Below, piece by piece: positions 1-64,000 of a stretch of DNA of 64,000 nt. The stretch is from an uncultured Lachnospiraceae bacterium (GTDB lineage Bacteria > Bacillota > Clostridia > Lachnospirales > Lachnospiraceae). Within the stretch, counting starts at the first letter, position 1. Each line of letters begins with the position of its first letter. The DNA is taken from positions 1-64,000 of the forward strand of contig CACZJZ010000013.1 in assembly GCA_902781655.1 (NCBI GenBank), in the 5' to 3' direction. Below the pieces are notes generated by a model. The model did not search any database, had not been told where the DNA came from, and saw nothing but the letters and a program-made list of their open reading frames with translations. A program made the position numbers and the translations under genes.

Positions 1-137
1 TCAAAATGCTTATCTTTTGGTCTTTGGTTCGGAATAGTGTAGTGCTGGCGGTCTATCTATTGTTTTCGGTTGCTTGCTTCTTTACCGTACATGAGCATTT
101 GCGCACCGCGCAAACTTATACTGGTCTGTTATAACCT

Positions 138-170
138 GCCAGATTGTGCTACGCACAATCTGGCGTTTTT
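138..170 (+). terminator. Rho-independent terminator reading rightward
   Basis: A perfect 12-bp stem (GCCAGATTGTGC / GCACAATCTGGC) with a 3-nt loop is followed at once by GTTTTT. This is a classic terminator for a + strand transcript entering from the left of the window. The gene it serves is not visible; positions 1-137 hold no ORF that I can support. Confidence 0.8.
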
Positions 171-199
171 AGTGGGAAGCTCCGCTTCCCACTAAAAAC
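165..199. repeat. Perfect hairpin abutting the oppA stop codon
   Basis: The arms are 16 nt each, from GTTTTTAGTGGGAAGC to its exact complement, around a 3-nt loop. It begins in the T-run of the preceding terminator and ends 2 nt before the oppA stop codon. No T-run follows it on the minus strand, so it is not a textbook terminator for oppA. It may cap the oppA 3' end against exonucleases or act as a T-less terminator. Confidence 0.6.
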
Positions 200-201
200 C
201 A

Positions 202-2055
202 TTACTTGCCCAGCTGAGGATCGTCGTTGCCGGAATCAGAAGTAAACATCTCCAGCATGTTGATCGGATCATCGTAGTCAGCGAGCCAGCCCTCACGAGC
301 CACGCCGAAGTTGCCGGACTTACGATCATTCAGGAAGGTCTGCCAGTCCTCAGACTGAATCTCAACCTGGATGCCGATCGCACCGAGATCCTGCTGAATG
401 AGCTGTGCAACAGCCTGATGGCCGCTGCCGTCGTTCGTCAGATAAGTGAAGGAAATCGGCGTATCGGCGGAAAGCATGCCGCTGTCATCGAAGGTGTAGC
501 CAGCATCCTCGAGCAGAGCCTTCGCCTCAGCAAGATTGCCCTCCGGATCCGCAGAGTAATCCTTGTAGTATCCGGTATCCACAGGATAGGTATAGGCATC
601 TGTGTTGGCCTTGAAGGTGCCGCCGTTGCCGTCGCTCATGCCGGTCGGGATGAAGGAGGTGGCGACTTCCTGATCCGTCTGGCCGACCGTATCGACAATA
701 TACTGACGGTCGATCAGGAGAGCCATCGCAAGTCTCATCTCTGCTGCCTGCTTCGGGGTCTTGCCGTCGAACATCGAATCATTCACATTGAACGCGACAT
801 AGTAGGTGCCGAGGTTCGGGATGACATGGAACTCAGGCGTATCCTTGAGGTTCGCAACTTCATCGGTCGGAACGGTATCCGCATAGTCGATGTCGCCGGA
901 CTGGAATGCAGCAAGGATAGCCGTGTCATCTGCAGAGAGCATGAAGTGAAGCTCATCGACAGACACATTTGCTGCGTCATAGAAGTTCGGGTTCTTCACA
1001 TAGACCATGGACTCGTTGTGCTTCCACTCCTTCAGCGTATATGCGCCGTCGGTGACGAAGCCTGCCTCGGTAGCCCAGGAGCCAGGTGTGCCGGCCTTGA
1101 CAGCATCGAACGCAGCCTGCGGAACCGGCATGAATACCGGGAATGCAAGCAGGTTCATCATGTAAGGGCAGGGAGCGGTGAGCTTGAACGTAACCGTGTT
1201 ATCATCCGTGGCCTGTGCGTTGATCTCTGTGGAGCCATCTTCACTGTAGCCGTCGAAGACAGCAAACAGATAAGAATAATCCGAAGCCGTGTTCGGATCA
1301 GCAGCCAGCTTCCAGGAATTGACAATGTCATTCGCGTTGAGTTCCGTACCATCGGACCACTTGAGGCCTGTCTTCATCTTGATGGTGTAGGTCAGTCCGT
1401 CGTCAGAAATCTCCGGATCGCCGTCAGCCAGTGCCGGAACGATCTTGCCGTCCTTGTCGTTGGTGTAAAGACCAACAAAGGAGTTTGCCGCAAGCGCTGC
1501 GCCATCGACCGTGCTGTTCAACTGAGGATCCAGATGATCCGGCTCGGAAGCGAGGTTGATGCTGAAGACATCCGCATTCTTGCCATCCTTCTTCGCATAC
1601 ATGAAATACTTGGTGCCGAATACGGTCGCAAAATCTCCGCTCCACGCCGTGTTCTCCAGATAGAGATCATTGTAATAATACAGCGGAAGAATCGCGCCGG
1701 TCGCCATCAGTATATCCTCTGCCTGATGCATCTTTGCGACACGGTCCGTCAGATCGGTGTCCTGACGAATCTCATCGATCAGATTGTCATACTCCGTCCA
1801 GTCCGGTGCAGCCGGGTGATCGGCAGACGCCTTGAACTCGATGTTGTCCGGCCACGCGCTTGTGCTTTCCGCAGCGGTCGTTGCAGCCGTTGTGGAGCTC
1901 TCTGTAGCAGACTCTGCAGGGGCCGTTGTTGCTGCCGCCGCCTCGCTGCCTGCGGTAGAAGCCGCTGCAGGGGCCTTGGAAGCATCCGCGCATCCGGCAA
2001 GCAGAGTTGCGGCAGTCGCACCAACAAGAACCAGTGCTAATGCTTTCTTTTTCAT
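202..2055 (-). CDS. oppA: Oligopeptide-binding lipoprotein, apparently circularly permuted
   Basis: Extracellular, lipid-anchored solute-binding protein (SBP_bac_5 family) that captures peptides for the OppBCDF importer. A signal peptide ends in the lipobox LAGC (Cys22), followed by an Ala/Thr/Ser-rich linker to about residue 66. Residues 163-617 align in order with the body of the family: LASEPDHLDPQLNS, then GLKWSDGTELNANDIVNSWK, and finally the DYDDPINMLEMFTSDSG region. The protein stops there, although family members normally go on with a YDxLI...AExILM...YYY segment. That missing segment is present instead at residues 86-154 (YDNLIDEI, QAEDILMATGAILPLYYYND, TKYFMYA), before the usual mature N-terminus. 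The start has a perfect AGGAGG site. It is the last gene of the opp operon. The function is secure; the permutation is inferred from family knowledge. Confidence 0.9.
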   Translation of the reverse strand: MKKKALALVLVGATAATLLAGCADASKAPAAASTAGSEAAAATTAPAESATESSTTAATTAAESTSAWPDNIEFKASADHPAAPDWTEYDNLIDEIRQDTDLTDRVAKMHQAEDILMATGAILPLYYYNDLYLENTAWSGDFATVFGTKYFMYAKKDGKNADVFSINLASEPDHLDPQLNSTVDGAALAANSFVGLYTNDKDGKIVPALADGDPEISDDGLTYTIKMKTGLKWSDGTELNANDIVNSWKLAADPNTASDYSYLFAVFDGYSEDGSTEINAQATDDNTVTFKLTAPCPYMMNLLAFPVFMPVPQAAFDAVKAGTPGSWATEAGFVTDGAYTLKEWKHNESMVYVKNPNFYDAANVSVDELHFMLSADDTAILAAFQSGDIDYADTVPTDEVANLKDTPEFHVIPNLGTYYVAFNVNDSMFDGKTPKQAAEMRLAMALLIDRQYIVDTVGQTDQEVATSFIPTGMSDGNGGTFKANTDAYTYPVDTGYYKDYSADPEGNLAEAKALLEDAGYTFDDSGMLSADTPISFTYLTNDGSGHQAVAQLIQQDLGAIGIQVEIQSEDWQTFLNDRKSGNFGVAREGWLADYDDPINMLEMFTSDSGNDDPQLGK

Positions 2056-2111
2056 AACTGTCCTCCTTGTAAAAATAAATATCGAATGAATCCCGCCGAT
2101 CGGGCTTCATC

Positions 2112-2153
2112 CATAATACGGAAATCTATGATTTCCGGTATTACCGATTATGG
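2112..2153 (-). other. Intercistronic hairpin between oppF and oppA
   Basis: Nested inverted repeats lie in the 157-nt gap between the oppF stop and the oppA start: outer arms CCATAAT/ATTATGG and an inner arm GGAAATC/GATTTCC around ATA. There is no T-run. Such hairpins often act as RNA processing or stability sites that let a binding protein be made in excess over its permease; that role is inferred here. Confidence 0.5.
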
Positions 2154-2212
2154 AAATCTTCAATCCGGTATTGCCTTGCAAATGTCAATGACAGTATCGG
2201 CTGAACGCGCTG

Positions 2213-3190
2213 TTACTTGTTCCAGCACGCGACCATGTGACCATTGCCGCGGTCGGTGAGCGGCGGCATCTCCTTGCCGCACTGCTCCGTTGCGTAGCGG
2301 CAGCGCGTGCGGAACGGACATCCGGACGGCATGTGGAGCGGCGACGGAACATCGCCCTCGAGAATGATACGCTTCGACTCCCTCGCCCGCTTCGGGTCCG
2401 GAATCGGCACCGCGGACAGCAGGGAGAGTGTGTACGGATGAATCGGCGAGGCATTCAGCTCGTCCGCATCCGCGATCTCGACGATTTTGCCCAGATACAT
2501 CACGGCGATGCGGTCCGAGATGTGATGCACCACGAGCAGATCGTGGGCGATGAATAGGTACGCAACGCCCAGCTTTTCCTGCAGCTCCTCAAACATATTG
2601 ATGACCTGCGCCTGAATCGACACATCCAGCGCCGATACCGGCTCATCGCAGACGATGAACTTCGGGTTCACCGCGAGCGCCCGGGCAATGCCGATGCGCT
2701 GCCGCTGACCGCCGGAGAACTCATGCGCATACCGTGTGGCATGCTCCGCGTTCAGACCGACCAGTTCCATCAGATGCATGATCTTGTCATGCCTGTCCTG
2801 CTTCGTCGTATAAAGATGATGAATATCGAGCGGCTCTCCGATGATATCCTCAACCGTCATGCGCGGATTCAGCGAGGAATACGGATCCTGGAACACCATC
2901 TGCATCTGCCGGCGCAGCTGATGGATGTTCTTGTCCGTCACCAGCTCGCCGTTAAAATAAAACTCGCCTCCCGTAGGCTCATACAGCCGCAGAAGCGACC
3001 GTCCGACCGTCGTCTTGCCGCAGCCTGACTCTCCAACGAGGCCGAGCGTCTGGCCTGCCCTGATCTGGAAGGAGACGCCGTCCACCGCCTTCAGCGGAAT
3101 CGTCTTGAAAAAGCCGACCTTCACCGGGAAATATTGCTTCAGTCCCCGCACGTCCACGAGGTATTCGCTTTTCTTATTTTCTTCTGCCAT
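2213..3190 (-). CDS. oppF: Oligopeptide ABC transporter ATP-binding protein
   Basis: One of the two cytoplasmic ATPases powering peptide import. Walker A is GESGCGKTT, the signature is [14 protein letters not shown], Walker B is [12 protein letters not shown], and the H-loop is IAHDL. The C-terminal oligopeptide-transporter extension has the usual Cys-rich [15 protein letters not shown] stretch. The length of 325 residues is typical. Its ATG overlaps the oppD stop codon in the form TAATG, which points to translational coupling. The order oppB-C-D-F-A and the paired ATPases make the assignment strong. Confidence 0.93.
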
Positions 3191-4311
3191 TATGCGTTTA
3201 CCTCCCCGGCCTTCTCAAAATTCTTCCCGGCCACGACGCTACCGTCTGCGTTCTCCGCGATTATACCCTCCTGCTCGTATTTTGCCTTCACATTCATCCA
3301 GCAGGAGGCGTAATGTCCATCGTCCATCTGAAGCTCTTCCGGCACCTCAGTCAGGCAGATCTTCATCGCATTGTCGCACCGCGGGCAGAACGCACAGCCC
3401 TTCGGCATATTCAGCATATTGATCGGCGTGCCGCCGATGGGAATCAGCTTCTCGTTCATGTTGTCGAGGTTCGGAATGGAACGGAGAAGCCCCTTGGTAT
3501 ATTCATGGTGGGAGCGGTAGAAAATATCGTCCGCCGTGCCACGCTCGCAGACGCGTCCGCCGTACATGACAATGATCTCATCGCACATCGAGGCGATGAC
3601 GCCGAGATCATGGGTGACCATGATGATGGCCATGCCAAGCTTCTTCTGCAGGTCCTTCATCAAATCAAGGATCTGTGCCTGAATCGTCACGTCGAGCGCG
3701 GTCGTAGGCTCGTCGGCGATCAGAATATCCGGCTCGCAGGCGAGCGCCATGGCGATCATGACACGCTGCCGCATGCCGCCCGAAAGTTCGAACGGATACT
3801 GATGAATCCGGCTCGCAGGCTCGTTGACGCCGACCATCTCAAGGAGTTCGATCGCCCGCTTGTTGGCAGCTGACTTTGTCTTGTACTGCGTGTGAAGCTG
3901 GAGTGCCTCGCGCAGCTGCCAGCCGACCGTGAACACCGGGTTCAGCGCGGTCATCGGATCCTGGAAGATAATGGAACATTTGTTGCCGCGAAAATCCTCC
4001 ATTTCCCTTTTGCTGAACTTCAGGACATCGCGTCCCTTGTACAGAATCTGTCCGTCGACCACCTTGCCGGTGTCCGCCAGAATCTGCATGATCGAATACG
4101 CCGTGACCGACTTGCCGGAACCCGACTCCCCGACCACGCCGAGAATTTTGCCTTTTTTGAGGTTGAAGGAGACGCCGTTGACGGCCTTCACCTCTCCGGA
4201 ATCTGTAAAGAAGGAGGTGTGGAGATTCTTAACCTCGAGAATATTTCCCTCCTCGTTCTCCCTCACTTTCTCCCGGACCTTTTCTTCTGTTGCTGCATCC
4301 ATAGCTGCCAT
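3190..4311 (-). CDS. oppD: Oligopeptide ABC transporter ATP-binding protein
   Basis: Partner ATPase of OppF. Walker A is GESGSGKSV, the signature is [16 protein letters not shown], and Walker B is [12 protein letters not shown]. The C-terminal extension carries a cysteine cluster ([15 protein letters not shown] plus a later ASCW) of the kind that binds an iron-sulfur cluster in some related peptide-transporter ATPases; whether it does here is not shown. The N-terminus has about 20 charged residues ([18 protein letters not shown]) before the domain starts. It begins 35 nt after oppC and overlaps oppF by one base. Confidence 0.93.
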
Positions 4312-4346
4312 TTTTATACCCTTTCCAAAGTTATCAGCTCTCAGCG

Positions 4347-5426
4347 TCAGCCCTTGAGTTTCGGATCAAACGCATCGCGGAGCGCGTCGCCCAGCAGATT
4401 GAACGCAAGGCAGATCAGAATGATCGCGACCGCAGGGAATACCAGCTTCCACGGATAGGACTGCATACCGGAACGCGCGGTATTGGCCAGAGAGCCGAGG
4501 GACGGCATCGGAAGGGCAACACCAAGTCCGATGAAGGACAGATAAGATTCCGTAAAAATCGCCGAAGGGATCTCCTGCGCCGTGCAGATGATGATGACGG
4601 ACAGGCAGTTCGGCAGAATGTGCTTGCGGATGATCCGGCCTCCCGAGGCGCCCATCGATTTGGCCGCGAGCACGTACTCATTCTCCTTGATGGTCAGGAT
4701 CTGGCCGCGCACGAGACGCGCCATGCCGACCCAGTACAGAAGACCGAACACGATCAGCATCGAAACCATGTTCGTGCCGAGCTTACCGACGACGGGAACC
4801 TTCGAGAAATCCAACGTCTCCTTGAATACGACCGAGAGCAGGATGATGATCAGAAGATCCGGCAGCGAGTAGATAATATCGACAATCCGCATCATGACCA
4901 GATCAACCTTGCCGCCGCAGTAGCCCGAAATGGCGCCGTAGATCGTGCCGATGATGAGCACCATCAGGCTGGCGAACACGCCGACCAGGAAGGACACCCG
5001 CATACCGTAGACCACACGGATGAAGTAATCGCGGCACAGCTCGTCCGTTCCCATGATGTGCGGGAAGATTCTCACGTTGTACTTTTCCATGTATGCCTTT
5101 TCCAGTTTGGAGTACTGGAACGGCGCCATGCTGGCAGCGGACTTGTCGCGCACGCCCTCGACAGTGATGACCTCCGAGTAGCTGTACGGAACAAAGATCG
5201 GTGCGACAATCATGATCGCGATCAGGATGATCAGAATCCAGATTGCAAACACTGCCAGCGGATTGCGCCTGAGCCTCTTCATGCCATCGCGGAAAAAGGT
5301 TGTGGACTCCGCCATGACATCCGCCTGCCGCTTTTCTTCATCCGTCGCCCTCTCGAACTTTTCCGGATTCAGCTGCAGGCTCCACATTCTCTTCTTCGGT
5401 GCCGGAATATCGTAATTTTGTGCCAT
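4347..5426 (-). CDS. oppC: Oligopeptide ABC transporter permease OppC
   Basis: Inner-membrane permease subunit of 359 residues. A cytoplasmic N-terminal tail of about 55 residues precedes the first membrane segment (FAIWILIILIAIMIVAPIFV), and five further hydrophobic spans follow. The coupling loop that docks on the ATPases is visible as AAKSMGASGGRIIRKHILPN, the EAA-type motif of the BPD_transp_1 family. It is separated from oppB by 194 nt holding a tandem repeat, an unusually long gap inside this operon. Confidence 0.93.
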   Translation of the reverse strand: MAQNYDIPAPKKRMWSLQLNPEKFERATDEEKRQADVMAESTTFFRDGMKRLRRNPLAVFAIWILIILIAIMIVAPIFVPYSYSEVITVEGVRDKSAASMAPFQYSKLEKAYMEKYNVRIFPHIMGTDELCRDYFIRVVYGMRVSFLVGVFASLMVLIIGTIYGAISGYCGGKVDLVMMRIVDIIYSLPDLLIIILLSVVFKETLDFSKVPVVGKLGTNMVSMLIVFGLLYWVGMARLVRGQILTIKENEYVLAAKSMGASGGRIIRKHILPNCLSVIIICTAQEIPSAIFTESYLSFIGLGVALPMPSLGSLANTARSGMQSYPWKLVFPAVAIILICLAFNLLGDALRDAFDPKLKG

Positions 5427-5485
5427 GTTACCCTCTTGCCGTCCCGCCCACGGTAAATCTCATGCGGGCAGGGCTGTGTTATTGT

Positions 5486-5523
5486 ATTGCTGTATTGTTA
5501 TACTATTGCTGTATTGTTATACT
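5486..5523. repeat. 19-bp perfect tandem duplication in the oppB-oppC gap
   Basis: Two exact consecutive copies of ATTGCTGTATTGTTATACT, preceded by a partial third (GTTATTGT). It lies in the 194-nt non-coding spacer between the oppB stop and the oppC start, an AT-rich island in GC-rich surroundings. No regulatory role can be read from it, but copy-number change here could alter spacing or mRNA folding between the two permease genes. Confidence 0.75.
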
Positions 5524-5620
5524 GCGGCGATGCGTCCGTTATCTGACCTTTCAAATCCCGCCACGTCCAGGTTGTCGGAAATCTCTTACAGGAGACTTTC
5601 GTGGCGTCATGGATCAGGCG

Positions 5621-6532
5621 TCAGCTGAGCTGTATCCGCGGATCGACCAGCTTATACACGATATCGCTGATGAGATTGGCCAGAATCATAATAAACGCCA
5701 GGAAAATGGTGGTTCCCATGATCATCGGGTAGTCTCGCGCTGTGATAGAATCCACAAACTTGGAGCCGAGACCGCCGATGGTGAAGATCTTCTCCACGAC
5801 AAGCGACCCTGTCAAAATCGCGGCGCACAGCGGTCCGACATAGGTGATGACAGGAATCAGCGCATTGCGAAGCGTATGGATGAAGATCACCTTGAGCGGC
5901 TTCACGCCCTTCGCTCTGGCGGTGCGGACATAGTCCTGACCCAGCGCGTCCAGCATGCTGGTCTTGGTGAGACGGGTGATATAGGACATCGGCGGAAGGG
6001 AAAGCGCGATGACCGGCAGCACGTAGTTCTGACTGCTGGAACTCCAGACCGGCACCCAGCCGAGCTGAATGCAGAAGACCAGCAGCAGAAACGACGCTGC
6101 CACAAAGGACGGCATGGCCGTGAACAGGGTGACAAAGAAAATGATGACGTGATCCGGCCACTTGTTTCGGTTTAGCGCGGCGACGCAGCCGAGCACAATT
6201 CCGAATACCAGCGCGACCAAAACCGCGATCAGACCGATTTTGGCGGAAACCGCGAATGACTCGCGGATCGTCTGCGCAATGTTGCGGCCATTCTTAAGAG
6301 AGACGCCGAAATCGCCGTGCAGAATATTCTTCATATAATTGATGAACTGCACATGAACCGGCTTGTCCAGACCATATCTTGCATTAAGCGCCGCGATGAC
6401 TTCCGGAGACTTTGCCTTTTCTCCATTGAACGGTCCGCCCGGGACCGCATTCATCATGAAGAAGGTGATGAAGCAGACCAGAAACATGGTGACGACTGCC
6501 AGCAGGATGCGTTTTACAATGTACTTTGCCAC
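5621..6532 (-). CDS. oppB: Oligopeptide ABC transporter permease OppB
   Basis: First gene of the opp operon and partner of OppC in the membrane channel; 303 residues, typical of the family. The N-terminal span (MAKYIVKRILLAVVTMFLVC) and the family motif AVPGGPF are followed by five more hydrophobic spans and the coupling loop ARAKGVKPLKVIFIHTLRNA. Translation appears to start at GTG, with AGAGGT upstream. The gene is divergent from the DUF1846 gene across a 272-bp spacer. Confidence 0.93.
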   Translation of the reverse strand: MAKYIVKRILLAVVTMFLVCFITFFMMNAVPGGPFNGEKAKSPEVIAALNARYGLDKPVHVQFINYMKNILHGDFGVSLKNGRNIAQTIRESFAVSAKIGLIAVLVALVFGIVLGCVAALNRNKWPDHVIIFFVTLFTAMPSFVAASFLLLVFCIQLGWVPVWSSSSQNYVLPVIALSLPPMSYITRLTKTSMLDALGQDYVRTARAKGVKPLKVIFIHTLRNALIPVITYVGPLCAAILTGSLVVEKIFTIGGLGSKFVDSITARDYPMIMGTTIFLAFIMILANLISDIVYKLVDPRIQLS

Positions 6533-6636
6533 CTTTTCTTACCTCTTTCCAAACTTGCTTTGACCCCACAGGAGGTGCGCCAGAAATCAGACACTTGTCC
6601 GTATCCCGCGGACGCTCTTGTGGTAGTCAACGACTA

Positions 6637-6666
6637 TATATACCATAGATGGCAATCCAATTTCAA
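6637..6666 (-). promoter_or_regulatory. Promoter for the opp operon
   Basis: On the minus strand, TTGAAA (6666-6661) is separated by 18 bp from TATATA (6642-6637), about 105 nt upstream of the oppB start. It is a good sigma-A type match. I saw no convincing CodY box (AATTTTCWGAAAATT-like) over it, although opp operons are frequent CodY targets. Confidence 0.55.
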
Positions 6667-6804
6667 GGACCAGAATGGTATTTCTTACATTCCAGACCGA
6701 TATTTCTTTATAATTCTGCCTCCTCTGTATAAATTACCCGTTTTCCCCCTGAATCCTGTATACTGAAATCGTTCATGATAAGACTTCCAATGGGGGAATG
6801 ATCT

Positions 6805-8298
6805 ATGCAGCAAATCGGTTTTGACAACGAAAAATATCTGAAAACGCAGTCTGAACACATCCGCAACCGGATTGACGCATTCGGCGGCAAGCTCTACATG
6901 GAGTTCGGCGGCAAGCTTTTTGACGACTATCACGCCGCCCGCGTCCTTCCGGGCTTTCAGCCGGACTCCAAAATCCGGATGCTGCGCGAGCTGAAGGATC
7001 AGTGTGAAATTATCATCGCGATTCACGCGGGCGATATCGAGAAGAACAAAATCCGCGGCGATCTCGGCATCACCTATGACATGGATCTGCTCCGTCTCGC
7101 AGATGAATTCCGGGCGAATGGCCTGATGGTCGGAAGCGTCGTCCTCACCCGCTTCGCAGGCCAGCCCTCCGCCGTCGCCTATCAGAAAAAGCTGGAGTCT
7201 CTCGGCATCCGCGTCTACCGCCACTACGCCATTCCGGGCTACCCGTCCGATATCCCCCTCATTGTCTCGGATGAGGGCTTTGGCCGAAACGACTATATCG
7301 AAACCTCTCGTCCTCTCGTTGTTGTGACGGCGCCAGGTCCCGGCAGCGGCAAGATGGCTACCTGCCTTTCTCAGCTCTATCACGAGCATCGCCGCGGAGT
7401 CCGGGCCGGTTATGCAAAATTCGAGACGTTTCCGGTATGGAATCTCCCGCTGAATCACCCGGTCAATCTTGCCTATGAGGCTGCCACCGCGGATCTCGAT
7501 GACATCAACGAGATCGACCCCTTTCATCTGGAGGCCTATGGCACGACAGCAGTCAACTATAACCGGGATATCGCCGTCTTCCCCGTACTGAATGCCATGC
7601 TGGAAAGAATCCAGGGCACCTCTCCCTATCGTTCCCCCACAGATATGGGCGTCAACATGGTAGGGAACTGCATCTGTGACGATTCTGTCTGCCGCTCCGC
7701 CGCGAATCAGGAAATCATCCGGCGCTTCTATGCGGCACTCTGCGAGCGCCGCAAGGGCGATGCCGGAGACGGACCGGTGCTGAAAATCGAGCTTCTGATG
7801 AAAAAGGCCGGCATTTCCGTGCAGGACCGCCCGGTCGCCGAAGCTGCCTGCCGCCGGGCAGCGGAAACCGGCGCGCCTGCCGCAGCCATGCAGATGGAGA
7901 ACGGACAGATTCTGACCGGCAAAACCAGTCCTCTCCTCGGCGCCTCCTCCGCGCTGCTCCTCAATGCGCTCAAATATCTCGCCGGAATCGACGACGCCGT
8001 GGAACTCCTCTCCCCGGAAATCATCGCCCCCATCCAGGAGCTGAAGGTGCGCCGCCTCGGCGGCCACAGCTCGCTGCTGCATCTGAATGAGATTTTGATT
8101 GCCCTCTCCATCGCTGCAGTCACAGATGACAACGCGCGCAGGGCTATGGATCAGCTCGACAACCTTCGCGGCCTCGAGGCGCATTCCTCTGTCATCCTTT
8201 CCCAGATCGACAGCAGTGTATTTCGCAAGCTCGGGGTCAATCTCACCTGCGAGCCGCACTACGAAAGTAAGAAGCTGTATCACCGGACTGGTTTCTGA
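6805..8298 (+). CDS. DUF1846 family protein
   Basis: Soluble protein of 497 residues, the usual length of the DUF1846 family common in Firmicutes, whose biochemical role is not established. It has a glycine-rich nucleotide-binding-like loop, VVVTAPGPGSGKMATCLSQL (about residues 172-191), followed by the conserved stretch FETFPVWNLPLNHPVNLAYE. The start is preceded by a GGGGGA-type site. It is monocistronic, with its own upstream -10 (TATACT near 6760), and converges on the exporter gene, leaving only 61 nt between the stop codons. The family call is firm; any function would be a guess. Confidence 0.88.
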   Translation: MQQIGFDNEKYLKTQSEHIRNRIDAFGGKLYMEFGGKLFDDYHAARVLPGFQPDSKIRMLRELKDQCEIIIAIHAGDIEKNKIRGDLGITYDMDLLRLADEFRANGLMVGSVVLTRFAGQPSAVAYQKKLESLGIRVYRHYAIPGYPSDIPLIVSDEGFGRNDYIETSRPLVVVTAPGPGSGKMATCLSQLYHEHRRGVRAGYAKFETFPVWNLPLNHPVNLAYEAATADLDDINEIDPFHLEAYGTTAVNYNRDIAVFPVLNAMLERIQGTSPYRSPTDMGVNMVGNCICDDSVCRSAANQEIIRRFYAALCERRKGDAGDGPVLKIELLMKKAGISVQDRPVAEAACRRAAETGAPAAAMQMENGQILTGKTSPLLGASSALLLNALKYLAGIDDAVELLSPEIIAPIQELKVRRLGGHSSLLHLNEILIALSIAAVTDDNARRAMDQLDNLRGLEAHSSVILSQIDSSVFRKLGVNLTCEPHYESKKLYHRTGF

Positions 8299-8359
8299 GT
8301 GTCTGCGATGCCTCGGCAGCCATGGAATATATCTTCCCCGATGCTTGCAGGCTGGTCTA

Positions 8360-10606
8360 CTAATAAAGGTCCTGCACATCCGTAATCCTGCCGTCTGCCA
8401 CCGCGAAGCTCCATACCGCGTGCCCAGGCAGACGGTGCTCCATGAGATAATATCGTCCGTCCGTGCGCGTCATGTAATAGGGCGTGCCGCCTCCGATAAA
8501 ATAAGTAGAATAAATATCCCGCACTCCCGCGGACAGCGCCGTCCCGGGTTCCGCCGCAAGAGACTCAAGAAACGGCGTCCAGAGCATGACCGCCGCGCTC
8601 TGATCGCCTGTAAGATCCGTCGACACCGTCACAAAATATCCATTGCGGCAGGCGGTGCCTTCTTCTATCTTCCCGAACACCTCCTGCGTGTGCGGTTCTC
8701 CCTCCGCCGGAAGCTCTTCATCCGAATCGATCACAGGAAGAATCTGCACCATCCCCGCATAGGCATCGCAGACCGGGTACGCCTCCTGCACCGACAGATC
8801 AGACAGCCTGCACAGCAGAATTCGTGCCTGTCCGCCGTCCGCGCTCGTCCCGGATACAAACAGGATCCGATCTCCGAAGATTGTAAAGGAACGCACATAC
8901 GTGTTTGACAGTGCCGGACAGGTTCTTACCTCCGTGAGATAGAGCGTCGGATCATCCTTCGGATGCCGGAAACAGTATAATTCCCCGTTCTCCGAGCTCC
9001 ATACATAGAACGTGTCTGTGTCCGGATCATAGACGCTGAAGTGCGGCCTTCTGCCAATATTGCGAAAGACCTGTGTCGTCGTGAACACACCGCCGACCTT
9101 CGTATAAACCAGCACCCGGTTGTTCTCCGTGTCATCCGCCAGCAGAACAAGTCCGTCCCCGGCCACCGTATGCGGCCTTGAGACACCGTTGCGGGGCAGA
9201 ACGCTCCAGTCAGAGATGGCATCGGTCAGCGCCTCCTCATCCCCCGCGTGATACAGAATCCGATCATGATAACAGTCCACCAGAAACCAGGTGTCCCCGA
9301 TACGTTTCAAAATGGTCGGCACAGACAAAGTCCCATCCTTGTTTGCTGTGTCTCCGACACCGCCCTGCCAGCTCTCTCCCTTCGAGATCCACGCGTCCTG
9401 CTCCGGGTCAAACGGCGCGGCAGCAGCCTGCCCGCTCTCCTCCGTCAGGCTATCCTTCGTCAGCCCTTCCGATGACCACTCTGCAGCTCCCACAGCCGTC
9501 GTTCCAGGAACCGTTCCTGGTTCTTCCCCTGCGATGCGGCTGACTGACAGGGTGTCCCCAGTCGCTGCTATGCCCGCCCTCTCGCTGCCACATCCTCCGA
9601 GAGTCATGGACAGCAAAACTCCGCCCACGCTGAACAGGGCAGCCGTCAGAACAGCGTTTCCTCCGCCGCGGATCTGTACCGCCGCCTTCTTCCCCGACAA
9701 AATGATCCCGGCACTCACCAGCACAAGCGCGGCAAAGACACGGACGCTGAACGCCTCCCTGCCCTCTCCCAGAAACAGCGCTGAGAGCAGCACACCCAGC
9801 ACCGGATTCATAAAACCCAGGATCGTAATGCGGCTCACCTCATTGTATTTCAGCAGAATTCCCCAGAGCGTGTAAGCGCCCGCCGAAATAAAACCCATAT
9901 ACAGAAGAAGCAGCCATGCCCTTCCACCGGTCGGCTGGAGACGCCCGCCCAGAGCTAGCCCCATCAGAGTCAAAACCATACCACCAGAAAGGAACTGCCA
10001 GCCGCTGAGCGTGACCGGATTCTCCCTCGCCGAAAAAAGCTTGATACAGCAGCCGGCGACAGCACCTGTGAGCGCCGCAATCACCATACATCCCTCGCCG
10101 GAGAAACTGATTCCTCCGCCGCCTGTACCGCCAGCCGTGACAATCAGCAGCACGCCCAGAAACCCGGCGATGCTTCCAACGACCCTGGCAGCCGTTAGCT
10201 TCTCAAACCGGAACACAAACGCCGCGAGGAACAGAGAGAAGAACGTTCCGGCCGCATTGATCACCGAACCGCGAACACCGCTCGTGTGCGCAAGTCCGGT
10301 GTAAAAGAAAATGTACTGCAGAATCGTCTGAAACAGCATCAGAACCAGAACGTATCGCCAGCTCTCCCGTGTCGGGCGCAGGAAACGGCGCTCCAGCATA
10401 CTGCCGATGGCGATCACCATTCCTCCTGCGATCATGAAACGCACCCCTGCGAAGACAAAACGGGAAGCAAGATCCTCCGTTCCGATCAAGAACAGCGCAT
10501 ACCCGATTTTGATCGACGGCGAGGCCGATCCCCATAGAAAACAACAGAAAAACGCAATCAAAAAGACAGCTGCCGGATTCGTCCAGAACTTCACCCTGTT
10601 TCGCAT
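8360..10606 (-). CDS. EamA/DMT exporter fused to a lipoprotein-like extracytoplasmic domain
   Basis: Residues 1-305 form a drug/metabolite transporter with two EamA repeats and about ten membrane spans (for example FLIAFFCCFLWGSASPSIKI and the Pro-bearing ILGFMNPVLGVLLSALFLGE), the normal full length of such an exporter. The frame continues through a hydrophobic stretch ending in MTLGGC (Cys339), which looks like a lipoprotein signal with lipobox. A Ser/Thr/Gly/Ala-rich linker and about 350 soluble residues follow, with repeated W/Y-rich strands (DTWFLVDCYHDRILYH, TFYVWSSENGELYCF) suggesting a beta-propeller. A GGAGGA stretch (9659-9664) lies 9 nt before an in-frame CTG (codon 320), as if the second part once had its own start. 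Substrate unknown. A sequencing or assembly error joining two genes cannot be excluded. Confidence 0.75.
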   Translation of the reverse strand: MRNRVKFWTNPAAVFLIAFFCCFLWGSASPSIKIGYALFLIGTEDLASRFVFAGVRFMIAGGMVIAIGSMLERRFLRPTRESWRYVLVLMLFQTILQYIFFYTGLAHTSGVRGSVINAAGTFFSLFLAAFVFRFEKLTAARVVGSIAGFLGVLLIVTAGGTGGGGISFSGEGCMVIAALTGAVAGCCIKLFSARENPVTLSGWQFLSGGMVLTLMGLALGGRLQPTGGRAWLLLLYMGFISAGAYTLWGILLKYNEVSRITILGFMNPVLGVLLSALFLGEGREAFSVRVFAALVLVSAGIILSGKKAAVQIRGGGNAVLTAALFSVGGVLLSMTLGGCGSERAGIAATGDTLSVSRIAGEEPGTVPGTTAVGAAEWSSEGLTKDSLTEESGQAAAAPFDPEQDAWISKGESWQGGVGDTANKDGTLSVPTILKRIGDTWFLVDCYHDRILYHAGDEEALTDAISDWSVLPRNGVSRPHTVAGDGLVLLADDTENNRVLVYTKVGGVFTTTQVFRNIGRRPHFSVYDPDTDTFYVWSSENGELYCFRHPKDDPTLYLTEVRTCPALSNTYVRSFTIFGDRILFVSGTSADGGQARILLCRLSDLSVQEAYPVCDAYAGMVQILPVIDSDEELPAEGEPHTQEVFGKIEEGTACRNGYFVTVSTDLTGDQSAAVMLWTPFLESLAAEPGTALSAGVRDIYSTYFIGGGTPYYMTRTDGRYYLMEHRLPGHAVWSFAVADGRITDVQDLY

Positions 10607-10610
10607 ACCA

Positions 10611-10670
10611 CTTCACTCAACTTCACTCAAAACTTCACTGCACTTCACTGTAAACTTCACTGACTTCACT
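10611..10670 (-). repeat. Six helically spaced CTTCACT repeats at the exporter start
   Basis: CTTCACT occurs at 10611, 10621, 10633, 10643, 10655 and 10664, with spacings of 10, 12, 10, 12 and 9 bp, all on one face of the helix. On the coding (minus) strand the units read AGTGAAG, and the last one lies directly over the ribosome-binding region of the exporter ATG. No ordinary Shine-Dalgarno site is seen apart from the repeats. It resembles an array for a cooperative DNA- or RNA-binding regulator. Confidence 0.7.
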
Positions 10671-10692
10671 TTAGTCACATTACCTCTGAATA

Positions 10693-10721
10693 TAAAAAGA
10701 AAGCAGAACCCTCTGCTTTCT
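10693..10721 (-). terminator. Terminator of the ligA-metA unit
   Basis: On the minus strand, AGAAAGCAGA pairs with TCTGCTTTCT around a 4-nt loop and is followed by a T-run, 48 nt after the metA stop codon. Confidence 0.8.
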
Positions 10722-10768
10722 CCTATAAATTTCTATTGCTGACGTATTCGCGGGAATTTTGGGTCTTC

Positions 10769-11683
10769 TCACCGGATATCGTCAAGATTGTACGGTGTCA
10801 TCTGATACACAAGGTTGATCCAGTTCGCATAAAGAAGGCTGCTGTGGGAGCGCCACTGCAGGTTCGGTTCCTTCTCCGGGTCGTCGTCCGGGAAATAATT
10901 CTCCGGCAGCGCCGTGTCGATGCCCCTCTCATGGTCACGGATATACTCATCCCGCAGCGTGTAGCGGTCATACTCCGCATGTCCGAAGATGAACACCTGC
11001 CTCCCGCCCTTCGCGATGGCAAGAAGCACGCCGGCGAGTTCGGACTCCGCGAGCACGGTCAGATCCGGACACGCGTGAATGATGTCAGCCGGTACCTCCG
11101 TGTAGCGGCTGTGCGGAATGAGGAAATAGTCGTCAAAGCCGCGGACCAGCGGTTCTTTGCGGTGATGTACCTTGTGCGGATATACGCCGAACAGCTTGTA
11201 GGGAAGCCGGCGCTTGGGCAGTCCATAATGATAATAGACACCAGCTTGTGCCGCCCAGCAGATATGGAAGGTGGAGGTCACATGCGTCTTCGACCACTCG
11301 AAAATATCGCATAGTTCCGGCCAGTAGTCCACCTCCTCGTACTCCAGCTTCTCCACCGGCGCACCGGTGATGATGAGACCGTCGAAGCGCCGTTCCTTAA
11401 GCTCTGCAAACGTATAGTAGAACTTGTGCAGATGGACGGAGGAGGTGTGCGTGCTCTCATGCGACCCCACGCGCATGAAGGTAATGTCAAGCTGCAGTGG
11501 CGTGTTCGAGAGCATCCGCAGAAGCTGCAGCTCCGTGTCCTCCTTCTTGGGCATGAGATTCAGAATACAAATCTGCAGCGGACGGATGTCCTGATGGGTT
11601 GCCCGCTCCTCTTCCACCACAAACAGGTTCTCTTCTTCCAGAATCTCCCGGACCGGAAGATCGTTCTGCACGTTAATCGGCAT
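10769..11683 (-). CDS. metAA: Homoserine O-acyltransferase (probably O-acetyltransferase)
   Basis: MetA-family enzyme acylating L-homoserine as the first committed step to methionine. The nucleophile Cys142 lies in [10 protein letters not shown], and the catalytic His/Glu pair in FIFGHAEYD (His236, Glu238). Residue 111, in [17 protein letters not shown], is Glu; in characterised homologues Glu here favours acetyl-CoA, whereas Gly goes with succinyl-CoA, so acetyltransferase is more likely. The length of 304 is typical. It follows ligA by 105 nt and has its own GAGAGG site. I found no SAM riboswitch or T-box in the short upstream gap. Confidence 0.92.
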
Positions 11684-11788
11684 GGACTTTCCTCTCTATG
11701 TTGTCAGGCGCTTTTGCTCACAAAATCTTCGTAACTGACAGGACTGTGCAGCTGTGCGTGGGGCCGTCTCCGCCGGCACAGGTTTCCC

Positions 11789-13927
11789 TCACTGAATCAT
11801 TCTCAGGAATGCGGCCTCGTCCAGCACCGGCACGCCGAGCGATTCTGCCTTCGCGAGCTTGCTGCCCGCGGCCTCTCCGGCGACAAGATAGCTTGTTTTC
11901 TTTGATACGCTCCCGGTTGCCCGACCGCCGTTTCTGGTAATGAGTTCCTCGATTTCCCTGCGTCCAAGCGTCGGCAGCGTACCGGTCACTGCGATGGTAA
12001 GCCCGGACAGCCTGCCTGTCTGTCCTTCTCCTTCCGTCTCCTCCGGCAGCGACGCGCGGACGCCGGCCTCCTCCATCCGCTTCACCAGCGCCAGATTGGC
12101 CGGTGTGTGGAAGAAATGATAAATGGACTCCGCCGTCGTCTCCCCGACATCCGGAATTTTGGTCAGATCATCGACCGATGCCGACGCGACCGCGTCGATG
12201 CTCCGCATCCCGGCAAGAATGGTCCGTGCGGTCGACTTGCCCACATTTCGGATCGCAAGGCCGGTGAGAAACCGGTCAGGCGGGTTGTTCTTGGATTTCT
12301 CGATCTCGCCGAGCAGCTTGTCCGTGTTCTTCTCCTTGCCGACGAGGCCCTGCTCCACCAGCTCGTCCCGATGCTCTTTCAGCGTGTAAATATCCGCATA
12401 GCTTCGAAGATATCCCGCCTTCACCAGTGCATCCACCAGCGTGTCGCCGAGTCCCATGATGTTCATGGCATCTCTGGAGGCAAAATACGCGATGGTCCGG
12501 GTGATCTGGGCCGGACAGTTCGGGTTGACGCAGCGGATATCCGCCGTGTCCTCCTCCCGGATGAGCGGCTCCCCGCAGACCGGGCACTTCTCCGGTGCGG
12601 TGAAAACCTCCGGCGGTTCTTTCACACAGCCGTTGAGTTTCGGGATGATTTCGCCGCTCTTGAAAAGGCGGTACTCCCCGCCTACGCCGATATGCATTTC
12701 CCGGATGTAATCCTGGTTGTGGAGCGTTGCCCGCGAAACACTGGTGCCGCAAAGTCTTGCCGGCTTTCCGGTCCGGCTGTCATGGAATTCGCCTGTGAAC
12801 GTCAATTTCCCGGTCCGTCCGACGTCGGTCAGGATGCGGTCCATCGTGACAATCGCTTCTTCGGGCGGATATTTGTAGGCGATGTGGCCGCTCGAATATT
12901 TGCTGCCCGCCGGAAAATCCTGTCTCCACGGTGTGTGATCAAGTTTCACCACCGCGCCGTCAATATCGTGATCAAGGCTCCCGCGAGATTCTCCAATCTC
13001 GTCGATCGCAGCGAGGCATTCCTCCGCAGTGGTGCAGCTGCGATGCCAGACCACCGGCACACCAAGTGCCGCGAGCCGGTCTAGCGCGGCATCATGGCTC
13101 TCCATGAAATCAGCCGGTCCCGCCTGGATGTTAAAAATAAACATACGGAGCCGCCGCTCCCGGGTGATGGAAGGATCGAGCTGCCGGAGCGTGCCGGCAG
13201 CCAGATTGCGCGGATTGGCTGCCGCCTTTTTCCCTGCGTTTTCCTGTGCCTCGTTGAAACGGTCAAAATCCGCGTGGGTCATGTAAACCTCTCCGCGGAG
13301 TTCCAGGGAATCGAACGGCAGATCGATCGTCTGTTTCACGTCCGGGATAACCCGCGCGTTCGCCGTCACATCCTCGCCGATGAGGCCGTCGCCCCGCGTC
13401 TCGGCCAGCACAAGCGACAGCTGTCCGGTTTCCGGACTCCTGCGGTACCGGAGCGACATCGACAGACCGTCAATCTTCTGCTCCACCGAGAATTTTGCCG
13501 AAGGATGCATCTCATGTACCTTCTGGATGAAAGCGCTGACATCCTCCCTGGTAAAGACATCCTCGATCGAGAGCATCGGCACATCATGTGTGACCTTGAC
13601 GCCAGCCTCCCGCTTCGCTGTGCCGCCGATCTTCTGCGTGGGCGAGTCCGGCGTGATCCACTCCGGGTGTGCCCGTTCTGCCGCCTTCAGCCTCTGCATC
13701 AGCTGGTCGTATTCGTAATCGCTGATCTCCGGCGCATCCTGGTTGTAGTAGCGGTCCATGTGATAATCGATGGTCCGCTCCAGAGCTTCGTACTCCGCGT
13801 GGGTCATCGCAGCCGCTGCCTTCTCATCATCCGGCTCCGCAATCAATCCGGTTTCCTGCGTCGTTGCAGCAGCATCCCCGGGCGCTGCCTGCTGTTCCTT
13901 TTCAATCTGCTGTTTCACCCTGCTCAT
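11789..13927 (-). CDS. ligA: NAD-dependent DNA ligase LigA
   Basis: Seals nicks between Okazaki fragments and in repair, using NAD. A non-conserved N-terminal extension of about 40 residues (QQAAPGDAAATTQ) precedes the domain Ia fold; the adenylated lysine is K151 in SVEQKIDGLSM. Then come the OB fold, a Cys4 zinc finger (CPVCGEPL...RCVNPNCPAQ), the helix-hairpin-helix region and a C-terminal BRCT domain (LSGLTIAVTGTLPTLGRREI). The total of 712 residues is slightly above the usual 665-680 because of the extension. The start has GGGGGA just upstream. Confidence 0.96.
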   Translation of the reverse strand: MSRVKQQIEKEQQAAPGDAAATTQETGLIAEPDDEKAAAAMTHAEYEALERTIDYHMDRYYNQDAPEISDYEYDQLMQRLKAAERAHPEWITPDSPTQKIGGTAKREAGVKVTHDVPMLSIEDVFTREDVSAFIQKVHEMHPSAKFSVEQKIDGLSMSLRYRRSPETGQLSLVLAETRGDGLIGEDVTANARVIPDVKQTIDLPFDSLELRGEVYMTHADFDRFNEAQENAGKKAAANPRNLAAGTLRQLDPSITRERRLRMFIFNIQAGPADFMESHDAALDRLAALGVPVVWHRSCTTAEECLAAIDEIGESRGSLDHDIDGAVVKLDHTPWRQDFPAGSKYSSGHIAYKYPPEEAIVTMDRILTDVGRTGKLTFTGEFHDSRTGKPARLCGTSVSRATLHNQDYIREMHIGVGGEYRLFKSGEIIPKLNGCVKEPPEVFTAPEKCPVCGEPLIREEDTADIRCVNPNCPAQITRTIAYFASRDAMNIMGLGDTLVDALVKAGYLRSYADIYTLKEHRDELVEQGLVGKEKNTDKLLGEIEKSKNNPPDRFLTGLAIRNVGKSTARTILAGMRSIDAVASASVDDLTKIPDVGETTAESIYHFFHTPANLALVKRMEEAGVRASLPEETEGEGQTGRLSGLTIAVTGTLPTLGRREIEELITRNGGRATGSVSKKTSYLVAGEAAGSKLAKAESLGVPVLDEAAFLRMIQ

Positions 13928-14009
13928 GGTTCCCCCGCTGCACTCTCCAAACTATGTATCTGGATGCATCCGGCAATGCCAATCCCCTCTTCGCGGATTT
14001 ATACTGCGT

Positions 14010-14849
14010 TCAATCCGGCGCTTTCAGCCCTGCCGCCTGATACAGGCTTTCTGTCTCTTCCTTTGTCAGGATACGCTGCTGCCCCGGCTTCATGGCCCCA
14101 AGCTCCACGTTCAGCACCCGCGTCCGCTTGAGGCGCTTCACCTCGCCGCCGCATGCCCTTACCATACGCCGGATCTGACGGTTCAGGCCCTGCGTCAGCA
14201 CAATGGAAAACGTGCGCTCGCCAAGGCGCTCGATGCGGCAGGGTCTTGTTGTGATACAAAGGTCCCGCAGATACATGCCGCGGCGCATCCGCTCCAGATC
14301 CGCATCAGAAATCCGCCGGACAGTCCGGACAATATATTCTTTTTCATGGCCGGCGCTGCCCCGCATCATTGAATCGATGAGAACGCCGTCGTTTGTCATG
14401 AGGAGAAGTCCCTCGGAATCACGGTCAAGTCTGCCCGCATAGGTGAGCCTGGTGGGAAACTGAAAGACATCGGCAAGCGTCCGATCCGCATGCGGATCGC
14501 GCTCTGTGCAGGTAACGCCGACCGGCTTATAGAATGCGACGACAATATGATTCGCGGATGAGCCAATCACTTTGCCATCCGCCACGACATGGTCGCGGCC
14601 CGCGGCATCCACCTGCTCTCCAGGATGAGCGACGCGGCCGTTCACCGTCACTCTGCCGGACTCAATCATGCGGTCCGCATCGCGCCTCGAGCACAGTCCG
14701 CTGTGCGCAAGGTACGCATTGAGCCGCACCTTGCCGTGTTCAGCCTCCGGACCGGGCACTTCCCTTCCGGACTTACGCTGCGTGTTCCGCCGTATCTGGC
14801 CGTTCAAAGTGCTGCCAGCGTTTTGATAGTGCTGTGATCCAGAATACAC
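14010..14849 (-). CDS. RsuA/RluF-type rRNA pseudouridine synthase
   Basis: Converts a specific uridine in rRNA to pseudouridine. The N-terminal S4 RNA-binding domain is clear (VRLNAYLAHSGLCSRRDADR), and the catalytic Asp lies in GRLDRDSEGLLLMTNDG. RLNRQIRRM-type features (GLNRQIRRMVRACGGEV) match the RluE/RluF/RsuA group; which uridine is modified cannot be read. The start shown is GTG with AGGGAG upstream and overlaps the mecA end by 46 nt. An alternative GTG at 14729 would remove about 40 unconserved residues. Confidence 0.88.
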   Translation of the reverse strand: MYSGSQHYQNAGSTLNGQIRRNTQRKSGREVPGPEAEHGKVRLNAYLAHSGLCSRRDADRMIESGRVTVNGRVAHPGEQVDAAGRDHVVADGKVIGSSANHIVVAFYKPVGVTCTERDPHADRTLADVFQFPTRLTYAGRLDRDSEGLLLMTNDGVLIDSMMRGSAGHEKEYIVRTVRRISDADLERMRRGMYLRDLCITTRPCRIERLGERTFSIVLTQGLNRQIRRMVRACGGEVKRLKRTRVLNVELGAMKPGQQRILTKEETESLYQAAGLKAPD

Positions 14850-15673
14850 GATACCTGCTCCCTGAAATGTGCGATCATCTCTTCCCGTGTCGTAACCAGA
14901 GCGCCGAACTCATTGAGTACCAGTGCAAGCTTCGAGAACTCCAGCTCCTGCTTCCCGGGGTTATGAATCACCAGATAGAAACTGCCATCCTCATTGTAAA
15001 GCTCCGCATCGAGACCGATATTTTCCACAAAATCATCCGCCGCGAGGTGACGGCAGCAGTCGCACACCGCGCGGAAACTGGCAAAGCGGTACATATAGGC
15101 GGCATCGGGCTGTGCCGTCTGCCCGTCGGCTGCCTTCGCCCCCGCGTCCGCCTTCCGCTTCTGTGCCGAAAGCGACCGGAGTACGGCGGCAGAAGCCTGA
15201 CCGACGTCTGTGTTCGTCCTGCTGCCCCCGCCTTCGGCGTCTGCCTTCGCCGTGCCCGCGGATTTTGCCGCGTCGCCCGACGCGCCGGGCAGCATCTTGG
15301 CGGCATATTCCCGCAGCCTTGCAACCCGCTCATCCTCCGGAAGCGCGCTGAGCTCCTTGCGGACCTCGTCCGACAGAGACAGACCCAGCTTCTCCTGCAG
15401 CTTGTTCAGAAACTCCTCGAACATCGCACCGGACTGCTCCGAGATCGTGAGACTGATACTATGATCCGGGAGCACCGACATCTGCATGCTGGTCACGGCG
15501 CCCTGCGGACGGAAGTTGACCCTCCTCTCAGCCTCTCCGACGACCATATGCAGAAACTCCATGGCCTCTTCCTTCTTTTCAAAAATATCGTCAAGCTTGA
15601 TACCATGCGCCTTCATATCCTCCGGCGTGATGATACAGCTGACAGTTTTGCTGTCTATTCTTCTGAACTTCAT
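14804..15673 (-). CDS. mecA: MecA family adaptor protein
   Basis: Adaptor delivering substrates to the ClpC AAA+ unfoldase; in Bacillus it targets ComK. The N-terminal substrate-binding part (MKFRRIDSKTVSCIITPEDM) and a C-terminal ClpC-binding domain, with ELEFSKLALVLNEFGALV near the end, flank a variable Gly/Ala/Lys-rich linker (about residues 150-195). The start at 15673 is chosen because AAGGTG lies 7 nt upstream and the conserved N-terminus begins there; a longer open frame upstream crosses a terminator. The pseudouridine synthase overlaps its 3' end. Confidence 0.87.
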   Translation of the reverse strand: MKFRRIDSKTVSCIITPEDMKAHGIKLDDIFEKKEEAMEFLHMVVGEAERRVNFRPQGAVTSMQMSVLPDHSISLTISEQSGAMFEEFLNKLQEKLGLSLSDEVRKELSALPEDERVARLREYAAKMLPGASGDAAKSAGTAKADAEGGGSRTNTDVGQASAAVLRSLSAQKRKADAGAKAADGQTAQPDAAYMYRFASFRAVCDCCRHLAADDFVENIGLDAELYNEDGSFYLVIHNPGKQELEFSKLALVLNEFGALVTTREEMIAHFREQVSCILDHSTIKTLAAL

Positions 15674-15767
15674 AAAATCACCTTCTCTTGTCAGGGACAA
15701 TTCCAACGGCGCTGCGGCCGGGCGATGGAAACTGCCGTCTGTGCCGTCCTTCAGAGGTTCAAAATTC

Positions 15768-15773
15768 AGTATA
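15768..15773 (-). promoter_or_regulatory. Possible extended -10 promoter for mecA
   Basis: The minus strand reads TGTTATACT, an extended -10 with no obvious -35, about 95 nt upstream of mecA and just after the tsf terminator. The evidence is weak. Confidence 0.3.
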
Positions 15774-15776
15774 ACA

Positions 15777-15821
15777 CAAAAGGCGTGGGCCACCACTGTC
15801 TGATCAGTCTGGCCCCCGCCT
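15777..15821 (-). terminator. Terminator of rpsB-tsf
   Basis: On the minus strand a GC-rich hairpin (GGCGGGGGCCA near one side, TGGCCCACGCC on the other) is followed by TTTTGTGTT, about 90 nt after the tsf stop. Confidence 0.7.
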
Positions 15822-15910
15822 CAAATTGTGTAAAATCAGCCCGGTCACACGGATTTAGTCCGGAACTCATTCATCCGGAAAGTCCGCATGGTCTGTCGCC
15901 CACGGCCGGA

Positions 15911-16864
15911 TTACTCGTGCTTCACCTGAGACATAACCTCATCCGCGAAGTTCTCCTGTCTCTTCTCCATTCCCTCTCCGACCTCGAAGCGGACGAACTT
16001 CTGGATGGTGATGGTGGTGTTGTTGGCCTTGCCGACCTGTGCAAGGTACTGGGACACGGTCTGCTTGCCGTCCTCAGCCTTGACATAAATCTGGTCGTTC
16101 AGGCAGATTTCCTTGAGTTCCTTGTTGAGGCGGCCGATGAGCTGCTTCTCGAGGATCTGCTGAGGCTTTCTCTTATTCTCCGGCAGCTCCTCATTCTCTT
16201 TGACGATCGCTGCCATCAGGATTTCCTTTTCATGCTCCTCAAAATCCGCAGGAACGTCCGAAGCGCTGACATAGGACGGATTCAGTGCCGCAACCTGCAT
16301 CGCAACGTTGCGGACAGCCTCTCTGACCTCATCATTGACGACTGCCGACTTCGCATCGACCAGGACGCCAATGCGTCCGCCGCCGTGCGTATAGGTAGCG
16401 ACCACGCCTTCCGGCTCCTCAACTCTCTCGAAGCGGCGGATGGAAAGCTTCTCACTGATGACGGCGATCATGGCGACAAGCGCCTCGTTCACGGTCTCTG
16501 CCGGATCATCCTCCCACTTTTCCTGCATGAAGGCGTCCATATCCTTCGCGTTGCTGTCCAGTGCCTGCTTCGCGACCTTTGCGACATAGGTCCGGAACTT
16601 CTCGTTCTGTGCAACAAAGTCGGTCTCGGAGTTCACCTCAACCACTGCTGCCTTGTGATCCCCATCGTTCGCAATCCAGGCAAGACCTTCCGCTGCAATG
16701 CGGTTTGCCTTCTTCTCCGCCTTCGCCTGTCCGTTCTTTCTCAGGAACTCCACTGCGGCGTCCATATCGCCGTCGGTTGCAGCCAGGGCCTTCTTGCAGT
16801 CCATCATCCCGGCTCCGGTGGATTCTCTCAGCTCTTTCACCATTGCTGCTGTTACAGCTGCCAT
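15911..16864 (-). CDS. tsf: Translation elongation factor Ts
   Basis: Nucleotide exchange factor recycling EF-Tu-GDP. The N-terminal UBA-like domain begins MAAVTAAMVKELRESTGAGM, with the conserved stretch MMDCKKALAATDGDMDAAVE; the signature NSETDFVAQNEKF follows, then two core repeats and a C-terminal module (KFVRFEVGEGMEKRQENFAD). The length of 317 is typical of Firmicutes. It has an AGGAGG site and is the second gene of the rpsB-tsf operon. Confidence 0.96.
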   Translation of the reverse strand: MAAVTAAMVKELRESTGAGMMDCKKALAATDGDMDAAVEFLRKNGQAKAEKKANRIAAEGLAWIANDGDHKAAVVEVNSETDFVAQNEKFRTYVAKVAKQALDSNAKDMDAFMQEKWEDDPAETVNEALVAMIAVISEKLSIRRFERVEEPEGVVATYTHGGGRIGVLVDAKSAVVNDEVREAVRNVAMQVAALNPSYVSASDVPADFEEHEKEILMAAIVKENEELPENKRKPQQILEKQLIGRLNKELKEICLNDQIYVKAEDGKQTVSQYLAQVGKANNTTITIQKFVRFEVGEGMEKRQENFADEVMSQVKHE

Positions 16865-16899
16865 GATTTTGTCCTCCTGTCCAATTTTGACTCAAAATT

Positions 16900-16927
16900 C
16901 GGATAGGCAGTTCCGACTGCCTATCCG
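16900..16927 (-). other. Hairpin between rpsB and tsf
   Basis: A 12-bp perfect stem (CGGATAGGCAGT / ACTGCCTATCCG) with a TCCG loop lies in the 98-nt intercistronic gap. On the coding strand AATTTTG follows, a weak T-tract, so it could be a leaky terminator or a processing site that sets the S2:EF-Ts ratio. Confidence 0.65.
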
Positions 16928-16962
16928 ACACCATCCTTCTGTCAGTGCCAGTTGTTCAGCGC

Positions 16963-17745
16963 TCAGACCGTTCCCTCAGCTGCCTGCTCCGCCTCAGAAG
17001 CCGCGGACTCCGCTGCAAGATTTGCCTGCTCCTCGCTGTCTGCGGAAGCATCGACATTCTCCTCGCCCTGCTTCGCCTCGATGACGGCGTCAGCAATTTT
17101 GCTGGTGAGAAGCTTGACTGCACGGATTGCATCATCATTGCCCGGAATGACATAGTCAAGCTCTTCCGGATCGCAGTTCGTATCGGCAATGCCGATCAGC
17201 GTGATGCCGAGTGCGTGTGCTTCGTTGACGCAGATTCTCTCCTTCTTCGGATCAACCACGAAGATCGCATCAGGAATGCGGGTCATCGTCTTGATGCCGC
17301 CGAGATTCTTCTCGAGCTTCTCCTGCTCCTTCTGCAGGCCCGCGACCTCCTTCTTGGGAAGGACATCAAACGTGCCGTCCTGCGCCATGGTATTAATCTT
17401 GTTCAGACGCTCGATCCGGCTCTGGATCGTCTTGAAGTTCGTCAGCATGCCGCCGAGCCATCTCTGATTGACATAATACATACCGCAGCGCTCAGCCTCG
17501 GACTTGATGGCATCCTGCGCCTGCTTCTTCGTGCCGACAAACAGAATCGTGCCGCCCTGCTCGACAATCTCGAAGACCGCCTTGTATGCTTCATCGACCT
17601 TCACCACAGACTTCTGCAGATCAATGATGTGGATCCCGTTTCTCTCCGTGAAAATATACGGAGCCATCTTGGGATTCCATCTTCTCGTCTGATGGCCGAA
17701 ATGGACACCCGCTTCCAGCAGCTGCTTCATCGATACTACGCTCAT
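16963..17745 (-). CDS. rpsB: 30S ribosomal protein S2
   Basis: Structural protein of the small subunit that helps load S1 and stabilise the head-body junction. The first conserved block is [20 protein letters not shown], followed by [12 protein letters not shown] and [19 protein letters not shown]. The start at 17745 has GGAGG 7 nt upstream and matches the family N-terminus; the longer open frame is the leader. The C-terminus has an acidic, Ala-rich tail ([20 protein letters not shown]) not needed for the fold. The gene is led by a strong promoter and a structured 5' UTR. Confidence 0.96.
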
Positions 17746-17797
17746 TTTGTTTCCTCCATCCTTTTGGTTTCTACTTCCGCGTTCTGTTCTGCAGACA

Positions 17798-17874
17798 GCG
17801 GAGCGGCTGCTCCGCCGGAAGGACCAGTCTGCCACTTCCCGCTGAGGGAAGCACCGGCAGCTGCGCAGAACGCG
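17798..17874 (-). ncRNA. Structured rpsB leader, candidate S2 autoregulatory element
   Basis: In the roughly 145-nt 5' UTR, CGCGTTCTG and CAGAACGCG (plus-strand 17866-17874 and 17778-17786) can close a long-range stem around two hairpins: P2 CTTCCC/GGGAAG (17835-17851) and P3 GCGGAGC/GCTCCGC (17798-17815). This branched fold just upstream of rpsB suggests a ribosomal-protein leader that binds S2. The fold was found by eye; the regulation is inferred. Confidence 0.55.
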
Positions 17875-17897
17875 TGCTTTTTAGTCACAACAGATAA

Positions 17898-17926
17898 ATT
17901 GTAGCAAACCACGGCACAGATGGCAA
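17898..17926 (-). promoter_or_regulatory. rpsB promoter
   Basis: Minus strand TTGCCA, then exactly 17 bp, then TACAAT, with a TG one base before the -10 (extended). It is one of the strongest promoter matches in the window and fits a ribosomal protein operon. Confidence 0.75.
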
Positions 17927-17943
17927 GAAAAAATTGTCCCTTC

Positions 17944-18735
17944 TCACTCGCCGCGGAGCTGTCTGCGGATGTTATCAATTTCGGAATAGACAGCGTCGTT
18001 CAATACCTTGATGTAGGTGCCCTTCATGCCGGAGGAACGGGACTCGAGGACGCCGGCGGACTCGAATTTGCGCAGGGCGTTGACGATGACGGAGCGGGTG
18101 ATGCCCTCCTTGTCCGCGATTTTACTGGCGACGAGGATGCCCTCCTTGCCGTTAAGTTCGTCAAAGATATGGACGATCGCTTCCATCTCGGAGTAGCTCA
18201 GGGTGCTGATGGCAGATTTGACGACATCGACCTTGCGTTTTTCTTCCTCGTTTTCCTCAGTCACGGCGCGGAGCATCTCAAGGCTCACGACGGTTGTGCC
18301 GTACTCGCACAGGATGATATCGTCGATGTCGTACGCGTCGCTGTGGCGGTAAAGAAATACCGTGCCAAGACGCTCCCCGGCGATCTCGATCGGGGAGACA
18401 ATGGCATTGCTCTCCGCATCCGCGCTCTGCTCGAAGCCGAGTGTCGCCAGATTCACGTTTTCCTTGGTGGAGAGAACGGAAAGCAGCCGCTCGTTGAGGC
18501 TGTCGTCGATGAAGGTCCCGACCTTGCCCGTGATCAGCTCGTTCAGCGGGTTGACATCCGGGCATCTGCCGACGCCAAGGACCTTGCCCTTTCTCGAGAT
18601 GATGTAGATATTTGACTTCAGGATATCTGCCATGACCGAGCAGATATCGCTGAATACGACCTTTCCGGTACTGTTGTTGTGGAGCAGTTTTCCTATTTTT
18701 CTTGTTTTGTCTAGTAAAATCACGTTGCTGTTCAT
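17944..18735 (-). CDS. codY: GTP-sensing global transcriptional repressor CodY
   Basis: Repressor that, when loaded with branched-chain amino acids and GTP, shuts off uptake and biosynthesis genes. It has an N-terminal GAF effector domain (about residues 1-150) and a C-terminal winged helix-turn-helix with ASKIADKEGITRSVIVNALR and KFESAGVLESRSSGMKGTY, nearly invariant in the family. The length of 263 is typical. It lies downstream of topA, an arrangement common in Clostridia. Likely targets in the window include opp, relA and metA, but no high-quality CodY box was seen. Confidence 0.95.
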   Translation of the reverse strand: MNSNVILLDKTRKIGKLLHNNSTGKVVFSDICSVMADILKSNIYIISRKGKVLGVGRCPDVNPLNELITGKVGTFIDDSLNERLLSVLSTKENVNLATLGFEQSADAESNAIVSPIEIAGERLGTVFLYRHSDAYDIDDIILCEYGTTVVSLEMLRAVTEENEEEKRKVDVVKSAISTLSYSEMEAIVHIFDELNGKEGILVASKIADKEGITRSVIVNALRKFESAGVLESRSSGMKGTYIKVLNDAVYSEIDNIRRQLRGE

Positions 18736-19078
18736 ACTGCATCCTTCCTTCTGTGAACCTGCACAGAGCGCGAACCGGGGTCTCTTAAAAAGGTATCAAA
18801 ATTACACAAATTGGCCCATCAAGAAAAGGGTATCACGTTTATTTTCGTACTGCAATACAATTATCTGTTTTTTCATGCATTTCAAATTTGTTACATTTAT
18901 TGTCGTAATAGTAACATTATTCCGGCCATTCATGGTTTATTTTGCATGTTCAACAGTATCGCGCCGCCATGTTCAGGCCATCCCGTTCATGCTGACATTC
19001 ATTGCATAAATAAATCCCCTCGGAATATTCCGGAGGGGATCCGACGAGCAGACCAGGTTCCTGGACCGAATCGATGTC
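18736..19078. other. Intergenic region between codY and topA
   Basis: This 343-bp AT-rich spacer holds the codY upstream region at its left and the topA terminator at its right. I see no ORF or RNA gene. A GTTAC/GTAAC inverted pair around 18893-18916 and the stretch TTTATTGTCGTAATAGTAAC may be regulatory, but nothing firm can be assigned. Confidence 0.5.
19014..19040 (-). terminator. topA terminator
   Basis: On the minus strand ATCCCCTC pairs with GAGGGGAT around a GGAATATTCC core and is followed by TTTATTTATG, about 40 nt after the topA stop. Confidence 0.8.
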
Positions 19079-21211
19079 TTATCCCTCATCAGCCGCAGGC
19101 ATGTCTTCCACATAGCCGCACTTTTCGTTCCAGCAGACAAGCTTCCTGCCCTTCTCCAGCATCAGTCCGCCGCAGCGCGGGCACTTGATTTTGGACGGCT
19201 TCTGCCAGACCATGAAGTCGCATTCCGGATTGCCCATGCACCCGTAATACGTGCGCCCCTTGCGCGTCCGCCTGACGACGATATCTTTGCCGCACTTCGG
19301 ACAGGCGACGCCCGTTTTTTCAAAATATGGCTTTGTATTGCGGCATTCCGGGAAGCCCGGGCACGCGAGGAATTTGCCGTGCGGACCGTACTTGATGACC
19401 ATATGACGGCCGCAGTTCTCGCAGATGACATCGGTCTCCTCGTCGGCGACCTTCACCTCGGACAGCTCCTTCTCAGCCTTTTTCACCGCCTCGTCGAGAT
19501 CCGGATAGAAGTTCTCGATCACGGTCTTCCAGTTCACCTTTCCCTCCGCCACACCGTCGAGCAGTGCCTCCAGGTTCGCCGTGAAGCGCGTATCGACAAT
19601 GGTCGGAAAGGCCTCCTTCATCATGTTGTTCACCACCGTGCCAAGCTCGGTCATATAGAGGTTCTTGTCCTCCTTGACCACATAGTGCCGGGCAAGAATG
19701 GTCGTGATGGTCGGCGCATAGGTGGACGGACGGCCGATGCCCTGCTCCTCGAGCGCCCGGACAAGCGATGCCTCCGTGTAGTGCGGAACCGGCTGCGTGA
19801 AATGCTGCTGCGGATGGAACGCGCGGAGGGTCAGCACCGACCGCTCGTCAATGCCGCCTGTCATGCCGGCATTCAGCCCCTCATCCTCCTCGTCGGTGTA
19901 GACAGTCAGAAAGCCCTGGAATTTGACATGAGATGCCGAGACCGTGAAGACATGGCTCTTCGTTTTCCCCTCTCCCGCGATGCGCACCTGAGTCGTCTCG
20001 TATTTTGCCGGCGCCATGCGCGACGCGGCGAACCGTCTCCAGACAAGCTGGTAGAGCCGGTACTGATCCCGCGGCAGCTGCGCCTTGACCATTTCCGGCG
20101 TCAGCGTGATGTCGGTGGGACGGATGGCCTCGTGCGCGTCCTGGATGTGGACCGCGCCGGTCTGCTTCTTCTCCGCCGGAACCGTCTCGACAAATTCCTC
20201 GCCGTACTTCCTGCCAAGGTATTCGCGCGCCGCAGCGGCAGCCTCCTCGGAAATGCGGGTACTGTCGGTACGCAGATATGTGATCAGGCCAATCGTGCCG
20301 CGCCCGGCGATATCGACGCCCTCGTAGAGCTGCTGCGCGATCCGCATTGTCTTCTGCGTCGAAAAATTCAGTGCCTTGCTCGCCTCCTGCTGCATCGTGG
20401 AGGTTGTGAAGGGAAGCGGCGGCTTCTTGCTGCGCTCGCTGCGCCGCACGTCGCTCACGGCGTACGAAGCCCCGGCGAGATCCGCGGTCACAGCGTCCAC
20501 CTCTGCCTGCGTGTGAAGATCAGTCCGCTTCTCCTTCCCGGCTTCCGCTCTGTCCGCCGATCCATAGTAATGCGCGGTGACCGGCTTCTTCTCCCCTTTG
20601 ACATCAAAATCCGCGTCGATGCTCCAATATTCTTCCGGGATGAAGGAATTGATTTCATCCTCCCGGTCTCCGATCATGCGGAGCGCCACGGACTGAACGC
20701 GGCCGGCGGAGAGGCCGCGCTTGACCTTTGCCCACAGAAGCGGGCTGATGCGGTATCCGACCATGCGGTCCAGCACACGGCGCGCCTGCTGCGCATCGAC
20801 GAGATTCATGTCGATTTCCCGAGGGTGCCGTATGGCCTCCTTCACTGCATTCTTCGTTATTTCATTGAAAGTGATGCGGGAGATCTGTTTGTCCTTGTTC
20901 TTCTCATCATTTAGCCCAAGTGCCGCGATGAGATGCCAGGAAATGGCTTCCCCCTCGCGGTCAGGGTCGGTTGCGAGATAAATACGGTCCGCCTTCTTCA
21001 CCTCCTTGCGGAGGGAGGCCAGCAGCTCGCCTTTTCCGCGGATGGTGATGTATTTCGGCTCATAGTCATGCTCGATATCGATACCCATCTGGCTCTTCGG
21101 GAGATCGCGGACATGTCCCTGAGACGCCACCACCTCGTAGCCTGACCCCAAAAATTTTTTAATCGTCTTCGCCTTCGCCGGAGACTCCACAATGACCAGA
21201 TTCTTTGCCAT
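19079..21211 (-). CDS. topA: DNA topoisomerase I
   Basis: Type IA enzyme relaxing negative supercoils. It has the TOPRIM domain (MAKNLVIVESPAKAKTIKKF, with TDPDREGEAISWH), the cleavage tyrosine Y312 in GLITYLRTDSTRIS, and three C-terminal Cys4 zinc modules (CENCG..., CPKCG..., CPRCG...). The total of 710 residues is normal for Firmicutes. No dprA is seen upstream in the window. It has its own promoter about 140 nt upstream. Confidence 0.97.
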   Translation of the reverse strand: MAKNLVIVESPAKAKTIKKFLGSGYEVVASQGHVRDLPKSQMGIDIEHDYEPKYITIRGKGELLASLRKEVKKADRIYLATDPDREGEAISWHLIAALGLNDEKNKDKQISRITFNEITKNAVKEAIRHPREIDMNLVDAQQARRVLDRMVGYRISPLLWAKVKRGLSAGRVQSVALRMIGDREDEINSFIPEEYWSIDADFDVKGEKKPVTAHYYGSADRAEAGKEKRTDLHTQAEVDAVTADLAGASYAVSDVRRSERSKKPPLPFTTSTMQQEASKALNFSTQKTMRIAQQLYEGVDIAGRGTIGLITYLRTDSTRISEEAAAAAREYLGRKYGEEFVETVPAEKKQTGAVHIQDAHEAIRPTDITLTPEMVKAQLPRDQYRLYQLVWRRFAASRMAPAKYETTQVRIAGEGKTKSHVFTVSASHVKFQGFLTVYTDEEDEGLNAGMTGGIDERSVLTLRAFHPQQHFTQPVPHYTEASLVRALEEQGIGRPSTYAPTITTILARHYVVKEDKNLYMTELGTVVNNMMKEAFPTIVDTRFTANLEALLDGVAEGKVNWKTVIENFYPDLDEAVKKAEKELSEVKVADEETDVICENCGRHMVIKYGPHGKFLACPGFPECRNTKPYFEKTGVACPKCGKDIVVRRTRKGRTYYGCMGNPECDFMVWQKPSKIKCPRCGGLMLEKGRKLVCWNEKCGYVEDMPAADEG

Positions 21212-21350
21212 GAACGTTCTTCCTTGTCCCCTCTATCCTGCCCGGCCTGCCTGATTTCGCCCATCATGCCGCACAGATCATGCGCCTTTTCCAAACAAAA
21301 ACGTGTTTCTACTTAAATAAATGACCCGCCGGATAGCCCGACGATTTTGA

Positions 21351-21379
21351 ACAATACTACAAAAAGAAATCCTTGGCAA
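21351..21379 (-). promoter_or_regulatory. topA promoter
   Basis: Minus strand TTGCCA, 17 bp, TATTGT, about 140 nt upstream of the topA start in a short AT-rich island. The hemZ stop is 53 nt further upstream. Confidence 0.5.
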
Positions 21380-21431
21380 GTCCGTCAGAACGGGAGAACG
21401 GCAGAATCAGACCGCAAAGTCGATGGCATAT

Positions 21432-22940
21432 TCAGGAGAACAGCCGGATTTTGCGGGCAATCATCTCGTCGATATTCGAAAGGTAGGTAGGAATATCCCG
21501 GGCGTCGTCGCAGCGGGCGATGGTCACATTGCCGTCCTCCCCTCTGCGCACACATTTGGAAACGCTGCCGGGGCCGAGCGCCACAATGGACTGCACCTCC
21601 TCAATGATGAGCATGTTGTAGATTCCATAGCGCGCAGGCTTGCGTGTGCCATCCGGCAAAATCCGTTCCGGCCTCGCGTATCCGACATTCTCGAAATTGC
21701 CGGACATATTTTTCTGCCGGTACAGGTAATAGGGAACAAGCCCCATCGCCTCAGCGCCGCGCGCCGCGAGTTCCACCGTCTCGTCCGTGACACACGAATG
21801 AATCGCGTCGTACCCCAGCGTTTCGATCCACTGCTGCATTCTCGAGCCGCGCTTCACGGCAAGCGTGTGCACGGTGAGGTCGTCCGGCCCGAGCTTCTGG
21901 ATTTCCTGCAGCGTCCGCGCCACATCCGCGTCCGACTCTCCCGGAAGGCCCAGGATGATGTCCATATTGATGTTGTCCATGCCGGCCTCGCGGGCCATGC
22001 AGAACGCGTCGATCACCTGCTGCACCGTGTGGCGCCGGCCGATCAGCGCGAGCGTCCGGTCGTTCATCGTCTGCGGATTCACACTGATCCGACTCACGCC
22101 GTGCGCTCTGAGCACCGCAAGCTTCTCCGGCGTGATGCTGTCCGGTCTTCCCGCCTCCACCGTGAATTCCAGCACCTGACCGGTCTCCGGAAAGAACCGT
22201 TCGATGCCGGAGAGAAGACGCTCCAGCTCCGCAGGCTCCAGCGTGGTCGGTGTGCCGCCGCCAATATAGATCGTCTCCAGATGCTTTCCCTGCGAAGCCA
22301 TCAGCTCCGCCATGGCCTGCATCTCCCGCTCGAGCGCGGAGAGATACTCGCCGACCCTGGTCTTCCAGCCCGCAATCGCGTAGCTCGGGAAAGAACAGTA
22401 CAGGCAGGTCGTCGGGCAGAACGGCACGCCAAGGTAAAGGCTGTATCCCTTCTCCCGGTCAAGCCTTGACAGAATCTCCTCCTCGCGCACGGCGATCTCC
22501 GCCGCGAGGTCAGCCTTCCGGCGGCTCACCCGGTGCTCCTCCATCAGCATCGCGGCAGCCTCCTCCGGCGTCCTGCCCGCCCGCAGCTGCGCTGAAACAA
22601 GCTTGGTCGGACGGATGCCGATCAGCTCTCCCCATGGGAGCCGCTGGCCCGTGATCTTCGCGAGATTGTCATAGAGGCCATGCTTCAGCGCCGCCTTGAG
22701 CACAGGCCCCTTCCTTGCAAAATCCTCACCCTCCGGCGCCGGAATCCGGGAGGTGCTGAGATGAAATGTCAGGGTAAGGCTGTCCTCCGCGTAGCAGACC
22801 TCGAGAAAGGGTTTGCTCTCACACTCGTTCCCTTTCTGCTCACCAAAAAGGACCTTCACATCCTCTGCAGGATAGAAGGCCTTGAGCATGGCGTGAATTT
22901 CATATCGGTACAAATCCAGATTGACGCAGGCAGTGATCAT
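21432..22940 (-). CDS. hemZ: HemZ-type coproporphyrinogen dehydrogenase (radical SAM)
   Basis: Oxygen-independent coproporphyrinogen III oxidase family. The radical-SAM cysteine motif is FCPTTCLYCSFPSY (CX3CX2C), the SAM-binding region IYIGGGTPTTLEP, and the conserved block is VEAGRPDSITPEKLAVLRAH. The roughly 160-residue N-terminal part is characteristic of HemZ rather than HemN/HemW. At 502 residues it fits. It is the last gene of relA-MBL-hemZ, 21 nt behind the hydrolase. Whether this organism makes haem is not visible here, and HemZ proteins in Clostridia may have other substrates. Confidence 0.87.
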   Translation of the reverse strand: MITACVNLDLYRYEIHAMLKAFYPAEDVKVLFGEQKGNECESKPFLEVCYAEDSLTLTFHLSTSRIPAPEGEDFARKGPVLKAALKHGLYDNLAKITGQRLPWGELIGIRPTKLVSAQLRAGRTPEEAAAMLMEEHRVSRRKADLAAEIAVREEEILSRLDREKGYSLYLGVPFCPTTCLYCSFPSYAIAGWKTRVGEYLSALEREMQAMAELMASQGKHLETIYIGGGTPTTLEPAELERLLSGIERFFPETGQVLEFTVEAGRPDSITPEKLAVLRAHGVSRISVNPQTMNDRTLALIGRRHTVQQVIDAFCMAREAGMDNINMDIILGLPGESDADVARTLQEIQKLGPDDLTVHTLAVKRGSRMQQWIETLGYDAIHSCVTDETVELAARGAEAMGLVPYYLYRQKNMSGNFENVGYARPERILPDGTRKPARYGIYNMLIIEEVQSIVALGPGSVSKCVRRGEDGNVTIARCDDARDIPTYLSNIDEMIARKIRLFS

Positions 22941-22961
22941 ACTTTTCCTCGTTTCTACATA

Positions 22962-23711
22962 TCAGATAAACCACGGATTGCTCCGCCGCTCCGTCCCCAG
23001 ATCTGTCAGCGCACCGTGCCCCGGATACAGGACAGTGTCGTCCGGCAGCGGGAGAATTTGATCATGGATTGAGCGCAGAAGCGCGCTCTGCGATCCCGTC
23101 GCCATATCCGTTCTCCCGACAGAACCCTGGAAAATCGTATCGCCGCAGAGCAGCGCGCGGCGCGGCGAGTCCTCCGTGCCGTCCGCCGTCACCGGAGCGG
23201 TGCCTTCGCCGGAGTTCTGCGCGGCATTCTTCCCGACCGCCTTCGCCGGGAGTCTGCCGAACTGCTCCACATCAAAATAATAGCAGCAGCTTCCTTCTGT
23301 ATGTCCCGGCGTCGCCAGCAGCCGGAAGGTCATACCCGCCGCGGTGAGAATATCCCCGTTCCGCAGAAAGCAGTCCGGCTTCACCGTGCAAGGCCTGCCA
23401 TAGTCCGCAGAGCCATTGCGTTCTGCGTCCGCACACAGACGCTTCTCCCCCTCCCAGGCATAGAGCGGCGCACCCGTCTCCGCCAAAAGCGCCTCCGCGC
23501 CCCAGATATGGTCAAAATGCGCGTGCGTGAGGAACACCGCCTCCACGCGCAGGCCAAGACTTTTCAGTGCGCGGGCAATCTCAGCTCCCTGATCTCCGGG
23601 ATCGAAAACCACGCAGGACTGTTCATCCGAACCCGGATTTTCAAGATATGCATAATAGCAGTTCGTCGGCAGCATGCCCACCGCGAACGCACCGATTTTG
23701 AATCTGGCCAT
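22962..23711 (-). CDS. Metallo-beta-lactamase fold hydrolase (glyoxalase II-like)
   Basis: Small cytosolic metal hydrolase with the HxHxDH motif (THAHFDHIWGAEALL), the later metal ligands in ATPGHTEGSCCYY and LLCGDTIFQGSVGRTD, and YPGHGALT near the end. The length of 249 is slightly longer than the usual 205-215 because of an insert rich in Ala/Gly/Thr (about residues 168-190). It sits between relA and hemZ, a common clostridial order. The substrate is unknown; hydroxyacyl-glutathione or similar thioesters are the nearest analogy. Confidence 0.85.
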   Translation of the reverse strand: MARFKIGAFAVGMLPTNCYYAYLENPGSDEQSCVVFDPGDQGAEIARALKSLGLRVEAVFLTHAHFDHIWGAEALLAETGAPLYAWEGEKRLCADAERNGSADYGRPCTVKPDCFLRNGDILTAAGMTFRLLATPGHTEGSCCYYFDVEQFGRLPAKAVGKNAAQNSGEGTAPVTADGTEDSPRRALLCGDTIFQGSVGRTDMATGSQSALLRSIHDQILPLPDDTVLYPGHGALTDLGTERRSNPWFI

Positions 23712-23740
23712 TTCCCGATTCCTTTCAGAACTGCGCTGTT

Positions 23741-26419
23741 CTATGCGCGCTGTACATCCCGCACACTGCGGATCTGACCGATTTTGCCCATGATCGTCTC
23801 CAGCTGGGATTTGCCGGAGATGTGGAAGGTCACAGACAGCGTCGCGATGTGCTGCTTGCTCGTGTTCGTGTTGATGCTCGTGATGTTGATTCCGTTGTCC
23901 GTGAACACATGCGAGACATCGCTCAGCAGTCCGTTGCGGTCATCGGCGTGGATGACAATCTCCGCCTCAAAATCTCCGCTCAGACTGGTGGTGTCGACGC
24001 CTTCCTCCCACTCCGCCTCGATGAGGCGCGGCCGGTCGATCTCCGGCATATGAAGGATATTCACGCAGTCCGTCCGGTGAATGGTGACGCCGCGCCCGCG
24101 CGTGACAAACCCGACGATCTCGTCTCCCGGCACCGGATTGCAGCACTTTGAGAGATGGACCGCCACGTCGTGAACGCCCTTGACCACGATCGGATTGCTT
24201 CCGCGCGCATGGATCTTCTGTGCATTCTCTTCCACCTGCCGCAGAATATCCTCGTCCGACACGTCCTTCCGGTGGTCCGCGTCGTACAGCTCCTTGAGCT
24301 TGTTGACAATCTGCCCTTCCTTAACGCCGCCGTGGCCGATGGCTGCGAGCACAGCCTCCCAGTCGCGGAAGCCGTACTTGCGGAGCACCTCGCTCCTGTA
24401 AGCATCCTGCTCCAGCTCCGCCTGATTCAGCCCCTTCGTCTTACAGTAGGCGGCGATCAGATCCCGCCCGCGCTCAATATTCTCGTCCTTCAGCTCCTGC
24501 TTGAACCACTGATTGATCTTGTTGCGCGTCTGCGGACTTTTCGCGAGCGCGAGCCAGTCCCGGCTCGGACCCTTCGAATTCTGACTCGTCATGATCTCGA
24601 CGCGGTCGCCGTTCTGAATCTGATAGTCCAGTGTGACAAGCTTGCCGTTGACACGCGCGCCGATCATCTTGTTGCCGACGGCGGTGTGAATCGCGTAGGC
24701 AAAGTCAATCGGCGTCGAACCGGCGCGGAGCGTCTTCACCTCTCCGTTCGGGGTGAAGCAGTAGACATCGTCCGAGAACAGATCCAGGTTCGACTTCAGG
24801 CCGTCCATAAAGGTCTTATTGTCCGGCATGTCTTGCTGCCATTCCAAAATCTGACGCAGCCAGGTGAGTTTTTCTTCCTCCTGATTGTCGACCTTCTGTC
24901 CGTTGCTGACTTCCTTATATTTCCAGTGCGCCGCGATACCATACTCCGCCTCGCGGTGCATCTCATAGGTGCGGATCTGAATTTCAAAGGGCTGTCCCGA
25001 CGAGCCGATCAGGGTCGTATGCAGCGACCGGTAATTATTCGGCTTTGGCATCGCGATATAGTCCTTGAACCGCCCGGGCATGGGCGTGTACATCTCATGA
25101 ATGATGCCGAGCGCGGCATAGCAGTCCTTTACCGTGTTGACAATGATCCGGACCGCAAAGAGATCGTAAATCTGGTCGAGCGTCTTGCCCTGGTTCACCA
25201 TCTTCTTGTAGATGCTGAAGAAGTGCTTCACGCGTCCGTCCACCTTCGCCTCGATGCCGGACTCCTCCATCTTCCGCGAGACTTCCTCCGCGATCTGCGC
25301 CACATACTGTTCCCGCTCGCGCTTCCGCTCGCCGACCTTCTCCACCAGATCATAATAGACATCCGGCTTGAGATATTTCAGCGACAAATCATCCAGTTCC
25401 ACCTTGATACGGCTGATGCCGAGGCGCTGGGCGATCGGCGAATAAATGTCAAGCGTCTCCTGTGCAATCCGCTTCTGCTTCTCAGCCGGCTGATGCGCGA
25501 GTGTCCGCATATTGTGCAGCCGGTCCGCCAGCTTGATCAGAATAACGCGGATATCCTTCGCCATGGCGAGAAACATTTTCCGCAGATTGAGCGCCTGATA
25601 TTCCAGCTGCTCGGCAGTCTTTTCCTTATCCCCGCCGCCCTGATTGTAATTTTTGGCAAATTCAAGCTTCGAAAGCTTCGTCACGCCATCGACAAGAAGC
25701 GCCACGTCCGGGCCAAAATCCGCCTCGATCTGTTCTCTGGTGAGCAGGGTGTCCTCCACCACATCGTGCAGAAGTCCGGCCGCAATTGTCTCCTTGTCCA
25801 TTTCCAGATCGGCCAGAATGATTGCAACATAGAGCGGATGAATGATATAGGGTTCGCCGGACTTGCGCAGCTGCCCCTCGTGCGCCCTGTCCGCGGTGTG
25901 ATATGCCTTTTCAATCAGTGATATGTCGTCCGAAGGATGATATTTGCGCACCCGCTCGATCAGATCCTGATACAGCACATCCGGAGAGACATACTCCGCG
26001 ATGCTCTCGATCCGACCGTCGTCAAATCCGATTCCCTTCCGTCCGGATGCCGTATTGTGAATGCTGCGGTCGAGTGCCTCGATCTCGCTGTGCGTTCTCT
26101 CCCCCTCCCGACCGCTCAGAAGCTGCACCGGCGTTCCCGCCTCCATCACCCGTTTCGCTGTTTCAGCATCCCGGATCACCTTCTGCGTCGCAGAGTCCAT
26201 CTTCTGCTCTGCCTGCAGCATTCCCTCTCCGTTCGCGGAATCCATGTCGAGCAGCGTCTTCTCTTTCTCCGGAAGAATTTCGACCTTCTCCGTCACAGAT
26301 GAACTTTCCGGAGCAGCATATTCTCTCCCAGTGCTGCGGACAGGTTCTGCGCCACCCTGCTTCTTCTCCGATGCCGCATTATTCATTTTCCATTGCTCTG
26401 CTCTCTTGTCTGCCGCCAT
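23741..26419 (-). CDS. relA: Bifunctional (p)ppGpp synthetase/hydrolase Rel
   Basis: Makes and degrades the alarmone (p)ppGpp in response to stalled ribosomes. The HD hydrolase is intact (AAGLLHDVVEDT and LIKLADRLHNMRTL); the synthetase has GRFKDYIAMPKPNNYRSLHT, whose RFKD is the RXKD charge motif of bifunctional enzymes; then TGS (VYCFTPNGEVKTLRAGSTPI), the conserved-Cys region (HLSKCCNPVPGDEIVGF) and a C-terminal ACT domain. About 140 non-conserved, charged residues precede the HD domain, making 892 residues against the usual 730-780. The start at 26419 is preferred because a promoter lies at 26523-26551 inside the longer open frame; its ribosome site is weak and Met at 26386 is possible. 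Confidence 0.93.
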   Translation of the reverse strand: MAADKRAEQWKMNNAASEKKQGGAEPVRSTGREYAAPESSSVTEKVEILPEKEKTLLDMDSANGEGMLQAEQKMDSATQKVIRDAETAKRVMEAGTPVQLLSGREGERTHSEIEALDRSIHNTASGRKGIGFDDGRIESIAEYVSPDVLYQDLIERVRKYHPSDDISLIEKAYHTADRAHEGQLRKSGEPYIIHPLYVAIILADLEMDKETIAAGLLHDVVEDTLLTREQIEADFGPDVALLVDGVTKLSKLEFAKNYNQGGGDKEKTAEQLEYQALNLRKMFLAMAKDIRVILIKLADRLHNMRTLAHQPAEKQKRIAQETLDIYSPIAQRLGISRIKVELDDLSLKYLKPDVYYDLVEKVGERKREREQYVAQIAEEVSRKMEESGIEAKVDGRVKHFFSIYKKMVNQGKTLDQIYDLFAVRIIVNTVKDCYAALGIIHEMYTPMPGRFKDYIAMPKPNNYRSLHTTLIGSSGQPFEIQIRTYEMHREAEYGIAAHWKYKEVSNGQKVDNQEEEKLTWLRQILEWQQDMPDNKTFMDGLKSNLDLFSDDVYCFTPNGEVKTLRAGSTPIDFAYAIHTAVGNKMIGARVNGKLVTLDYQIQNGDRVEIMTSQNSKGPSRDWLALAKSPQTRNKINQWFKQELKDENIERGRDLIAAYCKTKGLNQAELEQDAYRSEVLRKYGFRDWEAVLAAIGHGGVKEGQIVNKLKELYDADHRKDVSDEDILRQVEENAQKIHARGSNPIVVKGVHDVAVHLSKCCNPVPGDEIVGFVTRGRGVTIHRTDCVNILHMPEIDRPRLIEAEWEEGVDTTSLSGDFEAEIVIHADDRNGLLSDVSHVFTDNGINITSINTNTSKQHIATLSVTFHISGKSQLETIMGKIGQIRSVRDVQRA

Positions 26420-26522
26420 GCTGCCCACTGCTTTCAAAGATGAATATGAACCCGGCGTTAAAGCATCTCGCGCCCGGCGATCCCGGATTCTGTGTATCAA
26501 GCTCTCATCAAATTCGCATACT

Positions 26523-26551
26523 ACATTAATTAGAAAATTTTGAATTGTCAA
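26523..26551 (-). promoter_or_regulatory. relA promoter
   Basis: Minus strand TTGACA, 17 bp, TAATGT, giving a 5' UTR of about 95 nt to the relA start. The spacer includes AAAATTTTCTAATTAAT, which matches the CodY box AATTTTCWGAAAATT at 11 of 15 positions, a weak match. Confidence 0.6.
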
Positions 26552-26637
26552 TAAACCCCACCGTTGAGCTATGATACCCGCATAAACCAGCTGCAGAGCT
26601 TCGGCATTCACGGTATGGTGTCTGCGAAACACACAAC

Positions 26638-26665
26638 AAAAAAGAGAGGGCCTTTCGGTCCTCTC
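26638..26665 (-). terminator. groEL terminator
   Basis: Minus strand GAGAGG/CCTCTC hairpin with a GAAA-containing loop, followed by TTTTTT, about 27 nt after the groEL stop. Confidence 0.85.
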
Positions 26666-26691
26666 CTCAGATTCTTGATTTTGTTACGGAA

Positions 26692-28329
<1,638 letters not shown>

Positions 28330-28399
28330 TCAAGTTAATTTTTATATGCTAAAATAAATATAACCCGCGGCGCTGCCGCAGCCCTTCAGCCGTCTCAGA

Positions 28400-28684
28400 C
28401 TATTCCACAACAGCCAGAATATCGTTCTGCCGGACAATGACATACTCCTCATTGTCAAGCTTGACAGTCGTTCCTGCATACTTGGAATAGACAACCGTAT
28501 CGCCGACCTTGACTTCCATCTTGACTTCCTTGCCGTCAACCACTCCGCCAGGGCCTACCGCAAGCACGGTCGCTTCCTGCGGCTTTTCCTTCTCATTGTC
28601 GGTCAGGATAATGCCGGTCTCCGTCTTGCTCTCCGCTTCCTTCTGCTTGAGAACAACTCTGTCTGCCAAAGGTACTAACTTCAT
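28400..28684 (-). CDS. groS: Co-chaperonin GroES
   Basis: 10-kDa lid of the GroEL chamber; 94 residues. The N-terminus MKLVPLADRVVLKQKEAESK, the mobile loop region (TETGIILTDNEKEKPQEA), and the C-terminal IVRQNDILAVVE are typical. The start at 28684 is set by AGGAGG 9 nt upstream; the open frame reaches further, but the upstream residues are not conserved. It is the first gene of the operon, under CIRCE. Confidence 0.97.
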   Translation of the reverse strand: MKLVPLADRVVLKQKEAESKTETGIILTDNEKEKPQEATVLAVGPGGVVDGKEVKMEVKVGDTVVYSKYAGTTVKLDNEEYVIVRQNDILAVVE

Positions 28685-28774
28685 GATCCATGCCTCCTTA
28701 ATCATCTCCAGATGCGCTGCATGCTCCTTTTCTATCGGACCAGCACCCGGATACTTATTGCTTCTCTGATTTTG

Positions 28775-28801
28775 TTAGCACTCGTTATTCTTGAGTGCTA
28801 A
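28775..28801. promoter_or_regulatory. CIRCE operator (HrcA binding site)
   Basis: TTAGCACTC, a 9-nt spacer and GAGTGCTAA, a perfect match to the CIRCE inverted repeat, 91 nt upstream of groES and just downstream of the -10. It predicts heat-shock control by HrcA; no hrcA gene lies in this window. Confidence 0.97.
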
Positions 28802-28813
28802 CTTACGATGCAT

Positions 28814-28841
28814 ATGATAACACATCCCCGATACAATGCAA
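28814..28841 (-). promoter_or_regulatory. groESL promoter
   Basis: Minus strand TTGCAT, 16 bp, TATCAT, ending 12 bp before CIRCE, so the operator covers the transcription start region. Confidence 0.7.
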
Positions 28842-28893
28842 GCATGAATTTCACGTTTCACAATTTGTTAATAATTGGTAGATTGTCCATGAC

Positions 28894-28940
28894 AAGTTCA
28901 GCTTGTTCGGGACAAAAATTGTCCCGAACAAGCTGAACTT
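28894..28940. repeat. Perfect inverted repeat with 22-nt arms
   Basis: Arms of 22 nt (from AAGTTCAGCTTG to its exact complement) around a 3-nt AAA loop, ending 1 nt before the stop codon of the 84-residue gene. It lacks a T-run on either strand. The likely role is a 3'-end structure or termination of that transcript before the groESL promoter. Confidence 0.8.
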
Positions 28941-28941
28941 C

Positions 28942-29196
28942 TTATGCCATCTTCCAGCTCACGCCGTACATCTGTTCCATCAGTTTGCGAAGCTCGTCCT
29001 TCATGCCGAGGCAGGCGGACTGTTCATCCCTGAACCGCAGGATGCCTACCTTCTGCCTGTGATCACTGAAGTAAACCTCCCACTGATCGCCGGCTCTGTC
29101 CATGCAGATCCGGCCGTTGTGAGAGCCATTCAGCTTGTAAAGTTTCGACGGGACAAGGTGTTCCTTCAGAAAAGTGTGCAATTCTTTACTTGTCAT
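28942..29196 (-). CDS. Small protein resembling Imm59-type immunity proteins
   Basis: 84 residues, no signal peptide or membrane span, probably cytosolic. The pattern Y-x-LNG followed by RAGDQWEVYFSDHRQKVG, FRDEQSACLGMKDELRKLM recalls the Imm59 immunity-protein family (a W-x-VYY/F-S-x-R core, then F-x-x-E-x-x-AC), but this is from memory of the motif and is tentative. No toxin gene is adjacent. The start has a GAGAG-type site. It is expressed alone from a promoter framed by two identical operators about 150 nt upstream, and is followed by a perfect 22-nt-arm hairpin. Confidence 0.7.
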   Translation of the reverse strand: MTSKELHTFLKEHLVPSKLYKLNGSHNGRICMDRAGDQWEVYFSDHRQKVGILRFRDEQSACLGMKDELRKLMEQMYGVSWKMA

Positions 29197-29325
29197 ATCT
29201 CACTCTCTTTCTTCCCGAATATGCCGTTCGGGCGGGCACAGGATCAACGGTTTGTTGCAGACAAAATATGTGTTTCCCCGGCAGGAACTGAGATCTCAGC
29301 ACACGGGATGCAATGCCCTGCCTTG

Positions 29326-29396
29326 TAGTTTTGAAAACTATATTTACACTATCATTGCATTATCACGATGTCAACATGTAGTTATTAAAACTACAT
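29326..29396 (-). promoter_or_regulatory. Promoter flanked by a duplicated 15-bp palindromic operator
   Basis: TAGTTTTGAAAACTA (29326-29340) and TAGTTATTAAAACTA (29379-29393) agree at 13 of 15 positions. Their centres are 53 bp, about five helical turns, apart. Between them on the minus strand lies TTGACA, 17 bp, TAGTGT (29374-29346). This suggests a dimeric repressor, MarR-like by operator style, that can loop or co-occupy the promoter. It reads toward the 84-residue gene; the regulator is not encoded nearby. Confidence 0.65.
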
Positions 29397-29522
29397 GAAT
29401 ATTTTATAAACATCACAGGCTGTCTGCATGCCCGTTCCCCTCTATATTCCCTGTGCCGCGTTCCTTGCGGTCCTTTGCAGGCGGCGTATAGGGCGCTACT
29501 TGCAAGCTTTTTCCAGTGCAGT

Positions 29523-29578
29523 GCTGCGCCCGCTGGGCGCAGCAAAAACCGCGGGACAGTTCAAGCTGCCCCGCGGTT
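29523..29578 (-). terminator. Double-hairpin terminator after the FMN dehydrogenase
   Basis: On the minus strand a hairpin with arms AACCGCGG/CCGCGGTT is followed by TTTTT, then at once by a second hairpin GCTGCGCCC/GGGCGCAGC. It lies about 75 nt past the stop codon. Confidence 0.8.
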
Positions 29579-29653
29579 TAATCGACACCGTTTCCATTGC
29601 AAATCAGTGGATAGCGTTTCCGTTACAGATCAGAAGATTTTTCACAAAAGCAG

Positions 29654-30667
29654 TCAGCTCCGCACGCAGTCCGATGTGATGGCTTCAAGATTCTTTGCTC
29701 CGCACATCTTCATGGTGTCCACAAGCTCCCCGCCGATCTTGTTCAGATAGCAGGCGACGCCTTCCTCCGCACCGCCGTAAACTGCGGTGACGAAGGGTCT
29801 CGCGATCAGGACGCCATCCGCCCCCATCGCCAGCGCCTTGAAGACATCGACGCCGCTTCGGATGCCGCCGTCCACCAGGATAACCATATCCCTGCCAACC
29901 GCATCCACAATCTCCGGCAGCACCTCCGCGGTGGCCGGACACTGGTCCTGCACTCTGCCGCCATGGTTCGATACCACGATGGCGTCCGCTCCGGCATCTC
30001 TTGCCTTCCGCGCTCCGCGGACCGTCATGATGCCCTTCACGATAAACGGCTTCCCGGCTGCCCGGATAATTTCCCCGAGCTCTTCCACGGATTTTGAACC
30101 GGCCGGCGGATTGAGATTCTGCAGGAACGGAAGTCCCGCCGCGTCCACATCCATCGCCACGGCAAAGCAGCCGGACTGCCCGACCAGCGCAAACTTCTCC
30201 TTCAGCGTATTCACATCCCACGGCTTCACGGTCGGAATGCCGCGCCCGCCGCCTGCCGCGATCGCCTTCACAGCAGCCTTCATCACATCGGGATTCGTCC
30301 CGTCTCCGGTGAACGCCGCGATTCCAAGGTCTGCGCAGGCCCTGACAAGAATGTCATTATACTGGACATCGTTGAGCTTATCGCCGTAATGAAGATTCAC
30401 CGCGCCGACCGGCCCGGCAAAAATCGGATATTTCATGTGGCAGCCGAAGAAATCAAACGAGGTATCCGGTGTGAACGTCTCATGAAGCGTATCCATGTTC
30501 ACACGGATCTTCTTCCACGCGTCATAATTCCGGATAGCCACATCGCCCACGCCCTTTGCTCCGGGTCCCGGCATGTGATTGCCGCACGCCCTGCCATTGC
30601 ATTCCGGGCATGCCTTGCACGGCCCCATGCACTGCCGTGCGTTTTCAAGTAACTCCTGATAAGTCAT
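29654..30667 (-). CDS. FMN-dependent alpha-hydroxy-acid dehydrogenase with Cys-rich N-terminus
   Basis: Belongs to the glycolate oxidase/lactate dehydrogenase TIM-barrel family using FMN. The catalytic histidine is in VVSNHGGR and the FMN-phosphate loop in ILVDGGIRSGVDVFKAL and GADGVLIARP. The N-terminus carries five Cys within about 16 residues (CMGPCKACPECNGRAC), absent from classical members and suggestive of a metal or Fe-S site. The length of 337 fits clostridial relatives of unknown substrate; lactate or another 2-hydroxy acid is plausible. It starts 15 nt after ppdK with AGAGGAG inside the gap, so the two are co-transcribed. Confidence 0.82.
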   Translation of the reverse strand: MTYQELLENARQCMGPCKACPECNGRACGNHMPGPGAKGVGDVAIRNYDAWKKIRVNMDTLHETFTPDTSFDFFGCHMKYPIFAGPVGAVNLHYGDKLNDVQYNDILVRACADLGIAAFTGDGTNPDVMKAAVKAIAAGGGRGIPTVKPWDVNTLKEKFALVGQSGCFAVAMDVDAAGLPFLQNLNPPAGSKSVEELGEIIRAAGKPFIVKGIMTVRGARKARDAGADAIVVSNHGGRVQDQCPATAEVLPEIVDAVGRDMVILVDGGIRSGVDVFKALAMGADGVLIARPFVTAVYGGAEEGVACYLNKIGGELVDTMKMCGAKNLEAITSDCVRS

Positions 30668-30682
30668 ACAGTCTCCTCTGTC

Positions 30683-33316
30683 CTACTGCTTCTCGCGCTC
30701 CAGCTTAATCTGCGCCTGTGCGGCCGCCAGTCTCGCGATCGGCACGCGGAACGGCGAGCAGGAGACGTATGTGAGTCCCACCCGGTTCACAAATTCGATC
30801 GAAGCCGGATCGCCGCCGTGCTCCCCGCAGATGCCGAGATGGATATCCGGGCGCGTCTTCTTACCCTTTTCAACGGCGATCTGAATCAGCTGGCCGACGC
30901 CGTTCTGGTCGAGATGGGCGAATGGATCCTGCTCGTAAATCTTGGACTTGTAATAGTCGGTCAGGAACTTGCCTGCATCGTCTCTCGAGAATCCGAAGGT
31001 CATCTGCGTGAGGTCGTTCGTGCCGAAGCTGAAGAACTCCGCCTCCTCGGCGATCTGATCCGCCATCAGGGCAGCGCGCGGAATCTCGATCATCGTTCCG
31101 ATGTGGTAGCGGATGTCGGAATGCATCTCTTCCTTCACCTTCTCCGCCGTCCCGACGATGATATTCTTGACGAACTTCAGCTCCTTGACGTCGCCGACCA
31201 GCGGCACCATGATCTCCGGCTCGATCGCGTAGCCGTCCTCGCGGCTCACCTCGATGGCAGCCTCCATGACTGCTCTCGTCTGCATTCTCGCAATCTCCGG
31301 GAAGGTGACGGACAGACGGCAGCCGCGGTGGCCCATCATCGGATTGAACTCCTTGAGGTCGTCGCAGCGGCGCTTCACCTCATCGACGGACTTGCCCATC
31401 TCTTCGGCCATCTGGCGGATCTCCGCTTCGGTGTTCGGAACAAACTCATGCAGCGGCGGATCGAGGAAGCGGATCGTGACCGGTCTGCCCTCCATCGCCT
31501 TATACAGTCCCTTGAAGTCGCCCTTCTGGAACGGAATCAGCTCATTCAGCGCGGCCTCTCTCTCCTCCGTGGTGTCGGAGAGGATCATCTTGCGGATCTT
31601 CGGAATGCGGTCCGGATTGAAGAACATATGCTCCGTGCGGCACAGGCCTATGCCCTCCGCACCGAGGCGCACCGCGTTCGCCGCGTCCGTCGGCGTATCG
31701 GCATTGGTCCTTACCTCGAGTCTCCTGTACTTGTCCGCCCAGTTCATGATGCGCTCGAAATTGCCCGAGATCGTCGCTTCCACGGTCGGAATGTCGCCGA
31801 GGTAGATTTTGCCGGTGGAGCCGTCCAGCGAGAGGTAGTCCCCCTCGTGAATTTCGTGATTTCCAAGTTCAAAATACTTCTCCGCCTCGTGAACTTTCAT
31901 GTCGCCGCAGCCGGAGATGCAGCAGGTGCCCATGCCTCTCGCGACCACCGCCGCGTGGCTCGTCATGCCGCCGCGCATCGTCAGAATGCCCTCCGCGGCG
32001 TGCATGCCGTCGATGTCCTCCGGCGAGGTCTCCTGACGCACCATGATGACACGCTGTCCCTGTGCGTGCGCCGCGACCGCGTCCTCCGCGTTAAAATATA
32101 CGCGCCCCGCGGCAGCGCCCGGAGAAGCCGGAAGCGCCTGCCCGATTTCCCGCGCGAGCTTCAGTTTTGTCTGATCAAAGCCGGGATGCAGCAGCTGATC
32201 GAGCGACTGCGGCTCGATGCGGAGCACCGCCTCCTTCTCGTCGATCATGCCCTCGTCCACAAGGTCGCAGGCGATCTGAATGGCGGCCTGCGCGGTCCGC
32301 TTGCCGTTTCTGGTCTGCAGGAAGAACAGATGCCCGTCCTCGATCGTGAACTCCATATCCTGCATATCCCTGTAGTGGTTCTCGAGGCTCTTCGCGAGCT
32401 TCATGAATTCCTCGTAGCAGGCCGGAAGATCCTCCGCCAGCTTCGTGATCGGCTGCGGCGTGCGGATGCCGGCGACAACGTCCTCGCCCTGCGCATTGAT
32501 GAGATACTCTCCGAAAATGCCCTTCGCGCCGGTGGCCGGATTTCTTGTGAACGCGACGCCCGTCCCCGAGGTATTCCCCATATTACCGAAGACCATGGAC
32601 TGGACGTTCACCGCCGTGCCGAGTTCATAGGGAATATCATACATTCTGCGGTACGTGTTTGCTCTCGGGTTATCCCAGGAGCGGAAGACCGCCTTGATGG
32701 CTTCCATCAGCTGCACCCGCGGATCCTGTGGGAAGTCCTCGCCCTGCTGCTCGCGATAAAGCTTCTTGTACTCCGCGATCACATTCTGCAGATCCTCCGC
32801 CTGCAGCTCCGTGTCGTAGACATACCCGTGCTTTTTCTTCTCGTCCTCCAGAATCGCGTCGAAGAGCGTCTTGGGCTGTCCCATGACCACGTCCGAGAAC
32901 ATCTGGATGAAACGGCGGTAAGAGTCATAGGCAAATCTCGGATTGCCCGTCTTTCTGGCAAAACCTGCGACGGACCTGTCATTGAGTCCGAGGTTCAGGA
33001 TAGTATCCATCATCCCGGGCATGGAAACCGGTGCGCCGGAGCGGACCGACACAAGCAGAGGATCGTTCTCATCCCCGAATTTCTTGCCGCGCACGCCTTC
33101 GAGCCATTCCAGCGCGTCAAAGATCTGCTTCTTTGTCTCGTCGTTGATCTCCCTGCCGTCGTTGTAGTAATCCGTGCAAGCCTCGGTGGAAATAGTAAAT
33201 CCAGGCGGAACCGGCATGCCCAGATTTGTCATCTCGGCCAGATTTGCCCCCTTGCCGCCGAGAAGATTGCGCATCTTCGCGTTTCCCTCTTCGAACTTGT
33301 AGACCCTCTTGTTCAT
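30683..33316 (-). CDS. ppdK: Pyruvate, phosphate dikinase
   Basis: Interconverts pyruvate, ATP and Pi with PEP, AMP and PPi; in anaerobes it serves PPi-linked glycolysis or gluconeogenesis. It has the N-terminal nucleotide-binding domain (FEEGNAKMRNLLGGKGANLA), the phosphohistidine in GGMTSHAAVVARGMGTCC, and the C-terminal PEP/pyruvate barrel with the active-site loop GICGEHGGDPASIEF. The start at 33316 is chosen because it matches the family N-terminus and has AAAGGG upstream. The length of 877 is typical. Confidence 0.96.
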   Translation of the reverse strand: MNKRVYKFEEGNAKMRNLLGGKGANLAEMTNLGMPVPPGFTISTEACTDYYNDGREINDETKKQIFDALEWLEGVRGKKFGDENDPLLVSVRSGAPVSMPGMMDTILNLGLNDRSVAGFARKTGNPRFAYDSYRRFIQMFSDVVMGQPKTLFDAILEDEKKKHGYVYDTELQAEDLQNVIAEYKKLYREQQGEDFPQDPRVQLMEAIKAVFRSWDNPRANTYRRMYDIPYELGTAVNVQSMVFGNMGNTSGTGVAFTRNPATGAKGIFGEYLINAQGEDVVAGIRTPQPITKLAEDLPACYEEFMKLAKSLENHYRDMQDMEFTIEDGHLFFLQTRNGKRTAQAAIQIACDLVDEGMIDEKEAVLRIEPQSLDQLLHPGFDQTKLKLAREIGQALPASPGAAAGRVYFNAEDAVAAHAQGQRVIMVRQETSPEDIDGMHAAEGILTMRGGMTSHAAVVARGMGTCCISGCGDMKVHEAEKYFELGNHEIHEGDYLSLDGSTGKIYLGDIPTVEATISGNFERIMNWADKYRRLEVRTNADTPTDAANAVRLGAEGIGLCRTEHMFFNPDRIPKIRKMILSDTTEEREAALNELIPFQKGDFKGLYKAMEGRPVTIRFLDPPLHEFVPNTEAEIRQMAEEMGKSVDEVKRRCDDLKEFNPMMGHRGCRLSVTFPEIARMQTRAVMEAAIEVSREDGYAIEPEIMVPLVGDVKELKFVKNIIVGTAEKVKEEMHSDIRYHIGTMIEIPRAALMADQIAEEAEFFSFGTNDLTQMTFGFSRDDAGKFLTDYYKSKIYEQDPFAHLDQNGVGQLIQIAVEKGKKTRPDIHLGICGEHGGDPASIEFVNRVGLTYVSCSPFRVPIARLAAAQAQIKLEREKQ

Positions 33317-33452
33317 TTTGTACCCTTTCTGCACATAGCCATGTGCCGTGATCTATTGAACACCGCCCCTCTTTTCAGATCTGCGGATGGTTCCATGATA
33401 GCAGCGCCGTTTCGCCCGGTACCCGTTTTCTGCCCTGAGTAAATGTGTCCGG

Positions 33453-34310
33453 TCAGACCGGTGCGCCGTCCTTCAGCTCCGGTACGAAACTGTCGAAAAT
33501 CATGACGTCAAAATGCCCCTCTGCCTCCTCCAGCTCCTTCTCGCTCCGGACGGTCCAGGCCGCAGCCAGGTTCCGGAAAAGTCCATGGCACAGACAGCGG
33601 GACGGATTGTGGCGGTATTTCACATTGTATGCGATGAAATCAGGGGCGGTATAGCAGTTCCAGAGAAGGAACTGCAGTGTGAACAGAAAAACAGTCTTAT
33701 GGAAGACGCCGCGCATCTTCGGATCATACAGAAAACCGTCCGACAGCTGTCCGCGCATCACACTGGAATGATGTCTGCGGTACCAGCCAAGCACAAGCGG
33801 ATTGAACGATTCGATGCAGTACTCCGCTGTGTATTCCTTCTGATATGCCGTCAGCATGGCATCGATCGGCGGGCAAAGCGACATATCCGTGTCCTCCGTC
33901 TTGTACTCCACGATCATCGGCACCCTGCCGCGCACAAGAGAGAGTACCTCCGAAAATTTCGGCATATGCTGACCGGACCCGCAGAGCGGCATCCGCGAGA
34001 GTTCATCATAGGTATAGTCCTTTACCCTGCCATCCACGCCGCATACTCGTTTTAACGTCAGGTCGTGAAAGACCACCGGCACCCGGTCCTTCGACATCTG
34101 CACATCAAGCTCGATCCCGAATCCGGCCTCCACCGCCCTTGCAAAGGCCGGCAGGGAATTCTCCGGCGCCTCCGAGCGATTGTCAAACAGCCCGCGGTGC
34201 GCAAACAATTTTGTCCGAAACGCCGATCTGTCCGGCTTGTGTACCACGCGCGGACAGATCAGAATGAAATATACAATTACAAGAATCAGAACAACTCTCA
34301 GTGCTGCCAC
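33453..34310 (-). CDS. Membrane-anchored glycerophosphodiester phosphodiesterase
   Basis: GDPD-family enzyme cleaving glycerophosphodiesters to glycerol-3-phosphate and an alcohol. The first 20 residues are a membrane span (LRVVLILVIVYFILICPRVV). The catalytic start motif FAHRGLFDNRSEAPENS holds the His-Arg and Glu; the metal site GIELDVQMSKDRVPVVFHD follows. The start is GTG with AAGGGA upstream. The active domain may face either side of the membrane; the charged residues after the span do not settle it. The gene lies alone between the hydrolase and ppdK. Confidence 0.86.
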   Translation of the reverse strand: MAALRVVLILVIVYFILICPRVVHKPDRSAFRTKLFAHRGLFDNRSEAPENSLPAFARAVEAGFGIELDVQMSKDRVPVVFHDLTLKRVCGVDGRVKDYTYDELSRMPLCGSGQHMPKFSEVLSLVRGRVPMIVEYKTEDTDMSLCPPIDAMLTAYQKEYTAEYCIESFNPLVLGWYRRHHSSVMRGQLSDGFLYDPKMRGVFHKTVFLFTLQFLLWNCYTAPDFIAYNVKYRHNPSRCLCHGLFRNLAAAWTVRSEKELEEAEGHFDVMIFDSFVPELKDGAPV

Positions 34311-34413
34311 GTTCCCTTGCTCCCGAACAGATTCTGAATCAATGTATTTATTTTACCATGAAGCGGGACTGCCTGCCATAACAAAGCGGGACCGTTCCCC
34401 GGAGCGATGCCGG

Positions 34414-35553
34414 TTATTTTGCCAGATGCCTGCGGAAGAAATCGCACTCATCGTCGTTGCACTGATCCGCCTCGTCGAGCTTCACGTTCACATGGAACAC
34501 ATGCACCATGAAGGCCTGTTCCTTCTTTCCGTAGACATGCAGCTCCGCTTCCGCGCCGAGCGACCGAAGATGCTGCTCCATGGGCTCCGCCATCGGCAGC
34601 AGAAAATCGTGGGAGGCACTCATGACAAAGGCGGGCGGAAAGTCCTTTGTCTGATAATTCCAGGAATCCACCAGCTTCGCGGCGAGATCACGGTCCGTGT
34701 CGCCGACAAAGGCGCCGAACGCTTCATCCTGACCGCCGCTCATCATGGTGACCATATCATAGACACCACAGTTCAGAGCGCAGGCCCGCACCGTGAGTCT
34801 GTCGAAGGGCACCGTAAACGAATATGTCTCATCCGGTACGAGATTCTCTGCAGGGATATCCCTTGTCTTCTCATCCGGCTCGCCCGCCGCCCTGTACTGG
34901 TCCATCGTGAATGCCACGGCCTCGCGGCGGGCGCCGGCGATCGGGAAGCTCTGCTCATACAGCGCCCGGAATGCGGGACTCGTCATCAGGGTGCAGTACC
35001 AGGACGCCATCTGTCCGCCGGCGGAATCGCCGAGGATAAACACATTCCTGCGGTCAAGGCCATACTTTTCGGCGTTGGCGGCGACCCAGCACATGCAGCG
35101 GTTCACATCGATAAATTCCGCCGGGAACGCGTTTTCCGGAGCCAGACGGTACGTGAAATTGACGACCGCGAACCCGCGCTCCGCGAGGCTCATGCAGTAG
35201 TACTGATAAAGCTCCTTTTCTCCGTACATCCATCCGCCGCCGTGGATGCTAATGATAACGGGCAGCCGGTCGAGCACGGCGCCCTCGTACGTCCTGCCAT
35301 TTCCGTCCGTCACGGTCACCCGGGCCGACTCTGCCATATCCAGCAGAATCTGTCCCTTCCGGACGGCCTTCTTCGGATAATACAGGTCCAGCGAATTCCA
35401 GTGCCCGTACGGCCCGTAGAGAAGATTGTCGATCCTCACCACATCGTCCGGCTGTCGGTTTCCCGCGTCCCTTGCCGCGTCGCCGCACTTCCAGCTCGTC
35501 CGCATCCCCTCTGCCATCCGCTTCAGTGACTCATACTGTTCTTCCGACATCAT
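34414..35553 (-). CDS. Alpha/beta hydrolase of the HSL/esterase type
   Basis: Carboxylesterase-like protein of 379 residues. The oxyanion motif HGGGW and the nucleophile elbow GDSAGG (ILGDSAGGQMASWYC) are clear; the acid is likely Asp in SASHDFLLPM, and the His in MVHVFHVN. An N-terminal helical region (MMSEEQYESLKRMAEGMRTS) of about 60 residues precedes the fold. The start at 35553 has GGAGG upstream; the next Met (35550) is equally possible, and the longer open frame is not conserved. No signal peptide. The substrate is unknown. Confidence 0.84.
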   Translation of the reverse strand: MMSEEQYESLKRMAEGMRTSWKCGDAARDAGNRQPDDVVRIDNLLYGPYGHWNSLDLYYPKKAVRKGQILLDMAESARVTVTDGNGRTYEGAVLDRLPVIISIHGGGWMYGEKELYQYYCMSLAERGFAVVNFTYRLAPENAFPAEFIDVNRCMCWVAANAEKYGLDRRNVFILGDSAGGQMASWYCTLMTSPAFRALYEQSFPIAGARREAVAFTMDQYRAAGEPDEKTRDIPAENLVPDETYSFTVPFDRLTVRACALNCGVYDMVTMMSGGQDEAFGAFVGDTDRDLAAKLVDSWNYQTKDFPPAFVMSASHDFLLPMAEPMEQHLRSLGAEAELHVYGKKEQAFMVHVFHVNVKLDEADQCNDDECDFFRRHLAK

Positions 35554-35737
35554 GATTGTAATACTCCTCCTGCGGCAGTCGTTTTGATGGCACAGATCAC
35601 CCCCCGATTGGTTTCTGATGGTACTGACCGTCTTCCCCCTGCCTTGCTTTTCTATATTGTACCATATGGCATGTCTGTCAGTCTTACTCTCAGTGAAAAC
35701 CTGACCGGCCGGAGACGTGCGCCCGCCGGACGCACTC

Positions 35738-35764
35738 AAAAAAGGCCGGACGTAAAGTCCGGCC
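35738..35764 (-). terminator. nptA terminator
   Basis: Minus strand GGCCGGAC/GTCCGGCC stem with a 5-nt loop, followed by TTTTTT, 16 nt after the stop codon of the Na/Pi cotransporter. Confidence 0.9.
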
Positions 35765-35779
35765 TGGCGCAACAAAATT

Positions 35780-37609
35780 CTATTCCTTTTCCTCCGCTGC
35801 CTCGTGCGGCCGCTCCGTCAGCTGATTGTCCTCCAGAAAAACGCTGAATTTCATCTGCTGCAGCGCCATATCAGCGAGGTTCACGCAGCTGTTGCCGATC
35901 CGGTCGAGGCTGTGCAGCAGGGCGTTGAACGGTCCGGTGAGGCGGGGACTGCACTTGCCCTTGCTCACGCGCTCCATGTGCGCCTGCCGCATCTTCTCAT
36001 CGAGGCTGTCCACTTCGTCCTTCTCCGCCTCCAGCTCATCCATGTCAAAATCCGCCCCTTCTGTGATGGCCTGCATGGCGTCTGTGTACATCGCAAGAAT
36101 TTTGCCCGCCGCCTTGCGGAGATCCTTCATCGCGTCCTTAGAATAGTAGAGCTGTCCCTGAGTGCCGTCGCCGGCATACTCGACATTGCCAGAGGACCGG
36201 ACAATAGTCCCTCTCTTCTTCCTGCCGTTCTCCTCCTTGCGGCGCACGAGCACGCCGACGCTGCCGATATTGCCCGCCACTTCTCCGCAGAGGGCGGAGA
36301 TCCGGTCGATATCGCCGAGGATGAACATGATGCCCGTCGCCTGTTTTGCCTGCTCCTCGGAGAGCGCACCGGAGGAAAAAATCTTCTCAAGATAATCGCT
36401 GATCTTTGCCGAGAGCTTCCGCTCCGTCTCGGATTTTGAACGGACGAGCGACAGCTCCGCGGCCTGCGCGTCCGGATCCTTCCCGGAAAGTGTGTTGATA
36501 CCGTTCAGCATCACCTTCACCATCCCGGAGCAGCGCAGGATCTCCTTTGCCGCGAGATGCAGCGCGGAGAGCGGCTGGCTGACCAGACGGTCGTCGAGGT
36601 ACAGAGGCTGCTCCTCCGGCTGCGTTTCATCCCTGCGGTCCGGAATCAGGCAGCAGACGATCTTCACCATGAGCCACAGAAGCGGCGTCCAGACAAGCGT
36701 CATGGTGATATTGAAGCCGGTATGCGCGTTTGCAATCTGACGCGAGATCACTTCGAGTTCATTGCCCTTTGGGGAGATCGCCGTGATCAGCGCCGCATAC
36801 GGCTTCACGAACCAGATGAAGATCAGAGATCCGGTGAGGTTGAAAATGCAATGGGCCGCCGCGGTGCGCTTCGCATCCTTCGTCTGATTCAGCGACGCGA
36901 GCACCGCCGTGATGGTCGTGCCGATATTGTCGCCGAGAAGCACCGGAATCGCGCCGACAAGGCCGATGACAGAATGTACGCCGTCGGGTCCCGCCTGCTG
37001 CGCAACATTCTGGAGTACCGCGATCGTGGCCGAGGAACTCTGCGCGATCAGCGTCATCGCGCAGCCAACCAGCAGCCCGAGAATCGGAATGTGCGCCACG
37101 CGCTGAATCATTGCCGCAAACACCGGGCTCTGCGCGAGCGGCTTCATGACCGTCCCCATCGTGTCGATGCCGAGAAACAGCAGTCCGAATCCCAGAATGG
37201 TCCCGCCGACCGCCTTGACCTGCCTCGTTTTCCCGAAAAAATACACCAGAAATCCGACGGCAATGATGATCCACACATAGTCGCTCAGTTTGAACGCGAT
37301 GAGCTGCGCTGTCATGGTCGTGCCGATGTTTGCGCCGAAAATCACGGAGATAGCCTGCGGCAGTGTCATCAGACCGGCGCTGACAAAGCCGATCGCCATG
37401 ACCGTGGTCGCCGATGAGCTCTGCAGCACAGCGGTCACCAGGGCGCCCGACAGCACACCCATCACCGGATTGATCGTCAGCATACCGAGGATCTTTTTCA
37501 TCTTCTCCCCCGCCGCACGCTGCAGGTTATCGCTCATCATCGTCATGCCGTACAGAAAAATCGCCAGTCCGCCCAGCAGCCCGAACAGAATCTGAACCGG
37601 TTCGCTCAT
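35780..37609 (-). CDS. nptA: Na/Pi cotransporter with C-terminal PhoU-like domain
   Basis: Sodium-coupled phosphate importer of the NptA/PNaS family. Two inverted transport repeats each carry the QSSSAT motif (VLQSSSATTVMAIGF and LIAQSSSATIAVLQN) within about nine membrane spans. Residues about 380-609 form a cytoplasmic PhoU-like helical domain (SLDEKMRQAHMERVSKGKC), a layout common in bacteria. The start at 37609 (MSEPVQILFGLLGG) is preferred, with GAGGAAGAG upstream, over a longer non-conserved reading frame. A Pho-box-like triplet upstream suggests induction by phosphate starvation. Confidence 0.92.
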   Translation of the reverse strand: MSEPVQILFGLLGGLAIFLYGMTMMSDNLQRAAGEKMKKILGMLTINPVMGVLSGALVTAVLQSSSATTVMAIGFVSAGLMTLPQAISVIFGANIGTTMTAQLIAFKLSDYVWIIIAVGFLVYFFGKTRQVKAVGGTILGFGLLFLGIDTMGTVMKPLAQSPVFAAMIQRVAHIPILGLLVGCAMTLIAQSSSATIAVLQNVAQQAGPDGVHSVIGLVGAIPVLLGDNIGTTITAVLASLNQTKDAKRTAAAHCIFNLTGSLIFIWFVKPYAALITAISPKGNELEVISRQIANAHTGFNITMTLVWTPLLWLMVKIVCCLIPDRRDETQPEEQPLYLDDRLVSQPLSALHLAAKEILRCSGMVKVMLNGINTLSGKDPDAQAAELSLVRSKSETERKLSAKISDYLEKIFSSGALSEEQAKQATGIMFILGDIDRISALCGEVAGNIGSVGVLVRRKEENGRKKRGTIVRSSGNVEYAGDGTQGQLYYSKDAMKDLRKAAGKILAMYTDAMQAITEGADFDMDELEAEKDEVDSLDEKMRQAHMERVSKGKCSPRLTGPFNALLHSLDRIGNSCVNLADMALQQMKFSVFLEDNQLTERPHEAAEEKE

Positions 37610-37728
37610 ACCGCTTCTCTTCCTCCAACCAGTTTTACGTATTCTTGACGGTCTCTTTACATACCGCCATACCCTCTTCGTCCATTGCCTATTTTCAGGG
37701 AGATTTCTATGCCGCACAATCAGGGTAA

Positions 37729-37756
37729 TGTAAAGTGTATGTAAGATTTATGTAAA
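37729..37756 (-). promoter_or_regulatory. Pho-box-like triplet upstream of nptA
   Basis: Minus strand hexamers TTTACA, CTTACA and TTTACA at 37756, 37745 and 37734, exactly 11 bp apart. This is the spacing and sequence type of PhoP binding repeats in Firmicutes (TTAACA-like). The last hexamer can act as a -35, 17 bp before CATAGA. The binding is inferred. Confidence 0.6.
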
Positions 37757-37802
37757 ATACGCTGTCACTGTGTAAAAGCCGGTATCTCATCCGTGAATGT
37801 GC

Positions 37803-37835
37803 GTTCGCTGACACGTCGCTGACATGTCAGCGAAC
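37803..37835. promoter_or_regulatory. Triple 9-mer operator candidate upstream of the ABC-F gene
   Basis: TCGCTGACA occurs twice in direct order (37805, 37816; 11 bp apart) and once inverted (TGTCAGCGA, 37825), giving both a perfect 16-bp palindrome and 11-nt outer arms. It ends 18 bp before the -35 of the ABC-F promoter. Confidence 0.55.
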
Positions 37836-37852
37836 CTCCTATTGAAAAGATA

Positions 37853-37881
37853 TTGAAAAGAATTTCTTCTTAAGTTATGCT
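37853..37881 (+). promoter_or_regulatory. Promoter of the ABC-F gene
   Basis: TTGAAA, 17 bp, TATGCT, about 80 nt upstream of the ATG at 37964, in a short AT-rich stretch. Confidence 0.6.
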
Positions 37882-37963
37882 GACTAGCGGCACACCGCGA
37901 AGCCACTTTCAAACTCATTTCAACCGAACATTCTGTATTCCGCAGAAGAAAGGCAGTCAGTCC

Positions 37964-39601
37964 ATGATCGCAGCAAACAACGTAACCTACCGGGTCGGCA
38001 AGAAGGCCCTGTTTGAAGATGTCAACATCAAATTTCTGCCGGGCGAGTGCTACGGCATCATCGGTGCCAACGGCGCCGGCAAGTCCACCTTCCTCAAAAT
38101 CCTCTCCGGCCAGCTGGAGACAACAAACGGCACCGTGACCATGGATCCGGGCCAGCGTCTCTCCTTCCTCGAGCAGGATCAGAACAAATATGATGACCAG
38201 ATCGTCCTCGATACCGTCATGCAGGGCAACGCCCATCTGTATGAGGTGATGAAGGAGAAAGACGCGCTCTATGCCAAGCCCGACTTCTCCGACGCGGACG
38301 GCGAGCGCGCCGCTGTGCTGGAGGCAGACTTTGCAGAGATGGACGGCTGGAACGCCGAGAGCGACGCCGAGACCCTGCTGACCGGCCTTGGCATTGATCC
38401 TTCCTTCCATCAGATGACCATGGGCGGGCTGAACGGCGCCCAGAAGGTCAAGGTCCTCCTCGCGCGCGCCCTGTTCGGCAATCCGGACATCCTGCTTCTC
38501 GACGAGCCGACCAACCACCTGGACATGGACGCGATCGCCTGGCTCGAGGAATTTCTCATCGGCTTTGAGAACACCGTGATCGTCGTCTCCCATGACCGCT
38601 ATTTTCTCAACAAGGTCTGCACCTATATCGCCGATATCGACTACGGCAAAATCCAGCTTTATGCCGGTAACTATGATTTCTGGTTTGAGTCGAGCCAGCT
38701 GATGATCCGGCAGATGAAGGAAGAGAACCGCAAGAAGGAAGAGAAAATCAAGGAACTCAAGGAATTCATCTCCCGCTTCTCCGCGAACGCCTCCAAATCC
38801 AAGCAGGCCACGAGCCGTAAGCGCGCGCTGGAGAAAATACAGCTCGAGGACATCCGCCCCTCGTCCCGCAAATATCCCTACATCGATTTCCGCCCGAACC
38901 GTGAGATCGGAAATGAGGTGCTCACCATTGAGAATCTCAGCAAGACGGTCGGCGGCGTGAAGGTCCTCGACCACTTCAATCTGGTCGTCGGTCACAATGA
39001 CAAAATTGCCTTTGTCGGCGGGCAGGAGCTTGCCAAGACGACACTCTTTGAGATCCTGATGGGAAACCTCGAACCCGACGAGGGCAGTTTCAAATGGGGC
39101 GTCACCACCTCCCGCGCGTACTTCAGGAAGGACAATACATCCCTGTTCGATTCAGATCTCAACATCACCGAATGGCTCTCCGGCTATTCGGAGATCAAGG
39201 ACGTCTCCTATGTGCGCGGGTTCCTTGGCCGCATGCTCTTTCCCGGCGAGGACGGTGTCAAGAAGGTGCGTGTGCTCTCCGGCGGAGAGAAGGTCCGCTG
39301 CCAGCTCTCCTCGATGATGATCAGCGGCGCGAACGTGCTGATCTTCGATGAGCCCACGAACCATCTCGACATGGAATCCATCTCCGCCCTCAATGAAGGC
39401 ATGATCCGCTTCCCGGGCGTCGAGCTCATTGCCTGCCGCGATCATCAGGTTGTGCAGACTACCGCGAACCGCATCATCGAATTCCTGCCGGGCGGCAGCT
39501 ATATCGACAAGGTCACAGATTATGACTCCTACCTCGAGAGCGATGCGGACGCGAGAAAGAGAACCGTTTACGTGTCTGATTTTGACGAGGACGAGAACTG
39601 A
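37964..39601 (+). CDS. ABC-F family ATPase, YkpA/YbiT type, with degenerate second site
   Basis: Soluble twin-ATPase protein without membrane spans; ABC-F proteins act on the ribosome in translation or antibiotic protection. Site 1 has Walker A GANGAGKST, a variant signature LNGAQKVKVLLA, DEPTNHLD and a normal VVSHDRYFLN switch. A charged linker (about residues 240-290) follows. Site 2 has signature LSGGEKVRCQLSS and DEPTNHLD, but its Walker A reads GGQELAKTT and its switch IACRDHQ lacks the usual His. The start at 37964 matches the family N-terminus (MIAANNVTYRVGKKALFEDV) with AAAGG upstream. It is in the same direction as the PHP-HAD gene 81 nt on. Confidence 0.88.
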   Translation: MIAANNVTYRVGKKALFEDVNIKFLPGECYGIIGANGAGKSTFLKILSGQLETTNGTVTMDPGQRLSFLEQDQNKYDDQIVLDTVMQGNAHLYEVMKEKDALYAKPDFSDADGERAAVLEADFAEMDGWNAESDAETLLTGLGIDPSFHQMTMGGLNGAQKVKVLLARALFGNPDILLLDEPTNHLDMDAIAWLEEFLIGFENTVIVVSHDRYFLNKVCTYIADIDYGKIQLYAGNYDFWFESSQLMIRQMKEENRKKEEKIKELKEFISRFSANASKSKQATSRKRALEKIQLEDIRPSSRKYPYIDFRPNREIGNEVLTIENLSKTVGGVKVLDHFNLVVGHNDKIAFVGGQELAKTTLFEILMGNLEPDEGSFKWGVTTSRAYFRKDNTSLFDSDLNITEWLSGYSEIKDVSYVRGFLGRMLFPGEDGVKKVRVLSGGEKVRCQLSSMMISGANVLIFDEPTNHLDMESISALNEGMIRFPGVELIACRDHQVVQTTANRIIEFLPGGSYIDKVTDYDSYLESDADARKRTVYVSDFDEDEN

Positions 39602-39682
39602 ACGGCGTTTCCGCCAGAGCGCTGTGACCGGCTGAGGGCCTGTCCTCTTCCAGATACTGTCTTCCAAATACTGAGGTGATGT

Positions 39683-41539
39683 ATGAACAGAATCGACTTA
39701 CATGTGCACTCCAGCTGCTCCGACGGGACACTCACCCCGGCAGAACTCGTGCATCACGCAAGGGAACTCGGGCTGACCGCATTCGCGCTCACGGATCATG
39801 ACACGACGGCAGGACTGACAGAGGCGGTGCATGCCGGCCTCCGGGAGGGCATCGATGTGGTGCCCGGGATTGAATTCAGCACCGAATACCGCGGAAAGGA
39901 CATTCATATCCTCGGCTACTGCTTCGATTACGAGGCGGAGGATTTCCAGAGACGGATCCATGAATTTGCCGACGCGCGCGACCTGAGAAACCGGCGGATG
40001 TGTGAGAAACTCTGCAGCGCCGGATACCCGGTCCCCTATGAGGATCTGATGGCGGAGAATAAGGGGTCCATCGTCACCCGCGCCCAGTTCGCGGCCTACA
40101 TGGTGCAGCATGGCATCGTCGCCTCGCGCGAGGAGGCGTTTGACCACTATATCGGCGACGACTGCCCGTATTTTGTCCCGCGCGAAAAGATCACGCCGGA
40201 AATGGCGGTGCGTTTCCTTCTCGATTACCACGGCGTTCCCGTGCTCGCCCACCCGTATCAGTACGGGCTTCCGGAGGAGGAGCTGGAGCAGCTGCTCTCG
40301 CACCTGAAGTCCGCCGGACTGATGGGTCTTGAATGTATCTATTCACGCTACCCGGAGGATCAGGTGCGGGCGCTCACAAGGCTCGCGGATCGATTCGGCC
40401 TTCTCGTGACCGGCGGCTCCGATTATCACGGCGCGAACAAGCCGGGACTGGAAATGGGAACGGGCTACGGTCAGCTCTTTGTCCCTGAACAGTGTCTCAC
40501 TGCGCTCCGCCGCACGCTCTTTCACACGGGGGAGGAGACGCGGGTTTTCTTTGCAGACCTCGATGGCACACTGCTGAACAGCGAGAAGACCGTCTCACCC
40601 CGCACCATGGACACGCTGGAGCGCTGGTGCGCCGCAGGCAATCTTCTTGTCCTGAGTTCCGGCCGGGCTCTCTACGATTGTCAGCAGGTCCTCGACGAGC
40701 TGCCTCTCCGGGAGCTGCCGGGTGTCTACATTGAGGCATGCAACGGCGCTCTGCTCTACGACTGCGGCACACGGCAGACCATTTACCGCGAGGGCATTCC
40801 GCGCGCCCTGCTGAACGAACTTTTCGACGACTGCCGCGCGCACGGCGTCTATGTCCATACCTATACAGACCGCGGCATCGCGGTGCGCCTTTACCGGAAA
40901 GAGACAAAATTCTACCAGCGCTACCATCACATGACCGTTATCGAGGCCGGCTTGCCGGCAGATTCCGATTTTGTGCCGGACGCGGCGGATAAGGAAGCGC
41001 GGCAGTCCTACTACGCGGATTCCTCAAACTGCCGGGCGGCCAGTGCGGTGCGCTTCTCAGCAGATGGCACCCCCGCCGCATTCGGTGGATTCTGCGACGA
41101 TCCGCGTACCAATCCGGCCGGCGGAGACATCACAAAAGTCCTCACGCAGGACCCCTGCAAGTGCATCGCCATCGAGCTGGAGGATCCGGAGCGGATTGCG
41201 GCGCTCGAAGCCTTTCTCCGGGATAAATATCAGGGAAAGCTCGACGTGTTCATGTCCAACGAGTGGTACCTGGAGATCATTTCAGAATACGCCGGCAAGG
41301 GGCAGGGCCTGACCCGCTTCTGCCGCACGCTCGGCATTCCGGTCTCCCACACCCTTGCAGCCGGCGACTCAGAGAATGACATCAGCATGCTCCGCGCCGC
41401 CGGCACCGGCATCGCCATGTGCAACGGCATCCCGCAGATGCCGGGCATTGAAAAAGCCGCCGATGCCGTCACCCTCACGGATAACGACCACGACGGCCTC
41501 GTGCCCTTTCTCGAGCAGGCTATGAACGCCCGGCGCTGA
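39683..41539 (+). CDS. PHP-domain / HAD-hydrolase fusion
   Basis: Two phosphoesterase folds in one chain of 618 residues. Residues 1-285 are a PHP domain like the YciV/RNase AM group (RIDLHVHSSCSDGTLTP, LTDHDTT, GIEFST, ILGYC, SDYHG). Residues 287-618 are a Cof-type HAD phosphatase (FFADLDGTLLNS with Asp292/Asp294, SSGR, GKGQG, AAGDSENDISML). All metal and catalytic motifs are intact, so both halves should be active; the PHP half may dephosphorylate a nucleotide and the HAD half a sugar phosphate or nucleotide product. A poorly conserved insert lies in the HAD cap region. Two terminators follow. Confidence 0.88.
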   Translation: MNRIDLHVHSSCSDGTLTPAELVHHARELGLTAFALTDHDTTAGLTEAVHAGLREGIDVVPGIEFSTEYRGKDIHILGYCFDYEAEDFQRRIHEFADARDLRNRRMCEKLCSAGYPVPYEDLMAENKGSIVTRAQFAAYMVQHGIVASREEAFDHYIGDDCPYFVPREKITPEMAVRFLLDYHGVPVLAHPYQYGLPEEELEQLLSHLKSAGLMGLECIYSRYPEDQVRALTRLADRFGLLVTGGSDYHGANKPGLEMGTGYGQLFVPEQCLTALRRTLFHTGEETRVFFADLDGTLLNSEKTVSPRTMDTLERWCAAGNLLVLSSGRALYDCQQVLDELPLRELPGVYIEACNGALLYDCGTRQTIYREGIPRALLNELFDDCRAHGVYVHTYTDRGIAVRLYRKETKFYQRYHHMTVIEAGLPADSDFVPDAADKEARQSYYADSSNCRAASAVRFSADGTPAAFGGFCDDPRTNPAGGDITKVLTQDPCKCIAIELEDPERIAALEAFLRDKYQGKLDVFMSNEWYLEIISEYAGKGQGLTRFCRTLGIPVSHTLAAGDSENDISMLRAAGTGIAMCNGIPQMPGIEKAADAVTLTDNDHDGLVPFLEQAMNARR

Positions 41540-41562
41540 CATGCCGCATGTGTTTATTTCCA

Positions 41563-41615
41563 GCAGAAGCTGCCCCGCAGCTTCTGCGTTTTTCGGCGCT
41601 GAGGCGCCGAAAAAA
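41563..41615 (+). terminator. Double-hairpin terminator, copy 1
   Basis: Hairpin GCAGAAGCTGC/GCAGCTTCTGC with a CCC loop, then GTTTTT, then a second hairpin CGGCGC/GCGCCG bounded by T5 and A6. It lies 24 nt after the PHP-HAD stop and is followed by an almost identical copy. Confidence 0.85.
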
Positions 41616-41641
41616 CATCATCCTGGCGTGCCATTTCCCCT

Positions 41642-41693
41642 GCAGAAGCTGCTCCGCAGCTTCTGCGTTTTTCGGCGCTGAGGCGCCGAAAAA
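41642..41693 (+). terminator. Double-hairpin terminator, copy 2
   Basis: Near-identical to copy 1 (only the loop, TCC against CCC, differs), in direct orientation with a 79-bp offset. It ends 3 nt before the stop codon of the small acidic protein encoded on the other strand. Confidence 0.85.
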
Positions 41694-41696
41694 CCA

Positions 41697-41957
41697 TTAT
41701 CCTTCCACAATGAGGTATCTTCCGTCCCCCACGGCAAAAACCTCCGCCTCCTCCAGAATCGTCTGCTCATCTGCACCATCCAGATCGACCCCGGTCTCCT
41801 GAAAGTACTGCCACACCTGCTCCGCATTCTTCACTACCTGCGCGTCACAGTCCTCCAGAAATGCCTCCGCCTCTTCCCAGGTCTCGGCTACCGGCTCCGG
41901 GAACAGTTTTCCCTGCTGATCCAGAAAACACTGCAGCACCTTTTCATCAAATTCCAT
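41697..41957 (-). CDS. Small acidic protein of unknown function
   Basis: 86 residues, strongly acidic (for example ETWEEAEAFLEDCDAQ), no membrane span or signal peptide. It reads MEFDEKVLQCFLDQQGKLFP at the start and EAEVFAVGDGRYLIVEG at the end. It looks like a known but uncharacterised small clostridial family. It begins 25 nt after ppk and is likely co-transcribed with ppx-ppk, which hints at but does not prove a polyphosphate-linked role. Confidence 0.75.
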   Translation of the reverse strand: MEFDEKVLQCFLDQQGKLFPEPVAETWEEAEAFLEDCDAQVVKNAEQVWQYFQETGVDLDGADEQTILEEAEVFAVGDGRYLIVEG

Positions 41958-41982
41958 ACTGGTACCTCTTGTTTTTACTTCC

Positions 41983-44247
41983 TCAGCTTTCCGGCGCCGT
42001 CTCCGGGATGAACACGCGCGTATCCCGCGGGTCCGCCACCGCGGCCGCCGCCACTGCCTCGTTGCAGAAAGTAAGCTGCGAATTCACAATTTCCTTGCCG
42101 CGGCGGTCTACTCTATCATAGACGCCGTCCGCATTCATCTCGCACGCCTGCTCGGTGTCGGCAAGCTCTGTCTTCAGAATGTGCACAGCCTTCGCCGCGA
42201 TCGCCGGATCCTCAAGCGGGAACATGATCTCCACGCGGCGGTCCAGATTTCGCGGCATCCAGTCCGCGGAAGCGGCGTACACCTCCGGCGAGCCGCCGTT
42301 TTCAAAATAAAAGATACGGCTGTGCTCCAGGAAATACCCGACGATCGAGCGCACATGGATGTTTTCGGAAATGCCCGGAATGCCGACGCGCAGGCAGCAG
42401 ATTCCCCGGATCACGAGATCGATCCGCACGCCGGCGGCGCTCGCCTTGTACAGCGCCTCTATGATGTCCGGGTCGCAGAGGGAATTCATCTTGGCCATGA
42501 TGTGCGCTGCCTCTCCCGCTCTCGCGTGCTCCGCCTCCCGACCGATCAGATACAGGAACCGGTCCTTCAGCCACAGTGGCGCGAGCGTGAGGCGGTTCCA
42601 GTGCCGCGGCTCGGAATATCCGCTCAGCATATTGAAGACAGCTGTCGCATCCTCGCCGTACGCCTCACGGCACGTAAACAGACCGACATCCGTGTAGAGC
42701 TTTGCCGTCGAATCATTATAGTTGCCGGTCGCGAGGTGCACGTAGCGGCGGATGCCGTCCTCCTCGCGCCTTACCACCAGCGTGATCTTGGAATGCGTCT
42801 TGAGGCCGACCAGACCGTAAATGACGTGACAGCCAGCCTTTTCCAGCATTTTCGCCCAGCCGATGTTGTGTTCCTCGTCGAACCTCGCCTTGAGTTCGAC
42901 CAGCACCATGACCTGCTTGCCGTTCTCCGCGGCGCGGGCAAGTGCCGCGATGATCGGCGAGTTGCCGGACACGCGGTACAGCGTCTGCTTGATCGCGAGC
43001 ACATCCGGATCCACAGCGGCCTGTGCGACAAAATTCACAACCGGCGTGAAGGTCTCATAGGGATGATGCATGAAGATATCGCCCTTTCGGATGCAGGCGA
43101 ACACATCCGCCCCCTCCGGAATCTCCGGCACTGCCTGCGGCCTGGCGTACCGATGCTCCCGAAACGCGTCAAAACCGTCGAGTCCGTACAGCTTCATCAG
43201 GAAGGTCAGGTCCAGCGGCCCGTCGATGAAGAACACTTCGCTTTCCTGCACGCGGAGCTCCTGCTTCAGCAGAGACAGGAGCCGCTCGTCGATCCCACTC
43301 TCCACCTCCAGCCGGATTGCCTCGCCCCACTGGCGCCGCTTCAGCTGCTTCTCGATCTCCTTCAGCAGATCCTCCGCCTCATCCTCGTCAATCGAGAGAT
43401 CCGCGTTGCGCATGACGCGAAACGGGCAGGCGCTGACAACATCGTAGTTGAGGAAGAGTTGCGGCATGTTGTGCCGGATGATCTCCTCAAGGAAGATGAT
43501 ACGCACCGGCCCATCTGCCTGCGCCGGCAGCACCGTGAACCGCGGAAGCCCGCTCGGCACCTGCACAACCGCGACATCGAGATCGGCAGCTTCCGCGCCC
43601 TTCCCGTGCCCCTTCTTCTGTCTCAGAATGCTCGGGCCAGCATCCGTCTTGCGCGTAAGGAGCGCGGCGATGTTCAGCGTCTTGTTCCGCACAAGCGGGA
43701 ACGGCCGCGAGGAATCCACCGCGGTGGGCGTGAGAACCGGATAGACCTCCTCTTCAAAATACCGTCTGACGAAGGTCTCTTCCTCCTCCGTCAGTTCCTC
43801 GTACTGGACCGTCTCAAGGTTCGCTTCCTGCTTCAGCGCGGGCACCAGCATGCGTCCATACGTCGAATACTGAAGGTCCACAAATTTGTGTGTGGCGGAC
43901 AGCACCGCCGCTAACTGCGCACTCGCCGTCATGCCGGCAATATCCGTCTTGCGGTAGCCCGCGTTCTCCATATCCTTCAGGCTGGCGACACGGACCATGA
44001 AAAATTCGTCCAGATTGGAACTCGTGATCGACAGGAATTTCAGCCGCTCGAACAGCTTGTTGTCCCGCCGCCTGGCCTCGCCGAGCACCCGCTCGTTAAA
44101 CTGCAGCCAGGATAGCTCCCGGTTGATATAGTAAGCCGGATTTCTCCAGTCGATTTCTCCGCCCTTTACAGCCACCGCGGAGTCTGTTCCGCTCATTGCT
44201 CCCGAACCCTGTTTTCTGCTGATCCCGTTCTGATTCTCCGCACTCAT
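41983..44247 (-). CDS. ppk: Polyphosphate kinase 1
   Basis: Membrane-associated enzyme polymerising the gamma-phosphate of ATP into polyphosphate. The N-terminal domain (PAYYINRELSWLQFNERVLG), the autophosphorylated His in GLKTHSKITLVVRREEDG, and the second active-site His in FLEHSRIFYF are present, as are the Arg/Lys motifs around VLVELKARFDEEHNIGWAKM. The length of 754 is slightly longer than the usual 690-700, partly from a 35-residue polar N-terminus. It follows ppx by 50 nt. Confidence 0.95.
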   Translation of the reverse strand: MSAENQNGISRKQGSGAMSGTDSAVAVKGGEIDWRNPAYYINRELSWLQFNERVLGEARRRDNKLFERLKFLSITSSNLDEFFMVRVASLKDMENAGYRKTDIAGMTASAQLAAVLSATHKFVDLQYSTYGRMLVPALKQEANLETVQYEELTEEEETFVRRYFEEEVYPVLTPTAVDSSRPFPLVRNKTLNIAALLTRKTDAGPSILRQKKGHGKGAEAADLDVAVVQVPSGLPRFTVLPAQADGPVRIIFLEEIIRHNMPQLFLNYDVVSACPFRVMRNADLSIDEDEAEDLLKEIEKQLKRRQWGEAIRLEVESGIDERLLSLLKQELRVQESEVFFIDGPLDLTFLMKLYGLDGFDAFREHRYARPQAVPEIPEGADVFACIRKGDIFMHHPYETFTPVVNFVAQAAVDPDVLAIKQTLYRVSGNSPIIAALARAAENGKQVMVLVELKARFDEEHNIGWAKMLEKAGCHVIYGLVGLKTHSKITLVVRREEDGIRRYVHLATGNYNDSTAKLYTDVGLFTCREAYGEDATAVFNMLSGYSEPRHWNRLTLAPLWLKDRFLYLIGREAEHARAGEAAHIMAKMNSLCDPDIIEALYKASAAGVRIDLVIRGICCLRVGIPGISENIHVRSIVGYFLEHSRIFYFENGGSPEVYAASADWMPRNLDRRVEIMFPLEDPAIAAKAVHILKTELADTEQACEMNADGVYDRVDRRGKEIVNSQLTFCNEAVAAAAVADPRDTRVFIPETAPES

Positions 44248-44297
44248 ATTGACCGCCCTTTTCCCAATCCCATTTATATCCCGTGCCGCACATTCCG

Positions 44298-45842
44298 CTA
44301 TTTTCGCTTTGTCTGCCGGATGACCGGCCGGATGCCGTAAACCTCCTCAAAGAAATCGGCCCGGTGGACAAACAGTCCCTTCTCCATCGTCAGATCCACC
44401 TCGCCCGGCACCCGGATGAACAGCTGTCCATCGCGCACCTCCACGCGGATATCGTGGAATTTCTGCTCGTGCGACCGGTCAAGACCGTTCGCCAGCCGCA
44501 GGATCGCGGTCAGCTTTGCGATCGTCAGATACGACTGCCTGTCGAGATCCGTCGCCGACTGCTGGGCGCGGTAATAGATGAAGGTCTCGTGATTGAACTT
44601 CACCACGTTCGCGATGATCTCCCGCTCAATATGGGACAGACCGATGATCTCCGTCGCCATGATGATGTCATAGGAGCACTTCCCGACATTGACCATGGAA
44701 ATATACTTGCCGCAGTCGTGCAGAATCGCCGCGATCCGCAGGAGCAGACGCTCCCGTTCCCCAAGTCCGTGATACTTCTTCGTCGCATCAAAGATTTTGA
44801 CCGCGATCTCCTCCAGCTCGTGCTGGCGCTCCGGAATGCCGTGATACCGCTCCGCGGTGTTGTGCGCGATGGAGAGAATGTCTGCCTCGAAATCATGGTC
44901 CGGCAGCTTGTATCCCTTCTTCTCCGCGAATTCGTACACCATCCCGTCGCAGAGCGTCACGCCCGGCGCCCAGATCATCTCGGAACCGAAGGCATCCACG
45001 ATGCACTCCAGCATTTTACCGGAGACGTAGAGCAGCGGAACATTGTCGTCCGCCATGCCGAGGCGCTTCGCCACCTCCTGGGCATTCATCGTGCGGACCC
45101 GCTCCATCACAGAGCGGAACGTCGCGCAGTCGATATAGCCGGGATCCCGGCCTGTCAGCGTGCGGTGCTGCAGAATCGGCGAAATATAGTCGTCAACCAC
45201 GATGATGTTGCGGATCCGCTGCTCTCCGAGATACAGATTCTGGAACACTTTCAACTGAGAATTCACCAGTTCCCCGATGACATAGTCAAGCCGTCTCGCC
45301 CCGGCGTCGATAGAATGAATCTGATCATAAAGCCGCAGCACGCCGAGCTTCAGATTCTGCGTCTCGATGAGGCGGTCCTTGTCGAACAGCGAGATCTGGA
45401 TAGAAGAGCCACCGATATCGACAATGGCGGTTGGCCTCTCGATGAACCTCGTGAAGCCCTCACCCCTCGCCGCAATCGATTTGTAATCCAGAAACCGCTG
45501 CTCCGAGTTGGAGAGCACATCAATGTGAATGCCTGTGAGAAGCTCAATGCCGTCGAGCACCACCGTGGAATTGACCATCTCCCGGATGGCGCTCGTGCCA
45601 TAGGCCCGATACTCCTTCACGCCGTAGCTGTCCATGATTTTCCGGTACTCGGACAGAAGCGCCTTGAGTTCCCCGACATGCTCATAGCTGATTTTGCCCG
45701 TGCGGAACGTATCTGTTCCAAGATTGATGCGATGAGACACATGATCAATCTCGCGGATGCCGTTCTTCTTCGAGCACTCGCTGATGGTCAGACCGATCTC
45801 ATAGCTTCCGACGTCAATCGCGCCGAATAACTGAACTGCCAT
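44298..45842 (-). CDS. ppx: Exopolyphosphatase / guanosine pentaphosphate phosphatase with HD domain
   Basis: Ppx/GppA family: hydrolyses terminal phosphates of polyphosphate, and in some members converts pppGpp to ppGpp. The ASKHA-type ATPase fold is seen in GAIDVGSYEIGLTISE and TAIVDIGGSSIQISLFDKD; the C-terminal half is an HD-like domain (ILHDCGKYISMVNVGKC). The start at 45842 is set by AGGAGG upstream and the conserved MAVQLFGAIDVG; a longer open frame is not conserved. It pairs with ppk, a make-and-break module, and sits in a window that also encodes Rel. Confidence 0.92.
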   Translation of the reverse strand: MAVQLFGAIDVGSYEIGLTISECSKKNGIREIDHVSHRINLGTDTFRTGKISYEHVGELKALLSEYRKIMDSYGVKEYRAYGTSAIREMVNSTVVLDGIELLTGIHIDVLSNSEQRFLDYKSIAARGEGFTRFIERPTAIVDIGGSSIQISLFDKDRLIETQNLKLGVLRLYDQIHSIDAGARRLDYVIGELVNSQLKVFQNLYLGEQRIRNIIVVDDYISPILQHRTLTGRDPGYIDCATFRSVMERVRTMNAQEVAKRLGMADDNVPLLYVSGKMLECIVDAFGSEMIWAPGVTLCDGMVYEFAEKKGYKLPDHDFEADILSIAHNTAERYHGIPERQHELEEIAVKIFDATKKYHGLGERERLLLRIAAILHDCGKYISMVNVGKCSYDIIMATEIIGLSHIEREIIANVVKFNHETFIYYRAQQSATDLDRQSYLTIAKLTAILRLANGLDRSHEQKFHDIRVEVRDGQLFIRVPGEVDLTMEKGLFVHRADFFEEVYGIRPVIRQTKRK

Positions 45843-45969
45843 CCCCGAACCTCCTGCTTCGTCGCTGCTTTGTCCTGCTCCGAATGATCCCCTGCTTCCG
45901 CGAATCACAGCAGCCATCGCGAACTCACATGGTTATATCGTCTCTGTGTATTTCCGGCTATGCCGCCAA

Positions 45970-47103
45970 TCAGTAATTTCCCAGAATCTTCATATTCATC
46001 GTCTCCTCGCGCAGGCCCCTGAGCGCGTTCCGCACGCCGCTCTCCGACAGATTGCCGTCAAAATCGACGAAGAACCGGTATTCCCAGTTGCGTCCCTCGA
46101 TCGGCCTCGACTCAAGACGGTTCATGTTGAGATCATTATAAATGAAATGGCTCAGCGCGTGGTAGAGAGAGCCGGATTCATGCTTCACCTCGAAGGTAAT
46201 GCTGATTTTGCGGGCATTCCGGAGGAAAATTTTCTGGTTGGTGCAGATGATAAAGCGGGTCGAGTTTGTGCTCGACTGATTGATACCCTCCGCAAGAACA
46301 GAAAGGCCGTAGGCCTTCGCCGCATACTCCGATGCGATCGCCGCCTCCGCGGGATTCCTATCCTCCGCGACCTTCTGCGCCGCAAACGCGTTGTTCAGCA
46401 TCGACACCTGCTGCCAGGCCGGATGTTCCGCAAGAAACCGCGCGCTCTGCATCAGCGACTGCGCATGGGAGTACACGGTCCGTACCGTTGCCAGCGTCGC
46501 GCCCTCCACTGACATCAGGCAGTGGCGGATCGGAATGATCTGTTCTCCGACGATGTAATTCTCGTACTCGCTCAGCAGGTCGTAGGTCTGCGTCACCGTG
46601 CCCGCCGTGGAATTCTCAATCGGCAGCACCGCGTAATCCGCCGTCCCTTCCTCAATCGCCGTCATCGCGTCGCGGAACGTCTCGACCGCAAAATTCGAGA
46701 CATCAGCGCCAAAATATTTCTTCATCGCGGCCTCGCTGTAGGAGCCGCGGGCGCCCTGATAAACGACCCGGTACGGTCCGTTCCCGGTCAGGGAATCCAC
46801 CGGAATGAAGGGCAGCCGGTTCATACTGCCGCTCTCCGCGATGAGCTGATACTGCTTCTTGCGGCTCATCGCCATAATCTGCTCGAAGAGTTCCTTCACG
46901 CCGTGGCGGTTGAAGCCGTCATGTGCGAGTGCCTCAACGGAGGCGAGCTTCTGGCGCTCCCGTTCCGGATCGAGTACCCGTTTTCCTGTCCCGATCTTGT
47001 ACGCTGCCACCTTCTCCGAGACCGCCATACGCCGCTCATACAGCGCCACCAGCTGCCGGTCGATGTCATCGATTTCCTTCCTGTACTCTTCAAGGTCGTT
47101 CAT
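45970..47103 (-). CDS. pheA: Bifunctional chorismate mutase / prephenate dehydratase
   Basis: Converts chorismate to prephenate and on to phenylpyruvate for phenylalanine. The N-terminal AroQ helix bundle (EYRKEIDDIDRQLVALYERR) is followed by prephenate dehydratase (GARGSYSEAAMKKYFG, and the active-site NSTRFIIC) and a C-terminal ACT domain with LESRPI, the Phe-binding ESRP motif that gives feedback inhibition. The start at 47103 has GGGAGGA a few nt upstream. The length of 377 is normal for the fused enzyme. No T-box was seen, but the leader can fold. Confidence 0.95.
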   Translation of the reverse strand: MNDLEEYRKEIDDIDRQLVALYERRMAVSEKVAAYKIGTGKRVLDPERERQKLASVEALAHDGFNRHGVKELFEQIMAMSRKKQYQLIAESGSMNRLPFIPVDSLTGNGPYRVVYQGARGSYSEAAMKKYFGADVSNFAVETFRDAMTAIEEGTADYAVLPIENSTAGTVTQTYDLLSEYENYIVGEQIIPIRHCLMSVEGATLATVRTVYSHAQSLMQSARFLAEHPAWQQVSMLNNAFAAQKVAEDRNPAEAAIASEYAAKAYGLSVLAEGINQSSTNSTRFIICTNQKIFLRNARKISITFEVKHESGSLYHALSHFIYNDLNMNRLESRPIEGRNWEYRFFVDFDGNLSESGVRNALRGLREETMNMKILGNY

Positions 47104-47127
47104 GCCGCCCTGTTCCTCCCTGTGCAG

Positions 47128-47178
47128 CACTGTCCGGGCAGAGAGCCGGCCCGTCTCATGAGAAGTCCCGGTGCAGTG
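47128..47178 (-). other. Stem-loop in the pheA leader
   Basis: CACTG..CCGGG pairs with CCCGG..CAGTG (one internal asymmetry) around a roughly 28-nt loop, between the prfA stop and the pheA start. A TTTACA 17 bp before TTGATA upstream may be its promoter. Whether it attenuates transcription or only stabilises the mRNA is unknown. Confidence 0.4.
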
Positions 47179-47245
47179 TTTACTATATCAAATACAGTCC
47201 GACCGGAATGTAAAATATAGGTAAGTAATCGAAGTCCGCCCCGAA

Positions 47246-48337
47246 TCAGCCTTGCTGCCCCATTTTCAGGAGCTTTGCCGCCTGGTCAGCCTGGATCAGC
47301 GGATCGATCAGCACGTCAAGTCCGCCGTTCATCACATCGTCCAGGCAGTAGAGTGTCAGCTTGATCCGGTGGTCCGTCACCCGGCTCTGCGGGAAGTTGT
47401 ACGTCCGAATCTTTTCAGATCGATCGCCGGTTCCCACCTGGCTCCTGCGGAGATCGGCCTCCGCGTCGTGCCGCTTCTCCTGCTCGAGATCATACAGCTT
47501 TGAGCGCAGCAGTGCCCAGGCCTTGGCCTTGTTCTGCAGCTGCGAGCGCTCGGTCTGGGAATAGATCACGATACCGGTCGGCAAATGCGTGAGCCGGACC
47601 GCAGAGTCCGTCGTGTTGACGCCCTGTCCGCCGTTTCCCGAAGCACGGGTGATGTCCATCCGCACATCCTCCGGCGGAATGTCGATTTCAATATCGTCGT
47701 CGATTTCCGGCATCACCGCGACGGTTGCGGTGGATGTATGAATGCGTCCTCCTGATTCCGTCTCCGGTACGCGCTGCACGCGATGCACGCCGGATTCATA
47801 CTTGAGTCGCGAATACGCCCCCTGCCCGTTCACGGTGAACGTCACAAATTTCATGCCGCCAAGTCCGGTATCCTCCACGTTTTCCGTGGAAACCTTAAAG
47901 CCGCGCCGCTCCGCGTAATGCACATACATCCGGTAGAGTTCCGCGGCAAAGAGAGCCGCCTCCTCTCCGCCGGCACCGGCACGGATTTCGAAAATGACGT
48001 TCTTGTCGTCGTTCGGGTCCTTTGGCAGCAGCAGAATCCTCAGCTTCTCTTCGAGCTCCTCCACCGCCTGCTTCGAGGCGGACAGCTCCTCGCGAAGCAT
48101 CTCCTTCATCTCCGGGTCGGATTCTCCCTCCAGAAGCTCCAGAGAATCCCTGATATTCTGCTCCTGCTTCTGATACTCCCGGAATGTCTCCACCACCGGC
48201 GCAAGCTCGTTCTGCTCCCGGCACAGCGCCTGAAAGCGCTTCCGGTCCGAGGCCGTCTCCGGCGCCGCGAGTTCTCTTGTAATATCCTCACTGCGCAGGC
48301 ACAGCGCCGTGAGCTTATCCTTCATCGAATCCTGCAT
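47246..48337 (-). CDS. prfA: Peptide chain release factor 1
   Basis: Recognises UAA/UAG stop codons and triggers peptide release. The PET tripeptide that marks RF1 ([14 protein letters not shown]) and the universal GGQ loop ([16 protein letters not shown]) are both present. The length of 363 is normal. It starts 18 nt after prmC, whose product methylates this GGQ glutamine. Confidence 0.97.
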
Positions 48338-48355
48338 CTGTTTCCTTTCCGAAAT

Positions 48356-49219
48356 TTACAGTCCGAGTTCCCCGCGCACAATGCGGTCCTGTCCGCCGTA
48401 ATCTCTGATAATCTGGAGATCAAGGAAACCGCTCTGCCGCATCATCGCCGCGACATCCGCCGCCTCGTCGAATCCTGTCTCCATCATCAGAACGCCGCCA
48501 ATTTTCAGCTCATCCCGCGCGCCCTCCAGAATTCTCCGGTAGAAGGTCAGCCCGTCCTCTCCGCCGTCGAGTGCCATCCACGGCTCCATCTTTGCCACCT
48601 CCGGCATCAGTGTGCCGATCACGCCGGTGGGGATATACGGCGGATTCGAGACAATCAGATCGAATTTGGGTAAAGATTCTCCGCCAGCAAGGGCTTCATA
48701 CAGATCCCCCTGTCTCCACACGGCGCGGTCCGACAGGCCCAGCCGCCTGCCGTTCTCCGCCGCGACACGGAGCGCCGCCGCGGACAGGTCCGTCCCGACA
48801 CCGATGGTATCCGCGGAATAGTGCAGGAGACTCAGCAAAATACATCCGCTCCCGGTACACAGGTCGAGAATCCGCATTCCGCCGTGCACCTCCTTCATCG
48901 CTTCCTCCACCAGGTTTTCCGTGTCCTGATTGGGAATCAGAACATCCCGTGTCACGTAAAATGGAAGGCCCATGAAGTCCTGTGCACCGAGAATATAGGC
49001 GACCGGTTCATGCCCGCCGCGCCGCTCCAGCATCGCCTCATAGCGGCGAAGCTCCTCATCCGTGACAATTCTCTCGTTTCCGTCCGCGAGCAGCGTCTGA
49101 TAATCCGTTCCGCAGGCCGCCTCCAGAAGGAGCCTCGCATCGAGCTTCCGGTCAGGATTCTCCGGTATTGCCGCCTCCAGACGCGCCACGCCTATATTGT
49201 AAGCTTCCCGGTATGTCAT
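48356..49219 (-). CDS. prmC: Release factor glutamine methyltransferase PrmC
   Basis: Methylates the GGQ glutamine of RF1/RF2 using SAM. The SAM site ILDLCTGSGCILLSLLHY and the catalytic NPPY motif (IVSNPPYIPTG) are clear. The 287-residue length is typical. Its start codon abuts the DUF1385 stop (TAA immediately followed by ATG), indicating coupling. Confidence 0.95.
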   Translation of the reverse strand: MTYREAYNIGVARLEAAIPENPDRKLDARLLLEAACGTDYQTLLADGNERIVTDEELRRYEAMLERRGGHEPVAYILGAQDFMGLPFYVTRDVLIPNQDTENLVEEAMKEVHGGMRILDLCTGSGCILLSLLHYSADTIGVGTDLSAAALRVAAENGRRLGLSDRAVWRQGDLYEALAGGESLPKFDLIVSNPPYIPTGVIGTLMPEVAKMEPWMALDGGEDGLTFYRRILEGARDELKIGGVLMMETGFDEAADVAAMMRQSGFLDLQIIRDYGGQDRIVRGELGL

Positions 49220-50230
49220 TTACACCTCGTTCTGCGCCTTCTGCGGCATACCCGGCTCCCCCGCCGGTGCCTCCGCCGTCTCCTCCGTCCAGCCAAACTC
49301 CCGCCTCAGATAACGCTTCCAGTCAAAGATCGCCTCCACCGACGCGATCGCGACCTCCAGCATGTCATCATCCGGTTCCTTTGTGGTCAGCCGCTGCAGC
49401 CACAGCCCCGGAGCGGAGAAAATCCTGACAAAAATATTATCCGAGCGCCCCGCGAACCGGATAAGCTCGTAGGAAATACCCGCGATCACCGGGATCAGCG
49501 CAAAACGGAGCGCCAGCCTGACCACACGGCTGTCCACGCGGATGAAGAAGAACAAAACGATACTCACAAGCAGGACAAGCAGCAGGAAACTCGTTCCGCA
49601 GCGCTTGTGGAACCGGCTGCTCTCCCGCGCATTCTCCACGGTTAGCGGCTTTCCCGACTCAATGCAATTGATGCATTTATGCTCCGCGCCGTGATACTGA
49701 TACAGCCTGTGAATATCCTTCATCGCCGTGATCGCCCAGATATAGGCCAGGAAAATGACAAGCCGCAGCATTCCCTCGGCCAGGGCCAGCACTGATGGAC
49801 TACGCAGATATTTTGCCAGAAGCTCCGCAAAGAAGTACGGAACAAGCACGAAGAGGAATGCGGCGAGCACGAAGGCAATGATCATCGTGACGACCTGCAT
49901 CACCGTCTCGCCGTTTCCCCGCGTCGCACGATCCATCTTCTTGTCGAACTTTGTTGGCTCCTTATCCTCCTCTTCATAGAACGACGACGAATATCCGAGT
50001 GCGCGGAACCCCAGAATCAGCGAATCCAGGAAGACGAAAATACCGCGCAGGAACGGGATCTTTGAGATCACGTAATTCTCAAGAATCCCATGATACTCAT
50101 CGACCTGCACCTCAATCTCCTTGTCCGGCCGGCGCACCGCAACAGCGTACATCTTCCTGTTCTTCATCATGACACCCTCGAGCACTGCCTGCCCGCCGAT
50201 GCCGGAATAATGCTGCGTTCTCTTTCCCAT
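49220..50230 (-). CDS. DUF1385 family membrane protein
   Basis: Polytopic membrane protein of the DUF1385 family, regularly encoded next to prmC-prfA in Clostridia. The conserved N-terminal GGQAVLEGVMMKNRKMYAVA and the motif YHGAEHKCINCIE are visible, with about five or six hydrophobic spans. The biochemical role is unknown; the neighbourhood with translation termination genes is old and conserved but not explained. Confidence 0.9.
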   Translation of the reverse strand: MGKRTQHYSGIGGQAVLEGVMMKNRKMYAVAVRRPDKEIEVQVDEYHGILENYVISKIPFLRGIFVFLDSLILGFRALGYSSSFYEEEDKEPTKFDKKMDRATRGNGETVMQVVTMIIAFVLAAFLFVLVPYFFAELLAKYLRSPSVLALAEGMLRLVIFLAYIWAITAMKDIHRLYQYHGAEHKCINCIESGKPLTVENARESSRFHKRCGTSFLLLVLLVSIVLFFFIRVDSRVVRLALRFALIPVIAGISYELIRFAGRSDNIFVRIFSAPGLWLQRLTTKEPDDDMLEVAIASVEAIFDWKRYLRREFGWTEETAEAPAGEPGMPQKAQNEV

Positions 50231-50308
50231 ATGAACCTCACTTCTTCATCAGGCAGATCGCCAGCTCAGCATGCTGCCTGACTTCAGCCTGCATCCCGCT
50301 GTATACGC

Positions 50309-50343
50309 AAAGGACCGGGACAGTATAAACAGTCCCGGTCCTT
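50309..50343 (-). terminator. Terminator-like hairpin after rpmE
   Basis: AAGGACCGGGAC/GTCCCGGTCCTT stem of 12 bp around a loop, starting about 20 nt after the rpmE stop. No strong T-run follows, so some read-through into DUF1385 is likely. Confidence 0.65.
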
Positions 50344-50365
50344 CTATACACATGCTAGGCTTGCC

Positions 50366-50575
50366 TTACTGCGCAGACTTAACACCGTACTTCCTGTTGA
50401 ACTTATCGATGCGGCCCTTCGCGGATGCGGCTCTCTGCTGACCCGTGTAGAACGGATGGCACTTGGAGCAAACTTCCACGTGAATCTCCGGCTTTGTGGA
50501 GCCGGTCACGAACGTATTACCGCAGTTGCAGGTAACAGTCGCCTGATAGTACTGGGGATGGATTCCTTCCTTCAT
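50366..50575 (-). CDS. rpmE: 50S ribosomal protein L31 (zinc-binding form)
   Basis: 69 residues. The start [20 protein letters not shown] and [13 protein letters not shown] carry the CxC...CxxC zinc-binding set of the C+ form, so zinc is needed and no zinc-free paralogue is seen here. The start at 50575 is set by homology and AGAGGTGAG upstream. It has its own strong promoter and a hairpin after it. Confidence 0.96.
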
Positions 50576-50644
50576 ATGTCTCACCTCTTTATCGATCCGC
50601 AAATTCGCATTTACTGCAGTAGTCTGTCTCAAAACAGCTTTGTT

Positions 50645-50673
50645 ATTTTAACACGCCCCTGCTGATGATGCAA
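50645..50673 (-). promoter_or_regulatory. rpmE promoter
   Basis: Minus strand TTGCAT, 17 bp, TAAAAT, about 70 nt upstream of the rpmE start. Just upstream is a short tandem repeat of GAGTGAATATCA, two copies. Confidence 0.7.
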
Positions 50674-50746
50674 GAGTGAATATCAGAGTGAATATCAGCT
50701 TTTAACAGAAAAATCTGTTTGCAAAATACACCCCTATAGGCGAGTC

Positions 50747-51421
50747 TCAGCTATCTCTCTCCCTCAAGATGCGCCGGATTTTGCTCCGGCCCCGCTGCAG
50801 CGCATTATCGGTCGACTTCTCGTCCCGCCCGAGGACGCGGGCGATCTCCGCATATCCCATGCCTGTAAGAGTGAGGCTCATAACCTCCTCCTCCAGAGGA
50901 CTCAGCTCCTTCTCTATCTGAGCCAGCAGCTGCCGGATGTTTTCCTCCTCAATCATCTGCTCCTCAGGATTCGCTCCCGTCTGCCCGCCGTAGGGGGACG
51001 AGCCATGGCGGTCAGCGCTGAGAACATCGGCGAGCACCGAGGAACCGCCATCCTCCTCCCTGCTGATCTCAGAGTAGAGCGAAATAGCGGTGTTGAGCGG
51101 CATATTTTTCTTCCTGCCCGAGGCCTGAATCGCGGAAAACATCTGCCTGGAAACGCAGAGATCCGCAAAGGTGGCAAAGCTGGTGTCCCGGCCGGCGTCG
51201 TAGTCCCGCACAGCCTTGAACAGCCCGATCATGCCCTCCTGGATGAGATCATCCGTACTGCCTCCCAGAATATACATGGACTGCGCCTTGCTGCGTACAA
51301 GTCCCTTGTATTTCTCCATGAGGAACTCCGTGGCTGCGCCGCCCTCGCCGGCGTGCTCGGTGTCTGCACGGATGATCCGGATGAGTTCTTCATCTGACAA
51401 GTTCGCGTATTTATCCGCCAT
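50747..51421 (-). CDS. sigH: RNA polymerase sigma factor SigH
   Basis: Sigma-70 family factor of 224 residues driving transition-phase and early sporulation genes in Firmicutes. Region 2 has LVRSKAQSMYILGGSTDDLI and QEGMIGLFKAVRDYD; region 4 has EIARVLGRDEKSTDNALQRG. The region 2-4 linker is long and hydrophilic. It lies after rlmB in the conserved cysS-mrnC-rlmB-sigH order, but the yacP-like gene usually between rlmB and sigH in Bacillus is absent. Confidence 0.9.
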   Translation of the reverse strand: MADKYANLSDEELIRIIRADTEHAGEGGAATEFLMEKYKGLVRSKAQSMYILGGSTDDLIQEGMIGLFKAVRDYDAGRDTSFATFADLCVSRQMFSAIQASGRKKNMPLNTAISLYSEISREEDGGSSVLADVLSADRHGSSPYGGQTGANPEEQMIEEENIRQLLAQIEKELSPLEEEVMSLTLTGMGYAEIARVLGRDEKSTDNALQRGRSKIRRILRERDS

Positions 51422-51534
51422 CTGGACCCGCCTTCTCCGTACATCCTGTCACCCGCACCGACCCCGTCCCGGTGCAGCCGTCCTGATCAAACAAAATCTG
51501 ATTCAGCCTGTCTCCGCCTGATTCAAAAATCTTA

Positions 51535-52521
51535 TCACGCCTTCTTCGCTGCGTCCCGCTGGCGCAGAATCTCATATGCGAGCACGCCTGCCGCCACGGA
51601 AGCGTTGAGCGAGGTGATCTCGCCGCGCATCGGAATGGCCGCGGTCATGTCGCACTTTTCCTTCACAAGTCTCGAGACGCCGTTTCCTTCCGCGCCGATC
51701 ACAAGACCGATCGGCCCCGTCATGGAGAGTTCTCCCATGGGCGTGCCGTCCATATCTGCGCACACGAACCACATACCGCGCTTCTTGAGTTCCTCAATCG
51801 TATTTCCGAGATTCGTCACCTTCGCCACCGGCGTGTAATTCAGCGCGCCAGCCGACGCCTTGACGACAGTTGCGGTGAGACCACAGGCCCGGTCCTTCGG
51901 AATGATGACGCCATGCGCGCCCACGATATTTGCGGTCCGGATGATCGCCCCCAGATTGTGCGGATCTTCAATATCATCGAGCAAAATCAGAAATGGCGCC
52001 TCTCCCTTATCTTCCGCCTTCTGAAACATGGTCTCAATGTCCGAATAGGCATAGGCAGCCGCATTGGCAATCACGCCCTGGTGCTTCCCGGTCTCGCTCA
52101 TCAGATCGAGCCGTTCCTTGTCGACATAGCGAACGGGAACGCCATGCTTTGCAGCTTCCCGCTTCACCGTCTGGATCGCGCCGTCGTTCAGGCCGTCCAG
52201 AATATAGATGCGGTCAATTGTCCGTCCGCTGCGGAGCGCCTCCACCACCGCGTTTCTCCCCTCAATGCGGAAGCTGTCCTGTTCCTCCGTATCCCGGGTC
52301 CCTGCCGCGCTGGCTGATGCCTTTTCTCTGCTCCGCTCCTCCAGCTTCCGGCGGGTCTCCCCATCAAACCGGCTCGCGCCATACGATCTGCCGCGCGCTC
52401 TTCCGCGGCTCTCACCGCCGAACTCCTCTCCACCTTGGACTCTTCCGCGCTTTGTTTCTCCGCCGCGCGCGGGCCGCTGTCCTCTGCCGCGCCCCTCATT
52501 ATTTCTTCCGTATCGTTCCAT
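51535..52521 (-). CDS. rlmB: 23S rRNA (guanosine-2'-O-)-methyltransferase RlmB
   Basis: SpoU-class methyltransferase. An N-terminal RNA substrate-binding part (RIEGRNAVVEALRSGRTIDR) precedes the trefoil-knot SAM domain with LLDDIEDPHNLGAIIRTA and IGLVIGAEGNGVSRLV. About 75 Arg/Gly/Glu-rich, probably disordered residues at the start (GRGRGQRPARGG, GGESRGRARGR) are not part of the fold and may contact RNA. The length of 328 results from this tail. Confidence 0.93.
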   Translation of the reverse strand: MERYGRNNEGRGRGQRPARGGETKRGRVQGGEEFGGESRGRARGRSYGASRFDGETRRKLEERSREKASASAAGTRDTEEQDSFRIEGRNAVVEALRSGRTIDRIYILDGLNDGAIQTVKREAAKHGVPVRYVDKERLDLMSETGKHQGVIANAAAYAYSDIETMFQKAEDKGEAPFLILLDDIEDPHNLGAIIRTANIVGAHGVIIPKDRACGLTATVVKASAGALNYTPVAKVTNLGNTIEELKKRGMWFVCADMDGTPMGELSMTGPIGLVIGAEGNGVSRLVKEKCDMTAAIPMRGEITSLNASVAAGVLAYEILRQRDAAKKA

Positions 52522-52573
52522 CGTTAATCCTCGATTCCTCCGTCCATGTTCATTTCATTTGGTCTTTCACGAG

Positions 52574-53044
52574 TTATTTCCACAGTCCCGCATCCATCAG
52601 TCCCTGTCGGACAAGACTGACCAGCCTTGTCTGCTGCCCGCTCATGTAAAGATAGGCGGCAAGCGCCTCGAGCGCCGTCGCCTTCATATAATCCTCCGCG
52701 CTCTGATTCTTAGCCATGTGGGCGGGATGCGAATTGAGACCGCGGCGGTAAATCGCCGTCTCCTCCGCTGTGAGCGCCGGCAGAATCGCATCTCCGACCT
52801 TCGCCTGCGCGCCTGCGCTGACAAGACGTGACGCCTCATTGTGAAGCTTCTCAGCCTGACGGCTGCATCTGCCTGTGACAATAGTCCGGATGATCGTGGA
52901 ATATACCGAATCGCCCAGAAAGGCAAGCGCAAGCGGACTGTAGGTTCGAAGGTCCGCCGGCTCCATGCCAAACTGCTTTAAAATTTCGTCATGTAGCTCC
53001 GTCATATCTGGCAGCACGCCGCTGATATTCAGGCCTTCTTCCAT
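52574..53044 (-). CDS. mrnC: Mini-ribonuclease III
   Basis: Dimeric RNase III catalytic domain without the dsRNA-binding domain; matures 23S rRNA ends in Bacillus. The signature SPLALAFLGDSVYSTIIRT carries the catalytic Asp; AEDYMKATALEALAAYLYMS carries the second acidic site. The start overlaps cysS by 16 nt; a Met 13 codons in (53005) is an alternative because neither has a good ribosome site. Confidence 0.93.
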   Translation of the reverse strand: MEEGLNISGVLPDMTELHDEILKQFGMEPADLRTYSPLALAFLGDSVYSTIIRTIVTGRCSRQAEKLHNEASRLVSAGAQAKVGDAILPALTAEETAIYRRGLNSHPAHMAKNQSAEDYMKATALEALAAYLYMSGQQTRLVSLVRQGLMDAGLWK

Positions 53045-54627
53045 TTCACACCGTCGCGGGTATCCTCGAGAAGAATGCCCTTCTCCTTCAGCTCGTCGCG
53101 GATTGCATCCGCCTTTGCAAAATCTCTGGCCTTTCTCGCGGCCTGTCTCTCGGCGATCCTGCCCTCCACATAGGAGGCAAGCTCATCATCGCCCGCAGCG
53201 GCGGCCTGTCCGTCCATCTCGCACCTTAGACCAAGAATGCCGGCAAGCGTGTGAAGCTCCGCGCGCAGTACCGCAAGAAACGCCGCAGAGCTGTCCTCGT
53301 CCGCGCTGCTGTTGATCCATTTGACGAGATCAAACAGCACAGAGATGGCGTCTGCTGTGTTGAAGTCGTCGTCCATCACCTTCTCAAACCGGGCGCGGAA
53401 TGCGTCTGCCCCGGCGAGCTTCTCCGCCTCTGCCGCCGTCAGTCCGTCCGCGGCGCTCACCGCGCCGTTCTCTGTCGAGAGCAGCTTTGCCGCCTCCGCC
53501 GCCGTCACCGCCACCGGCACAGCGGTTCCGGAAGGGAGGACGGCGGGACCGGCCGACGGGATTCCCGCCTGCGGACTCGGTATCTTCTCCTCCTCCGTCA
53601 GCGGAGTGACAGTCGCTCCCTTCTTTGTCAGAAGGTAATCCAGATTCGCGGCGCAGTTGCAGATACGCTCATACGCAGTCTTCGCGGATTCCATCAGCTC
53701 CTGGCTGAAATTCAGCGGGCTTCTGTAGTGCACCGTCAGCATGAAATACCGCACCACCTGCGGATCGTATTTTGCTACGATGTCGCGGACCGTGAAGAAA
53801 TTACCGAGCGATTTGCTCATCTTGTGGTTGTCGATGTTGAGGAAGGCGTTGTGCATCCAGTAATGCGCGAAAGGCTCGCCGTTCGCCGCCTCGGACTGCG
53901 CAATTTCGTTCTCGTGATGCGGGAAGATGAGATCCTCTCCGCCGCCGTGGATGTCAAGCGTCGATCCCGCGTACTTGCGGCTCATGACAGAGCATTCGAT
54001 GTGCCAGCCCGGTCGGCCCTGGCACCATGGCGAATCCCAGTACGGCTCACCCTCCTTCTTCGGCTTCCAGAGGACAAAATCGAGCGGATCCTCCTTCTGA
54101 TCCTCTCCGGTGACAAGCAGCGTTCTCGCGCCGCTCCGCAGGTCGTCGATGTTCTTGTGGGACAGCTTCCCGTATTCCCGGAACTTCCGGGTGCGGTAAT
54201 ACACCGTGCCGTCCTTCGCCACATAGGCGTACCCCTTGTCGATCAGGGTCTGGATCATATCGATCATGCCCTGAATCTCCTTCGTCGCCTGCGGATGAAT
54301 GGTCGCCGGACGGATGTTCAGAGTCTGCATATCCTTTTTGCACTCTTTGATATAGCGCTCGGAGATGACATCCGCCGGCACTCCCTCCTCCACGGACTTC
54401 TTGATGATTTTGTCATCCACATCGGTGAAATTCGAGATAAACAGCACGCGGTATCCCTGATATTCAAAATATCTGCGCACGCAGTCAAACACGAGCATGG
54501 GGCGCGCGTTGCCGATATGAATCAGGTTGTAGACGGTCGGTCCACATACATACATGCGGACCTCTCCCGGGTGGAGGGCATGAAATTCCTCCAGCTGCTT
54601 CGACATAGTGTTGTAAATCTCGATCAT
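53029..54627 (-). CDS. cysS: Cysteinyl-tRNA synthetase with a linker insertion
   Basis: Class I synthetase charging tRNA-Cys. Zinc ligand Cys28 (MYVCGPTVYN), HIGN at residues 37-40, Cys212 (HIECS), HHENE, and KMSKS at 269-273 are all intact. Residues about 338-405 are a Pro/Ala/Ser/Thr-rich insert (for example SPQAGIPSAG, AVPVAVTAAEAA) between the catalytic core and the anticodon-binding helices, raising the length to 532 from the usual 460-470. The start at 54627 is preferred over the longer open frame; Met 7 codons later is possible. Confidence 0.94.
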   Translation of the reverse strand: MIEIYNTMSKQLEEFHALHPGEVRMYVCGPTVYNLIHIGNARPMLVFDCVRRYFEYQGYRVLFISNFTDVDDKIIKKSVEEGVPADVISERYIKECKKDMQTLNIRPATIHPQATKEIQGMIDMIQTLIDKGYAYVAKDGTVYYRTRKFREYGKLSHKNIDDLRSGARTLLVTGEDQKEDPLDFVLWKPKKEGEPYWDSPWCQGRPGWHIECSVMSRKYAGSTLDIHGGGEDLIFPHHENEIAQSEAANGEPFAHYWMHNAFLNIDNHKMSKSLGNFFTVRDIVAKYDPQVVRYFMLTVHYRSPLNFSQELMESAKTAYERICNCAANLDYLLTKKGATVTPLTEEEKIPSPQAGIPSAGPAVLPSGTAVPVAVTAAEAAKLLSTENGAVSAADGLTAAEAEKLAGADAFRARFEKVMDDDFNTADAISVLFDLVKWINSSADEDSSAAFLAVLRAELHTLAGILGLRCEMDGQAAAAGDDELASYVEGRIAERQAARKARDFAKADAIRDELKEKGILLEDTRDGVKWKKA

Positions 54628-54728
54628 GATACGACTCCCGCCGCTGCTGCGCGGCATTTTCTGTAAATGATTCTGGTAATGATATATCTGTTGAATATAC
54701 CTGTTGATCTGTTCCGGCCTGCTGATTA

Positions 54729-55292
54729 TCACATCAGCTGGTCATCGTAGATCGCCCGCTGACCGCCGACGTACTTCGGCCTTCGCCTCGCGCAGGTCAG
54801 CACCGCGCTTCCGATATGGTCAACGGAGATGCGGAGCGGCACGACGACCGGATGGATATGCATGCCAATCAGCGTCTGTCCGATGTCGATGCCGGCGTCC
54901 GCCTGCGCGAGAAGGCTCTCCACGAGAACCGGGTGGGCCATCTTGCCGTAAGCCACGGTGGCAAACGCGCCGCCCGCATGATTTGGCTGCGGTATCGCGT
55001 TGACCTGCTCCAGCCGGTACCGTTCCATCGTTTCCCGTTCCACGACAAGTGCCCGGTTCAGATGCTCGCAGCACTGTGCGGCCAGCAAAATTCCGCGCGG
55101 TGCGAGCACGCCGCTTATGCCCTCGTAAAGCGCCTCCGCGATCTCCACACTCGTATGCGTGCCGATCTGCTCGCCCAGCACCTCGCTCGTGGAGCAGCCG
55201 ACGACAAACAGTTGTCCGGCGCGCAGACGCGCCCTGTCACAGACCTCCGCCGCTGCCTGAGCGGCCTGCTTCTTCAATTCCTCTGGTTCCAT
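54729..55292 (-). CDS. DUF436 / TIGR01440 family protein
   Basis: 187 residues with the conserved block LFVVGCSTSEVLGEQIGTHT and later RGILLAAQCCEHLNRALVVE and KMAHPVLVESLLAQADAGID, matching the YwlG/TIGR01440 family, whose function is unknown. It starts 31 nt after ispF; the start at 55292 is chosen by homology, with only a weak GGGGTG site. Confidence 0.85.
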   Translation of the reverse strand: MEPEELKKQAAQAAAEVCDRARLRAGQLFVVGCSTSEVLGEQIGTHTSVEIAEALYEGISGVLAPRGILLAAQCCEHLNRALVVERETMERYRLEQVNAIPQPNHAGGAFATVAYGKMAHPVLVESLLAQADAGIDIGQTLIGMHIHPVVVPLRISVDHIGSAVLTCARRRPKYVGGQRAIYDDQLM

Positions 55293-55323
55293 CTTTACAC
55301 CCCATGCCGCGTCTATTATGTGC

Positions 55324-55887
55324 TCAGGACCGGCGGCAGCCCGCACAGCCGCCGCAGGACTGCCCGCCCGCCGGAGCTGCGCCGTCGTCCGCCAGCATGC
55401 CTGACACCGCGTCCATCGGCGTGGTGAGCAGCGCCGCCGCCTGGACGGCGATGCCCTCGCCGGCGCCGGTAAAGCCCAGATGTTCCTCCGTCGTTGCCTT
55501 CACGGACACCTGGCTGAGATCTATGCCGAGCGCCTCCGCAATATTCTTCCGCATCGTATCGATGTAGGGACGCAGCTTCGGCGCCTGCGCGACGACCGTG
55601 GCATCCACGTTCTCAATCAGGAATCCATGCTCAGCAAGAAGCCTTGCGACCTTTCTCGTCAGCTTCATGGAATCCGCCCCTTCATAGCGCGGGTCGCTGT
55701 CCGGAAACAGCGCGCCGATATCCCCGAGCGCTGCCGCGCCGAGCAGCGCATCCATGATGGCATGCAGCAACACGTCCGCGTCGGAATGCCCGAGCAGTCC
55801 CTTCTCATACGGAATTTCAACTCCGCCCAGGATCAGTTTTCTTCCCTCCACCAGCCGGTGGACATCATACCCAGTTCCAATTCTCAT
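55324..55887 (-). CDS. ispF: 2-C-methyl-D-erythritol 2,4-cyclodiphosphate synthase with Cys tail
   Basis: Fifth enzyme of the MEP isoprenoid pathway. The start [20 protein letters not shown] with the metal ligands Asp8 and His10, and [19 protein letters not shown], are typical; [13 protein letters not shown] normally marks the end. Here about 30 further residues follow, ending with Cys178-x2-Cys181-x2-Cys184 ([12 protein letters not shown]). The ATG overlaps the mscS stop as ATGA. No ispD is adjacent. Confidence 0.93.
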
Positions 55888-56792
55888 GGTGTATTATCCC
55901 GGATTTCCCTTTCCCTCTGCTCCACCGTCAGGCCGCCGAGCAGCTGCATGTGCGGATACGCCACCTCGATGCCTGCCCGGCAGAACTCGCGGTAAATCCT
56001 CTCCCGGTCGTCTGTGACAGCGCAGTACAGCTTCGATCTCGTGGATGCCGACACCAGAACGGACAGATCAATCCCGCTGTCCGCGAGCGCTTCCATCCGG
56101 ACCGGCACGGGTTTTGACCGGTCAGTCCGGTAATCGACAAAATCCGGGTGCTCACAGACGACCTTCTGCATGATTTCCTTCGCCCGGTCGAGGTCCGACT
56201 CATAGGTGATCTCGACGACCAGCTTGTCGAGATTGGGCAGCGTGCCGTCAGGCGCCGCGCCCGCGTTGCTGTCGTTCTGCGCGCTCCCGAGGCGACTGTA
56301 GTTCTCCACCGTCAGGGTATCCATCACCTGATTCGGGATGATATCGCGCACATTCGTCACGCAGTCTCGCACCACCGTGTGCCGCAGCGTCAGCTCCTCC
56401 ACATACCCGTCGATTGTCTTGCCGTCGGCGTTCACGCGGATGCGGTCCCCCACCTCGAAGGGCCGGTACACGGAAATGAAGAATCCGTGAATGATGTTCT
56501 TTGTCCCCTCCTGGAAGATGAAGCCGAGCACCACGACGATCACGGAGCTCGACATCACCATCGTGTTGATGAACGTGTCCGCTGTGGACGAGAGCCTTGC
56601 GAGCGATGCCACGCCGAGCGCCACAACAATCGCCTCGAGCAGGCTCTCCAGAAATCCGATATACACGCTGTTGCGGTGGGCCTTTACCTTGCGGAAGATC
56701 CGTCGCAAAAGGTACACGACAAGCGCCGTGACCGCAATCGTACTGACCAGCGTAAACGCCTTGCTTTGCAGAATGTCTACAACAATTTTCAT
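55884..56792 (-). CDS. mscS: Small-conductance mechanosensitive channel family protein
   Basis: MscS-type channel of 302 residues. Three hydrophobic N-terminal stretches end in the pore helix region ([20 protein letters not shown]), followed by the beta domain ([20 protein letters not shown]) and the C-terminal alpha/beta domain. It would open under hypo-osmotic stress. It is first in the group that runs through ispF to sigH. Confidence 0.88.
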
Positions 56793-56827
56793 CCGTCAAA
56801 CCCTGCTTCGTTTTGCGGCAGGCGCTC

Positions 56828-58009
56828 TCAGTGGTGGAACAGCCGGATGTGCGTGAAGCACATCACCATGTCATGCGCATCGGCAGCCGCGATGACATTG
56901 TCGTCGCGGATCGAGCCTCCCGGCTCCGCGACATATTTGACGCCGCTCCGCGCCGCGCGTTCAATGTTGTCGCCGAACGGGAAGAACGCGTCGGAGCCGA
57001 GCGAGACGCCGGTATTCCTGTCAAGCCATGCCCGTTTTTCCTCCGCCGTGAACACATCCGGCCTGCGCGTGAAGATTGCCTCCCACTTGCCGTCGGCGAG
57101 CACATCCATGCAATCCTCTCCCATATAGAGATCAATGGCGTTGTCGCGGTCCGCGCGGCGGATATCGTCGCGGAACGGCAGCTCCAGCACCTGCGGACTC
57201 TGCCGGAGAAACCAGTTATCCGCCTTGCTCCCCGCCAGTCTCGTGCAGTGAATGCGGGACTGCTGTCCTGCGCCAATGCCGATCGCCTGACCGCCCTTGA
57301 CATAGCACACCGAGTTGGACTGCGTGTACTTGAGCGTGATCAGGGCAATCGCCAGATCGTCCCGCGCCGCGGCAGGCAGATTTCTGTTCTTCGTCACGAT
57401 GTCCGAGAACAGCGCGTCGTCGATCTTCAGCTCATTGCGCCCCTGTTCGAAGGTCACACCGAAAATCTGACGCCGCTCCACCGGCGCCGGCACGTAGTCC
57501 GGATCAATCTGAAGCACACAGTAATTGCCCTTTTTCTTGGAAGAAAGGAGCTTCAGCGCCTCGTCCGTATAGCCCGGCGCGATGATGCCGTCCGAGACCT
57601 CGCGGTGAATGAGCCGCGCTGTGTCCTCGTCGCAGACATCCGAGAGGGAGATGAAATCCCCAAAGGAACTCATACGGTCCGCGCCGCGCGCTCTGGCGTA
57701 AGCGCACGCGAGAGGAGAAAGCTCCCCGCAGTCGTCAACCCAGTAAATCTTCCGCTCCACCTCGCTGAGCGGCAGCCCGATCGCAGCGCCAGCCGGGGAG
57801 ACGTGCTTGAAGCTGGCCGCCGCCGGCTTCCCGGTCGCCTTCCTGAGTTCGCTCACAAGCTGCCAGCCATTGAACGCATCCATCAGATTGATGTATCCCG
57901 GGCGCCCGTTCAGCACAGTAAAAGGAAGCCCGCTGCCGTCCTCCATAAACACGCGGGACGGTTTCTGGTTGGGATTACAGCCATATTTGAGTGCCAGTTC
58001 AGATGCCAT
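56828..58009 (-). CDS. AICAR formyltransferase, stand-alone PurH C-domain type
   Basis: Transfers a formyl group to AICAR to give FAICAR in purine synthesis. It corresponds to the transformylase half of PurH: LKYGCNPNQKPSRV at the start and KHVSPAGAAIGLPL are family hallmarks, with VKGGQAIGIGAGQQSRIHCT near the formyl-folate site. The cyclohydrolase half is missing, and that activity is supplied by the next gene upstream. The start has GGGAGG. The length of 393 is typical of this clostridial variant. Confidence 0.9.
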   Translation of the reverse strand: MASELALKYGCNPNQKPSRVFMEDGSGLPFTVLNGRPGYINLMDAFNGWQLVSELRKATGKPAAASFKHVSPAGAAIGLPLSEVERKIYWVDDCGELSPLACAYARARGADRMSSFGDFISLSDVCDEDTARLIHREVSDGIIAPGYTDEALKLLSSKKKGNYCVLQIDPDYVPAPVERRQIFGVTFEQGRNELKIDDALFSDIVTKNRNLPAAARDDLAIALITLKYTQSNSVCYVKGGQAIGIGAGQQSRIHCTRLAGSKADNWFLRQSPQVLELPFRDDIRRADRDNAIDLYMGEDCMDVLADGKWEAIFTRRPDVFTAEEKRAWLDRNTGVSLGSDAFFPFGDNIERAARSGVKYVAEPGGSIRDDNVIAAADAHDMVMCFTHIRLFHH

Positions 58010-58027
58010 GATTCCTCCCTATAGAAT

Positions 58028-58756
58028 TCAGTGATTCTTATTGATGATCCTCGAGGTGTACGTCCCGTCAGCCGTCTCAATGAACCGCACGAACAGCGAC
58101 ACCTTGTTGTCCGGATTGAGACTGTGCCAGATACGCTCCGCGAAGGTGTCGATATCTGCCGTGAACGCCTCATCCAGATCGATTTCCTCCGGCTCGCCGG
58201 CAAAACTCGGCAGCGGATTTCCGTCCCCCATATAAGTGTGGATGAATTTCCCCTTCCCGGGCTTTGGATTGCTGTACGCAAATGTGAACCGGCAGCAGCT
58301 GTCCGGGTCGCCGCCGTCGCTCTTCAGAATCGACAGGGCAAAATTACAGCTTCCCTTTTCCACATGGCACACACCGGATATGCGCGGCGTGTAGTTCGGC
58401 GCGTCCGGCTCGAATTCCCGGCTCCGGAGCGACTGCTCGAATGTGAGCTGCCTGTCGAGTCCCTCGTAGATGGTGTCCGTCTGGTCGCCGTTTGTCACAA
58501 TCGTCTTGTTGCCGTAGACGCGCACCGGCGCATAGATAATCAGACTCGGATCCTCCATCTTGGAAGGGTCGAACGCCTGCGTCCGGATGCCCTCCCCGTC
58601 CTCGACGAAGATGCGGTTCCGGCTGTTCCCGCTCCGGCCCATGATGAAGTAGGCGATGACGACCCGCCCGCCGTCCGCTGAACGGCCGAGCACAATGCCG
58701 CGGCCCGGATACGGATTGGCCGCCAGCAGCTTCTCCAGATCTCTCCCGTTTGCCAT
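58028..58756 (-). CDS. IMP cyclohydrolase (PurO-like)
   Basis: Closes FAICAR to IMP. Matches the IMP_cyclohyd family (PF07826), related to archaeal PurO and not to the PurH N-domain: NPYPGRGIVLGRSADGGRVV, AYFIMGRSGNSRNRIF, and APNYTPRISGVCHVEKG. The length of 242 fits. Its ATG directly abuts the purC stop codon (TAA-ATG), and the AICAR formyltransferase follows after 18 nt, so the three form one unit. Confidence 0.9.
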   Translation of the reverse strand: MANGRDLEKLLAANPYPGRGIVLGRSADGGRVVIAYFIMGRSGNSRNRIFVEDGEGIRTQAFDPSKMEDPSLIIYAPVRVYGNKTIVTNGDQTDTIYEGLDRQLTFEQSLRSREFEPDAPNYTPRISGVCHVEKGSCNFALSILKSDGGDPDSCCRFTFAYSNPKPGKGKFIHTYMGDGNPLPSFAGEPEEIDLDEAFTADIDTFAERIWHSLNPDNKVSLFVRFIETADGTYTSRIINKNH

Positions 58757-59632
58757 TTATTCCTCCACTTCTCTGCCTGTGAGCAGACGATACGCCTCAC
58801 GGTATTTTGCAATCGTCCTGTCAATGACGTCCGACGGCAGATTGTAATCGCTGTCCGGATTTGCCTTCAGCCAGTCGCGCACGAACTGCTTGTCAAAGGA
58901 CGGCTGTCCGTGCCCCGGCTCGTAGCCCTCGAGCGGCCAGAACCGGCTGCTGTCAGGCGTCAGCATCTCATCTCCGAGCACGACATGGCCCGCCTCGTCG
59001 AGGCCGAACTCAAACTTTGTGTCTGCAATGATGATGCCGCGGCTCAGCGCGTAGTCCGCGCACTTGCGGTACAGCGTGATCGTCGCGTCGCGGATCGTCT
59101 CCGCAAGCTCCTCCCCGCGCCCGGGGAAGAACTTCTCCAGCACATCGATGCTGGTTTCAAAATCAATATTCTCATCGTGGTCTCCGATCTCGGCCTTGGT
59201 GCTCGGCGTGTAGATCGGCTCCTCAAGCCTGCTGCACTCCTTCAGCCCTTCCGGCAGAGCGATGCCGCAGACCGTGCCGTTCTTCTGATAGCTTGCCCAG
59301 CCGCTGCCCGTGATATAGCCGCGGACAATGCACTCGATCGGAATCATCCGGAGCTTCCTGCACAGCATGCTCCGCCCGCGGAACGCGTCCGTGCGGAAAA
59401 ATTCCGGCATGTCGTTCACATCGGTGCTGATCATATGGTTTGCAATGACATCCTTCGTGTAGTCGAACCAGAACCGCGACATCTGCGTCAGGACCTTTCC
59501 CTTCGACGTGACCTTATTCTTCAGAATCACATCGAACGCGCTGATGCGGTCGGTCGCAACCATGACGAGAGAATCGCCAATATCATAGATCTCACGTACT
59601 TTGCCTTCTTTTACCGGTTTGAATTCCTGCAT
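58757..59632 (-). CDS. purC: SAICAR synthase
   Basis: Phosphoribosylaminoimidazole-succinocarboxamide synthase: joins CAIR and aspartate with ATP. The start MQEFKPVKEGKVREIYDIGD holds the ATP-binding strand; ATDRISAFDVIL, IECIVRGYITGSGWASY, and LADTKFEFG-like IIADTKFEFGLDEAG are conserved. The start at 59632 has GGAGG; a longer open frame is rejected because it crosses the leader. The length of 291 is typical of the eukaryote-like/long form. Confidence 0.94.
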   Translation of the reverse strand: MQEFKPVKEGKVREIYDIGDSLVMVATDRISAFDVILKNKVTSKGKVLTQMSRFWFDYTKDVIANHMISTDVNDMPEFFRTDAFRGRSMLCRKLRMIPIECIVRGYITGSGWASYQKNGTVCGIALPEGLKECSRLEEPIYTPSTKAEIGDHDENIDFETSIDVLEKFFPGRGEELAETIRDATITLYRKCADYALSRGIIIADTKFEFGLDEAGHVVLGDEMLTPDSSRFWPLEGYEPGHGQPSFDKQFVRDWLKANPDSDYNLPSDVIDRTIAKYREAYRLLTGREVEE

Positions 59633-59697
59633 GTTGGCCTCCAGTATGGAATACATGATGATTGGGCGGATCAATTTCCCGTCCTGCAAACGACTCC

Positions 59698-59741
59698 ATT
59701 ATAAGGTAATTTTTCCGTGCGCGAAACGTGTTTTTCCGAAC
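59698..59741 (-). promoter_or_regulatory. purC promoter with a possible PurR box
   Basis: Minus strand TTTCGC, 17 bp, TATAAT (59703-59698). On the plus strand, TTTTTCCGAAC (59731-59741), just upstream of the -35, contains CCGAAC preceded by T's, like the Bacillus PurBox core. A second inverted box is not clear. Confidence 0.4.
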
Positions 59742-59798
59742 CTGCCGATTGCAATGATCCCGCAGTGATTCAACAATTATCTCGCGGTTATCCCGCAG

Positions 59799-61217
59799 TC
59801 AGCCCGCGTATTGCGTCAGATCGTGGACCCAGTTCCCGCGCCGCACCATCGCGAACCCGATGAAGCATTTGATAAAATCGATGCACTGCACCGCCAGGAA
59901 CACCGTGAGAATCGGCCAGTCTGTAAAGTGCGTGAATACATAGGCTGCCGGGATGCTCGCCGCCCAGACAAAACACGAATCAAACAGGAACGTGACAAAG
60001 GTTTTCCCTCCCGACCGCAGGGTAAAATACGACGCATTCTCATACGCGTACACCGGCATGAACACGGCGGAGATCCGGATCAGGCCCTCCGCGGTGGCGC
60101 GGACCTGTGCGGTGGTATTGTAGATGCGCGGAAACATGCCCGAGACACCGAACAACAGCACGCCGGAAATCACGCAGAGAAATACCGAGAACACCCGCAT
60201 CCGCGTGGCGTCATCCTGCACAGTATCCATTTTCCCCGCGCCGAGTTCCTGCCCGAGAATGATCGAGATCGCATCTCCCATCGCTATGAACGCAATGTTG
60301 AAGACATTGCTGATCGTGTTGCTGATATTGAACCCCGCGACCACATCGAGGCCGAGCGTCGAATACTGCTGGGAGAGCACTGTCATGCCGAGAGACCACA
60401 TCGTCTCATTCATCAGCAGCGGGAATGCCTTCGGCAGGATTCGGCGCACCAGATCCGCCGGAATATAAAATCCGCGGTAGAGTCCGTCCGCATACGCGAA
60501 CCGGCTGCCCGAACACACGCCTGCTCTCGCATGGCGGTGCGTCCAGACAATCACGATCGCTGCCTCGACAAAACGGGACAGCACCGTCGCCGCGGCGGCA
60601 CCGGCGACCCCAAATGCCGGCGCACCGAATTTACCGTAGATCAGAATATAGTTCCCGATCAGATTGACAAAGACTGCTGCGATACCGGCCTTCATCGGCA
60701 CGACCGTCTCGCCGCACTCACGCAGCGTGCCGGAATAGACCTGCGACACCGCAAACGGAAGGAGCCCCGCGTACATCACCAGAAGATACTGCCGGGCAGC
60801 CGTCATCGTCGCGCCCGCATCCACGCTCCCGCTGTCGCCGGTGAGCCAGAGCCGCACCAGATTCTCCCCCTGCAGCGCAAACAGCATCGCACTCGCCACG
60901 GTCAGGACCAGAGACAGCACAAGCTTGAGCCGCATCGTGTACCGCACGCCCTTCTCATCCCCTTTTCCGGAGAACTGCGCGGTAAAAATTCCGATCCCGG
61001 CAAGGCCGCCGAAGATCATCAGATTATATACAAATAGCAGCTGGTTCACGATGGAAACACCGGACATCTGATCCGTGCCGACCTGTCCCACCATGATATT
61101 GTCCAGCATCCCGACAAAATTCGTGATTCCGTTCTGAATTGCAATCGGCACCGCGACCCCCAGTACATGACTGTAGAAGCCGCGGCTGCCAATATAACGT
61201 GATTTCTGAAAACTCAT
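59799..61217 (-). CDS. MATE family multidrug exporter
   Basis: Polytopic Na+/H+-driven efflux protein of 472 residues with about twelve membrane spans in two matched halves: HVLGVAVPIAIQNGITNFVG at the start of the first and KAFPLLMNETMWSLGMTVLS at the start of the second. The substrate is unknown. It follows the alpha-galactosidase by 28 nt and may share its transcript; no terminator is seen before the purC promoter. Confidence 0.9.
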   Translation of the reverse strand: MSFQKSRYIGSRGFYSHVLGVAVPIAIQNGITNFVGMLDNIMVGQVGTDQMSGVSIVNQLLFVYNLMIFGGLAGIGIFTAQFSGKGDEKGVRYTMRLKLVLSLVLTVASAMLFALQGENLVRLWLTGDSGSVDAGATMTAARQYLLVMYAGLLPFAVSQVYSGTLRECGETVVPMKAGIAAVFVNLIGNYILIYGKFGAPAFGVAGAAAATVLSRFVEAAIVIVWTHRHARAGVCSGSRFAYADGLYRGFYIPADLVRRILPKAFPLLMNETMWSLGMTVLSQQYSTLGLDVVAGFNISNTISNVFNIAFIAMGDAISIILGQELGAGKMDTVQDDATRMRVFSVFLCVISGVLLFGVSGMFPRIYNTTAQVRATAEGLIRISAVFMPVYAYENASYFTLRSGGKTFVTFLFDSCFVWAASIPAAYVFTHFTDWPILTVFLAVQCIDFIKCFIGFAMVRRGNWVHDLTQYAG

Positions 61218-61245
61218 AGAAATGGTAAAAATCCTTTTCCTTTTT

Positions 61246-63516
61246 TTACGCCTTTATCTCTTTAACCAGATGATACAGCCTGCTCTGGAAATCGCCGAGC
61301 GGCGGCATCAGCATGCCCATGTGCATCAGCTCATCTCCGCAGCCCTCCGTCTGCGGAACAAAAGAACCATATCCATTCTCGACATGCGCGGCTCCGCACT
61401 CCTCCGTGATCGTATACGCCGCGTCCGGATCGAGTCCTCGCAGGAATGCCAGCCTCGAATTCGTGGAAGGCCTGCCGAGCACCTGCACATATGTGACCAG
61501 CGCCTCGCTCTTGTCCTTCGACACATTCATCCAGCAGTCCCACGGCTCCTTTTCGTCCCAGGAATGGATCCGATAATAATCTCCATCCGCGACGAGGCCG
61601 TGATATCTGTGGTAGCGGGCAATCTGCTCCGGAATCTTCTCCCGGTCCTCCGCCGGCAGCGCGGCGATGTTGAGCTCATAGCCAAACGTCCCCGCGAGCG
61701 CCACATTTGCCCTCGTATCAAACGGCGTCACCCGCCCGACCTGCTCGTTCGGGCACTTCGAGACATGCGCGCCCATCGTGGACATCGGATAGATGAGAGA
61801 AGTACCCTCCTGGATCCGGAGCCGCTCGATCGCGTCGGTGTCGTCAGAGCACCAGATCTGCGGGCTGTAATACATCATCCCCGCGTCAAACCGTCCGCCG
61901 CCGCCCGAGCAGTTCTCCAGCAGCAGATCCGGGAAGTCCGTGATCAGCCGCTCCTGCATCTCATAGAGGCCCAGTACATAGCGGTGCATCAGCTCGCCCT
62001 GTCCCTCCGGCGGCAGGCTCATCCCGCCGACATCTGACAGCGTCCGGTTCATGTCCCACTTCACGTAGTCGATCGGTGCGCTCTTCAGAATCCGGTACAC
62101 CCGGCTGTAGATCTCCTCCCGCACTTCCTTTCTCGACAGGTCCAGCACGCACTGATTCCGCGCGAGCGTCGGATTCCTGTCCTTGATGTGCAGCATCCAG
62201 TCCGGATGCTCGCGGCACAGATCCGAATCCGGCGAGATCATCTCCGGCTCAAACCAGATGCCAAACTTCATGCCAAGTCCCCGGATCCGCTCCACGAGCG
62301 GCGCAAGGCCTCCCTTCAGCTTCGTCTCGTTGACAAACCAGTCCCCCAGCGCACAGTTGTCGTCGTTCCGTGCACCGAACCAGCCGTCGTCCATGACCAT
62401 CATCTCGACGCCGGCCGCGTGCGCGTCCTTCGCGATCTCATAGATTTTGTCCTGGTCAAAGTCAAAATACGTGGCCTCCCAGTTGTTGATGAGCACCGGG
62501 CGCGGCTTGTCCTTCCACGGGCTGCGGATGATATGGCCGCGGATGAAGTCATGATATGAACGCGTCATCTGCCCGAGGCCTTCCGCGGAATACGTGAGGG
62601 CAGCCTCCGGCGTCTGGAAGCACTCGCCCGGCCCCAGTCTCCAGGCAAAATTCTCGGGGTGAATGCCGGTGATAAGCCGCACAGAGCTGAACTGGCTCTT
62701 CTCCGCCACCTCCGTGTGATTCCCGGAGTAGATGAGCTGCATGGCGTAGACCTCACCGCTGTCCTGGGTCGTCCCGGGCGTCACCAGCGCCATGAACGGC
62801 GCCGCCTGATGACTCGTCTCGCCACGCGTGCTGCCGATCTGCGTTTTGCCGAAATTCAGCGGCCGCTGCTGGATCCGCCGCTCCCGCGCCCAGTTTCCGG
62901 TGAGCGTCACCGCCTCAAAGCCACGGTCGTCCATATCGATCGAGGCGCTCAGCGCCCTCGTCAGCACCAGCTTCTGACTGCCGTCGTTGCGGATGAGCGC
63001 GCTCCGTGTGATAACGTCCTCCTTTGGGAACACGGAATAAAGCAGCGTCACCTTCACGCCCAGAACCGGATCCACGAGAAAGAGAGACAGCGTCTCCACC
63101 ATGTCGGTCAGCATACCGTCCTCTCTGCGGACGCCGTCGTCCTTCCCCGGAAAGGCGGACGGCAGGCCCGTCAGCTGCGGCTTCCCCTTCTCAATCGAAT
63201 AAGAGTCATAGAAAAGCTCGGTTCCATGCTGATTCTGCTCATTCGCAAGATCGAGCGCCGCCTCGCGGTAGTCCCCCACGCCGGCCGTCGGATACTCAAA
63301 CGGCAGCGCGTTCAGAAATGTCCCCTTCTCCCGCGGAAGACGGAGCGGCTGCGGATACTCATGAAGCCGCAGCAGATACGTTCCGCCCGTGTGTGCCACC
63401 TTCCGTCCGTAATAAATGTGCGCGACATATCCTTCCTCCGTCACGCCGATCATGTACGTGGTGTGGCATGTGTCCAGTTTGAAAATCCGTTTCCCGCTGT
63501 CGTACAGAATAGCCAT
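61246..63516 (-). CDS. aga: Alpha-galactosidase, GH36
   Basis: Hydrolyses terminal alpha-galactose from raffinose, stachyose or melibiose. The barrel carries VEMMVMDDGWFGARND, the nucleophile in YVKWDMNRTLSD and the acid/base in IWCSDDTDAIERL, with NCSGGGGRFD between. An N-terminal beta-sandwich of about 300 residues precedes it. The length of 756 is near the family norm of 730. No signal peptide, so it acts inside the cell on imported sugar. No sugar transporter is visible on this side; upstream DNA lies beyond the window. AGGAGG precedes the start. Confidence 0.95.
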   Translation of the reverse strand: MAILYDSGKRIFKLDTCHTTYMIGVTEEGYVAHIYYGRKVAHTGGTYLLRLHEYPQPLRLPREKGTFLNALPFEYPTAGVGDYREAALDLANEQNQHGTELFYDSYSIEKGKPQLTGLPSAFPGKDDGVRREDGMLTDMVETLSLFLVDPVLGVKVTLLYSVFPKEDVITRSALIRNDGSQKLVLTRALSASIDMDDRGFEAVTLTGNWARERRIQQRPLNFGKTQIGSTRGETSHQAAPFMALVTPGTTQDSGEVYAMQLIYSGNHTEVAEKSQFSSVRLITGIHPENFAWRLGPGECFQTPEAALTYSAEGLGQMTRSYHDFIRGHIIRSPWKDKPRPVLINNWEATYFDFDQDKIYEIAKDAHAAGVEMMVMDDGWFGARNDDNCALGDWFVNETKLKGGLAPLVERIRGLGMKFGIWFEPEMISPDSDLCREHPDWMLHIKDRNPTLARNQCVLDLSRKEVREEIYSRVYRILKSAPIDYVKWDMNRTLSDVGGMSLPPEGQGELMHRYVLGLYEMQERLITDFPDLLLENCSGGGGRFDAGMMYYSPQIWCSDDTDAIERLRIQEGTSLIYPMSTMGAHVSKCPNEQVGRVTPFDTRANVALAGTFGYELNIAALPAEDREKIPEQIARYHRYHGLVADGDYYRIHSWDEKEPWDCWMNVSKDKSEALVTYVQVLGRPSTNSRLAFLRGLDPDAAYTITEECGAAHVENGYGSFVPQTEGCGDELMHMGMLMPPLGDFQSRLYHLVKEIKA

Positions 63517-63562
63517 CTTACCCTCCTTGATTTTCCCTCATCCGGTGCGCCTGCACCGAGAC

Positions 63563-64000
63563 TCAGCCCTCCGGCTCCTCCAGCCGCTCGCTCTGCTCGT
63601 CCGCCACGCGCACCATCCAGTTCTCCGCGATCTGCGCGCTCCGCGTGATCTCCTGGTGCTTCTCCCGCTCCTTCACGTAGATATAACCGAAGACGCTGTA
63701 TGTCAGCGCTCCGACAAAATTCACGAGCAGGTCCTTCATCGTGTCGATAATGCCGATGTCCAGATATCCTCCGTCGATCACATACGTCTTTCCCGACGCC
63801 GTCTCGATCGTCGTCTTCGTGATATTCCGCACCGCGATCGGAATCTGCTGATGCGTCGGGTCGAGCGTCACCGACTGGAACGACCGCACGATGAAATCCT
63901 TCTGCATGTCCTGCCCGAAGAACTGATCCCCTGCAAACTCAATGAATTCCCAGCACACGCCCACTGTCATGGAGAAGCAGAACGCCACCATGGCCAGATA
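63563..64000 (-). CDS. Membrane protein, 5' end outside the window
   Basis: C-terminal part of a larger protein; the reading frame is open to the window edge (the first visible residues are YLAMVAFCFSMTVG). The order is a membrane span, WEFIEFAGDQFFGQDMQKD, a beta-rich loop, DTMKDLLVNFVGALTYSVFG (second span) and a charged tail. The WEF(I)EF and D-T-M-x-D-L-x-V-N/D patterns match a widespread Firmicutes membrane family of unknown function. Its coding end is 46 nt from the alpha-galactosidase start. Confidence 0.75.
   Translation of the reverse strand, partial: YLAMVAFCFSMTVGVCWEFIEFAGDQFFGQDMQKDFIVRSFQSVTLDPTHQQIPIAVRNITKTTIETASGKTYVIDGGYLDIGIIDTMKDLLVNFVGALTYSVFGYIYVKEREKHQEITRSAQIAENWMVRVADEQSERLEEPEG

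Follow-up and report, generated by a model that had tools for sequence, protein, structure and literature searches.

The window analysed here, a 64,000-nucleotide stretch from an uncultured Lachnospiraceae bacterium, has close to its first base the oppA gene of an oppBCDFA operon, and its predicted product raises a simple question: is this a natural circular permutant of the oligopeptide-binding protein OppA, and if so, how did the order of its segments come about? The protein is matched by Pfam SBP_bac_5 (PF00496) over residues 204-610, with 300.2 bits against a cut-off of 32.4; this is its sole Pfam match at E 0.001, and it does not fall within the Type I sugar-binding family. The signal peptide with its lipobox cysteine has the sequence pattern of a lipoprotein, the oppB, oppC, oppD and oppF genes lie upstream on the same strand and provide the genetic link expected of an OppA, and GWLADYDDP at residues 589-597 (W590, D593) lines up with the GW..D stretch seen in solved OppAs, the Trp/Asp motif of peptide receptors. 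A sequence-only reading of this stretch had proposed the permutation, and had described the lipid anchor and operon as intact and the stop codon as followed by a hairpin; the lipobox LLAGC and oppBCDF are indeed present, and two strong stem-loops were found 3' of the stop codon, with no obvious U-run after them (Table 1). An Rfam scan of window positions 1-8500 gave no match at gathering scores. Farther into the window (8360-10606, minus strand) is a 748-aa open reading frame that by eye resembles a multi-span transporter in its first half and a lipoprotein-type domain in its second.

Table 1. The permuted oppA gene of the window, its parts and its operon partners.
Feature	Position	Strand	Size or basis
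oppA, circularly permuted SBP_bac_5 lipoprotein	202..2055	(-)	617 aa + stop
Lipoprotein signal peptide, residues 1-22; lipobox LLAGC at residues 18-22 (Cys22)	1990..2055	(-)	sequence pattern
Ala/Ser/Thr/Glu-rich tether linker, residues 23-78	1822..1989	(-)	sequence
C-terminal segment of the canonical order, here in front, residues 79-156 (78 residues)	1588..1821	(-)	alignment + profiles
Junction KKDGKNAD, residues 155-162	1570..1593	(-)	sequence
Remaining SBP_bac_5 domain, residues 160-617, end ..NDDPQLGK	205..1578	(-)	alignment + profiles
Two consecutive stem-loops 3' of the oppA stop codon	138..199	(-)	-49.7 kcal/mol, z -9.4
oppF-like ATPase (ABC_tran, oligo_HPY)	2213..3190	(-)	Pfam
oppD-like ATPase (ABC_tran, oligo_HPY)	3190..4311	(-)	Pfam
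oppC-like permease (BPD_transp_1, OppC_N)	4347..5426	(-)	Pfam
oppB-like permease (BPD_transp_1)	5621..6532	(-)	Pfam

Nearly the whole canonical OppA chain is found once in the window protein, with its two segments in swapped order. Using phmmer, query residues 154-612 align to residues 12-449 of the Bacillus subtilis OppA chain 8are, and query residues 87-152 to residues 455-520 of its 525. The C-terminal segment is weak by itself against single PDB chains (i-E 0.19 for 8are and 13 for the next two), and scores 103 bits (i-E 2e-32) against a profile of close canonical relatives and 63 bits (i-E 3e-20) against a profile of 11 distant canonical rows. On the profile of canonical relatives, residues 79-156 occupy positions 454-531 of 532; the sequence-only reading had thus placed the missing segment correctly ahead of the N-terminus, but its limits of 86-154 have to be moved to about 79-156. 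The native protein matches the 11-row distant profile in separate pieces, the best with 445 bits, whereas the protein rotated in silico, with the segment rejoined to the C-terminus as that reading had suggested, matches the canonical profile as one continuous domain of 547 bits; the controls gave 471 bits with the tail removed and a mean of 472±2 (maximum 478) with 20 shuffled tails. The swapped alignment and the gain on rotation bear out the proposal and, as judged by comparison with its homologues, the window OppA is a circular permutant that contains both segments once, in exchanged order.

In sequence terms, the new ends of the chain fall in the loop that runs from ..GNNDPQLG(K/R) to (S)APDW.., a short linker bridges the old C- and N-termini, and the new N-terminus follows a lipoprotein signal and linker. 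The junction KKDGKNAD connects the old C-terminus (..KYFMYA) to the old N-terminus (..NLASEPDHLDP). Both features are well conserved among permuted relatives: of 87 members, 81 fit the KYF-to-SEP pattern, with a spacing of 14-18 aa, and in 77 the chain stops a single residue past Q(L/F/Y)G, five of the other ten having no normal end. The linker from the cysteine to the fold has a median length of 48.5 residues in permuted proteins (n=72) and 31 in canonical ones (n=40), kinship being ignored, and the longer linker fits a tether that has to reach farther. The tail itself, compared in 87 permuted and 28 canonical rows whose pairs are not independent, has a mean identity 2-4 points lower in permuted than in canonical pairs at 50-65% body identity, and 4-8 points higher at body identities of at least 65%; its consensus agrees between the two orders at 54 of 74 residues, and relaxation in the permuted proteins is thus not clearly indicated.

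An ordinary signal peptide without a lipobox, as scored by a simple pattern, was seen in 13 distinct permuted proteins (L069, L071, L073, L081, L082, L084, L087, L091, L097, L098, L131, L134 and L135) and in none of 40 canonical rows. The script count of 15 among 87 rows includes one duplicate and one protein cut at the end of its locus; the script also misreads L076, a gene truncated at its 5' end by the locus boundary, and duplicates such as L069/L129, L113/L140 and L072/L133 are present among its 128 rows.

With the tail and body of the window protein as probes, 140 loci were classified, which on recounting correspond to 124 distinct ones: 85 with the tail first, 37 with the tail last, and two with no detected tail, so that the order is shared by relatives, as had been put forward for checking. 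The first batch of 112 loci comprised 73, 38 and one, respectively, and the second batch of 28 comprised 24 tail first and four tail last. One of these 24 (L149, the same gene as L202, from the single-contig genome G330) is a permuted oppA interrupted by an in-frame stop; the second frame, after the stop, was counted as having no tail in the recount. Among the permuted members are those of Blautia caecimuris DSM 29492 and Lachnospiraceae bacterium NK3A20.

Because oppA lies only about 200 bases from the contig end (the window being contig C13 of its assembly, G000, from base 1), an assembly artefact needed to be ruled out. Another genome has the same order at 94-96% identity (L017, identical in sequence to L046), as do many less similar assemblies, the single-contig genome G245 among them, and the probability that the order was created during assembly is negligible; a further match at 97-100% (L047) may be from the same species or genome. 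Duplication of the tail, with the N-terminal copy as an extra domain and the canonical C-terminal copy lost or located elsewhere, would be a natural intermediate of the duplication route proposed below. The segment is present once in 138 of the 140 loci, is lacking in two, and is present twice in none, in keeping with the earlier preference for permutation over duplication; nor was any relic of it found downstream of 87 permuted genes, over up to 900 bases (best E 0.95), or 5' of 41 canonical genes. We therefore consider a duplicated tail very improbable, and favour permutation. Tandem double-length intermediates were also sought in the fetched loci, where eight of 21 frames of at least 720 aa match binding-protein profiles, each with a single binding domain. 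In the window's genus, L241, L242 and L254 encode long SBP_bac_5 proteins with extensions, and that of L241 has a low-complexity tandem repeat within the binding domain.

The position of oppA is also shared between the two orders. It is the last gene of oppBCDFA, with all four partners present, at 43 permuted and 22 canonical loci, and most other rows of this tally have a partial BCDFA order because the fetched locus is short. In G245 (L201) the permuted oppA is the first gene, giving A-B-C-D-F rather than B-C-D-F-A. Two permuted genes on 11.8-kb loci (L060 and L066) lack BCDF neighbours and are second copies in genomes that also hold an operon copy (L059 and L121). A close member is present in all 36 genomes searched with a canonical query, and the two orders occur together in none of them; G109 has two canonical copies, and several genomes have distant canonical paralogues at 33-37% identity. 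Among eight genomes in the genus of G410, G410 itself is permuted, G466 is canonical, and six have no match; similar searches covered two genomes in the genus of G102, with one match, and the single genome in the genus of G197.

Phylogenetic analysis shows that the window-type opening arose or was undone several times within one syntenic operon. A tree of the body, using 65 chosen rows of the 102 kept, has four changes of order, all forced by well supported branches (4-6 in bootstraps), and placing the permuted rows in a single clade is rejected (p=1.5e-8, or p=9e-4 with L095 excluded from that clade); in a quick 101-row tree there are six changes, three of them forced. For the tail alone, a single clade was not rejected with 90 rows and a simpler model (p=0.346), whereas a second test with added rows (93 rows, 77 columns), a mixture model and a longer search gave ten changes, three of them forced, and p=0.020; because of the first result the tail evidence for recurrence is moderate. 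The partner genes B, C, D and F of 67 operons, in a quick tree without a mixture model, require five forced changes and reject a single clade with p=4e-109. With 97 operons, six of 103 having been dropped (partial rows, and L197, in which the partner genes are not of the same operon), the partner tree has seven changes, six of them forced, and the OppA tree of the same operons has five, four of them forced. The partner genes have no evident stake in the order of oppA. As the permuted members do not form one clade by body, tail or partner genes, they do not define a single sub-family, as the sequence-only reading had suggested they might. The outgroup operons (L220, L222 and L225) are canonical, and rooting on them makes the first change one from canonical to permuted. 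If only gains are allowed there are 8-10 origins, against 5-7 changes in a two-way model, which the likelihood favours only mildly (2dlnL 5.4 and 3.1).

Otherwise-rotated SBP_bac_5 proteins surfaced while distant matches were being checked and, as read from their profile matches, three more opening points occur in related proteins of the same class. Seven genes have an opening near profile position 268/279 (two in L226, and L259, L260, L318, L322 and L323), four near position 350/365 (L317, L319, L320 and L321), and one in domain II (L227); L318 and L320 are from single-contig genomes. A lipobox was recognised by eye in the 11 of these genes with a 5' end present, L260 being cut at a contig end. 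In L226 (G049:C13) two otherwise-permuted genes flank B, C, D and F genes. Another two families of the class (L324 and L325) also have the window-type opening. Searching 391 class-level genomes with a profile of the permuted junction gave 65 places in 63 genomes that passed 1e-45; ten of these, the window included, cross the junction and all ten have the inverted order, although the profile favours permuted genes, so that 10 of 65 should not be read as a frequency. When 23 genomes were searched with a canonical profile and inspected by eye, the inverted order was evident in the window gene and in two genes of G049; a gene of G010 was matched in one part only, and its inverted order was recognised by other searches.

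An alternative history is that a single ancient permutation was followed by homologous recombination exchanging bodies and tails between the orders, so that order only looks polyphyletic. The precise chain end shared by most permuted members would follow naturally, as would the first tail-only test, and the permuted L023 has the expected mosaic character, with a body nearest to canonical L113 (80%) and a tail nearest to permuted rows (77%). However, exchange between orders is at odds with their never occurring together in the 36 genomes, and other cases show no such mosaic: permuted L095 lies among canonical rows by body, tail and partner genes, and permuted L143 is closest to canonical L116 in both body (77%) and tail (78%), with its operon (L188) among canonical operons by partner genes. 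Moreover, the further opening points cannot stem from sequence exchange, and we consider a single origin unlikely. A different kind of objection is that the displaced segment packs onto a neighbouring molecule rather than its own body, forming a domain-swapped dimer or chain, and AliC, a relative of OppA, reportedly forms such a dimer (PMC11192437); the short, near-constant junction is better suited to a direct joining of neighbouring ends within one molecule, and such swapping seems quite improbable, more so than the single origin. Recurrent opening of a chain that folds on itself is therefore the reading that we prefer.

The window OppA is likely to have a complete fold and to be a working peptide receptor for OppBCDF, because the operon is conserved and both segments are still conserved. 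In Salmonella OppA the Trp/Asp motif holds the peptide N-terminus (Asp419), residues 1-44 and 487-517 belong to domain I, and residues 270-486 to domain III (PMC6305025), which is lobe 2 in the description of AliD (PMC11192437). On these limits the two old ends map to domain I and the new N-terminus to domain III, and the lipid tether would be predicted to move from lobe 1 to lobe 2. A plausible route is a partial tandem duplication behind one signal peptide with subsequent loss of the redundant ends, although, as neither a duplicated intermediate nor a relic was found, this route is a conjecture. Overall, we think it very probable that this is a genuine natural OppA permutant and likely a working receptor, with a presumed shift of the tether, a recurrent opening and a presumed origin by duplication. 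A more speculative view, possible but in our judgement somewhat doubtful, is that in this class of bacteria the mature SBP_bac_5 domain behaves as a closed ring whose point of opening, with at least four places in use, evolves freely, flipping repeatedly among orthologues of one operon position with true returns included, and that selection on whether the tether enters lobe 1 or lobe 2 could be the driving force.

Discussions of circular permutation mostly concern proteins that are distantly related. In the present case, orthologues of the two orders are up to 80% identical over the body (L023/L113) and share the same operon, several times over, and relatives have other opening points; with such similar orthologues of both orders in one operon, the route of permutation, its reversibility and its adaptive value become directly testable. 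The pairs also offer natural templates for the engineering of biosensors and tethers. Since Pfam annotation is blind to order and reports an ordinary SBP_bac_5 protein, the permutation is hidden from it.

Within the literature searched, with subscription papers and preprints outside its scope, no permuted OppA was found, and the circular permutation treated in the portions of PMC2265533 and PMC3688454 considered concerns other proteins. As far as this search reaches, a permuted OppA, the alternation of orders among orthologues, and several opening points within one family are new. Natural circular permutation is known in swaposin, DNA methyltransferases and transhydrogenases, and has been modelled by duplication or by fission and fusion, with transhydrogenase arrangements fused independently (PMC3320104); compared with what that source describes, orthologues at a single operon position here switch between the two orders, and no intermediate came to light. 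The nearest parallel in kind is Tp0684 (MglB-2) of Treponema pallidum, a circularly permuted sugar-binding lipoprotein and, like the window OppA, a natural permuted substrate-binding lipoprotein of an ABC importer, whose topology is common to its relatives and for which tethering is proposed as a possible reason (PMC4990184). It differs in having a Type I sugar-binding fold of another family, and the part of that report considered here describes neither mixed orders among orthologues nor several opening points. Canonical orthologues from Pseudobutyrivibrio, Butyrivibrio fibrisolvens 16/4, Roseburia hominis An869 and Sharpea porci (L103, L105, L108-L109, L111-L112, L114-L115 and L125) are 52-60% identical to the window protein in the best segment and share the BCDFA operon and position wherever the locus is long enough, with the C-terminal segment at the end. 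Canonical OppAs in general, including those of Salmonella and B. subtilis (8are), are of the same SBP_bac_5 family (PF00496) over nearly the whole chain and have operon partners of the same kind, whereas the window OppA has the C-terminal 78 or so residues first, ends in ..PQLGK, and carries its anchor at another loop.
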